Shown: positions 1-31,223 of the stretch, in pieces
Numbering within the stretch: the first letter of the stretch is position 1
Layout: every line of letters starts with the position of its first letter
Source: a virus
Strand: one strand, 5' to 3'
Length of the DNA stretch: 31,223 bases
IMG/VR virus record: IMGVR_UViG_3300003886_000033
Coordinates: 1 to 31,223 of that record
Position numbers and translations under genes: made by a program
The notes under the pieces: model-generated
Seen by the model: the letters and a program-made list of their open reading frames with translations, nothing else
Told to the model about the DNA's origin: nothing
Databases searched by the model: none

Positions 1-17
1 ACCATAAACTTAGGTCT

Positions 18-93
18 GCCCCGTTCGTCTAGTGGCCTAGGACGCCACCCTCTCAAGGTGGTAGCACGGGTTCAAATCCCGTACGGGGTACCA
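18..93 (+). tRNA. tRNA-Glu (anticodon CTC)
   Basis: The cloverleaf is complete. The 7-bp acceptor stem pairs 18-24 with 83-89 and has a G-U first pair. The anticodon stem is 45-49 with 57-61, around loop CTCTCAA with anticodon CTC at 52-54. The T stem is 66-70 with 78-82, around loop TTCAAAT. The discriminator is A90 and CCA is encoded at 91-93. The prophage enters within this gene: everything from base 48 on is duplicated at the right end, so the functional 3' half seen here is phage-derived. The last two bases of the CCA lie outside the repeat. Confidence 0.97.
48..91 (+). repeat. attL core (44-bp direct repeat, left copy)
   Basis: Bases 48-91 are identical to 30596-30639. The core runs from the 5' strand of the anticodon stem to the first C of the CCA end. 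This is the usual layout for a tyrosine integrase that targets a tRNA 3' half and restores the gene on integration. The integrase gene starts about 90 bp inside. The actual 7-bp crossover is probably in the anticodon loop segment, but that is inference. Confidence 0.95.
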
Positions 94-98
94 AGTAA

Positions 99-142
99 AA
101 GCCCAGGTCAGAGTGCATTTCTGGCCTGGGTTTCTACTTTTT
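99..142 (+). terminator. Rho-independent terminator after tRNA-Glu, phage-encoded
   Basis: Bases 99-111 pair with 121-133 over 13 bp, including two G-U pairs, around a 9-nt loop. A T-rich tract follows (CTACTTTTT, 134-142). It lies 3' of the tRNA but inside the phage, so integration supplies the tRNA with a new terminator. It may also keep tRNA transcription from running into the integrase gene. Confidence 0.8.
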
Positions 143-155
143 ACTGGACAACAGA

Positions 156-174
156 TGTCACGCTGTGTCACGCT
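156..174 (+). promoter_or_regulatory. Integrase arm-type sites, left pair
   Basis: Two copies of TGTCACGCT occur at 156-164 and 166-174, one helical turn apart (10 bp). The same 9-mer is paired again at 30440-30448 and 30451-30459 near the other end, in the same orientation. Paired short repeats flanking a tRNA core are what the arm-binding domain of a lambda-type integrase recognises. The last repeat ends 6 bp before the integrase start codon, so integrase binding could also repress its own gene. The repeats are seen; the function is inferred. Confidence 0.7.
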
Positions 175-180
175 AGAGCC

Positions 181-1287
181 ATGGTGAAGTACACAGGACC
201 AGACAGGCGCCCGGATCACACCGGCTCGATAAAGCCCCACGGCAAAGGAAAATGGCGCGTGAGAGTGAGTGGCGGCACCAACCACGATGGCAGCCGCGTC
301 CAACAATCGAGAGTCGTGAAGGGCACTAGGAGAGACGCTGAGCGTGTCGCCTCTGAGATGCAGACAACTCTCGGTTCCAACAGGCTCCAGCCAACAGCAG
401 GCAACATGACACTCGGCGAACTCCTGTCCAAGTGGCAACACGCTCACCGTGAGACTTGGACGCCTTCGAACATCGCCAACACGAAGAACATCGTCGCGAG
501 ACCTCTGAGGCACCTGCATGACCACGAAGTCGATCGCACATCAACCCAGGAGATTCGTAGGTTCTACGACCGCATCAAGCACACGGGGCTGTCTGACAGC
601 TACGTCGGCCGCATCCATTCCAGTCTGCGCTCTGCGATGTCCTGGGGAGTCTCTGAGGGCCTCATCGCAACGAACCCTGCTGCTGGCGTGAGACGTGTCG
701 CCAAGAAGGCCAAGGGCAAACCTGTCCCTTCGATCGAAGGTGTGCAAGCGATGATGGCTGACTCCAACGACTGGGTGGCAGCGTTCTTGCGGTTCGCCCT
801 GGAGACGGGAGCTAGGAGGGGTGAGCTTGGCGCACTGCGATGGTCGGACATCACCGAGGCTGAGGGCGCCTACTACCGCGTTACCTTCGTTCAGCGAGTC
901 TCCAACAAGGTCATCGTCCCTGGGCTCAAGGCTTCCGCTATGAAGACAATGCTCGTCTCTGAGGCGTTGGTAGATCAGGTGCAGTCAGTTACGAAGTCCG
1001 ACGTGTGGGTCTTCGGCATAGACGACAGGCACGGTTCCCTCGTGTCGCTGAGTCGCTACTACCGGAAGGCGCGGGACAAGGTGCTAGCTGAGCATCCGAC
1101 CATGGCTGGAACGACCCTTCACGGTCTCAGGCACCTGTGCGGCTCGTACATGCTTGCCGCGGGCTCCACCATCCCTCAGGTCTCGGCTCATCTCGGCCAC
1201 AGCAGCCCCGCGGTGACGATGGGGATATACGCTCACGCTCTGGGCGGAGACGACACAGGTGCTGCTGACCTGTTCTCGGGAATCTAG
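181..1287 (+). CDS. int: Tyrosine integrase (site-specific recombinase)
   Basis: This 368-aa protein of the lambda-integrase family should catalyse attP x attB recombination at tRNA-Glu. Residues 1-65 (basic, with a beta-rich KGKWRVRVSGG segment) fit an arm-binding domain. Residues 75-170 fit the SAM-like core-binding domain. The catalytic domain shows R212 (in GARRGEL), H314 and R317 (in LHGLRH), H340 (in LGHSS) and the nucleophile Y350 (in MGIYAHA). I chose ATG 181: the open frame extends back to a GTG at 58, but that lies inside the tRNA. There is no clear Shine-Dalgarno sequence, so the gene may be weakly translated or leaderless. The full catalytic set and normal length suggest an active enzyme. 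Confidence 0.95.
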   Translation: MVKYTGPDRRPDHTGSIKPHGKGKWRVRVSGGTNHDGSRVQQSRVVKGTRRDAERVASEMQTTLGSNRLQPTAGNMTLGELLSKWQHAHRETWTPSNIANTKNIVARPLRHLHDHEVDRTSTQEIRRFYDRIKHTGLSDSYVGRIHSSLRSAMSWGVSEGLIATNPAAGVRRVAKKAKGKPVPSIEGVQAMMADSNDWVAAFLRFALETGARRGELGALRWSDITEAEGAYYRVTFVQRVSNKVIVPGLKASAMKTMLVSEALVDQVQSVTKSDVWVFGIDDRHGSLVSLSRYYRKARDKVLAEHPTMAGTTLHGLRHLCGSYMLAAGSTIPQVSAHLGHSSPAVTMGIYAHALGGDDTGAADLFSGI

Positions 1288-1389
1288 CTCCTGTCGGGTT
1301 TAGTCTCAGATCCACTGGCACCCCACAAGGCGCGGCTGTTACCTTCGCTGAGTCGTGCCATCCAGGCGCGGTGCAACCCAGGAGCAGAC

Positions 1390-1569
1390 ATGACAATACG
1401 ACTCGTACGCATACCAGCAGCCCAGACCGGTGGCACCAGCAACGTCAATCTCGCAGAGATCGAATCACGGATCTTGAACAACCTGGACAAGGACGGTTGG
1501 CAGCTTCTCTCGATCGCTGGCACCCCTAACGGTGACGTGATCGCAGCGATGGAGAGGAAGCACCAATGA
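1390..1569 (+). CDS. Small protein, unknown function (59 aa)
   Basis: This 59-aa gene starts at ATG 1390 behind a good AGGAG at 1380-1384. The protein begins MTIRLVRIPAAQ and has the pattern LNNLDKDGWQLLSIAG...AAMERK. That resembles small DUF4177-type proteins, in which a beta strand, a helix ending in DGW, and two strands form one domain. I infer the fold only from this pattern. Its stop overlaps the next start in ATGA, so the two are translationally coupled. It lies directly behind the integrase, in the place where excisionase or regulatory proteins often sit, but it shows no helix-turn-helix. Confidence 0.65.
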   Translation: MTIRLVRIPAAQTGGTSNVNLAEIESRILNNLDKDGWQLLSIAGTPNGDVIAAMERKHQ

Positions 1570-1694
1570 GCATGACGAGCGACGAGCTAGAACTCTTGGA
1601 GAGCGCCGTGGAACATCTAGGTGAAATCAGCAGGCAGATGGCGGACCTGCAAAAGACCGTTGTCCGTATCCTCGGTGAGATGCCGGAGAAGTAG
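1566..1694 (+). CDS. Small coiled-coil protein, unknown (42 aa)
   Basis: This 42-aa protein starts at ATG 1566, overlapping the stop of the previous gene by 4 bp. It is acidic and almost entirely amphipathic helix (ELELLESAVEHLGEISRQ), with heptad-like leucines. That suggests a short coiled coil or a dimerisation partner of the 59-aa protein. The 3' half overlaps the end of the converging lipoprotein gene by 78 bp. I do not recognise a family. Confidence 0.55.
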   Translation: MSMTSDELELLESAVEHLGEISRQMADLQKTVVRILGEMPEK

Positions 1695-2150
1695 CGCTAA
1701 GACGCCCGTGCGACGCAACCTATGGCTAAGGTAAGCGTTGCGGCCGAGCTTCCAGGACCCATCGCTTTCCTGATGAAGGATGATGGTCGCCAGGTCGCTG
1801 CCTTCGCCGTAGGTGTCGGTCGTAAACTCGATTCGGATATCCACCAGCCACTGCTCTTCAAATTCGTAGAGGGAGATCAGGTCCACTTCGAACCGTGTCC
1901 GGCCAGTATCCGCTGTCTCGGCGAATCCTGTCGCCACGCAGTCTGACCAAGTGTCCTTCGAGATCTCGTTCTGGGTCCTCGTGGAAAGGCTGCGCCAGGT
2001 GTTTTCAAGGTCGTACTCGAACACGGCCTCTTCATACTCGGCGAGGATCGCACTCACCTGGGCGATGTTCGGCTCGCTGTTTTGGCCGCACGCCGCGGTG
2101 ATCAAAGCTACTGCCATTGCAATTGCGATCTTCTTCACGTTCTTCATCAT
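1617..2150 (-). CDS. Prophage lipoprotein, possible superinfection exclusion
   Basis: This 177-aa protein has a textbook lipoprotein signal: two lysines (KNVKK), a hydrophobic stretch and the lipobox LITAAC with Cys21. The mature part (about 22-140) mixes helices and strands (VDIRIEFTTDTYGEG, IILHQESDGSWKLGRN) like small NTF2/DUF4878-type lipoproteins; that assignment is tentative. The last roughly 36 residues are Arg/Leu-rich, look unlike the rest and overlap the 42-aa gene, so the true end may once have been near residue 140. Lipoproteins next to the integrase in Gram-positive temperate phages (for example Ltp of TP-J34) block injection by related phages. That role is an analogy here. Confidence 0.7.
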   Translation of the reverse strand: MMKNVKKIAIAMAVALITAACGQNSEPNIAQVSAILAEYEEAVFEYDLENTWRSLSTRTQNEISKDTWSDCVATGFAETADTGRTRFEVDLISLYEFEEQWLVDIRIEFTTDTYGEGSDLATIILHQESDGSWKLGRNAYLSHRLRRTGVLALLLRHLTEDTDNGLLQVRHLPADFT

Positions 2151-2209
2151 TCCACTTTCTATGTCTTACGGACTTTCTTTCAACACCTTACCACCTCTAG
2201 GCTATCTAT

Positions 2210-2374
2210 TCAAGGCGCCTTTGACTCGTCCAGGAATCTGTGCACGTCATCAATCATTGACTGGTAGATCGCGTACTCACCTATGACCCAACGCAAAGCC
2301 GCCCGACGTAGCGTGTCTTCCTCCTCGGCGAGCATCTCAGCCAGCGTGGACAAATATCCATCCTGGTAGCTCAT
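2210..2374 (-). CDS. Small acidic helical protein (54 aa)
   Basis: This 54-aa protein (starts MSYQDGYLSTLAEMLAEEED) is predicted all-helical and acidic. Its start overlaps the stop of the upstream HNH-like gene in ATGA (2371-2374), and a purine-rich AGAGGCAG lies just before it. It is the last gene of a leftward operon in which every junction is an overlap, and this is the main evidence that it is expressed. I do not recognise a family. Confidence 0.6.
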   Translation of the reverse strand: MSYQDGYLSTLAEMLAEEEDTLRRAALRWVIGEYAIYQSMIDDVHRFLDESKAP

Positions 2375-2634
2375 CGTCTGCCTCTACGCATGGGTCTGAG
2401 CATCAAGTGGCTGGGCTTCACGCAACCCTCGGTCTTACAGGTCACATCAACTGTCATGCCTTCTGGGACTTCGCTGTTTAGTTGCCACACGACTCGGCGC
2501 AGACTGATTGTGTTACGGCCTAGCTTGACCCTCGGAACGCCATTGACTGATGACAGCAGCCAGACCCAGCACAGGCCTTCGGCACTCTGCTCTACGGTCA
2601 CTCGATCAAGAAGCCACGAGGTATCAAATCGCAT
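2371..2634 (-). CDS. Degenerate HNH-endonuclease-like protein
   Basis: The 87-aa protein has the layout of small phage HNH nucleases: Trp-rich N-terminus, a strand-helix segment (ISLRRVVWQLN) and GMTVDVTCKTEGCVKPSHL at the C-terminus. The family consensus is HRxxYE...DHLCxxxxCVNPxHL. Here the first His is Arg, the catalytic His of DH is Val and the Asn of NP is Lys. The two zinc cysteines and the final His remain. It is therefore probably a DNA- or RNA-binding protein without nuclease activity. I chose ATG 2634, which overlaps the end of the upstream gene by 11 bp, over an upstream TTG at 2691. Confidence 0.65.
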   Translation of the reverse strand: MRFDTSWLLDRVTVEQSAEGLCWVWLLSSVNGVPRVKLGRNTISLRRVVWQLNSEVPEGMTVDVTCKTEGCVKPSHLMLRPMRRGRR

Positions 2635-3046
2635 GGTCTGCCGGTGCTGTCCAAAATGCAACGCACGAGGGGCACCGGCATGACTTCCCAATCTTCTCTT
2701 GATATCTGTTGAGCTTCCACGCCTGTTCGGCGCTGAGTTTCAAATACGGCACAATGAAGTGGATGCTCCGCACCGTGTAGCTCAGACGCATGTCGCAAAC
2801 GCCGATAGCCAACAGGACCACACCCGGGACGAGCACCAACTCCACGGATCGACCAGAGCATTTATCGGTACAGCGATGGGTCAGGGCCCGTCTAATGCGG
2901 ACCTCCCGAACAGTGCTATCCCACAAAGACCTTGCCAACCTCGGTGCTGTGGAGGGAAGGAAGTAGGACGTCCTTTGTGGAGTCCTGCCTCTCGAACTCA
3001 CAGCAACGGACGCGGCGAGAATCTGTAGATCAGTTCCCGCTGTCAT
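2624..3046 (-). CDS. Hypothetical protein (140 aa), operon member
   Basis: Its ATG at 3046 overlaps the stop of the upstream gene (ATGA), and its 3' end overlaps the next gene by 11 bp. This continuous coupling is the best evidence that it is real. The protein has a hydrophobic stretch at about 71-82 (VELVLVPGVVLLAIGV), Cys pairs near 60-64 and a C-terminal CRCPSC. These could bind metal or mark a short membrane segment. The composition is unusual (many Arg, Ser, Cys), so confidence is moderate. I recognise no family. Confidence 0.45.
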   Translation of the reverse strand: MTAGTDLQILAASVAVSSRGRTPQRTSYFLPSTAPRLARSLWDSTVREVRIRRALTHRCTDKCSGRSVELVLVPGVVLLAIGVCDMRLSYTVRSIHFIVPYLKLSAEQAWKLNRYQEKIGKSCRCPSCVAFWTAPADHAI

Positions 3047-3432
3047 GACTCGCGCCTGACCTGGGCAGCTTTGAGCCTTCGCATCTCTGCCTTGCCGAGC
3101 TTCTGAGCAGGGACGTCCGTCTCCTGGGTCACAACGTGGCCCCGGTCAACGGCTCCGAAGATGGCACGAACGTCCGCCCTAGCGTCCAGTAAGGCGTCCA
3201 GGGCTCGTTCTAGCGAGCGCTGAGCGCGCTTGTTGGCCTTACGCATGCCACGGCCCGCCTCGTCAAGGGCCGCTGTCTCCGTTGGCCTGCTGATCTCTGA
3301 GGAGCGAACGGGCACCTCAGCGGGGCCAGAGGGGGGACCCGACTGGAGGAGACTCTCATCAACCCAGGCCAGTTCTGTCTTGAGTTCCGATACAAGGCGT
3401 GCGATCGCCCGTAGCTGGCCCTGGCTATTCAT
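3043..3432 (-). CDS. Hypothetical helical protein (129 aa)
   Basis: The 129-aa protein has two helical parts. Residues 1-30 (QGQLRAIARLVSELKTELAW) and about 57-95 (basic, KANKRAQRSLERALDALLDA) are joined by a Pro/Ser-rich linker, and a Lys/Arg-rich C-terminal tail follows. Charged helical proteins of this size are common in the early operons of actinophages and mostly lack assigned function. The start at ATG 3432 overlaps the upstream gene by 8 bp. A nucleic-acid-binding or scaffolding role is possible from the basic tail but not demonstrated. Confidence 0.65.
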   Translation of the reverse strand: MNSQGQLRAIARLVSELKTELAWVDESLLQSGPPSGPAEVPVRSSEISRPTETAALDEAGRGMRKANKRAQRSLERALDALLDARADVRAIFGAVDRGHVVTQETDVPAQKLGKAEMRRLKAAQVRRES

Positions 3433-3670
3433 CGCGTCCGACGTAGGTACCGCCCAAGGCCTCTCTGAGGGAGTCCTGCACCACGTTTAGGATCACAAGG
3501 CGCCGTTCTAGGGTGGCGATCCTGGCCTCCCTCTGGCGCAGCATGTCCAGCAGTTCCGCACCCATAGCAGCAAGCAGTTCACTGACTCCACGAACGAACG
3601 CATAGATTCGTTGCCAGGCTTCTTCAAAGAAGGCTGTGATTCGGGCGGCGAGTTCAGCTAAGTCGGGCAT
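3425..3670 (-). CDS. Hypothetical helical protein (81 aa)
   Basis: This is an 81-aa protein, MPDLAELAARITAFFEEAWQ... followed by a long helix with Leu/Ile heptads (ELLDMLRQREARIATLERRL). The start at ATG 3670 shares its A with the stop of the upstream gene (TGATG), a strong sign of coupled translation. An earlier in-frame start at 3733 would lie inside the upstream gene and give a basic, unstructured extension, so I reject it. Function is unknown; a coiled-coil oligomer is likely. Confidence 0.65.
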   Translation of the reverse strand: MPDLAELAARITAFFEEAWQRIYAFVRGVSELLAAMGAELLDMLRQREARIATLERRLVILNVVQDSLREALGGTYVGRDE

Positions 3671-3876
3671 CACGCACGCTCCAGCACGTTGGTGACGAGT
3701 CTGTCTGCGAGAGATTCGTTGATTGACTCGCACATTTCTATGTCGTCAAGTACGTCTTCAAGCCTGTCGGCCCTGTCTTCAACCCTATGGCGCAGGTCGA
3801 ACGTCAATCTTCGAAAGTCGTTCAACGTAACGAACCTGGCCCTCCACGCAGCATTGCTTAGACGTGTGCTTTTCAT
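3670..3876 (-). CDS. Hypothetical basic/acidic helical protein (68 aa)
   Basis: This 68-aa protein is the first confident gene of the leftward operon. A purine-rich GGGAG lies about 10 bp before ATG 3876. Residues 1-35 are basic (SNAAWRARFVTLNDFRRL) and the rest is acidic (RADRLEDVLDDIEMCES), predicted wholly helical. It sits where a lysogeny regulator would be expected, at the head of a leftward operon facing a long control region. It does not show a canonical helix-turn-helix, so I make no regulatory call. Confidence 0.6.
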   Translation of the reverse strand: MKSTRLSNAAWRARFVTLNDFRRLTFDLRHRVEDRADRLEDVLDDIEMCESINESLADRLVTNVLERA

Positions 3877-3879
3877 GTT

Positions 3880-4023
3880 TCAGTCTCCCTTTTTGTCTTT
3901 CATTCTCCTCTCGGCATATGGGTGTTTGAATTGAAGACATTCTCCGAATGGAGGCGCAATACCAAGCTGGGTATGGGACTTTTGGTTAATTGCCTCACAT
4001 CGGACGGGCCGGTTGTTCATCAT
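3880..4023 (-). CDS. Possible small Cys/His protein (47 aa)
   Basis: The open frame from ATG 4023 ends 3 bp before the next gene of the operon. The 47-aa product has RPVRCEAINQ at residues 6-15 and a later C..KHPYAERRM. This vaguely recalls small phage proteins with RCxA...C..H..AAxRR spacing. No good ribosome site is seen at 4023. A 7-codon internal restart (MKDKKGD) at the 3' end has a strong GAGGAGA before it and could act as a leader peptide for the following gene. I hold this call loosely. Confidence 0.3.
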   Translation of the reverse strand: MMNNRPVRCEAINQKSHTQLGIAPPFGECLQFKHPYAERRMKDKKGD

Positions 4024-4080
4024 ATTCTTGTCGGTTCCAGAAATGTGTTTAATAGATAGTGGTCGGGACCGAAGAAGCAA

Positions 4081-4704
4081 GTAAGCAGCTACTTCAGGTG
4101 GCTGTCTCTTCTAAACTCAAGGTTATCTAGGCCTGTATACCGGTCTACGGGGTTCGCCCGTGACAGCGACGTTGAACCCTCAAAGGCTGTACAGCAGTAC
4201 TCAGGGGTGAGCATCCTCTACGGGATGTCATGGCATGACCCAGGGCCTTAGAGGGTGTCCGTCGCTCACGCAAGAGCATCCCAATCATAAGTGCCGCTGG
4301 TAAAGGTGGACCTGGGCAGCTGAGAGAAACGTGCTTATGAACATATCCGGTCCCAGCGGTACCATTCCCGCATATCTCGATGAGCAACGGCGACGTTCCT
4401 GGCTCCACAGCAAGTAACTGATTCAAGTTCTGAGGTATCCCTCCTTTGTGTTTTCAGATGTCATCCACCTTCGTCTGTTATCACAGGGGGGGATATCTCT
4501 GTAAGCTGCTGGTCTTAGTAGCCTTTTCCAAGCAAGTGTAACGACCGGTATTAACGACTGGTATTGTGGTGTCTAGCTTTAAGAATCTGAGAAGAAGTTG
4601 AGAGTATGACTACAGATGTCGCGAACCATACGCGAGAAGAAGCAACATTACGTCTGTAGCGCAAGCGCGGAGGGATGGGTCTAATCATCTAACCAGAGAT
4701 CTAA
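4081..4704. other. Long intergenic control region without convincing genes
   Basis: About 620 bp between the leftward small-gene operon and the rightward operon hold no frame that looks like protein on either strand. The most regular element is a tandem 13-mer, AACGACYGGTATT, at 4540-4552 and 4553-4565 with one mismatch. A second short direct repeat, ATCTAACCAGA, occurs twice around 4687-4707. Repeats placed between divergent operons suggest an operator or a replication origin. I could not settle which. The repressor and replication genes usually found at this place are absent. Confidence 0.5.
4540..4565. repeat. Tandem 13-bp repeat, operator/iteron candidate
   Basis: Two head-to-tail copies of AACGACYGGTATT differ at one position (C or T). 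They lie near the middle of the divergent intergenic region. The spacing of 13 bp is not a whole helical turn, so cooperative binding to one face is not obvious. Repeat structure is seen; function is inferred from position. Confidence 0.5.
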
Positions 4705-4938
4705 CCAGACGAAACTCATCAGGCTGCTGCAATAGGTCTGCAACAGGAGCAGAGCGCTTTAGGTCTACGTTGGACTGATATATCTCTCACAGTCAGACAT
4801 TTCGGCTTCCGGCCCTCAACTCGGTCTTACCTCTTTCTCTACGTAGCGTGGCTTATTGCCCTACCAAGGCGGCTCGAATAGCGTACGGTCACATGGTGCG
4901 AGAGACACTACAAAGTTCGAGGTTCTTGAAGGAGACCG
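4705..4938 (+). pseudogene. Relic of a second tyrosine recombinase
   Basis: In the frame from 4705, the translation at about 4723-4794 reads AAAIGLQQEQSALGLRWTDI followed by SLTV. It matches the arginine box of phage integrases (ATGLRQGELLALRWTDIDL), with the catalytic Arg replaced by Gln. Stop codons close this frame at 4879. A second frame at about 4875-4938 gives ARIAYGHMVRETLQSS, like the tyrosine box TYGHMV. The roughly 130 residues that normally separate these boxes are missing. This looks like an integrase gene eroded by deletion and frameshift. It does not resemble the intact integrase closely enough to be a recent copy. Confidence 0.5.
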
Positions 4939-4941
4939 ACA

Positions 4942-5460
4942 ATGCTCGATAGGACCGTATTTGTGGAGACCTACAATCAGTTGGCCCTCAGATTCCCGTC
5001 CGCGTTCCCCCGTGGGCTTGACGTAGAGGGCGAGAAGATCGTCCTGGGCTTGTGGTACGAAGATCTCGGAGACTTGAACGATCAGATTCTTGTAGAGGCA
5101 GCGAAACTGGTGTGCCGGGAAGAGAAGTGGTTGTCCGTGAACGTCATCAGGGAGCACGCCCAACGCATCTGGCTTTGCCTGGAGGACAGCATTCGTTCAG
5201 AGTTCGATGACCTCCAACCACAACTTCGGACTCTAATGACTTCGCAGGCTATGACGGCTTTGGGTCCACAACCTGACCCGACCTTAAAGGAGGGGCTGGA
5301 CTCGACGCTCAGGCACACGCCGCCGCTAAGCGCCTTCCTGCCTAGTAAGGCAGCCCTGATGCAAAGCGGCATTGCGGAGTGGGAAGCAGAAGGCTCGCAT
5401 ATCTCGGAAGAGACATCTCTGGCCACGCGTTCGCCAGGTACCGGCAGCAACTTTAACTGA
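4942..5460 (+). CDS. Putative helicase-loader/G39P-like replication protein
   Basis: This is a 172-aa protein with a strong AAGGAG before ATG 4942. The N-terminal 75 residues have the pattern of the loader-inhibitor domain of phage SPP1 G39P-type proteins: FVETYNQLALRFP, then LGLWYEDLGDLNDQILVEAA, then EEKWLSVNVIREHAQ. In that pattern a helix is followed by a W-x-x-L-x-D segment and a helix ending in W-x-x-x-x-x-I. The rest is low-complexity and ends in a disordered Ser/Gly/Thr tail. If right, it would be the only replication-linked gene of the element. The match is by pattern alone, so function is tentative. It is the first gene of the rightward operon. Confidence 0.4.
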   Translation: MLDRTVFVETYNQLALRFPSAFPRGLDVEGEKIVLGLWYEDLGDLNDQILVEAAKLVCREEKWLSVNVIREHAQRIWLCLEDSIRSEFDDLQPQLRTLMTSQAMTALGPQPDPTLKEGLDSTLRHTPPLSAFLPSKAALMQSGIAEWEAEGSHISEETSLATRSPGTGSNFN

Positions 5461-5535
5461 TCCCTACCAGATGAACCCCTAGCCTGTGCGATCGGACACT
5501 ATTTAGACTCCGACGACAGCCGCCGATGGAATGGC

Positions 5536-6240
5536 ATGAGCCGAGGCTGCGAGATTCCGAAATGCAAGCGACCCCACGAGGCGCGGGGGCTCTGTGCGAT
5601 GCATTACGTTCGCCAGAAGAAGACAGGCACGACCAGACAGCGGCCACCGCACAGGACGAAACAGTGCAGGGCGCCGAAGTGCAAGCGGCCAGCCAAAGCA
5701 AAGCAGCTTTGTCAACTTCACTACCGGAGACAGAAGGCGTTCGACTCATATGATCTGCCAAGCGCTCCCACCTGCGCCGTTGCCTCGTGTACCAGGAAGG
5801 CACTGGTTCATCGCGTTTGCGGGATGCATTGGCATCGGATCGAAACCAATGGCCGCATCGACAAACGCGTGCCGCAATGCCTGGCAGCAGATTGCAACGA
5901 ACCTCAGGCCTGCTCGACGTTCTGTAACTTTCATTATTATCGGCGAGTGAAATCAACACGATCGCCGGTCGGCATCAGTTACCACACGAGCCCTGAGGAC
6001 AGTGCATCGCATTGGGATGCCCTCATCGAGGGAATGGTCTTGTCGCACCGGCCTGGCCTGTTCGAGACGGACTGGGAGGCCCTCTTCAAGGCCGACCCCG
6101 CTATTCTGGGTCACCTCGTTCGAGACCTGGCCATGGTCGGAATCTCGTCCTCTACCCCCGGCCAACGTGCGGCTTCTGAGCAGGAAATCCGGGATGAACT
6201 ATCACAGATCTCGGCCTTGAAGGGCCTCGCTCTACGCTGA
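5536..6240 (+). CDS. Four-finger CCCH array protein with novel C-terminal domain
   Basis: This 234-aa protein carries four exact C-x4-C-x9-C-x2-H units at residues 5/10/20/23, 44/49/59/62, 80/85/95/98 and 115/120/130/133. Each is followed by basic residues (HYVRQKKTG type). These are the zinc-finger-like units usually found singly before HNH nuclease domains. Here no nuclease domain follows. Residues about 155-234 form a separate domain with F-x2-DW-x3-F-x2-DP-x2-LG-x3-RD, which is shared with the protein at 6748-7365. I infer sequence-specific DNA or RNA binding by the finger array; the C-terminal role is unknown. No strong ribosome site is visible. Confidence 0.75.
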   Translation: MSRGCEIPKCKRPHEARGLCAMHYVRQKKTGTTRQRPPHRTKQCRAPKCKRPAKAKQLCQLHYRRQKAFDSYDLPSAPTCAVASCTRKALVHRVCGMHWHRIETNGRIDKRVPQCLAADCNEPQACSTFCNFHYYRRVKSTRSPVGISYHTSPEDSASHWDALIEGMVLSHRPGLFETDWEALFKADPAILGHLVRDLAMVGISSSTPGQRAASEQEIRDELSQISALKGLALR

Positions 6241-6286
6241 ATCCAAAATGTCTACAACTGGTCGGAGAGCGGGCCGATTGATAGAT

Positions 6287-6751
6287 ATGAGCGACAAACG
6301 TATTTGCGAACTTGAAGAGTGTACGGCGAAACACTATGGACACGGCTGGTGTCACCTCCACTGGCGCCGACAGCGCAGGCATGGAACAACGGGCGCCTGG
6401 ACCCCACTGCATCGGTTCGCCGACCTGATCGAACCAGACCGCTCAACCGAGGATGGTTGCTGGGTCTTTCAAGGCACACGACGCAACGACGGCTACGGCC
6501 AGTTCGGCACTGCCCGAAGGGTCCACGTCGCGCACCGTTGGTTCTATGAGCAGGTGGTCGGCCCAGTAGAACCTGGTTTCGAGCTTGACCACTTGTGCAG
6601 AAACCGGCGCTGTGTCCGCATCGGGCACCTGGAGACAGTTTCGCATCGCGAGAACGTGCTGCGCTCTCGCCGCCTCACACCACCTGAACACTTCGCCGCC
6701 CGTGGTCGGAGCTTGGCAGCTGAAATCGACGCGTCGAAGGCTTTGGCATGA
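6287..6751 (+). CDS. Finger-HNH endonuclease, probably weakened active site
   Basis: From ATG 6287 this is a 154-aa protein; an upstream ATG at 6248 would add 13 residues and is equally possible. Residues 7/12/22/25 form one C-x4-C-x9-C-x2-H finger. The HNH domain follows: GCWVFQG, VAHRWFYEQVVGP, FELDHLCRNRRCV, GHLETVSHRENVLRS. The catalytic His of LDHLC is present. The usual CVNPxHL reads CVRIGHL, so the central Asn-Pro of the motif is lost. It lies between two finger-array genes and overlaps the second (ATGA at 6748). It is a free-standing homing-type nuclease by family, though activity is doubtful. Confidence 0.8.
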   Translation: MSDKRICELEECTAKHYGHGWCHLHWRRQRRHGTTGAWTPLHRFADLIEPDRSTEDGCWVFQGTRRNDGYGQFGTARRVHVAHRWFYEQVVGPVEPGFELDHLCRNRRCVRIGHLETVSHRENVLRSRRLTPPEHFAARGRSLAAEIDASKALA

Positions 6752-7365
6752 CTCGATTCTGCAGCTTAGAAGATTGCGAGCGTCCTCTGTACGCCACGGA
6801 GCTTTGCTCCTTGCATTATGAGAGAGTAAGACGCACCGGGCACACAAACCATGTCCCACGTCTCCTGTCCACTCGAATCTGTGGCCTAGGGGATTGCCTA
6901 CGACCTCACAGCGCTTTGGGCCTATGTGGGATGCACTACTCTCGCCAACGGAAGAGCGGTACAACCGACGCTCCTAAACGGAACCAACGCAAGCAATCAA
7001 CAGCAGGCCGACCAGGAAGCCTCAAAGGTCCGTGCGCTGTGCCACTGTGTTACGAACTCTCATTTCTCAAGGGCACCTGCACGCTCCACTATAACCGGAT
7101 GCTCAGGACCGGAACATTCGACGGCCCTTCCGAGAAACTCGAAGCCAAGATGGTAGAGATCGAAGGCGCCTTTGCTAAAGGAACCTTCGACCAAGACTGG
7201 TCAACTATCTTCTCTGACGACCCTGTGGTCTTGGGCCAGGTGATTAGAGACGTACTCCTACTCGGCGCCAGCGACCCTCGCAGAAGCGGCAGGCGGACAG
7301 CCGATAAAGAAGCCCTCGTTGAAGAGGCAAAGACGCTGGGGAAGCTCCACAACCTCGTGAACTAG
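6748..7365 (+). CDS. Three-finger CCCH array protein, paralogue of 5536-6240
   Basis: This 205-aa protein has three C-x4-C-x9-C-x2-H units at 5/10/20/23, 45/50/60/63 and 96/101/111/114, each with the trailing HYxRxxxTG pattern. The C-terminal domain (about 127-205) repeats the F-x2-DW-x3-F-x2-DP-x2-LG-x3-RD signature of the protein at 5536 with identical spacing (F147, D150-W151, D158-P159, R167-D168). The two proteins therefore share an architecture but differ in finger number. The start overlaps the HNH gene by 4 bp, so the three genes are one translational unit. No nuclease motif is present. Confidence 0.75.
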   Translation: MTRFCSLEDCERPLYATELCSLHYERVRRTGHTNHVPRLLSTRICGLGDCLRPHSALGLCGMHYSRQRKSGTTDAPKRNQRKQSTAGRPGSLKGPCAVPLCYELSFLKGTCTLHYNRMLRTGTFDGPSEKLEAKMVEIEGAFAKGTFDQDWSTIFSDDPVVLGQVIRDVLLLGASDPRRSGRRTADKEALVEEAKTLGKLHNLVN

Positions 7366-7500
7366 TCTCGTTAACTATTTGTTTCTGACCTTGGTCTTGC
7401 GGACGCACTGGGCGCTCAAAGAAAGATCGAACACCGCCGATAAGATCTATACGAGTCCGACACTCACGCCGAAACTGGTACCTGAGTATCGGTGAGCACC

Positions 7501-7630
7501 AAGTTCGTAGGCTTGCGCTTCGTGTTCCAACACCTCCATGAGGCGTGAGCCTCCGCCCCACACCTCCCCAAGTTCGCGGGCTTTGCGTGAGCATTTCAAA
7601 CCGCTCCTAGGAGCGCAAAGCCCGCACCTC
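7501..7630. other. Repeat- and hairpin-rich region, possible cos/terminase site
   Basis: The gap 7366-7653 holds a 12-bp perfect inverted repeat (GCGGGCTTTGCG at 7576-7587, complement at 7614-7625, 26-nt loop). It also has an inner palindrome (GCTCCTAGGAGC, 7603-7614). Two imperfect direct repeats occur, AAGTTCG..GGC(T)TTGCG at 7501-7517 and 7570-7587, and GCGTGAGC appears at 7543-7550 and 7585-7592. The C-run ACCTCCCCCCGCCC follows. The neighbouring HNH gene and the nearby terminase fit a cos site, because HNH proteins beside terminase assist cos cleavage. A transcription terminator after the finger operon is the alternative. Confidence 0.45.
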
Positions 7631-7653
7631 CCCCCGCCCTAGAGAGGAACATC

Positions 7654-7989
7654 ATGCCCCAGAAACCCTGTATTGAATGTGGCGTACTCAGCAACCGCAC
7701 ACGCTGCCCAGCCCACGAAGCGAACCTACAAGCAAACAAGCGTGCACGACGTGCCTCCGCCCCTGGAGATGGCTCAGCAAAAATGCTCCGTAAGGCTCTC
7801 AACGAAACCAGGCGCGGAGTATGCAACGAATGCAAGTACAGCTTCGATGCGACAGAGCTAGAGATAGACCATGTGACCCCGCTCTCAGTTAAGGACAGCC
7901 CTGGAGACGTGGCCACCAATATTCAGATTCTATGCATAGAGCATCACAAAGAAAAGACCGCTCTCGAAGCTACAGCCCGAAGCAAATAG
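7654..7989 (+). CDS. HNH endonuclease, terminase-associated type
   Basis: This 111-aa protein starts with a Cys/His cluster (PCIECG...RCPAH) and ends in a classical HNH motif, CNECKYSF..TELEIDHVTPLS...NIQILCIEHHKEKT. Both zinc Cys pairs, the catalytic DH, the Asn of NIQ and the final HH are present, so it should be active. Proteins of this type are found beside the terminase genes of many HK97-like phages and are needed for DNA packaging in several of them. Ribosome site GAGAGGAAC precedes ATG 7654. The small terminase gene follows after the leftward insertion at 8350-9036. Confidence 0.88.
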   Translation: MPQKPCIECGVLSNRTRCPAHEANLQANKRARRASAPGDGSAKMLRKALNETRRGVCNECKYSFDATELEIDHVTPLSVKDSPGDVATNIQILCIEHHKEKTALEATARSK

Positions 7990-8349
7990 CGCCACAGGGC
8001 AAACGCACAGCCATAGCAACAGACCACCACAGAAAACCACCAAGCACAGTCAACGCTAAGCCACTTGAACACACCACCTAGGGGTAACACACCGCAACCC
8101 CCTACCAACGCCTAACAGTGGACCAGGTAGCGTCTGAAGGCAAAGACCCTACGCAACACAGAGAGCGCCCCATGCCAGACTCTCTTTCACACCCTGACTT
8201 CCGCGCCGATCCTCCAACACCAGCCCAGCATCTGCACAGCCTGCCCACACCTCTCAGGTAGGGCAGGGCGGGTTCAAAGTTCACCGCAAAGAGGCTCTCA
8301 GTAGCCCCATGCCAGACGTTCAAATATGCCCTACGTGGCGCACCGATCG
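7990..8349. other. Gene-free gap, C/A-rich and G-poor on the plus strand
   Basis: Between the HNH gene and the converging membrane-protein gene I see no credible frame. The first 120 bp are strikingly rich in C and A and poor in G on the plus strand (for example ACCACCACAGAAAACCACCA). Transcripts with that bias stay unstructured and resemble Rho-loading sites, so factor-dependent termination between the converging genes is plausible. A part of the packaging site could also lie here. Confidence 0.35.
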
Positions 8350-9036
8350 TCAACTCTCGGACCTTAGGCTCCGCACTTCCGAAATAGCGTGGGTGGCGAT
8401 GGCCTCTAGTGCCTCAACCTCCACTTCTAGCGCAGAGACGGCTGTTTCTAGATCATCAACGGATTCCGCCAGCCCTGGTGTGGAGTCGTAGTCAGTTCTC
8501 ATTGGGGCAAGAATCGAAGCCGAAGCCGAAGTAGGCGACTCGGGCAACGTCTCGTGCTCTTTACAGACCTTCGCCATGCTTGCTACGACGTCAGTTGCTG
8601 CACAGTAACTCGACTCGTCAGTTCCAACCGCCAGGTCACGTATCAGCTTGCTGGCGGTCAGGGATGCCTCGCCAAGTCGTCCAGTTCTTGATGGCGAGTT
8701 GGCTGCGAACCAATCCTCGTAGCCTCCTTCGTCCACGGTTTCCTTTGCCAACGAATGCGCCCAACCCGCTTCCGCTCGTATCTCCTTGACGACTTGCGTG
8801 GCCGAATGAGCGTTCCTCGCCCTGTCCCAAAGCACCGCCTCGTGATTGACCCTCAATCCGCTCTCAGCTAGCGAACGCATCTCGTCGGTCAGTTCATGGG
8901 TCTCCTGGGCGACCTTGACGGTGCGCCGACTCAGGACGTACACGGCTAGCCCAACGCCTGCGGTAACGAAGACACCGAGTATCGCGACTCCAACCCCAAT
9001 CCAGCTTGCGACCTGCGTCCATTCCTCCACCGTCAT
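8350..9036 (-). CDS. Membrane-anchored helical protein, accessory (moron) gene
   Basis: From ATG 9036 this is a 228-aa protein. A single transmembrane helix (about 10-33, VGVAILGVFVTAGVGLAVYV) is followed by a basic RR and a long cytoplasmic-type helical region. The C-terminus is a coiled coil (VDDLETAVSALEVEVEALEA). It is transcribed against all neighbours, between the HNH gene and the small terminase, which is typical of a later-acquired lysogenic cargo gene. Membrane-anchored coiled-coil proteins in prophages sometimes act in exclusion of other phages. That is inference; no specific family is recognised. The in-frame extension to 9081 is less likely. Confidence 0.6.
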   Translation of the reverse strand: MTVEEWTQVASWIGVGVAILGVFVTAGVGLAVYVLSRRTVKVAQETHELTDEMRSLAESGLRVNHEAVLWDRARNAHSATQVVKEIRAEAGWAHSLAKETVDEGGYEDWFAANSPSRTGRLGEASLTASKLIRDLAVGTDESSYCAATDVVASMAKVCKEHETLPESPTSASASILAPMRTDYDSTPGLAESVDDLETAVSALEVEVEALEAIATHAISEVRSLRSES

Positions 9037-9083
9037 GGAGAGAAGCCTAGGGCACTCCAGGCGAGCCAAGAAGGGACCCACAC

Positions 9084-9548
9084 ATGACCGCCAAGAAGGA
9101 CCCCAGTATCAAGCAGGGACATGCTCACGGCCCGATAATCAAGGCTCCAGCGAAAGCACCTACCGCCTGGTCTGGCTGTCCCAAAGTCCCTGACAGCATC
9201 ACCGACGCAGACCGTTGGGACAGGATCTGGAACTTCGGAGGCCCTGGCGGAGCGTATGACACTACAGGCGACCTTGAGATCGTCACCAGGTACTGCCAAC
9301 TCCTGGAACGCAGAGAGCAACTGCTTGAGATCCTCACAGCTGAGGGGTATCTGTCTGAGGGCTCAAAGGGGCAAGAGGTTCAGCATCCCGCGGTCAGAAT
9401 CCTTGACGGCATAGAGGGGCGCCTTGGACCTATCGAGGATCGTCTCGGCCTAAACCCAAGCAGCAGACTGAGCTTGATAATCACTAGCAGTGACGTGAAA
9501 TCGAAACTGGATTCCTTCATGGCCGAAGACACCGCTAACGAAACGTAA
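9084..9548 (+). CDS. terS: Terminase small subunit (P27-like)
   Basis: This 154-aa protein lies 46 bp before the large terminase gene. It has the P27-family layout: a basic Pro-rich start, then WDRIWNFGGPGGAYDTTGDLEIVTRYCQLLERREQLLEIL, then VQHPAVRILDGIEGRLGPIEDRLGLNPSSRLSL. The last block (HPAV....L..IE..LG..P..R) is the family hallmark. It should recognise the phage packaging site and load the large subunit. The gene begins a rightward late operon. Confidence 0.88.
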   Translation: MTAKKDPSIKQGHAHGPIIKAPAKAPTAWSGCPKVPDSITDADRWDRIWNFGGPGGAYDTTGDLEIVTRYCQLLERREQLLEILTAEGYLSEGSKGQEVQHPAVRILDGIEGRLGPIEDRLGLNPSSRLSLIITSSDVKSKLDSFMAEDTANET

Positions 9549-9594
9549 GCACCGACTTACAGAATACAGCACGCACGCCAAGGGGGCCTGACAG

Positions 9595-11079
9595 ATGAGG
9601 ACCCAAAGCGAGCGCTGCATCGAATTCATCGAGACATTCTGCTCGTTGGGTGGGAGCTTCACCGGCCAGCCGTTTGTTCTCTTCCCCTTCCAGCGCGACA
9701 TCCTCGAAGATCTTTTTTCTCAAGACGACCAGGGCAACCGTTTACGCCGTACCTACCTCCTTGGCCTGCCTCGCAAGAATGCGAAGACAACTCTCGCAGC
9801 GGCCATCGCTCTCTACATGCTCATAGCTGACTCAGCAGACGCGTCACCTCAGGTTGTCTGTGCAGCTGGTGCACGCAAGCAGGCGGGGTTGGTGTTCGAG
9901 GAAGCCAAGCGCATGATCGCAGCTTCCCCTGAACTCTCCGAAGTCTGCCTCGTCAGCCGCCATGAGATCAGGTGCACACGCAACAACGGAACCTTCTTTC
10001 CGGTCTCGTCTGAGGCTGGCTTGCAAGAAGGGCTGAACCCCTCTTTTGTGGTCTTCGACGAACTCCACATTTTCAAGAATGCCGAGCTTTACAACGCTCT
10101 CACCTTGGGCTCTGGAGCCAGACGTTCCCCTCTCTTCCTCTCAATCTCAACGGCTGGATTCGACCAGGAGAGCCTGCTCGGACGGCTCTATCTCCACGGT
10201 TTGAAAGTCAACGGGCACATCCTCAACGGCACGCCTCGCGAAGGTGAGACGGACGAACCAGCTTTCGGCATGACCTGGTGGGGACCTGAAGCAGGCGAAG
10301 AGATCGACCATACAGACCCAGCTATCTGGGAGAAGTACAACCCCCTGTGGTCGGCTCTGAGCAACCCTGAAACTGAGTTCGCAGCGGCCCTTGCCACCAC
10401 CCACGAGTCCGCCTTCATCCGCTACCGGCTCAACGGCTGGACATCAGCAGAATCGTCATGGCTACCTCACGGCGCCTGGGCGGACCTTGCTGACACAGAC
10501 AGGAAGCTCCAGCCGAAAGAACCAGTTGTCCTGGGATTCGACGGGTCCTGGCGCGGGGACGCGACAGCACTCGTAGCAGTGTCCATAGACGCCCTGCATA
10601 TCGAGGTGCTTCAGATCTGGGAGCAGCCTGACAACGATCCTGATTGGCACACGCCAGTAGCAGAAGTGGAAGAGACAATCAGGGAAGCCTGCAAGCACTT
10701 CAACGTGCGAGAAGTCAGCTGCGACCCGTACCTCTTCCAGCAGTCACTCTCGGCGCTCTCAGACGAGGGCCTCCCAATAGTCGACTTCGCCACAAACACC
10801 CCAGCACGTATGACGCCAGCAATCCTGGGCTTCTACGAACTCGTTACGAGTGGCGGCCTGTCACACGATGACAACCCAATACTCGCTAGGCACCTACACG
10901 ACGTGGTACTTCACGAACGCTCCTCAGGCCCTGCCATCGGTAAGGCGTCGAAGTGGAGCAAGAAGCACATAGACGCTGCTGTCGCAACCGTCATCGCTGT
11001 TCACAGGGCCACCTTCTTGCAGCGTGAAGTCCAGCCTGCACCGTCCAATCACTCCCCCATTCTTTCGTGGGATATCTAA
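9595..11079 (+). CDS. terL: Terminase large subunit (packaging ATPase-nuclease)
   Basis: This 494-aa protein cuts and pumps DNA into the prohead. The ATPase domain has a Walker-A-type loop GLPRKNAKTT (57-66) and Walker B VVFDE (152-156). The RNase-H-like nuclease domain shows acidic residues in the expected order: LGFDGS (D316), SCDPYLF (D377) and KKHIDAAVA (D460). The length is normal and every motif is present. The ribosome site is GGGGG upstream of ATG 9595. The family is the Terminase_1 type common in HK97-like phages. Confidence 0.96.
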   Translation: MRTQSERCIEFIETFCSLGGSFTGQPFVLFPFQRDILEDLFSQDDQGNRLRRTYLLGLPRKNAKTTLAAAIALYMLIADSADASPQVVCAAGARKQAGLVFEEAKRMIAASPELSEVCLVSRHEIRCTRNNGTFFPVSSEAGLQEGLNPSFVVFDELHIFKNAELYNALTLGSGARRSPLFLSISTAGFDQESLLGRLYLHGLKVNGHILNGTPREGETDEPAFGMTWWGPEAGEEIDHTDPAIWEKYNPLWSALSNPETEFAAALATTHESAFIRYRLNGWTSAESSWLPHGAWADLADTDRKLQPKEPVVLGFDGSWRGDATALVAVSIDALHIEVLQIWEQPDNDPDWHTPVAEVEETIREACKHFNVREVSCDPYLFQQSLSALSDEGLPIVDFATNTPARMTPAILGFYELVTSGGLSHDDNPILARHLHDVVLHERSSGPAIGKASKWSKKHIDAAVATVIAVHRATFLQREVQPAPSNHSPILSWDI

Positions 11080-11091
11080 TCAAAGGGAAAT

Positions 11092-11274
11092 ATGTTTAGT
11101 TTGCTTGCTTTCATCTCGGTTCTTCTTGGCCTCACAGCGATGCTGTACGGCGTTGCTTTGATCTACGTGCCAGCTGCTTACGTCCTTGGTGGACTTGTAG
11201 CCATTCGTCTAGCAGGGCGTCTTGCGGCAGAGGCAGCAAAAGAGGCAACAACGAGGGAAGCGGCCAATGGTTAG
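11092..11274 (+). CDS. Small membrane protein (60 aa)
   Basis: This 60-aa protein has two hydrophobic segments (about 3-20 and 22-40) and an Ala/Glu-rich helical tail. AAAGGGAAA precedes ATG 11092. It lies between the terminase and portal genes and overlaps the next gene by 8 bp. Such tiny membrane proteins in the late operon are often of unknown role; a holin function is conceivable because no other two-TM protein is present in the element. The position is atypical for a holin. Confidence 0.65.
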   Translation: MFSLLAFISVLLGLTAMLYGVALIYVPAAYVLGGLVAIRLAGRLAAEAAKEATTREAANG

Positions 11275-11431
11275 CAGGCCCCTCCTCACCATCAAGGTTG
11301 CAGGAGTGGAACAGCTGACCGCCGCTGTTGACGATCTCCTACAAGCCCTAACTCCCGCCGAGAGAGAGCGCTTCAAGCTCAAGCTCAAGCACGAAGCAAG
11401 CAACGAAGAAATAGAAGACCTTTCAAGCTAG
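11267..11431 (+). CDS. Hypothetical small protein (54 aa)
   Basis: This 54-aa protein begins MVSRPLLTIKVAGVEQ and has a helical middle (LTAAVDDLLQALTPAERERF) with a charged C-terminus. I chose ATG 11267, which overlaps the stop of the small membrane protein gene by 8 bp; an upstream start would lie fully inside that gene. It lies 51 bp before the portal gene. I recognise no family. Confidence 0.6.
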   Translation: MVSRPLLTIKVAGVEQLTAAVDDLLQALTPAERERFKLKLKHEASNEEIEDLSS

Positions 11432-11482
11432 ATCAGCCGAGCGTAAGCAACGGTCAGCCACGTACACAATGGAGGTGGCTGC

Positions 11483-12826
11483 ATGTCACTGCTCAGCGCG
11501 CTCTTTGACACCGAGACCCGTTCACTGTCCTACCAAGATATCTGGGGCAAAGGGCTGGACCTTTCAGGCTTCGGCTCGCGTTCCAAAGCTGGCGAAGTGG
11601 TTAACAAGACTACTGCACTCCAGCTGACCGCGGTTTACGGCTCAGTCAGAATCCTCTCAGAGGGACTTGGACAGCTACCTCGTGACGTATTCGTCAGGGG
11701 TGAGGACGAGAGCCGCGTAAAGCTGGATCGTCCTTCATGGGTTGAGCAAGCAAACGCGGATCTCGAATGGAACGAGTACGTCGCTCAGCTGATGGTTTCG
11801 CTCCTCCTGGATGGCAACGCTTACGCAGCGATTCAGTATTCAACGACAGGCGAAGTGGAACAGCTGTGGCCTCTTAATCCTGCCTTGGTGGACGTGCAGA
11901 AGGTAGGCGGAAGGATCGTCTTCACCGTCGGCTCTGAGACTTATGACTCCAGCCAGATCCTCCACATCAAAGGCATGTGTCACCCAGGGGCCTTGAAGGG
12001 CATCGCACCTATCGAGGCCTGCCGCGAAGCCATCGGCGCTGCCCTAGCAACCCAGACCTATGGAGCAGAGTTCTTCGCAGGCGACGCAACACCTGGCGTG
12101 GTCCTCAACCTCCCTGGCGAAGTAACTCCTGTCGGCGTTCAGCAAGCCAAGAAGGCCTGGTCAGCCCACAACAAGCGTGGCTCAGTCGCTGTCCTAACTG
12201 AGGGCGCCAGCTTCCAGCAGGTAAGCATCACGCCTGAGCAGTCGCAGTTCCTGGCCACGCGCGAATTCAACGTCTCAGAGATCGCAAGAATCTTCGGAAT
12301 CCCGCCTCACCTACTCGCTGACGCCACGGGTTCTACCTCATGGGGCTCAGGCCTAGCAGAGCAGAGCACTAACTACGTCACGCACTCCTTGAATCCTTGG
12401 GTACGTCGCATCGAAGCGCGCCACAACCGCCTGCTTCTCGGCGGACAGTTCTTACGCCTCAACGTGGACGGGCTGCTGCGCGGTGACTACACGACTCGCT
12501 GGGATACGCACCGCAAGAACTTCGCGGCTGGTCTCCAGTCAGCGGACGAGATCAGGGCTATCGAAGATCAGAAGCCTCTCCCTGACGGGCAAGGTCAGAC
12601 CTTCCTGAGGCCACTTAACCTGGCACCCGTTCAGGATGATGAAGGCGAAGAGATCCTGTCCACGCTCGAACTCGCCACTGTTATTCAACGCGTGTATTTG
12701 GGCGTCGGCAAGGTTATGAGCGCAAAGGAAGCGCGAAAGCTTCTCACGGACGCTGGAATTGTTCTGGACCCTGAGATGCCTGAAGAGCTACTCCCTCAAG
12801 AGGAGACACTAAGTGTTGACAACTAG
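11483..12826 (+). CDS. Portal protein (HK97 gp3 type)
   Basis: The 447-aa protein forms the dodecameric ring at the capsid vertex through which DNA passes. Family features: TALQLTAVYGSVRILSEGLG near residue 48, WNEYVAQLMVSLLLDGNAYA (about 95-115), LWPLNP, ILHIKGM, and the clip/crown region ending FNVSEIARIFGIPPHLLADA. The C-terminal fifth is acidic and low in conservation. The ribosome site GGAGGTGG precedes ATG 11483. The end overlaps the next gene by 14 bp, which is unusual because that gene is an HNH nuclease. Confidence 0.95.
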   Translation: MSLLSALFDTETRSLSYQDIWGKGLDLSGFGSRSKAGEVVNKTTALQLTAVYGSVRILSEGLGQLPRDVFVRGEDESRVKLDRPSWVEQANADLEWNEYVAQLMVSLLLDGNAYAAIQYSTTGEVEQLWPLNPALVDVQKVGGRIVFTVGSETYDSSQILHIKGMCHPGALKGIAPIEACREAIGAALATQTYGAEFFAGDATPGVVLNLPGEVTPVGVQQAKKAWSAHNKRGSVAVLTEGASFQQVSITPEQSQFLATREFNVSEIARIFGIPPHLLADATGSTSWGSGLAEQSTNYVTHSLNPWVRRIEARHNRLLLGGQFLRLNVDGLLRGDYTTRWDTHRKNFAAGLQSADEIRAIEDQKPLPDGQGQTFLRPLNLAPVQDDEGEEILSTLELATVIQRVYLGVGKVMSAKEARKLLTDAGIVLDPEMPEELLPQEETLSVDN

Positions 12827-13424
12827 AGACGTATGTGCGGTAGCTCAGTGCGAGCGCCAGCGAGTGAGCACTAAGCGAAGTCACTGCAAGGCCCACGACT
12901 GGCGCCTCGTAAATCATGGCGATGTACAGGCTCACAAGCCGATCAGATCCAAAGGAACCCTTCCAGCCTTCATCGCCACTGCTGTTGCCAGCGAGACGGA
13001 TACGTGCATTATCTGGCCCTACAGCACTGCCGGAAAAGGCTATCCAGTCTTCAATGTCGCGGGACGAAACGTCTATGTCCACCGACACGTACTCGCTTTG
13101 GCGACTGGCAATGAACCGGAAGGCAAGGAAGCTGCCCACGCTCCTGTTATTTGCCATACACCAGCATGCATTAATCCCAGACACCTTAGGTGGGCAACTC
13201 GTTCAGAGAACCACAGAGACAAGGTATTAGATGGTACGGACAGCCGAGGCGAAAACAGCGCCACAGCAAAGCTCACTTTTAAGCAAGTACTGGCCATACG
13301 CCGCGACCCTCGGATCGGCCGAGAGATTGCGACCGACTACAGAGTCTCTGTAGCCACCATCTGTAACATAGTAAATCACAAGACCTGGCTTACGGCTGAC
13401 ACCTCACCAGGAGATGTGGAGTAG
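12813..13424 (+). CDS. HNH homing endonuclease with finger and C-terminal HTH
   Basis: This 203-aa protein starts at GTG 12813, behind GAGGAG, inside the end of the portal gene. Residues 8/13/25/28 form a C-x4-C-x11-C-x2-H finger, two residues longer than the other fingers of this phage. The HNH core is VYVHRHVLALATGNEP...AHAPVICHTPACINPRHLRW. The C-terminus (about 144-195) is a helix-turn-helix of the type found in mobile HNH proteins (ATAKLTFKQVLAIRR...IATDYRVSVATICNIV). It stands between portal and structural genes, and its stop overlaps the next start (TAGTG), so it is fully integrated in the late transcript. It should nick or cut a specific site. Confidence 0.88.
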   Translation: MLTTRDVCAVAQCERQRVSTKRSHCKAHDWRLVNHGDVQAHKPIRSKGTLPAFIATAVASETDTCIIWPYSTAGKGYPVFNVAGRNVYVHRHVLALATGNEPEGKEAAHAPVICHTPACINPRHLRWATRSENHRDKVLDGTDSRGENSATAKLTFKQVLAIRRDPRIGREIATDYRVSVATICNIVNHKTWLTADTSPGDVE

Positions 13425-14053
13425 TGGCAGCTAGCATTGACTGGCCTAGTGGTGTTATCACGATCCAACAATCAGACACCAGCCTGCTAACACAACTCAG
13501 CGCCACCTTGTACCGTCTTGACACGAACGCGCTCCGACTCGACTTGAAGAATCAAGAAGACAGCAGCGAGGGCATGGCTTGGACGAGAACTCATTCTCAC
13601 AATGGTGTCGTTGTCATTGGCGGCCTAACTTTGGTTAGGACCATATCTATATTGACGCCTTACTCGATTATATTCCTCCCGGACAGCCAATGGTCTGTTC
13701 AGATGGATGGCGCGACTAACAACAACTATGCTGACGTGCAGGGCGGTATCCTCGTTCAGAACCAGGTTCAGGTTATCACAGCCAACTCCGCAGGTAATAC
13801 CGTGACGGAGACTGGTGTCAGTGGTTTGACTATAGCTGAATCAGCAGCCCTGCTCAGCGCAGCTGCCGAGGCTCTTCTCGCTCGTAAACTGATTGATGCC
13901 GACAGAGTTCTTACAGAAGGCGACTCCAGCAACATGGAGTGGATCGACGCCGACGACGGAACCACTGTCTTGAGAATCAAGGACGTTAAGGACAAGGGCG
14001 GCTCTGCGATCACGTTAACTGACGGAGCCCCCGCCGAAGAACGTAGATCATAA
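13424..14053 (+). CDS. Virion structural protein, marine-phage family
   Basis: The 209-aa protein starts at GTG 13424. Residues 1-125 carry a pattern I know from structural proteins of many pelagic and soil siphophages: LDTNALRLDLKNQEDSSEGM, TRTHSHNGVVVIGGLTLVRT, then GATNNNYADV and ITANSAGNTV. The C-terminal part (about 150-209) is helical, then beta (DGTTVLRIKDVKDKGG). The protein is probably an external or neck-associated decoration component. Assignment comes from pattern memory and position between portal and protease; the precise role is unknown. Confidence 0.65.
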   Translation: MAASIDWPSGVITIQQSDTSLLTQLSATLYRLDTNALRLDLKNQEDSSEGMAWTRTHSHNGVVVIGGLTLVRTISILTPYSIIFLPDSQWSVQMDGATNNNYADVQGGILVQNQVQVITANSAGNTVTETGVSGLTIAESAALLSAAAEALLARKLIDADRVLTEGDSSNMEWIDADDGTTVLRIKDVKDKGGSAITLTDGAPAEERRS

Positions 14054-14105
14054 TGCTTTACGAGACCACACGGCTAGACGAGACCACAGACAAGGCGGAA
14101 GACTA

Positions 14106-14405
14106 ATGGCTATCTACGCGGGCGAGACCGTTGTCTTCGTAACTTCAGCTACTCAGGTCGACGACGCTAACACGCCTCTCACCGACGCGGACGTTACGTC
14201 TGCAACGATCACAATCTACGACTCGTCCGACAGCAGCGAGGTTCTGGCCAGCACCGCAATGGTGTGGAACGCCACCGACGTTAAATGGCGCTACTCGTGG
14301 ACCACGGCAACAGCAGGCAAGTTCGAGGCCCGCCTACGGCTTGCTGGCCTGACCTTCGATACCTTTGAGTATCAGAAGGTTACCGTCATACCAGATAAGT
14401 TCTAA
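14106..14405 (+). CDS. Ig-like beta-sandwich structural protein (99 aa)
   Basis: This 99-aa, all-beta protein (ETVVFVTSATQVDDANTPLT, ATITIYDSSDSSEV, KWRYSWTTATAGKFEARLRL, FEYQKVTVIPDKF) looks like an immunoglobulin-like domain of the kind used as capsid or tail decoration. The pattern T-x-G-x(3)-A-R-L-x-L near the end is typical. It partners the preceding gene in related phages. The next gene starts directly after its stop (14406). Confidence 0.65.
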   Translation: MAIYAGETVVFVTSATQVDDANTPLTDADVTSATITIYDSSDSSEVLASTAMVWNATDVKWRYSWTTATAGKFEARLRLAGLTFDTFEYQKVTVIPDKF

Positions 14406-14690
14406 ATGACTTCAACAGTCATCAAAGAATCCAACGGCATCACGCTGGTAGAGAGTGTTCGGACAGTCCGCATGGTCGGCACGAAACTCTCGTACAAAGA
14501 CCACAGCTACAGCGTTCACGGCACAGTTGACGGCATTCCCTGCACATCCGGCCCACTAGGAACACTGTCTTACGGTGAGCACGTCTTCAAGCTGTGGACA
14601 GACCCCGCCTACAGCAAACGTATCGGCGCACTAGTTGACACATCTAAAGCCATCAACGGTTCAGTCCGTTGCAGCCTGGCTGAGCTTTAA
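14406..14690 (+). CDS. Hypothetical beta-rich protein (94 aa)
   Basis: This 94-aa protein starts the base after the previous stop and ends 8 bp before the protease gene. Predicted strands (GITLVESVRTVRMVGTKLSY, SYSVHGTVDGIPC, EHVFKLWTD) suggest a small beta domain with two Cys. Tight spacing shows that it belongs to the head-gene operon. I recognise no family. Confidence 0.65.
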   Translation: MTSTVIKESNGITLVESVRTVRMVGTKLSYKDHSYSVHGTVDGIPCTSGPLGTLSYGEHVFKLWTDPAYSKRIGALVDTSKAINGSVRCSLAEL

Positions 14691-14698
14691 GGAGAAAC

Positions 14699-15433
14699 AT
14701 GAAACTCGATACAACCTCTTATGAAGTCAGACAGCATTCCGACCCGCTGGAGATCCGCGAGCAGGATGGCGCCAAGGTCATCGTTGGATATGCCGCAAGG
14801 TTCAACACAACCAGCAAGAACATGGGCGGATTCGTTGAGACGATCAAGCCTGGCGCCTTCACCAAGACCCTGCAAGAGCAGGACATCGTAGCTCTCTTCA
14901 ATCACGACAAGATGAGACTCCTTGGACGCATGTCGGCAGGAACACTCAAGCTGGAAGAGGACTCGATCGGCCTTCGCTACGAGATCCTCCCACCCGACAC
15001 AACCACAGGACGAGACCTCATCGAACTCGTGGGACGTGGCGACATCCAAGGTTCCAGCTTCGGGTTCGTAAAGATCCCTGGCGGAGACTCGTGGGGAACG
15101 ACTCCTCAGGGCTTCGCTCTCCGCACGCTCTCAGAGGTTGCCCTTCGTGACGTGGGACCGGTTGTGTTCCCAGCGTACGCCGAGACAGACGTTGCCCTGA
15201 GATCCTTCTGCGAGTTCACAGACCTAGCCATCGAGGACGTAGAGGCAGCAGCCACAGAGCAGCGCCTACATGACCTCTTGACCGAAGAACGTAACGAAGA
15301 ATCTTCGGACACAGACTCTGATAACACCCCTGGCAACAGTCAGGACCTAACAGACGAAACGAAGGAAGACGACAGCGGTAGCGGGCCGGTAACCCCACCT
15401 GCTCGCGTGATTCGTCACAACTTCAGACGCTAA
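14699..15433 (+). CDS. Prohead maturation protease (HK97 gp4 family)
   Basis: The 244-aa serine protease (family S78 type) removes the scaffolding domain of the capsid protein. Motifs: GYAARFNTTSKNMGGFVETI, PGAFTKTL, then catalytic His69 in ALFNHD and Ser120 in GSSFGFVKI, with DVGPVVFPAYAETDVALRS at the end of the domain. After residue 190 a long acidic tail (NEESSDTDSDNTPGNSQD) ends in basic residues (RVIRHNFRR). Such tails often act in capsid targeting or are self-cleaved. Ribosome site AAGGAG lies before ATG 14699. Confidence 0.94.
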   Translation: MKLDTTSYEVRQHSDPLEIREQDGAKVIVGYAARFNTTSKNMGGFVETIKPGAFTKTLQEQDIVALFNHDKMRLLGRMSAGTLKLEEDSIGLRYEILPPDTTTGRDLIELVGRGDIQGSSFGFVKIPGGDSWGTTPQGFALRTLSEVALRDVGPVVFPAYAETDVALRSFCEFTDLAIEDVEAAATEQRLHDLLTEERNEESSDTDSDNTPGNSQDLTDETKEDDSGSGPVTPPARVIRHNFRR

Positions 15434-15451
15434 CTCCAGTTAGCAAACGCT

Positions 15452-15581
15452 TAGGCCGGACGATCTCCACCTAGCACGCCATGGACCTTAAGGGGTCCAG
15501 TCAACCGAACGCAGGCACCTAGCCGCGTTCATCCCGGACGTAAGTCCATCCCCAAATCTGACGAGCGTGCTGGGCGGCCTA
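15452..15581 (+). ncRNA. Structured RNA leader before the major capsid gene
   Basis: The 197-bp gap upstream of the capsid gene folds on paper into a closed multi-branch structure. The outer stem is 15452-15458 with 15575-15581 (7 bp). After an 11-nt one-sided bulge, 15470-15479 pairs with 15565-15574 (10 bp, one G-U). Inside are three hairpins: 15482-15487/15494-15499 (6 bp), 15507-15512/15525-15530 (6 bp, plus 3 bp beyond a bulged A), and 15536-15539/15544-15547 closed by a GUAA tetraloop of the GNRA class. The capsid ribosome site lies 37 nt further on. I infer a cis-acting RNA, possibly controlling capsid yield or mRNA processing; a DNA-level signal is also possible. No energy calculation was made. 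Confidence 0.6.
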
Positions 15582-15630
15582 CGGGGCCTTGTTCGACGCG
15601 CCTCGTCTCCAACTCCACAGGAGAAACGAA

Positions 15631-16800
15631 ATGTCGAATACACAAACACAGGCGCTCTTCGTTGAGCGTATGAAGGCCATCACTGAGCTTCGCACCCTTG
15701 CCGATGAGGCAGAGGGCCGTGAGCTAACCGCCGAAGAAGTCGAGACTCGTGATCGTGTTGACGGAGCTATCGACGCTCTCGATATCCGCATCGCTGATGC
15801 TCTCAAGGAAGGCGCTCGTGAAGAGCGTGCCGCTGAGTTCTCAGCACAGCTTGAGACCAGCACCCCTGAGGTTCCCGAAGCTGACGTAGAAATGCGCCAG
15901 TGGGAAGGCCTGATTACTGGTGACGAGAAGAGCATCGAGCTTCGTGACCTGACAGCAGGCACCGCTACTGATGGTGCCGAGCTTGTTGCCACCTCAACTG
16001 TTGGCCAGATCTACGCTTTTATGCGTGAGAACGTCAACGCTGTTGGTGCTCAGGCCCGCATGGTCAACACCGACTCTGGTGGGGACCTCGTGTTTCCTAC
16101 CACTACCAGCTTCTCAGCGGCAACGATCATCGCTGAAGGTGCAACCGTCACTGAGTCCGACCCACAGTTCGCAACCGTAACTTTGGGTGCGTTCAAGATC
16201 GGCCACGCTGTCCAGATCAGCTCAGAACTTGAGCAGGATTCCGCAGCTAACGTTGTTGGCTTCGTCCGCGATCAGGGTGTAGAAGCTCTTGCTCGTGGCA
16301 TGGGTGGTTACTTCCTGACCGGTACCGGTTCAGGTCAGCCCAACGGTGCGGTCAATACGACCAACGCCAACAACGTCACATTTGCTGGCGTAGCCGCAAT
16401 CACTGGCGATGAACTCATCGACGTGTATCACGGTCTGGCGTCGCCTTACCGCCCACGTGCAAGCTTCATCGTGAAGGACAGCACCCTGTCCCTCATCCGC
16501 AAGCTGAAGGACGGCAACGGTCAGTACCTCTGGACTCCAGGGCTACAGGCTGACCAGCCCGACACTCTCTTGGGCCGTCCGGTCTTTGTGGATGACGGCA
16601 TAGCTGTAGCTGCTACCGGAAACATCAGCGTCCTGTTTGGCGACTACAGCGGCTATCTGGTTCGCATGGTCGGCAACGTACGTGTTGATCGTTCGGCAGA
16701 GTTTGCCTTCGGTTCGGACCTTGTGACCTACCGGTTCCTGGCACGCGTTGACGGTGACATCCTGGACAACAGGGCCATCGTCTCAGGCACCCAAGCCTAA
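15631..16800 (+). CDS. Major capsid protein (HK97 gp5 fold)
   Basis: The 389-aa protein starts at ATG 15631 behind ACAGGAGAAAC; the frame is open further upstream without a ribosome site. Residues 1 to about 95 are a charged helical scaffolding (delta) domain, which the protease just upstream should remove. The mature domain shows N-arm, spine helix and P-domain features typical of HK97 (TSTVGQIYAFMREN, FKIGHAVQISSELEQDSA, FLTGTGSGQPNG, LLGRPVFVDD). No lysine-asparagine crosslinking chemistry can be inferred from sequence alone. Confidence 0.95.
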   Translation: MSNTQTQALFVERMKAITELRTLADEAEGRELTAEEVETRDRVDGAIDALDIRIADALKEGAREERAAEFSAQLETSTPEVPEADVEMRQWEGLITGDEKSIELRDLTAGTATDGAELVATSTVGQIYAFMRENVNAVGAQARMVNTDSGGDLVFPTTTSFSAATIIAEGATVTESDPQFATVTLGAFKIGHAVQISSELEQDSAANVVGFVRDQGVEALARGMGGYFLTGTGSGQPNGAVNTTNANNVTFAGVAAITGDELIDVYHGLASPYRPRASFIVKDSTLSLIRKLKDGNGQYLWTPGLQADQPDTLLGRPVFVDDGIAVAATGNISVLFGDYSGYLVRMVGNVRVDRSAEFAFGSDLVTYRFLARVDGDILDNRAIVSGTQA

Positions 16801-16808
16801 CCAGGCTT
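16793..16808 (+). repeat. Hairpin overlapping the capsid stop codon, copy 1
   Basis: AAGCCT-AACC-AGGCTT forms a perfect 6-bp hairpin with a 4-nt loop. The capsid stop codon TAA lies within it. An identical 17-bp copy including the preceding C occurs at 17214-17230, after the next gene. A further hairpin follows here (AGGCC-CACG-GGCCT). No T tract follows, so it is not a standard terminator; RNA stabilisation at the capsid 3' end is a possible role. Confidence 0.6.
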
Positions 16809-16959
16809 AACCCAGGCCTAATCAGCCTAACGAGGCCCACGGGCCTTGAAGTATTTGGGGGAGAGTGGCAGGTCTAAAAAGCGGCCTGCTGCTTTCCCTT
16901 ATCTACCTATCTATCCATTTCTCTCCACCTACCTCCATATCAAAGAAGGACTCTTTCCC

Positions 16960-17211
16960 ATGATGTACGTACGACTCACCTCAGGCCATGTAGTCAAGTG
17001 TGACAACGCCAAGGCTTTGCGCCTCATCGAGAAGGAAGACGCGTCACAGGTCACTCTCGAAGAGCTAGCCCAGATCGACGACGTTGAACAGATCGAAACA
17101 CCTGAACAGATCACAGACGTTGAACAGATGACAACGATCGAAGCTCCTGCAAAGGCGAAGACGTCTAGCTCTAAGAAGAGCACGAAGCCATCTAAGGCAT
17201 CCAAGGCGTAA
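16960..17211 (+). CDS. Small head-associated protein with Lys/Ser-rich tail (83 aa)
   Basis: The 83-aa protein starts at ATG 16960 behind AAGGA. Residues 1-25 form a small beta segment (MMYVRLTSGHVVKCDNAKAL). The middle is acidic and helical with a repeated DVEQIETPEQ-type motif, and the tail is basic (SSSKKSTKPSKASKA). Similar small proteins with lysine-rich tails follow the capsid gene in actinophages and may bind DNA or decorate the head. Function is inferred from position only. Confidence 0.65.
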   Translation: MMYVRLTSGHVVKCDNAKALRLIEKEDASQVTLEELAQIDDVEQIETPEQITDVEQMTTIEAPAKAKTSSSKKSTKPSKASKA

Positions 17212-17214
17212 CAC

Positions 17215-17230
17215 AAGCCTAACCAGGCTT
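17215..17230 (+). repeat. Hairpin AAGCCT-AACC-AGGCTT, copy 2
   Basis: This is identical to 16793-16808 and located just after the stop of the small head-associated gene. A second, longer hairpin follows: 17238-17242 with 17261-17265 and, after one bulged A, 17244-17250 with 17254-17260 (12 bp in total, 3-nt loop). Next comes a G-rich run (GGGCTGGGGGCGGGGG), then a C-rich run. The block separates the capsid genes from the connector genes and may attenuate transcription or stabilise the capsid message. Confidence 0.55.
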
Positions 17231-17342
17231 CCCATTCGAGACACGGCCTTTGTAAGGCTGGTCTCCAGGGCTGGGGGCGGGGGTTTCATTCCCTTGGCTC
17301 CCCTCCCCCGGTCCCGACAAGCATATGCAAGGAGGCGCTCTC

Positions 17343-17966
17343 ATGGCTTACTGCGACGTATTCGAGCTTAGAGCTTTGGACAACATCGACGATGGCGGGC
17401 CAGCTGGCTACACCGAGGAAGAGCTACAAGAAGGCATAGACAACGCGACTGTTGTCATCGACCGATTCACCGGCACCTCGTTTGAGTACAAGCCCTTCAC
17501 GGTCACCTTGGATGGTAACGGTTCTCACGAGATCCAACTTGTGGACTTGGAAGGCTGGCCTGTTCTGTTCCCCCAGACGCTCACCTCAGCCACCACAAAC
17601 GACGCGGACGGCAACACGACAACTGAGACCACAACCAGCTGGAAGCTCCATCCTGGCGGGCTCATCATCCGTGACGCTGGAACGTTCACAGAGACCACAA
17701 CTGGTCGGAACGTGGTTATCTCAGGCACAGCTGGCGTCACCTCTGTAGCACCGGCAGACATCGCCTGGGCTTGCCGCACACTGGCACGCCAGCACGTCCT
17801 AGACCTGCACTCCAAGATCAGCGGCAGGGCTCTCTCGTATCAGACAGAGACAGGCTCCTTCACTGTCTCGGCGCAGGCAGGTGGCACAGCTGACAGGCCT
17901 ACCTCGTTGCCTGAAGTCAACGCCAGGCTTAAGACCTGGAGAAGCAAGCCAAGGGTGGCGTTCTAA
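17343..17966 (+). CDS. Head-tail connector (gp6-like adaptor)
   Basis: The 207-aa protein starts at ATG 17343 behind AAGGAGGCG; an in-frame ATG at 17325 would lie over that ribosome site. The N-terminus is a helical head-tail-adaptor pattern (TEEELQEGIDNATVVIDRFTG). A beta-sheet insertion follows (FTVTLDGNGSHEIQL), then the helix DIAWACRTLARQHVLDLHSKISGRALS. These are usual for connector proteins lying after the capsid genes. It should bind the portal and complete the head. Its stop overlaps the next start (TAATG). Confidence 0.75.
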   Translation: MAYCDVFELRALDNIDDGGPAGYTEEELQEGIDNATVVIDRFTGTSFEYKPFTVTLDGNGSHEIQLVDLEGWPVLFPQTLTSATTNDADGNTTTETTTSWKLHPGGLIIRDAGTFTETTTGRNVVISGTAGVTSVAPADIAWACRTLARQHVLDLHSKISGRALSYQTETGSFTVSAQAGGTADRPTSLPEVNARLKTWRSKPRVAF

Positions 17967-18427
17967 TGCCACAAGACGTCTCCACAATTCCGGCAGTCAA
18001 AGCCGCGCTCCTCGTTGAACTCATAGCAAGGCCCGGACTCTCCACTACTTCGGTTTCCTACGCGGAGGACGGGGCGGAGCACAGGCGTGAAGCGATCTGG
18101 TTCGACAATGAAACCAACTACACGGGCGACCCTCAGGAACGCATCAAACGTGGACGGCGTCGCCAAGACCAGGTGTGGCAGATGGAAGTCCATTGCGTCG
18201 CCCAAGCCAAGGACTGGCAAGAAGCAGAAGCAGCAGCCTTCGCAATCGCCTCTGAGGTTGAGAACCTGATCGCAGACGATCAACAGGCCCAGACATGGGC
18301 CAAACAGATAGCTGGCATGAAGTATCTCCACATCGTCATCATCCGTTCCGAACTTAACGCTGCGAGCGAGGGCACAGCAGAAGCTGAAGTCTCGCTGACC
18401 ATCGAAGTTCTTGAATACCTGACCTAG
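17966..18427 (+). CDS. Putative tail-terminator/minor tail protein
   Basis: The 153-aa protein starts at ATG 17966, overlapping the connector stop by one base. Its alpha/beta pattern, with WQMEVHCVAQAKDWQEAEAAAF, fits lambda gpU-like tail terminators: strand, strand, then a long helix, then AEAEVSLTIEVLEYLT. In siphophage gene order the terminator lies here, between connector and tail tube genes. The call rests on fold pattern and position. Confidence 0.6.
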   Translation: MPQDVSTIPAVKAALLVELIARPGLSTTSVSYAEDGAEHRREAIWFDNETNYTGDPQERIKRGRRRQDQVWQMEVHCVAQAKDWQEAEAAAFAIASEVENLIADDQQAQTWAKQIAGMKYLHIVIIRSELNAASEGTAEAEVSLTIEVLEYLT

Positions 18428-18439
18428 CAAGGAGGCCTC

Positions 18440-18736
18440 ATGGCCACATCCAAAGAATCCAATACGCCTACGAAGGCCAGCGGGCCTCAGAAGGTAAAGC
18501 TCCAGTACATCGGCGGCATGGACGAAGTGCGTCTCGTGCTCGTGTCCGGCATGTCTTGCAGCGTGAAGCGTGGCGAGTCTTTCGACTTCTTAGCGATGGA
18601 CGCTAAGGCCCTCGAAACCAATTCAGAATGGGTAACGCCTTCAAAGGCAAAGACTTCACAAACCCCAAAGATCAAAGATACATCCGAAGACAAGACCTCG
18701 GAGTCAATCGGCTCTGACCACAAAGAAAGGGCCTAA
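18440..18736 (+). CDS. Hypothetical protein before the tail tube gene (98 aa)
   Basis: The 98-aa protein has a perfect AAGGAGG before ATG 18440. A central small beta domain (KVKLQYIGGMDEVRLVLVSG...VKRGESFDF) is flanked by Ser/Thr/Lys-rich disordered ends. The pattern resembles short head-tail joining or decoration proteins that have a single SH3-like sheet. The gene ends 2 bp before the major tail protein. Exact role unknown. Confidence 0.6.
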   Translation: MATSKESNTPTKASGPQKVKLQYIGGMDEVRLVLVSGMSCSVKRGESFDFLAMDAKALETNSEWVTPSKAKTSQTPKIKDTSEDKTSESIGSDHKERA

Positions 18737-18738
18737 CC

Positions 18739-19716
18739 ATGGCTTTGCTCAGCTCAGTAGTTCAGGTTGGCCTAGAGTCAACATACAATACCTTCGCCTC
18801 ACCCACGCGTGCGTACGAGGGCATGGTTGACAACTTCACCAGGGACCAGACGTTCCTGGAGTCTGTCGGCTTCCGCGCAGGCTTGGAGACCGTACGCGAC
18901 GACCGCACCAAGGCTGTCATGCTCGGCGGCTCAGGCTCTCTTGAGCTTGACTTCATGCGCCACGGCATGGGCCTGTTGCTTCAAGGGATGATCGGCACCG
19001 TCTCGGGACCCACCCAGGTAGCGGCTACGACTGCCTACACACAGGACCACGCTACTGCTTCGGCTGACCCAGGCAATTCGTTCACCATCCAGTGGCTTCG
19101 ATCTGTCACAGACGGGTCAACTCAGGTGTTCACCTACACAGGTTGCACCGTTACAGGCTGGTCGCTCAGCCAAGGGACCGATGGCTTCCTGAAGATCAAT
19201 ATCGACTTTGACTTTGCCAACGAGAACACGACCGACGCAGCGGCCACACCGGTCTATGTAACGACCACTCCCTTCTGTTTCGTGGAGGCATCGGTCGAGA
19301 TCGACACGAGCGCTATAGAGAATGTGACGGAACTCGACTTCGCATCCACAGTGGCCACGAAGACCGACCGTCGCTACCTCCGAAACTCCGCTGTGAAGAA
19401 GCAGCCCCGTAGAAATGGTGTGCCCGAATACACCGGCAACCTGACGGTGGACTTCGATTCCACAACTATGTATGACGACTTCGTTGCGAACACCCACCGC
19501 CAGCTGACGTTCAGATGGATCGGCGCTACGGACGAAATCGAGTCGGGCCAGACCTTCGAAGTGACACTTGACATGCCTGTGGTTGAGCTTAGAGGAGACA
19601 CACCAAACGTGTCGCTCTCTGACCTGACCATGCAGCCAGTCCCTTTCAAGGTGCTGCATGACGGCACTAACCCTGCTTACACGCTAAGCCTCAAGAGCAC
19701 AGACACGGCCCTGTAA
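18739..19716 (+). CDS. Major tail (tube) protein
   Basis: The 325-aa protein opens with the familiar tail-tube start: LLSSVVQVGLESTYNTFASPTRAYE, then DDRTKAVMLGGSGSLELDFM. Beta-rich segments follow (FTIQWLRSVTDGSTQVFTY, LKINIDFDFANENT, NLTVDFDSTTMYDDFVA). It belongs to the phage tail-tube family of long-tailed actinophages. Tail length is set by the tape measure at 21474. The size and context are typical. Confidence 0.85.
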   Translation: MALLSSVVQVGLESTYNTFASPTRAYEGMVDNFTRDQTFLESVGFRAGLETVRDDRTKAVMLGGSGSLELDFMRHGMGLLLQGMIGTVSGPTQVAATTAYTQDHATASADPGNSFTIQWLRSVTDGSTQVFTYTGCTVTGWSLSQGTDGFLKINIDFDFANENTTDAAATPVYVTTTPFCFVEASVEIDTSAIENVTELDFASTVATKTDRRYLRNSAVKKQPRRNGVPEYTGNLTVDFDSTTMYDDFVANTHRQLTFRWIGATDEIESGQTFEVTLDMPVVELRGDTPNVSLSDLTMQPVPFKVLHDGTNPAYTLSLKSTDTAL

Positions 19717-19749
19717 CACCCGGATTACCTGTGACCGATCGGAGGCATC

Positions 19750-20145
19750 ATGCAACGCGATGTCTCTCTAGAGGTAGTTGGTGCCAAGGAGCTAGCAAAG
19801 GTCATTCGCAACACCAGGGACAAAGAGCTTAAGAAGGCTCTTCGTCTGGCCAACAAGAAGGTCGGGCAGGTTGTAGTAGACGGCGCTAAGCGTGACGTAC
19901 CAGTTGTGTCTGGCAAACTCCTTCGTTCGCTCAAGTCCGTGCCTACGTTGTCGTCAGCCTCGGTACGGGCGGGGACACCAGGACGTGTGCCTTACGCCTC
20001 TGTGATTCACTGGGGCTACAAGCGTAGATCCATCGCCCCGAACCCCTTCCTGTACAAGGCCATGGGGCGTGAATGGGAAAACGTAATGAAGGCCTACGAG
20101 AAGCAAATCCTTGAAGTTATGAACGCTATTGATACCAAGCCCTAA
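19750..20145 (+). CDS. HK97 gp10-like tail completion protein
   Basis: The 131-aa protein has the gp10 pattern: an N-terminal helix, GAKELAKVIRNTRDKELKKALRLANKKVG, then DVPVVSGKLLRSLK, then GTPGRVPYASVIHWGYKRRSIAPNPFLYKAMG. The middle TGxLRxSI-type motif and the YA..vh.G motif mark the HK97_gp10/Minor-tail-Z family, which closes the head-tail junction. In most phages the gene precedes the tail tube gene; here it follows it. A GGAGG site lies before ATG 19750. Confidence 0.8.
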   Translation: MQRDVSLEVVGAKELAKVIRNTRDKELKKALRLANKKVGQVVVDGAKRDVPVVSGKLLRSLKSVPTLSSASVRAGTPGRVPYASVIHWGYKRRSIAPNPFLYKAMGREWENVMKAYEKQILEVMNAIDTKP

Positions 20146-20201
20146 CGTTCCAACGTGCCTTGATTTGTTGAATACGACAACGGGCTTACCGATAGACAGG
20201 T

Positions 20202-20969
20202 ATGCAGACATGTTCCGTTATAGATTGCTCACGACCTGAATACGCTCGCACTTGGTGCACCAAGCACTATCAACGTTGGCTCACCCATAGAGACCCCACT
20301 AAGACGCTACGCGTTCCCCCACCTACTGTGTGTGCAATAGAAGGTTGCGACAAGCCATGGCACGCCAGGGTCTGGTGCGTAACCCACTACGCAAGATGGC
20401 AGAGACACGGAGATCCTAACGCCTATCTACGTGACTATCCAGACACCTGTTCTGTCGATGGTTGTGCCAGGCCCTTTAGCGCCAAAGGCTTCTGTAAGCA
20501 TCACTATAGCAAATGGTACAAACACGGAGATGCTCTATGGGAACGTCCACCGATACAGCTTGTCTGTTCCATTGAGGGCTGCGATAAACCCTTCAAGACT
20601 AAGGGCCTGTGCAGTATGCACGGGGAGCGGTTGCGCATTCATGGGGACCCGCTCCATGTTACGTACAGACCTACAGCACACGAGCGCTTCCTAGCCAAGG
20701 TCGTTAAGACCGACACCTGCTGGCTATGGCAAGGTTCCCACACGCGGCAGGGCCACGGCACTTTCAACCCGCACTGCAAGACGATAGGTGCACATCGCTA
20801 CAGCTACGAGCACTACGTAGGCCCGATTCCAGAGAGCTTAGACGTGGACCATATGTGCCGCGTACCAGCGTGCGTGAATCCCAAGCATCTTGAACCCGTT
20901 ACGAAGTCCGAGAATCAGCTGCGCGCTCATCTCTCAGCAAAAGATCACTACGCGCTAATCGGCACGTAG
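20202..20969 (+). CDS. Four-finger HNH homing endonuclease in the tail operon
   Basis: This 255-aa protein has four perfect C-x4-C-x9-C-x2-H fingers at 4/9/19/22, 44/49/59/62, 83/88/98/101 and 122/127/137/140, each followed by a HYxRWxxHGD-type segment. An intact HNH domain comes next: CWLWQGS, GAHRYSYEHYVGPIPE, LDVDHMCRVPACVNPKHLE, TKSENQLRAH. The catalytic His, the Asn of CVNP and the final His are all present. It interrupts the usual order between tail completion and tail chaperone genes, with 56 and 22 bp gaps, as a mobile free-standing endonuclease would. The long finger array should give it an extended recognition site. Confidence 0.9.
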   Translation: MQTCSVIDCSRPEYARTWCTKHYQRWLTHRDPTKTLRVPPPTVCAIEGCDKPWHARVWCVTHYARWQRHGDPNAYLRDYPDTCSVDGCARPFSAKGFCKHHYSKWYKHGDALWERPPIQLVCSIEGCDKPFKTKGLCSMHGERLRIHGDPLHVTYRPTAHERFLAKVVKTDTCWLWQGSHTRQGHGTFNPHCKTIGAHRYSYEHYVGPIPESLDVDHMCRVPACVNPKHLEPVTKSENQLRAHLSAKDHYALIGT

Positions 20970-20991
20970 CAACACCCAAAGGGAAGACAGT

Positions 20992-21413
20992 ATGACTGCA
21001 AAGAAGACACAGAAGACATCTACGAAGAAGCTCCAGATCAATCCGATCTCGTTCACGGATCTCAACTTCGACGAACTAGAAGAGTTCGAGGAGATCGTAG
21101 GAATGATACCTACCTCAGTGAGCGACAAGGTACCTCTAGCCAAGACCATGAAGGCTCTTGTCTATCTCACTTTGAAGCGTGACAATCCTGACCTAACTGT
21201 CGAAGAGGTTGGCACTATGTCAATCGACATCGTCAATGATGAGGACGATCTCCCAAAAGCTTAACGCTCATAGGAGCGACCAAGAACCTTGGGCTGCTCT
21301 GTCGCTTCTACGGCCTTACCTGGTCTGAGGCTACAGCGCTCCCCCAGTGGCAAGTGCACACGCTCCTTGAGCTAGCGCAAGATTCACAGAAGAAGCAGAG
21401 GCCTACCTCGTAG
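20992..21413 (+). CDS. Tail assembly chaperone, full-length via -1 frameshift
   Basis: The unshifted product (20992-21264) has 90 aa: a Lys/Thr-rich start, then FTDLNFDELEEFEEIVG and a helical end DLTVEEVGTMSIDIVNDEDD. A slip at CCCAAAA (21252-21258) moves ribosomes to the -1 frame. This adds 51 residues (SLTLIGATKNLGLLCRFYGL, then a helical TWSEATALPQWQVHTLLELA) up to the stop at 21411-21413, giving 140 aa. The pair corresponds to lambda gpG and gpGT, which fold the tape measure before tube assembly. Position just before the tape measure gene is diagnostic. Confidence 0.85.
21252..21278 (+). promoter_or_regulatory. Programmed -1 frameshift signal
   Basis: The heptamer C-CCA-AAA (21252-21258) is in the right phase for an X-XXY-YYZ slip, and the zero-frame stop TAA follows two codons later. 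Six nucleotides downstream a hairpin CGCTC-ATAG-GAGCG (21265-21278) can stimulate the slip. The -1 frame beyond reads into a typical chaperone extension. Confidence 0.85.
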
Positions 21414-21473
21414 AGCCTCGCGCTTCCCGCCAGTTACCACCTTCCAGCACATGAACCGGGAGGTGCTCCCACC

Positions 21474-23261
21474 ATGGCCAGAAACAAGGGACCCCGGGTA
21501 ATCATCACGGGCGACGTCAAGGACCTGGAGAAGAAGCTCGGGCAGGCTGAGGGTTCCATAGCAGGGTTCTCTAACCGTTCCTCGAAGGCATTCAAGGGCC
21601 TCGGTATAGCTGCTGCTGGTATCGGTGCCGCTGCTGTAGGTGGCTTCGCTATAGGCAGCTGGGCGCTTGAGCAGGGCACACAGGTTGAGACGTTCGGCGC
21701 CAAGGCTGACGTGGTGTTCGGCGATCAGGCCGAATCGGTGAAGACGTGGGCTGACGAAGTGAACGGCTCCCTCGGGCTGTCGGAAGCTCAGGTGCTGGGA
21801 CTCGCTGGAGCGATGGGTGACCTGTTGGTTCCTATGGGCTTCTCTCGTGACGCGGCGGCTGAGATGTCGTCTGAGACTATCGAACTCGCAGGAGCGCTAT
21901 CAGCGTGGTCTGGTGGGCAGAAGTCAGCGGCAGAGGTTTCCGAAGTCCTAACCGCTGCATATTTGGGTGAGAGAGACGGCTTAAAGGCTCTGGGTGTCTC
22001 TATCAGTCAGGCAGAGGTAGATGAGAAGGCTCTGGAGATTGCACGTCTTGACGGTCGTGACGCGATCACTGAGCAAGACAAGGCAATGGCCACGCAGCAA
22101 CTGGTCATGGAAAAGACCTCGGACGCACAGGCGTTCTGGAACAGCGAGCAAGCCGAGTCGATCAAGAAGTCCAACGAGATGAAGGCCAAGTTCGCTGACC
22201 TCAAGGACGAGGTTGCTACGCGGCTTCTGCCTGTTGTTAACCGTCTCGTTGCCTGGGCCGTGGATGACATGGTCCCTGCCTTCGAAGACATTGCTTCTTG
22301 GGTGCAGGAAAACTGGCCACAGATACAGGCCACCATCACCGACGCTGTGCAACAGATCATGGATGTGGTTATACCGATCATCGACGCACTCAAGGAAGCA
22401 TGGAAGATCTTCGGTGACGACATCCTCGCCAGCATCGAGGTTGCTTTCGACTTCATCAAGCAAACATTCGACAACGCCTTTCAGATAATCGAAGGCGTGT
22501 GGAATACCTTCAAAGGCCTCTTCACAGGTGACTGGGAGCTGATGTGGACCGGTATCAAGAACATCTTCTCAGGCCTATGGAACCAGCTGGTCAACATCCT
22601 CAAGACAGTATGGCCTCTTTTCAAGATCCAGCTATCACTTCTTTGGGACGGCATGAAGCTGGCATTCGGCGATGGTGTGTCTGCGATAGTGGGCTTCTTC
22701 ACTGGCTTGCCTGATCGTGCCATCGCAGCAGCTTCAAGTTTGATCTCTGCTGGCGCAACGTTCGCTAAGGACGTAACTAGCTCTATCAAAGATGGCCTAG
22801 TTAATTCCACTTGGAAAGTTATCAACTGGTTCTCTGGGCTGCCTCGAAGCGTCGCTGACGCTGCTGGACGCATGAAAGAGAAGATGCTGAAGCTCGGTAA
22901 GGACATCGTGCAGAAGATCGTGGACGGTATCAAGGCTGCACCAAGCGCCTTACTCAACGCCCTTAAGTCGATCCTTCCTTCGGTCTCTGACCTGACAGGC
23001 GGGATTGGTAACGCTCTCGGCAGAATCCCTGGCCTTGCTCACGGCGGAACAGGAACAGGAACCTTCATCGCTGGCGAAGCAGGCCCGGAAATCATCCGGC
23101 TCTCAGGCGGCTCAGCCAACGTCACGAGCAATCGTGAGCTTGGCCTCTCAGGCCTCTCAGGTCTAAGCGCAGGCATCACCGTGAACATGTACGGCACATC
23201 TGTCACAGCAGAGTCCCTAGGCCAAGAATTGGTCTGGCTGATGAATACGGCCGGGAGGTAG
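21474..23261 (+). CDS. Tape measure protein
   Basis: The 595-aa protein sets tail length. After a basic start comes a coiled coil (DLEKKLGQAEGSIAGFSNRS), then Gly/Ala-rich hydrophobic IAAAGIGAAAVGGFAIGSWA. The TP901-like minor-tail core (about 55-230) follows, with LVPMGFSRDAAAEMSSETIE and AYLGERDGLKALGVS. Hydrophobic Trp-rich helical repeats run from about 260 to 400 (GVWNTFKGLFTGDWELMWTG). The C-terminus has HGGTGTGTFIAGEAGPEIIR. At about 0.15 nm per residue the helical length suggests a tail of roughly 90 nm. No lysozyme domain is visible. Confidence 0.93.
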   Translation: MARNKGPRVIITGDVKDLEKKLGQAEGSIAGFSNRSSKAFKGLGIAAAGIGAAAVGGFAIGSWALEQGTQVETFGAKADVVFGDQAESVKTWADEVNGSLGLSEAQVLGLAGAMGDLLVPMGFSRDAAAEMSSETIELAGALSAWSGGQKSAAEVSEVLTAAYLGERDGLKALGVSISQAEVDEKALEIARLDGRDAITEQDKAMATQQLVMEKTSDAQAFWNSEQAESIKKSNEMKAKFADLKDEVATRLLPVVNRLVAWAVDDMVPAFEDIASWVQENWPQIQATITDAVQQIMDVVIPIIDALKEAWKIFGDDILASIEVAFDFIKQTFDNAFQIIEGVWNTFKGLFTGDWELMWTGIKNIFSGLWNQLVNILKTVWPLFKIQLSLLWDGMKLAFGDGVSAIVGFFTGLPDRAIAAASSLISAGATFAKDVTSSIKDGLVNSTWKVINWFSGLPRSVADAAGRMKEKMLKLGKDIVQKIVDGIKAAPSALLNALKSILPSVSDLTGGIGNALGRIPGLAHGGTGTGTFIAGEAGPEIIRLSGGSANVTSNRELGLSGLSGLSAGITVNMYGTSVTAESLGQELVWLMNTAGR

Positions 23262-23265
23262 GGAC

Positions 23266-24129
23266 ATGGCTTCTCTCATCTCTACTGACTGGCAGTTCGA
23301 GGCGAACGGTTTGCTCCTGGGCTCTGGTACCTCGTACGACGTTCGTGTGATAGCAGGGCTCGCTGGCTCAGCACCTGTTAGAGGGGCTGACGTTCAACGT
23401 ACGTTGCGTCACGGCTCACGCGCAGGCTCTGACTTCCTTGCTCCACGTCAAATCATCCTTGAGTTTGACATCATGCCATCGGCTACTGAGACCTTCGACG
23501 ATCTCCTACAGGCGCTCTCACAGGCTCTGCCGGTAGCTGAAGACGAGTACGAGATCGCCTTTCAGGTTCCTGGTGTGGCGAACGGCGTTACTGCGAGAAT
23601 CTTGGGACGCACACGTAAACGCGACATCGGCGTTGACCTCGAATACTTCTACGGATACGCGAAGCCACGCTTCCAGATCATCGCCTCAGACCCTCGTATC
23701 TACGCTGAGGCACAGTCTCTAGCCATGGTCGGCCTTCCCACTACCGAGGGCGGCAGGACTTACCCGCGGACGTACCCACGTACCTACGGCAGCGTCTCAA
23801 CGGGTGGAACGATCACAGCCAACAACGCTGGCACTTTCTCTACGCCTGTTGTGTTCACGTTGACTGGCCCTGCCACTAATCCGACCATCGAGAACGTCAC
23901 CCAGGGTAAGTCGCTGGAGTTCAATATCGTTCTTGCTTCCGGGGAAACGCTCGTGATTGATACCGACTCCAGGACGGTCCTTCTCAACGGCACAGCCTCC
24001 CGTTACTCGGCTCTGATGGCTAGCTCTGAATGGTTCGACTTGGACCCTGGCGACAACCAGATCGACTACCGAGCAGCCACTTCCACTATCTCCGAGATCA
24101 CAGCTACCTGGCGCTCCGCCTGGAGCTAG
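23266..24129 (+). CDS. Distal tail protein (Dit-like)
   Basis: The 287-aa protein has a beta-rich N-domain: TSYDVRVIAGLAGSAPVRGA, LRHGSRAGSDFLAPRQIILE, and the strand block KRDIGVDLEYFYGYAKPRFQ ending with the ASDPRIY motif of siphophage tail-hub proteins. Then a galectin-like C-domain follows (PVVFTLTGPATNPTIENVTQ, LVIDTDSRTVLLNGT). Dit forms the hexameric ring to which the baseplate attaches. It starts 4 bp after the tape measure stop. Confidence 0.85.
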   Translation: MASLISTDWQFEANGLLLGSGTSYDVRVIAGLAGSAPVRGADVQRTLRHGSRAGSDFLAPRQIILEFDIMPSATETFDDLLQALSQALPVAEDEYEIAFQVPGVANGVTARILGRTRKRDIGVDLEYFYGYAKPRFQIIASDPRIYAEAQSLAMVGLPTTEGGRTYPRTYPRTYGSVSTGGTITANNAGTFSTPVVFTLTGPATNPTIENVTQGKSLEFNIVLASGETLVIDTDSRTVLLNGTASRYSALMASSEWFDLDPGDNQIDYRAATSTISEITATWRSAWS

Positions 24130-24172
24130 GTCTCGTTTCTAAACTCTTTCGTCCTCACAGGAGGCCACCAAA

Positions 24173-25315
24173 ATGCCCGTTACAAATCCACCCACGTCGA
24201 TCCAAGGCGGCTCTCATTCCGCTGAGGAGGACCGTCGCTTTCTGACAGGTCTGATCGGTGACGTGGAAGGTATCCACCTAGCTACAGACCTAGCTGTGAC
24301 TGAACGCGGCACACCAAACATGTCTGTTGACGTGGCTGCTGGACGCTGCTTCGTGCAGGGCACTGAAGCTACGTTCCAAGGGACGTACTTCTGCGAGTCT
24401 CGCAGCGTGGAGAACCTTGTTGTCTCAGCAGCTGACGCCACCAATCCTCGTAACGATCTCATCGTTGCTCAGGTGGAGGACTCCGACTACAGCGGGGCTA
24501 CTGACGAATGGAAGCTCGCGGTTGTCACAGGCACACCAGCTGCTTCACCTTCTGACCCGGCTACACCTGACAGCGCTATTCTTCTCGCTCGCGTCAACGT
24601 CGCAGCTTTGGCGGCTTCGATTACTGACGCTGTAATCGACGACCTTCGCACTCAGGCCAACCCTGGCTACGCCCTAACCACGTTCGCGGCTTCGGGCAGC
24701 TTTACCAAGGCCGACTATCCATGGGCGAAGACCATACGTGTTCGCCTCGTTGGTGGAGGTGGAGGCTCAGGCGGTTGTGCCTCTACGTCTAGCGCTCAAC
24801 GAGCCGAGTCGGCTGGCGGAGGGGGAGCAGGCTACGCAGAGAAGCGTATCCTCGTTTCCGCTCTTGCATCATCTGAAACCGTCACGATCGGAGCGGGCGG
24901 GACTGCAGCAGCAGCAGGAAACAACACTGGTGGAGCGGGAGGGACAACCTCTTTTGGAGCACACTGCTCAGCTACTGGGGGTAACGGTGGAGGTGGAGGG
25001 CCAGCGTCCTCAAACGTAGGAAACGCTGGACGAGGTTACCGAGGTATCGGGTCTGGCGGAGACATCAACCTCCCAGGTGGCCACGGCGGCAACGGATCTC
25101 TGCTTTCCGCTGTTGCAAGAATGGGCAACTGGGGCGGATCTTCAGGTGGCGGCCTTGGATCGCAAACCAATGCGACCGCGGCCAATACGGCCACGGCTGT
25201 TGCTGGGGAGCCTTACGGCGGCGGCGCTTCTGGTGCAAGGAATAGCACCTCTGCGGCTGTTCGGGCAGGGGGCACTGGCTCAGTTGGAATCGTCCTCGTA
25301 GAGATCTTTGGCTAG
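24173..25315 (+). CDS. Glycine-rich tail fibre / receptor-binding protein
   Basis: The 380-aa protein has two parts. Residues 1-165 are a tail-attachment domain known from actinophage fibres (SVDVAAGRCFVQGTEA, NPRNDLIVAQVEDSDY, and SDPATPDSAILLARVNVAAL). Residues about 165-380 form a glycine-rich domain with GGGGG runs and a closing GTGSVGIVLVEIFG. Domains of this kind fold as packed polyglycine helices in some fibre tips and bind host surface glycans or proteins. This is the best candidate for host recognition. Confidence 0.8.
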   Translation: MPVTNPPTSIQGGSHSAEEDRRFLTGLIGDVEGIHLATDLAVTERGTPNMSVDVAAGRCFVQGTEATFQGTYFCESRSVENLVVSAADATNPRNDLIVAQVEDSDYSGATDEWKLAVVTGTPAASPSDPATPDSAILLARVNVAALAASITDAVIDDLRTQANPGYALTTFAASGSFTKADYPWAKTIRVRLVGGGGGSGGCASTSSAQRAESAGGGGAGYAEKRILVSALASSETVTIGAGGTAAAAGNNTGGAGGTTSFGAHCSATGGNGGGGGPASSNVGNAGRGYRGIGSGGDINLPGGHGGNGSLLSAVARMGNWGGSSGGGLGSQTNATAANTATAVAGEPYGGGASGARNSTSAAVRAGGTGSVGIVLVEIFG

Positions 25316-25344
25316 CTCACACCGAGCACGAAGGGGGGCTTGTC

Positions 25345-26415
25345 ATGGCTTCGTATCGTTTCCTGTTCGCTTCGTTGAAGGCGCCGTCTTCGATCCTGGG
25401 GGAGCTTCCTATCACCTCAGCCTCGTGGACCCACGCCCTTAACAGCGCAGGCTCAGCCTCTCTGAGCCTGCCTCTCAAGCTCAGTGCTTCTGAGCAGGTC
25501 GGCATCACAAGCGAGACCTTGGCTCCTGGCCGAACAGCGATCTACGTGGAACGTGACGGCGTGATCCTTTGGGGCGGGATTCTGTGGACAGCTGGCTACG
25601 ACATCACCGGCAACTCTGTCTCGCTGGGCTGTGCAGGCTGGCATTCCTATTTCGCTCGCAGGCTTCTACGGATCAACCAGACCTACTCGGCCGTAGATCA
25701 GCTGACCATCGCCCGTTCTCTCATCGACTACGCACAGGGAGAAGGTGGCGGCTCTCTCGGCATTCTCACTACTGAGGCCACAACCTCTGGCGTGACAAGG
25801 GACCGTTCCTATTTTCACTACGAACGCCCCACGATCGCTGGCCTGATCGACAACCTCAGTGCTGTGGATGATGGCTTCGACTTCCGGTATGACACCTACT
25901 ACAACGCTGGCACCATCGAGACAGCCTTTCGTACCACCTTCCCCACTCGTGGACGTGAAACGAACTTCGTCTTCGAGGCAGGTGTCAACGCTGACGCAGC
26001 TTCGTATTCTTGCGACGCCTCACGTATGGCGACGATGGTGGACGCTCTCGGCGCTGGTGAAGGTGAGAACATCCTTATCAGCGTCTCAACCGACCCTGGC
26101 CTGCTCTCTGCCTATCCTTTGCTTGAGGACGCTCTGAGCTTCTCCAACGTCACGAACGTTTCGACTCTCAAGGAACACGGTGACTACCGGCTTGCCAGAG
26201 GCTCAGCACCTGTGTGCATCCCTAGCTTGTCTGTGGATCCTAACGGGATACCTGGCGTGGGTTCGTGGCTCGTGGGCGACCTCGTAACGGTACGTCTCAA
26301 GTACGGCGTTCTGAACGTGGACGAACGCTTCCGCATCACTCAGGAAACCGGCGCCCTTGACGCTTCTGGCGCTGAGACCGTCTCACTCTCCTTCGCACAG
26401 TCAGGACTTTTCTAA
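25345..26415 (+). CDS. Tail hub protein, ReqiPepy6 gp37-like
   Basis: The 356-aa protein fits the siphovirus ReqiPepy6 gp37-like family: TAIYVERDGVILWGGILWTA, VSLGCAGWHSYFARRLLRIN, then DQLTIARSLIDYAQGEGGGS and FHYERPTIAGLIDNLSAVDD. The end, LLSAYPLLEDALSFSNVTNV, is followed by WLVGDLVTVRLKYGVLNV, also typical. It should form part of the baseplate hub. GGGGG before ATG 25345 may serve as ribosome site. Confidence 0.8.
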   Translation: MASYRFLFASLKAPSSILGELPITSASWTHALNSAGSASLSLPLKLSASEQVGITSETLAPGRTAIYVERDGVILWGGILWTAGYDITGNSVSLGCAGWHSYFARRLLRINQTYSAVDQLTIARSLIDYAQGEGGGSLGILTTEATTSGVTRDRSYFHYERPTIAGLIDNLSAVDDGFDFRYDTYYNAGTIETAFRTTFPTRGRETNFVFEAGVNADAASYSCDASRMATMVDALGAGEGENILISVSTDPGLLSAYPLLEDALSFSNVTNVSTLKEHGDYRLARGSAPVCIPSLSVDPNGIPGVGSWLVGDLVTVRLKYGVLNVDERFRITQETGALDASGAETVSLSFAQSGLF

Positions 26416-26417
26416 CC

Positions 26418-27107
26418 ATGGCTAACGACATCGTGCTTCCCCCTAGCTTCGCTGCTGAGATCAACGACCTAAAGGCCCGTATCGCCTCACTCGAACGTGC
26501 AGCACCAAAGCTCACCTCATCAAGCGTGTCTGACGCAGCTGGAGTTAAACGGCTGGAGATAGGCGCCATCTCGAACCCTGTCACAGGCTCTGACGACTTC
26601 GGTCTGATCGTTCGTGAGTCAGGGGGCTCTGAGGTTCTAGTGGTTGGTAACGATGGCCTGGTTACACCTGGCGTCAACGCTCAGATCCTCTCACCAGACA
26701 GCATTGACTTGATCCCAGACACCTCCTGGGGCACATCATGGCGCTTCTACTTTTGGGGCATCACAGCGGACGCGGTCTTGCTCCATCACCAGGTAGCAGC
26801 GCAGGCCGACGTCACAAGCGCAGAGATGCGTTTGCAGTCCTACTCTCTCAACCTGGACGGCTCAGGCACAGGAGTGCTCGCAACCTCGTCCACTAGGTCT
26901 GTCACGACAGGGGGAGCATTCAATACCTATCAGTGGGCTTGGCTCCACGGTGTTGACTTGGACGATGAGAAGGGTCTCCTCATTGAACTCCAGATGCAAG
27001 TAACTGGCTCCTCTGGTTCGGCCAATGCCCTTCGATCTGTAGAACCACGCTTCGGTATTCAATCCGGCTCTGACGCCATCAGCGCAACATCCGCAGGCTT
27101 CTCCTAA
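26418..27107 (+). CDS. Minor tail/fibre protein
   Basis: The 229-aa protein starts 2 bp after the previous stop. The N-terminus is a short coiled coil (FAAEINDLKARIASLERAAP). A beta-rich receptor-type body follows (LIVRESGGSEVLVVGNDGLV, TSWRFYFWGITADAVLLHHQ, RFGIQSGSDAISATSAGFS). Such small proteins at the end of tail operons act as accessory fibres or caps. I recognise no exact family. Confidence 0.65.
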   Translation: MANDIVLPPSFAAEINDLKARIASLERAAPKLTSSSVSDAAGVKRLEIGAISNPVTGSDDFGLIVRESGGSEVLVVGNDGLVTPGVNAQILSPDSIDLIPDTSWGTSWRFYFWGITADAVLLHHQVAAQADVTSAEMRLQSYSLNLDGSGTGVLATSSTRSVTTGGAFNTYQWAWLHGVDLDDEKGLLIELQMQVTGSSGSANALRSVEPRFGIQSGSDAISATSAGFS

Positions 27108-27151
27108 ACACCCCTTCTCTCTCCCCCCCCTCTCAAGAAAGACCTCTCATC

Positions 27152-27511
27152 GTGGAACCCACAATCATCATCGCCATCATCTCCCTCGTTGGCGTTATCA
27201 CCCAAGCCTTCTGGACGTACTTCGCCAAGGCCAAAGAGGCCAAGATTGATCTTTCTAAGGTCATCTCTGCTGCTGTGGCTGAACAGTTCCAACGACTAGA
27301 GGACGAGATCGAAGGCTTGCGTATCCGCATCAGGGCTCTTGAGCAGGCCAACGCTTCGCTTGAAGGCGACAAGCGTGGGTTGCAGGATGAGCGTTCGAGG
27401 ATGATCTCGCACATGAGACGCAACAACCTACCGTGGCCTCCCACAACCAACGGTTCAGCTCCAGTCGCTGCCTTGGCTGACCCAAGGCTGAGGCCTTCCT
27501 TCGAGGAGTAG
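27152..27511 (+). CDS. Holin-like membrane protein with coiled coil
   Basis: The 119-aa protein starts at GTG 27152. One transmembrane segment (residues 4-25, TIIIAIISLVGVITQAFWTY) is followed by a long coiled coil (about 40-88, AEQFQRLEDEIEGLRIRIRA). This one-TM-plus-coil form resembles holin-associated XhlA-like or class III holin-type proteins and stands where phages normally place lysis genes. No endolysin gene accompanies it. The Pro-rich tail (NNLPWPPTTNG) is disordered. Confidence 0.55.
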   Translation: MEPTIIIAIISLVGVITQAFWTYFAKAKEAKIDLSKVISAAVAEQFQRLEDEIEGLRIRIRALEQANASLEGDKRGLQDERSRMISHMRRNNLPWPPTTNGSAPVAALADPRLRPSFEE

Positions 27512-27542
27512 CCTTATCCCTACATCTTAAAGCGCTCTGCTC

Positions 27543-27568
27543 CCCCTCCTGGCTAACGCTGGGAGGGG
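27543..27568 (+). terminator. Hairpin at the end of the virion operon
   Basis: CCCCTCC (27543-27549) pairs with GGAGGGG (27562-27568) around a 12-nt loop, directly after the last structural gene. It lacks a T tract (CTTCGTCG follows). It may be an intrinsic terminator of the GC-rich actinobacterial type, which often lack U-runs. It separates the late operon from the accessory region. Confidence 0.6.
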
Positions 27569-27589
27569 CTTCGTCGCGTCCGTGCACAA

Positions 27590-27623
27590 TTAGACGACAG
27601 TTCTCCCGTTTCGTATAACTGTC
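27590..27623 (+). promoter_or_regulatory. Promoter with operator-like palindrome
   Basis: A TATAAC box (27614-27619) has a TTAGAC (27590-27595) upstream with an 18-bp spacer. This is acceptable for a sigma70-type promoter. Perfect 7-bp inverted repeats GACAGTT (27596-27602) and AACTGTC (27617-27623) flank the spacer and overlap the -10 box. Binding of a regulator would block polymerase. The transcript would start near 27626 and express the helix-turn-helix gene at 27662, which may regulate itself. Confidence 0.6.
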
Positions 27624-27661
27624 TGTGTAAGGTCATCTCGACCCAACAAGGAGATCAAACC

Positions 27662-28207
27662 ATGACAAGAACTCTCAAAGAAGCAGCTGCGTACGTTGAG
27701 GACTACCTTAGGTTCTGCGACGATCCGACCTCTATGGAAGACGATCACTACAACAAAGAGCTTGCTTCAGCAGAAGCACTAGCAGCAGATCCGTCCTTCC
27801 CCGTGTTGGAGCGCCTACAGAACGTCAGGGACGCACGCCTCAAGCGGGCTGAGGGAGGCACTGACTACGAGGCTGGCTTCGTTGCCAACGCCAAGACCTA
27901 CGCAGAAAAGAACAACCTCACAGCAGCTGACTTCAAAGCTCTCGGAGTTAAGCCCGCTGTCATCAAAGCTGCTGGACTGACAGGCTCAAGCGCTCCAGGC
28001 AAGCGTGCACGGCGTGTGAGCGTAGACGAGGTAGCAGAAGTGGCTAGGTCGATGGAGAGCTTCACGGTCGCCCAACTCGCTGAGGCTGCCAGCACGACTG
28101 TGGCGACGGCCTCGAAAGCAGTCAAGGCGATGGGTGCGAAGTCAACTGGCACCGATCCGAAGCACACAGGTAGAGGCAAGGCCCCGACTCTCTACAGAGC
28201 AGGCTGA
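27662..28207 (+). CDS. Helix-turn-helix protein, candidate regulator
   Basis: The 181-aa protein starts behind AAGGAGAT. The N-terminal 70 residues are acidic helices; residues 75-105 contain TAADFKALGVKPAVIKAAGL. Residues about 118-160 (VDEVAEVARSMESFTVAQLA then STTVATASKAVKAM) form a winged-helix-like DNA-binding domain. With its own promoter and palindromic operator it is the most plausible regulator in the element, and a candidate for the missing lysogeny repressor. It is expressed from an accessory position rather than next to int. It resembles no classical CI; the role is inferred. Confidence 0.65.
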   Translation: MTRTLKEAAAYVEDYLRFCDDPTSMEDDHYNKELASAEALAADPSFPVLERLQNVRDARLKRAEGGTDYEAGFVANAKTYAEKNNLTAADFKALGVKPAVIKAAGLTGSSAPGKRARRVSVDEVAEVARSMESFTVAQLAEAASTTVATASKAVKAMGAKSTGTDPKHTGRGKAPTLYRAG

Positions 28208-28215
28208 GCACAGCG

Positions 28216-28371
28216 ATGGTGGAACGAACGATGCACGATAGTCAAGTCGGCGCCATCGCAGCCGACTACACCGAAGCTCAGGGCATCACCTACTCAACAA
28301 GGCGCTCAGCTCGTGTACCCGCGGACGTCTTGAAGCAGGCTGGCCTCAAGCAGACCCGCAGAACCAACTAG
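28216..28371 (+). CDS. Small protein sharing the VPAxVLKxAGL motif (51 aa)
   Basis: This 51-aa gene lies 8 bp after the helix-turn-helix gene. The C-terminus, RSARVPADVLKQAGLKQTRR, repeats the VKPAVIKAAGL segment of the upstream protein, so the two share a small helical module. The N-terminus is YTEAQGITYS-type, also helical. Small size and basic end suggest DNA binding or interaction with its neighbour. A further ATG at 28231 is possible. Confidence 0.6.
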   Translation: MVERTMHDSQVGAIAADYTEAQGITYSTRRSARVPADVLKQAGLKQTRRTN

Positions 28372-28387
28372 ATCAGGAGGCCAGCGT

Positions 28388-29317
28388 ATGGCCACACAGT
28401 ACGACCACGAGGACGCCCAAGAACTTCTTTCTGCCTTGTCGCCGTTCAACTCCACGCACGTTTACGACATGATCTTTCGCGGGCACAGCCGTTCCTCGTA
28501 TCAGTTGATTCCTTCGGCTCTCCGCTTCAAGGATCGACAGAAACACTTGGATCAAACCGATGTGAGGGCCTTCTCCAATGCAACCTTCACGGTAGACAAC
28601 CAACAGACCCTCGAATACCGCACCCTCATGAACTTTGTGGCAGCCGCCGACGAGCAGGGCCTCTCGCTGCCCCCGATCCCCAGCTCGATTCGGGAGGAGA
28701 TGGAGAACCCCTCAGTCCGCAGCGCCATCGTTGTTGACAGCAACGCGTGGCCGCTACCTGAGTTGCTCGACATCGCGGCGCTCGCCCAACACCACGGCCT
28801 AGCTACGCGCCTCCTGGACTGGACCTATGACCCGTACGTGGCGATCTACTTCGCGGCACGCGGAGCGGTCAAGCGGCTTCACGAAAACGAAGGAGATACT
28901 ACCGAGTCGGACTACCTCTCGGTCTGGGTGTTGAGGAGTCGCGTCGCTGCCAGGGGCCAGGAAGGTTTGAACCTCGTCCGCCCCGCATACGCTGGTAACC
29001 CGAACCTGGCCGCTCAAAGAGGCATCTTCACACTCTGGCGAAAGCACCTCCCCAGCGGAGACACACAGGCCTGTCAACTCGTAGTCCCGTTGGATGTGGC
29101 TCTTGAGGGCATCAATGGAGGAACAGGCTCGGACGATGGAGACCCCGTGATAATGCACCATCGGCTCAAGGCAACGTGTGCTCCTGAGTTGTTGGGGCTG
29201 CTGGACCGCGCAGGCTACGGAGCCGCTCGCTGCTTCCCTGGGTATGAGGGGGCAGCACAGTCACTCCGCGAGCGTGGTCTAGTGGAGTCGGTTCTCAGGG
29301 ACATGCGCTCCCGGTAG
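28388..29317 (+). CDS. FRG-domain protein, putative defence/cargo gene
   Basis: The 309-aa protein has an ideal AGGAGG ribosome site before ATG 28388. F30-R31-G32 (DMIFRGHSRSSYQLIPSALR) gives the FRG domain its name, and AQHHGLATRLLDWTYDPYVA (residues 133-152) with AIYFAARG is the second hallmark. FRG proteins are common in prophages and defence-rich islands; their biochemical activity has not been settled to my knowledge. It has the accessory location and length of single-protein lysogenic cargo. It converges on the gene at 29355. Confidence 0.85.
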   Translation: MATQYDHEDAQELLSALSPFNSTHVYDMIFRGHSRSSYQLIPSALRFKDRQKHLDQTDVRAFSNATFTVDNQQTLEYRTLMNFVAAADEQGLSLPPIPSSIREEMENPSVRSAIVVDSNAWPLPELLDIAALAQHHGLATRLLDWTYDPYVAIYFAARGAVKRLHENEGDTTESDYLSVWVLRSRVAARGQEGLNLVRPAYAGNPNLAAQRGIFTLWRKHLPSGDTQACQLVVPLDVALEGINGGTGSDDGDPVIMHHRLKATCAPELLGLLDRAGYGAARCFPGYEGAAQSLRERGLVESVLRDMRSR

Positions 29318-29354
29318 CTGTTCAGGCGTTCTTTTCCCGATCTAGCATTTTGGT

Positions 29355-30125
29355 TCACACCGTGCTCAACTCGTAGCAGACGAAGGCGCTCGTGAAGCAT
29401 GCTCTTCGGATCTCTTCCCAGCTCACCGGAGGATGATCCTTGTCGCTCTCGTCACGGGCATGGTCAAGACGCTGATCTAGACCCAGGGTGACACGAGCTA
29501 GCTCTGTGAGAGCAGTAAGCACAGCGGCTTCCCGCTCTGGCATGTTCTTCACAGCCAAATACTTCACCAGAGACTCGATAGGTTTCTCTCGCGAAGAATC
29601 ATCCCCACCAACGACGTCCGCGACCACATCGAACAGAGCACTTCGAAGGTGGCCCCCGATCTCGGACACCGTCTGTTCGTCTGTTCTGTCGCTGCGAAGG
29701 AGATCGAACGCCTCTGTCAAATGATGTGCCGCGCCTGCATGGGTACCCGCAAACGCATCACCTTTCACGAACCGCTGGACTTCATCATCCACAGTGTCGA
29801 TAGGTCTGCCTTTCTCGCGCATCATCCAGCGGTAGAAGAGCACGCCATCACCGGAGATCCGGTAGTTCGGCGTACCCTTCTTGCTCAAGCTCGCACGTAG
29901 CAACCCGTGGCCAGCAAGATCTTCGAGAGCACCTGGGTCCACGCCCGACAGCCCCGATCCAGGGGGGAAGTACAAAGTCCTTCCAGAAGACCCCGCTGCT
30001 GGGGACAGCATAAAGCTGCGGTCGCCCGGCCCGGCCGCGAGATGCAGCCCTGCCATGTCCTCCAGCAGCGTCTGAGCCTCCGCAGGAAGCCGGTCGAGTA
30101 AGTCTTGGTAGCGAATCTCTGCCAT
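29355..30125 (-). CDS. Uncharacterised protein, winged-helix plus helical domain
   Basis: The 256-aa protein is transcribed leftward and converges on the FRG gene, with only 37 bp between their stops. Residues 60-105 (ALEDLAGHGLLRASLSKKGT then PNYRISGDGVLFYRW) read as a winged helix. Residues about 125-180 contain AAHHLTEAFDLLRS.RTDEQT, then GGHLRSALFDVVADVVGG. That pattern of a long helix with IGHxxRxAL recurs in actinobacterial proteins near defence genes, although I cannot name the family. The convergent pair looks like a cargo cassette at the prophage end. Confidence 0.65.
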   Translation of the reverse strand: MAEIRYQDLLDRLPAEAQTLLEDMAGLHLAAGPGDRSFMLSPAAGSSGRTLYFPPGSGLSGVDPGALEDLAGHGLLRASLSKKGTPNYRISGDGVLFYRWMMREKGRPIDTVDDEVQRFVKGDAFAGTHAGAAHHLTEAFDLLRSDRTDEQTVSEIGGHLRSALFDVVADVVGGDDSSREKPIESLVKYLAVKNMPEREAAVLTALTELARVTLGLDQRLDHARDESDKDHPPVSWEEIRRACFTSAFVCYELSTV

Positions 30126-30138
30126 GCACGGACCCTAC

Positions 30139-30152
30139 GTCACAGGGGTGAC
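30139..30152. promoter_or_regulatory. Palindrome GTCAC-AGGG-GTGAC, operator candidate
   Basis: A perfect 5-bp inverted repeat with a 4-bp centre lies in the 107-bp divergent space between the leftward gene (start 30125) and the rightward 61-aa gene (start 30233). It is 14 bp upstream of the leftward start. It could control the leftward gene or both. The half-site GTCAC also occurs in the integrase arm repeats, which may be coincidence. Confidence 0.35.
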
Positions 30153-30232
30153 AGTGAACGCACATCGGCTCCGTCCCACATCCGAGTTTCTTTTCGTGCG
30201 ACCTTCTGGGAAACAACTCACCAGGAGCACCC

Positions 30233-30418
30233 ATGTCAAGACCACAGCGACGCCCGTACATCAAGGGCATCGACTCACCCGACGATCTGCTGACGCCACC
30301 AAGCGCGCCTTCGAAGGGCATCGACTACGACTACTGGGGGCTGAGGGGTCCGCCCGACCATGCGGCCGAGCATGACGAGGAGGAGGACCAAGAGGGTGCC
30401 ACCTTCGAGGGGTTGTAG
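30233..30418 (+). CDS. Small acidic-tailed protein (61 aa)
   Basis: This 61-aa protein is encoded by the last phage gene before attR, with AGGAG 8 bp before ATG 30233. The N-terminus is basic and Pro-rich (MSRPQRRPYIKGID). The C-terminus is strongly acidic (EHDEEEDQEGATFEGL). Short proteins with a charged split like this are sometimes DNA-mimic or protein-binding inhibitors. No family is recognised. GID repeats at 12-14 and 29-31 give a weak internal duplication (KGIDSP, KGIDYD). Confidence 0.6.
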   Translation: MSRPQRRPYIKGIDSPDDLLTPPSAPSKGIDYDYWGLRGPPDHAAEHDEEEDQEGATFEGL

Positions 30419-30439
30419 CACCCAAGAAGTAGGAAACCG

Positions 30440-30459
30440 TGTCACGCTCGTGTCACGCT
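30440..30459 (+). promoter_or_regulatory. Integrase arm-type sites, right pair
   Basis: TGTCACGCT occurs at 30440-30448 and again at 30451-30459 (11 bp apart), the same 9-mer and orientation as at 156-174. In the excised circle these pairs lie on both sides of the core: 137 bp before it here and 65 bp after it on the left-end side. That is the attP layout of lambda-type integrases. Confidence 0.7.
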
Positions 30460-30595
30460 AACGACGAAAAGTACTTCCATACGTTTACTTTAGCCACAGT
30501 AGCAACATGGCCGGATCGGCTCTCACAAGCCTCTGACCAGCGGTTATAGCAGGTTGTTGCAAAGGTATGGTCACAGGCCTAGGATGCCCAAAACT

Positions 30596-30639
30596 CCCTC
30601 TCAAGGTGGTAGCACGGGTTCAAATCCCGTACGGGGTAC
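30596..30639 (+). repeat. attR core (44-bp direct repeat, right copy)
   Basis: This copy is identical to 48-91. It is a 3' tRNA-Glu fragment without a matching 5' acceptor strand, so it is not a tRNA. Phage sequence directly before it keeps GGCCTAGGATGCC (30576-30588), which matches 12 of 13 bases of the tRNA D-arm (34-46) but is set 6 bp further from the core. Beyond it, TGCGAAGG marks the start of host DNA, which lacks the CCA found at the left end. Confidence 0.95.
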
Positions 30640-30717
30640 TGCGAAGGTTCGTGTCAGGTTCTAGCCCAACCCACCTGATGCGGGCCCCTTCGTCGCGTCC
30701 AGCGCCGGGCGCGATCG

Positions 30718-31065
30718 CTACAAGCTCAGGTGGAGACGCAACGCTTCGTCGAGTTGGTCGAGGGAATCGAAGGGCAGCTCGCCAACGAGTCGACCGATCC
30801 GTTGAGCCGCCACTGAGCGCACCTGCTCGGCTTGGGCCTTGGAATCGCTCTTGAGACCGGTGTCGGCGCGCATGAGCAGGACCTGGAACGCGTATACGCG
30901 TTCGGTGTTCGAAGTCAGCGGAACGATCGTGACGACACCACGGCCCAGGCGAGCCGCCGTTATATTGGCTCCGTCGTTGCTGACGATGACCGCGGCTGTG
31001 GTCCGCGAGGCCTCGGCGCCCACAACAGGATCGAGGTTGACAATACGGATCTCGCCCCTCTTCAT
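30718..31065 (-). CDS. mazF: MazF-type mRNA interferase toxin
   Basis: The 115-aa PemK/MazF-family toxin should cleave mRNA at short sequences. Motifs: MKRGEIRIVNLDPVVGAEAS, TTAAVIVSNDGAN, VVTIVPLTSNTERVYAFQVL, TGLKSDSKAQAEQVRSVA, RIGRLVGELP. These include the basic GEI(V/R) start, the loop with Arg, and the SxxxxxQvRsv strand carrying the catalytic Arg/Thr region. I chose ATG 31065, which overlaps the antitoxin stop in ATGA, over an upstream 22-residue extension that lacks family features. It is in host DNA. Confidence 0.93.
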   Translation of the reverse strand: MKRGEIRIVNLDPVVGAEASRTTAAVIVSNDGANITAARLGRGVVTIVPLTSNTERVYAFQVLLMRADTGLKSDSKAQAEQVRSVAAQRIGRLVGELPFDSLDQLDEALRLHLSL

Positions 31066-31223
31066 CGTTGCGTGGTGAGCCCATCGGCAGCCACGGCATC
31101 CCACGCGTCGGACTCGGCATCGTCTTCCCACTCAGCGAACGCATCGGCGTATTGAGAGGTGAGCTCCGAAGCTCGCAGCAGTCGGATGGCTCGTCTTAGC
31201 GCCGAGGATCGCGAGGAAACGCC
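31062..31223 (-). CDS. MazE-like antitoxin, C-terminal part (cut by window end)
   Basis: The last 53 codons of a leftward frame are visible; the start is beyond the window. The translation has RSSALRRAIRLLRASELTSQ and an acidic segment AFAEWEDDAESDAWDAVA, ending GLTTQR. This is typical of the toxin-wrapping tail of MazE antitoxins in actinobacteria. The stop overlaps the toxin start by 4 bp, the standard antitoxin-toxin order. The frame runs off the edge exactly in phase with the last base. Confidence 0.85.
   Translation of the reverse strand, partial: GVSSRSSALRRAIRLLRASELTSQYADAFAEWEDDAESDAWDAVAADGLTTQR

Follow-up and report, generated by a model that had tools for sequence, protein, structure and literature searches.

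A stably folding non-coding segment upstream of the major capsid gene as a possible RNA leader in a prophage related to phiC31-like phages

The prophage and its protease-capsid gap

The window analyzed here, i.e., the whole 31,223-nt stretch of IMG/VR record IMGVR_UViG_3300003886_000033, contains a prophage of ~30.5 kb within a tRNA-Glu gene, bounded by a 44-bp att repeat (48-91 and 30596-30639). Its genes follow the usual order of integrase, terminase, portal, protease, major capsid protein (MCP), and tail genes. By synteny and sequence identity (terminase ~40-44%, portal 38-50%, protease 42-47%, MCP 32-39%), the prophage is nearest to phiC31-like Streptomyces phages. Three genes at 5536-6240, 6748-7365, and 20202-20969 carry tandem cysteine/histidine-rich repeats, one of them with an HNH-like tail; the two of these that were tested had no Pfam match, and all three look like free-standing HNH-associated proteins. 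A terminator-like hairpin, ACCCAAGCCTAACCAGGCTT, is repeated at 16789-16808 and 16810-16829 after the capsid gene and recurs at 17211-17230 after the next gene.

The protease stop at 15433 and the MCP start at 15631 are separated by 197 gene-free nucleotides (Table 1); in syntenic phages of the phiC31-like group, this gap measures ~-1 to 11 nt. Among 240 related loci, gaps are mostly 5-36 nt. Given the short gaps in the nearest syntenic relatives, the simplest view is that ~180 nt were gained on the prophage's own lineage.

Table 1 Features of the protease-capsid junction (positions in the window)
Feature	Positions	Strand	Support or remark
Prohead (head maturation) protease gene, 5' neighbour	14699-15433	+	PHROG 80, E 1e-48
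16-bp perfect palindrome GCTAACTCCAGTTAGC over the protease stop codon	15429-15444	+	Possible small hairpin or DNA site
Direct repeat AACTCCA, left copy	15432-15438	+	Possible insertion boundary
Structured intercistronic RNA; outer stem 15452-15457/15576-15581, inner stem 15470-15479/15565-15574	15452-15581	+	Predicted fold
Mini-hairpin, 3 bp (15458-15460/15466-15468), inside 11-nt bulge	15458-15468	+	Probability ~0.3-0.8 by context
Hairpin 1, 7 bp, UAAG loop	15482-15499	+	MFE fold
4-bp helix (15500-15503/15559-15562) around hairpins 2 and 3	15500-15562	+	MFE fold
Hairpin 2, 6+3 bp, one bulged A	15507-15530	+	MFE fold
Hairpin 3, 4 bp, GUAA (GNRA) loop 15540-15543	15536-15547	+	MFE fold
Second domain, two-tier hairpin (15590-15598/15632-15640; 15603-15610/15620-15629)	15590-15640	+	z -2.5
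Direct repeat AACTCCA, right copy	15611-15617	+	
HK97-fold major capsid protein (MCP) gene	15631-16800	+	PHROG 10, E 3e-71

The motif AACTCCA at both edges of the gap suggests an insertion, and deleting 15439-15617 leaves a gap of 18 nt, which is ordinary for relatives. The segment could thus be an insertion or duplication of ~172-179 bp that is functionless now and whose inverted repeats reflect its origin and not selection on RNA. An HNH endonuclease and other extra genes inserted nearby (12813-14690) fit this explanation, as does the lack of homologues of the segment. However, the AACTCCA repeat is weak evidence of insertion because it is only 7 bp long; the chance of finding such a repeat between edges this short is an estimated few per cent. 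Furthermore, the repeat edges lack terminal inverted repeats, phage, plasmid, and genome searches found no copies elsewhere, and it is the sense strand that has the stronger fold. We consider an insertion devoid of function somewhat unlikely.

The palindrome over the protease stop codon shares its core with a second CTAAC-N4-GTTAG palindrome at 13625-13638, and both are possible DNA-binding sites. Its interpretation as a repeated operator was rejected, as one other full-match core (13625) is not above chance.

Predicted fold of the intercistronic RNA

The segment at 15452-15581 is predicted to fold with a minimum free energy (MFE) of -59.3 kcal/mol, as compared to -40.3 +/- 3.8 kcal/mol in shuffled copies (z -5.02). 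None of 200 dinucleotide shuffles matched this energy, which bears out the claim of an earlier, sequence-only reading that so compact a fold is rare by chance. In a scan of the + strand of the genome, the segment ranked second among 621 folding windows of 130 nt each; the other top windows start at 7502, 52 (the tRNA), and 4402, and several are comparable to it. Two long hairpins are located near 7502 (7502-7631, z ~-5.8), and a long hairpin around GGTATCCCTCC...GGGGGGGATATC is located near 4402 (4402-4531, z ~-4.9). The arms of the element pair as DNA too. RNA on the sense strand is nevertheless the favoured reading, as the antisense folds worse relative to shuffles (z -3.1 versus -5.0 for the sense strand).

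Pairing of the inner stem has a probability of ~1 in every sequence context tried; that of the outer stem ranges from ~0.4 to 0.95 by context, in competition with neighbouring pairings. The structure originally drawn, consisting of a 7-bp outer stem (15452-15458/15575-15581), an 11-nt bulge, a 10-bp inner stem, and three hairpins, evaluates to -57.9 kcal/mol, and the GNRA cap ascribed to one hairpin is indeed present as the GUAA loop of hairpin 3. The term 'four-way junction' describes this near-optimal fold, 1.4 kcal/mol above the MFE, but not the lowest-energy topology, in which a 4-bp helix encloses hairpins 2 and 3 and turns the four-way junction into two three-way junctions; the MFE fold also has the mini-hairpin in the 11-nt bulge. 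A direct repeat, CCGGACG, to which alternative pairings had been attributed, does occur in the element, but a 7-mer recurring within 130 nt is close to chance expectation and the alternative pairings are not above chance. The region was also correctly read as gene-free: its sole sense ATG frame has 13 codons (15481-15522) and no Shine-Dalgarno sequence, and a leader peptide was rejected on this account.

Searches for relatives of the element were negative. With Rfam 15, the whole window yielded only a tRNA at 18-90, and 15400-15660 gave no meaningful match to ribozymes, riboswitches, or other families at E-values up to 10. The string CUGACGA resembles part of the hammerhead ribozyme core, the remainder of which is absent. 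Scanning with a covariance model of the element gave no credible match in the remainder of the window, across ~90 related loci, or among 396 Actinomycetota genomes; weak matches (L166, L250, G200, and G260) scored 11-21 bits as compared to 176 bits for the element itself and look chance-like. No copy of the element came up when phage and plasmid records were searched at the DNA level or when IMG/VR was scanned with two patterns, although records near-identical to the window may have been missing from the collections searched. The element is also absent from the nearest relatives as judged by a 209-aa gene. No homologue was thus found in the sets searched that could be aligned for covariation, and the weight of the finding is limited because the element is an orphan.

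A compact, closed fold would also be expected of a separate small RNA, trans-acting or otherwise regulatory, that is excised from or transcribed inside the structural operon and is unrelated to capsid expression. However, neither a consensus promoter nor a terminator-like site was found on the + strand of the gap, and Rfam was negative even at permissive E-values. We regard such a small RNA as quite improbable.

RNA elements at the same junction in sister actinophages

Protease-MCP gaps of 93-500 nt are found in a sister group made up mostly of metagenomic phages, with Pontimonas phage phiPsal1 among its members. In many of these loci, a promoter-like -10 sequence of the TAGACT/TAAACT/TAGAAT type is located 90-101 nt before the MCP start and is followed by two hairpins. 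These twin hairpins share a design of outer stem, asymmetric loop of 2-4/1-2 nt, 3-bp stem, and G-C-closed loop (e.g., GAGC, UUAG, or UCAG), and lie no more than ~100 nt 5' of the capsid start (L195, L206, L209, L224, L238-L245, L252-L272, and L319-L393, most of them). A descriptor built on 25 loci was tested on 58 further distinct leaders and recovered both hairpins in 31 of the 58; the rate was 0.6% in shuffles, and 0 of 290 segments taken from within the MCP gene matched. The 58 leaders are not independent trials, however, because the loci are related. For 17 hairpins of one geometry, changes on both sides of the stem were present in 26 of 102 cells. The covariation score of the 17 hairpins was 0.82, whereas shuffles scored 0.23 and slid pairings no more than 0.24; as the hairpins had been chosen with pairing as a condition, the information lies in the variety of pair types. 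Twin hairpins have no Rfam family, and their descriptor gave 0 matches in 15434-15625. Folding z-scores of most covarying sister leaders are ordinary, and the low z of the prophage element alone is therefore no proof of function.

A second type of sister leader, recognized by eye, is a nested hairpin with two internal loops in which 5' NNCGGA is opposite 3' CACCAC. It occurs in several of L205, L211-L230, L248, and L250, whose capsid start is preceded by a gap of 96-133 nt. In addition, phiPsal1 and three IMG/VR contigs encode a tag-less tmRNA-like RNA of 82-83 nt in their protease-capsid gap (L195:2773-2854, L239:726-808, L261:1884-1966, and L262:915-996). It matches the Rfam tmRNA model with 54.6-65.1 bits and consists of an acceptor stem with a G3-U pair, a D-loop, P2, and a T-arm, with no mRNA-like domain. 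This RNA may serve as a site of processing or as a trans-translation decoy.

The prophage element might likewise be a degenerate tRNA- or tmRNA-like processing element, as it occupies the same junction as the tag-less RNA of phiPsal1 and has a 7-bp closing stem, then an 11-nt single-stranded stretch, and then a long helix. Yet it possesses neither a T-arm nor a CCA-like 3' end, and ARAGORN and Rfam were negative. The absence of the T-arm mostly refutes this identity, which we hold to be extremely improbable. The presence of twin hairpins and tag-less tmRNA-like RNA at the same junction nonetheless makes capsid leaders a recurring theme, even though neither is found in the window.

Capsid ribosome site and a possible cis leader

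From a single operon, tailed phages have to produce capsid protein in large excess over protease. To our knowledge, the setting of the capsid:protease ratio in actinophages is little studied. The hairpin of the second domain pairs the Shine-Dalgarno sequence GGAG (15620-15623) and part of the MCP start codon with a probability near 1 in all contexts. Opening of the MCP ribosome site requires 6.1 kcal/mol, which is the median value among 256 related capsid genes, 126 of which are at least as closed. Within the prophage, the MCP start is among the more accessible ones (6.1 versus 3.2-18.8 kcal/mol for listed genes). Because it opens as readily as the median relative, the second domain is not evidence of regulation, and sequestration of the ribosome site was rejected as a special feature. 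A riboswitch-like helix of GACGAG (15560-15565) and CUCGUC (15602-15607) was also discarded, as it is within chance (an estimated ~10%).

These results bear on the hypothesis that the junction is a translational operator, i.e., that a protein of phage or host origin, possibly the capsid protein, attaches to it and, together with the Shine-Dalgarno hairpin, represses or times capsid translation. The near-complete pairing of the ribosome site would suit such a mechanism, sister phages have twin covarying hairpins directly 5' of the capsid ribosome site, and in T4, gp43 and gp32 each bind to a structured leader on their own mRNA (PMC3014915). However, the capsid ribosome site is not specially closed in comparison with the 256 related genes, and the six-base alternative pairing that could serve as a switch does not exceed chance. 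We judge an operator to be unlikely, although it ranks, along with an insertion devoid of function, as a main alternative to a leader.

What is directly established for the element is its position, the absence of genes, the stability of its sense-strand fold, and its absence from relatives. It is tempting to propose, albeit tentatively, as the likeliest of the explanations considered, that the ~180-nt non-coding segment gained before the capsid gene acts as a cis leader of the capsid message. Briefly, the segment would be transcribed with the operon and borne on the late structural mRNA, where the junction would form in vivo and set the capsid ribosome site apart from upstream sequence. The junction might also shield a putative processed 5' end and thereby stabilize the capsid part of the late mRNA, and capsid protein would then be made at a level different from that of the preceding protease. 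The accessible MCP ribosome site directly 3' of the element is compatible with such insulation. The 'capsid-expression leader' considered in the sequence-only reading is thus supported in part, in that its place fits and phages of the same capsid family carry covarying RNA leaders at this junction.

If real, a dedicated RNA leader between the protease and capsid genes would represent a post-transcriptional control point that takes various forms in related phages. A broader proposal, which counts twin hairpins, nested modules, tag-less tmRNA-like RNAs, and the multi-way junction of the window together, is that the actinophage protease-capsid junction is a recurrent site of capsid-controlling cis RNA devices and that the window holds an undescribed class of these; we consider this generalization speculative and doubtful.

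Among known systems, the autogenous translational operators of T4 genes 32 and 43 resemble the element in that structured RNA precedes the start codon of a phage gene and lies close to, or overlaps, the ribosome site. Protein binding is proven for the T4 operators (PMC3014915); in the window, the predicted junction is larger and stands in front of a capsid gene. The tmRNA family (RF00023) is represented at this junction by its tag-less form, in phiPsal1 and three other contigs; in the window, a T-arm and an RF00023 match are both lacking. Nested-module leaders (L212, L214, and L248) lack counterparts in the window for their facing CACCAC strand and nested internal loops, as judged by eye, but have the junction and CCGGA strings in common with the element. 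Twin-hairpin leaders, finally, are built from two hairpins of ~19-28 nt with a G-C-closed loop, of which the gap in the window has 0, but like the element they are non-coding and occupy the same junction, directly 5' of the capsid ribosome site.
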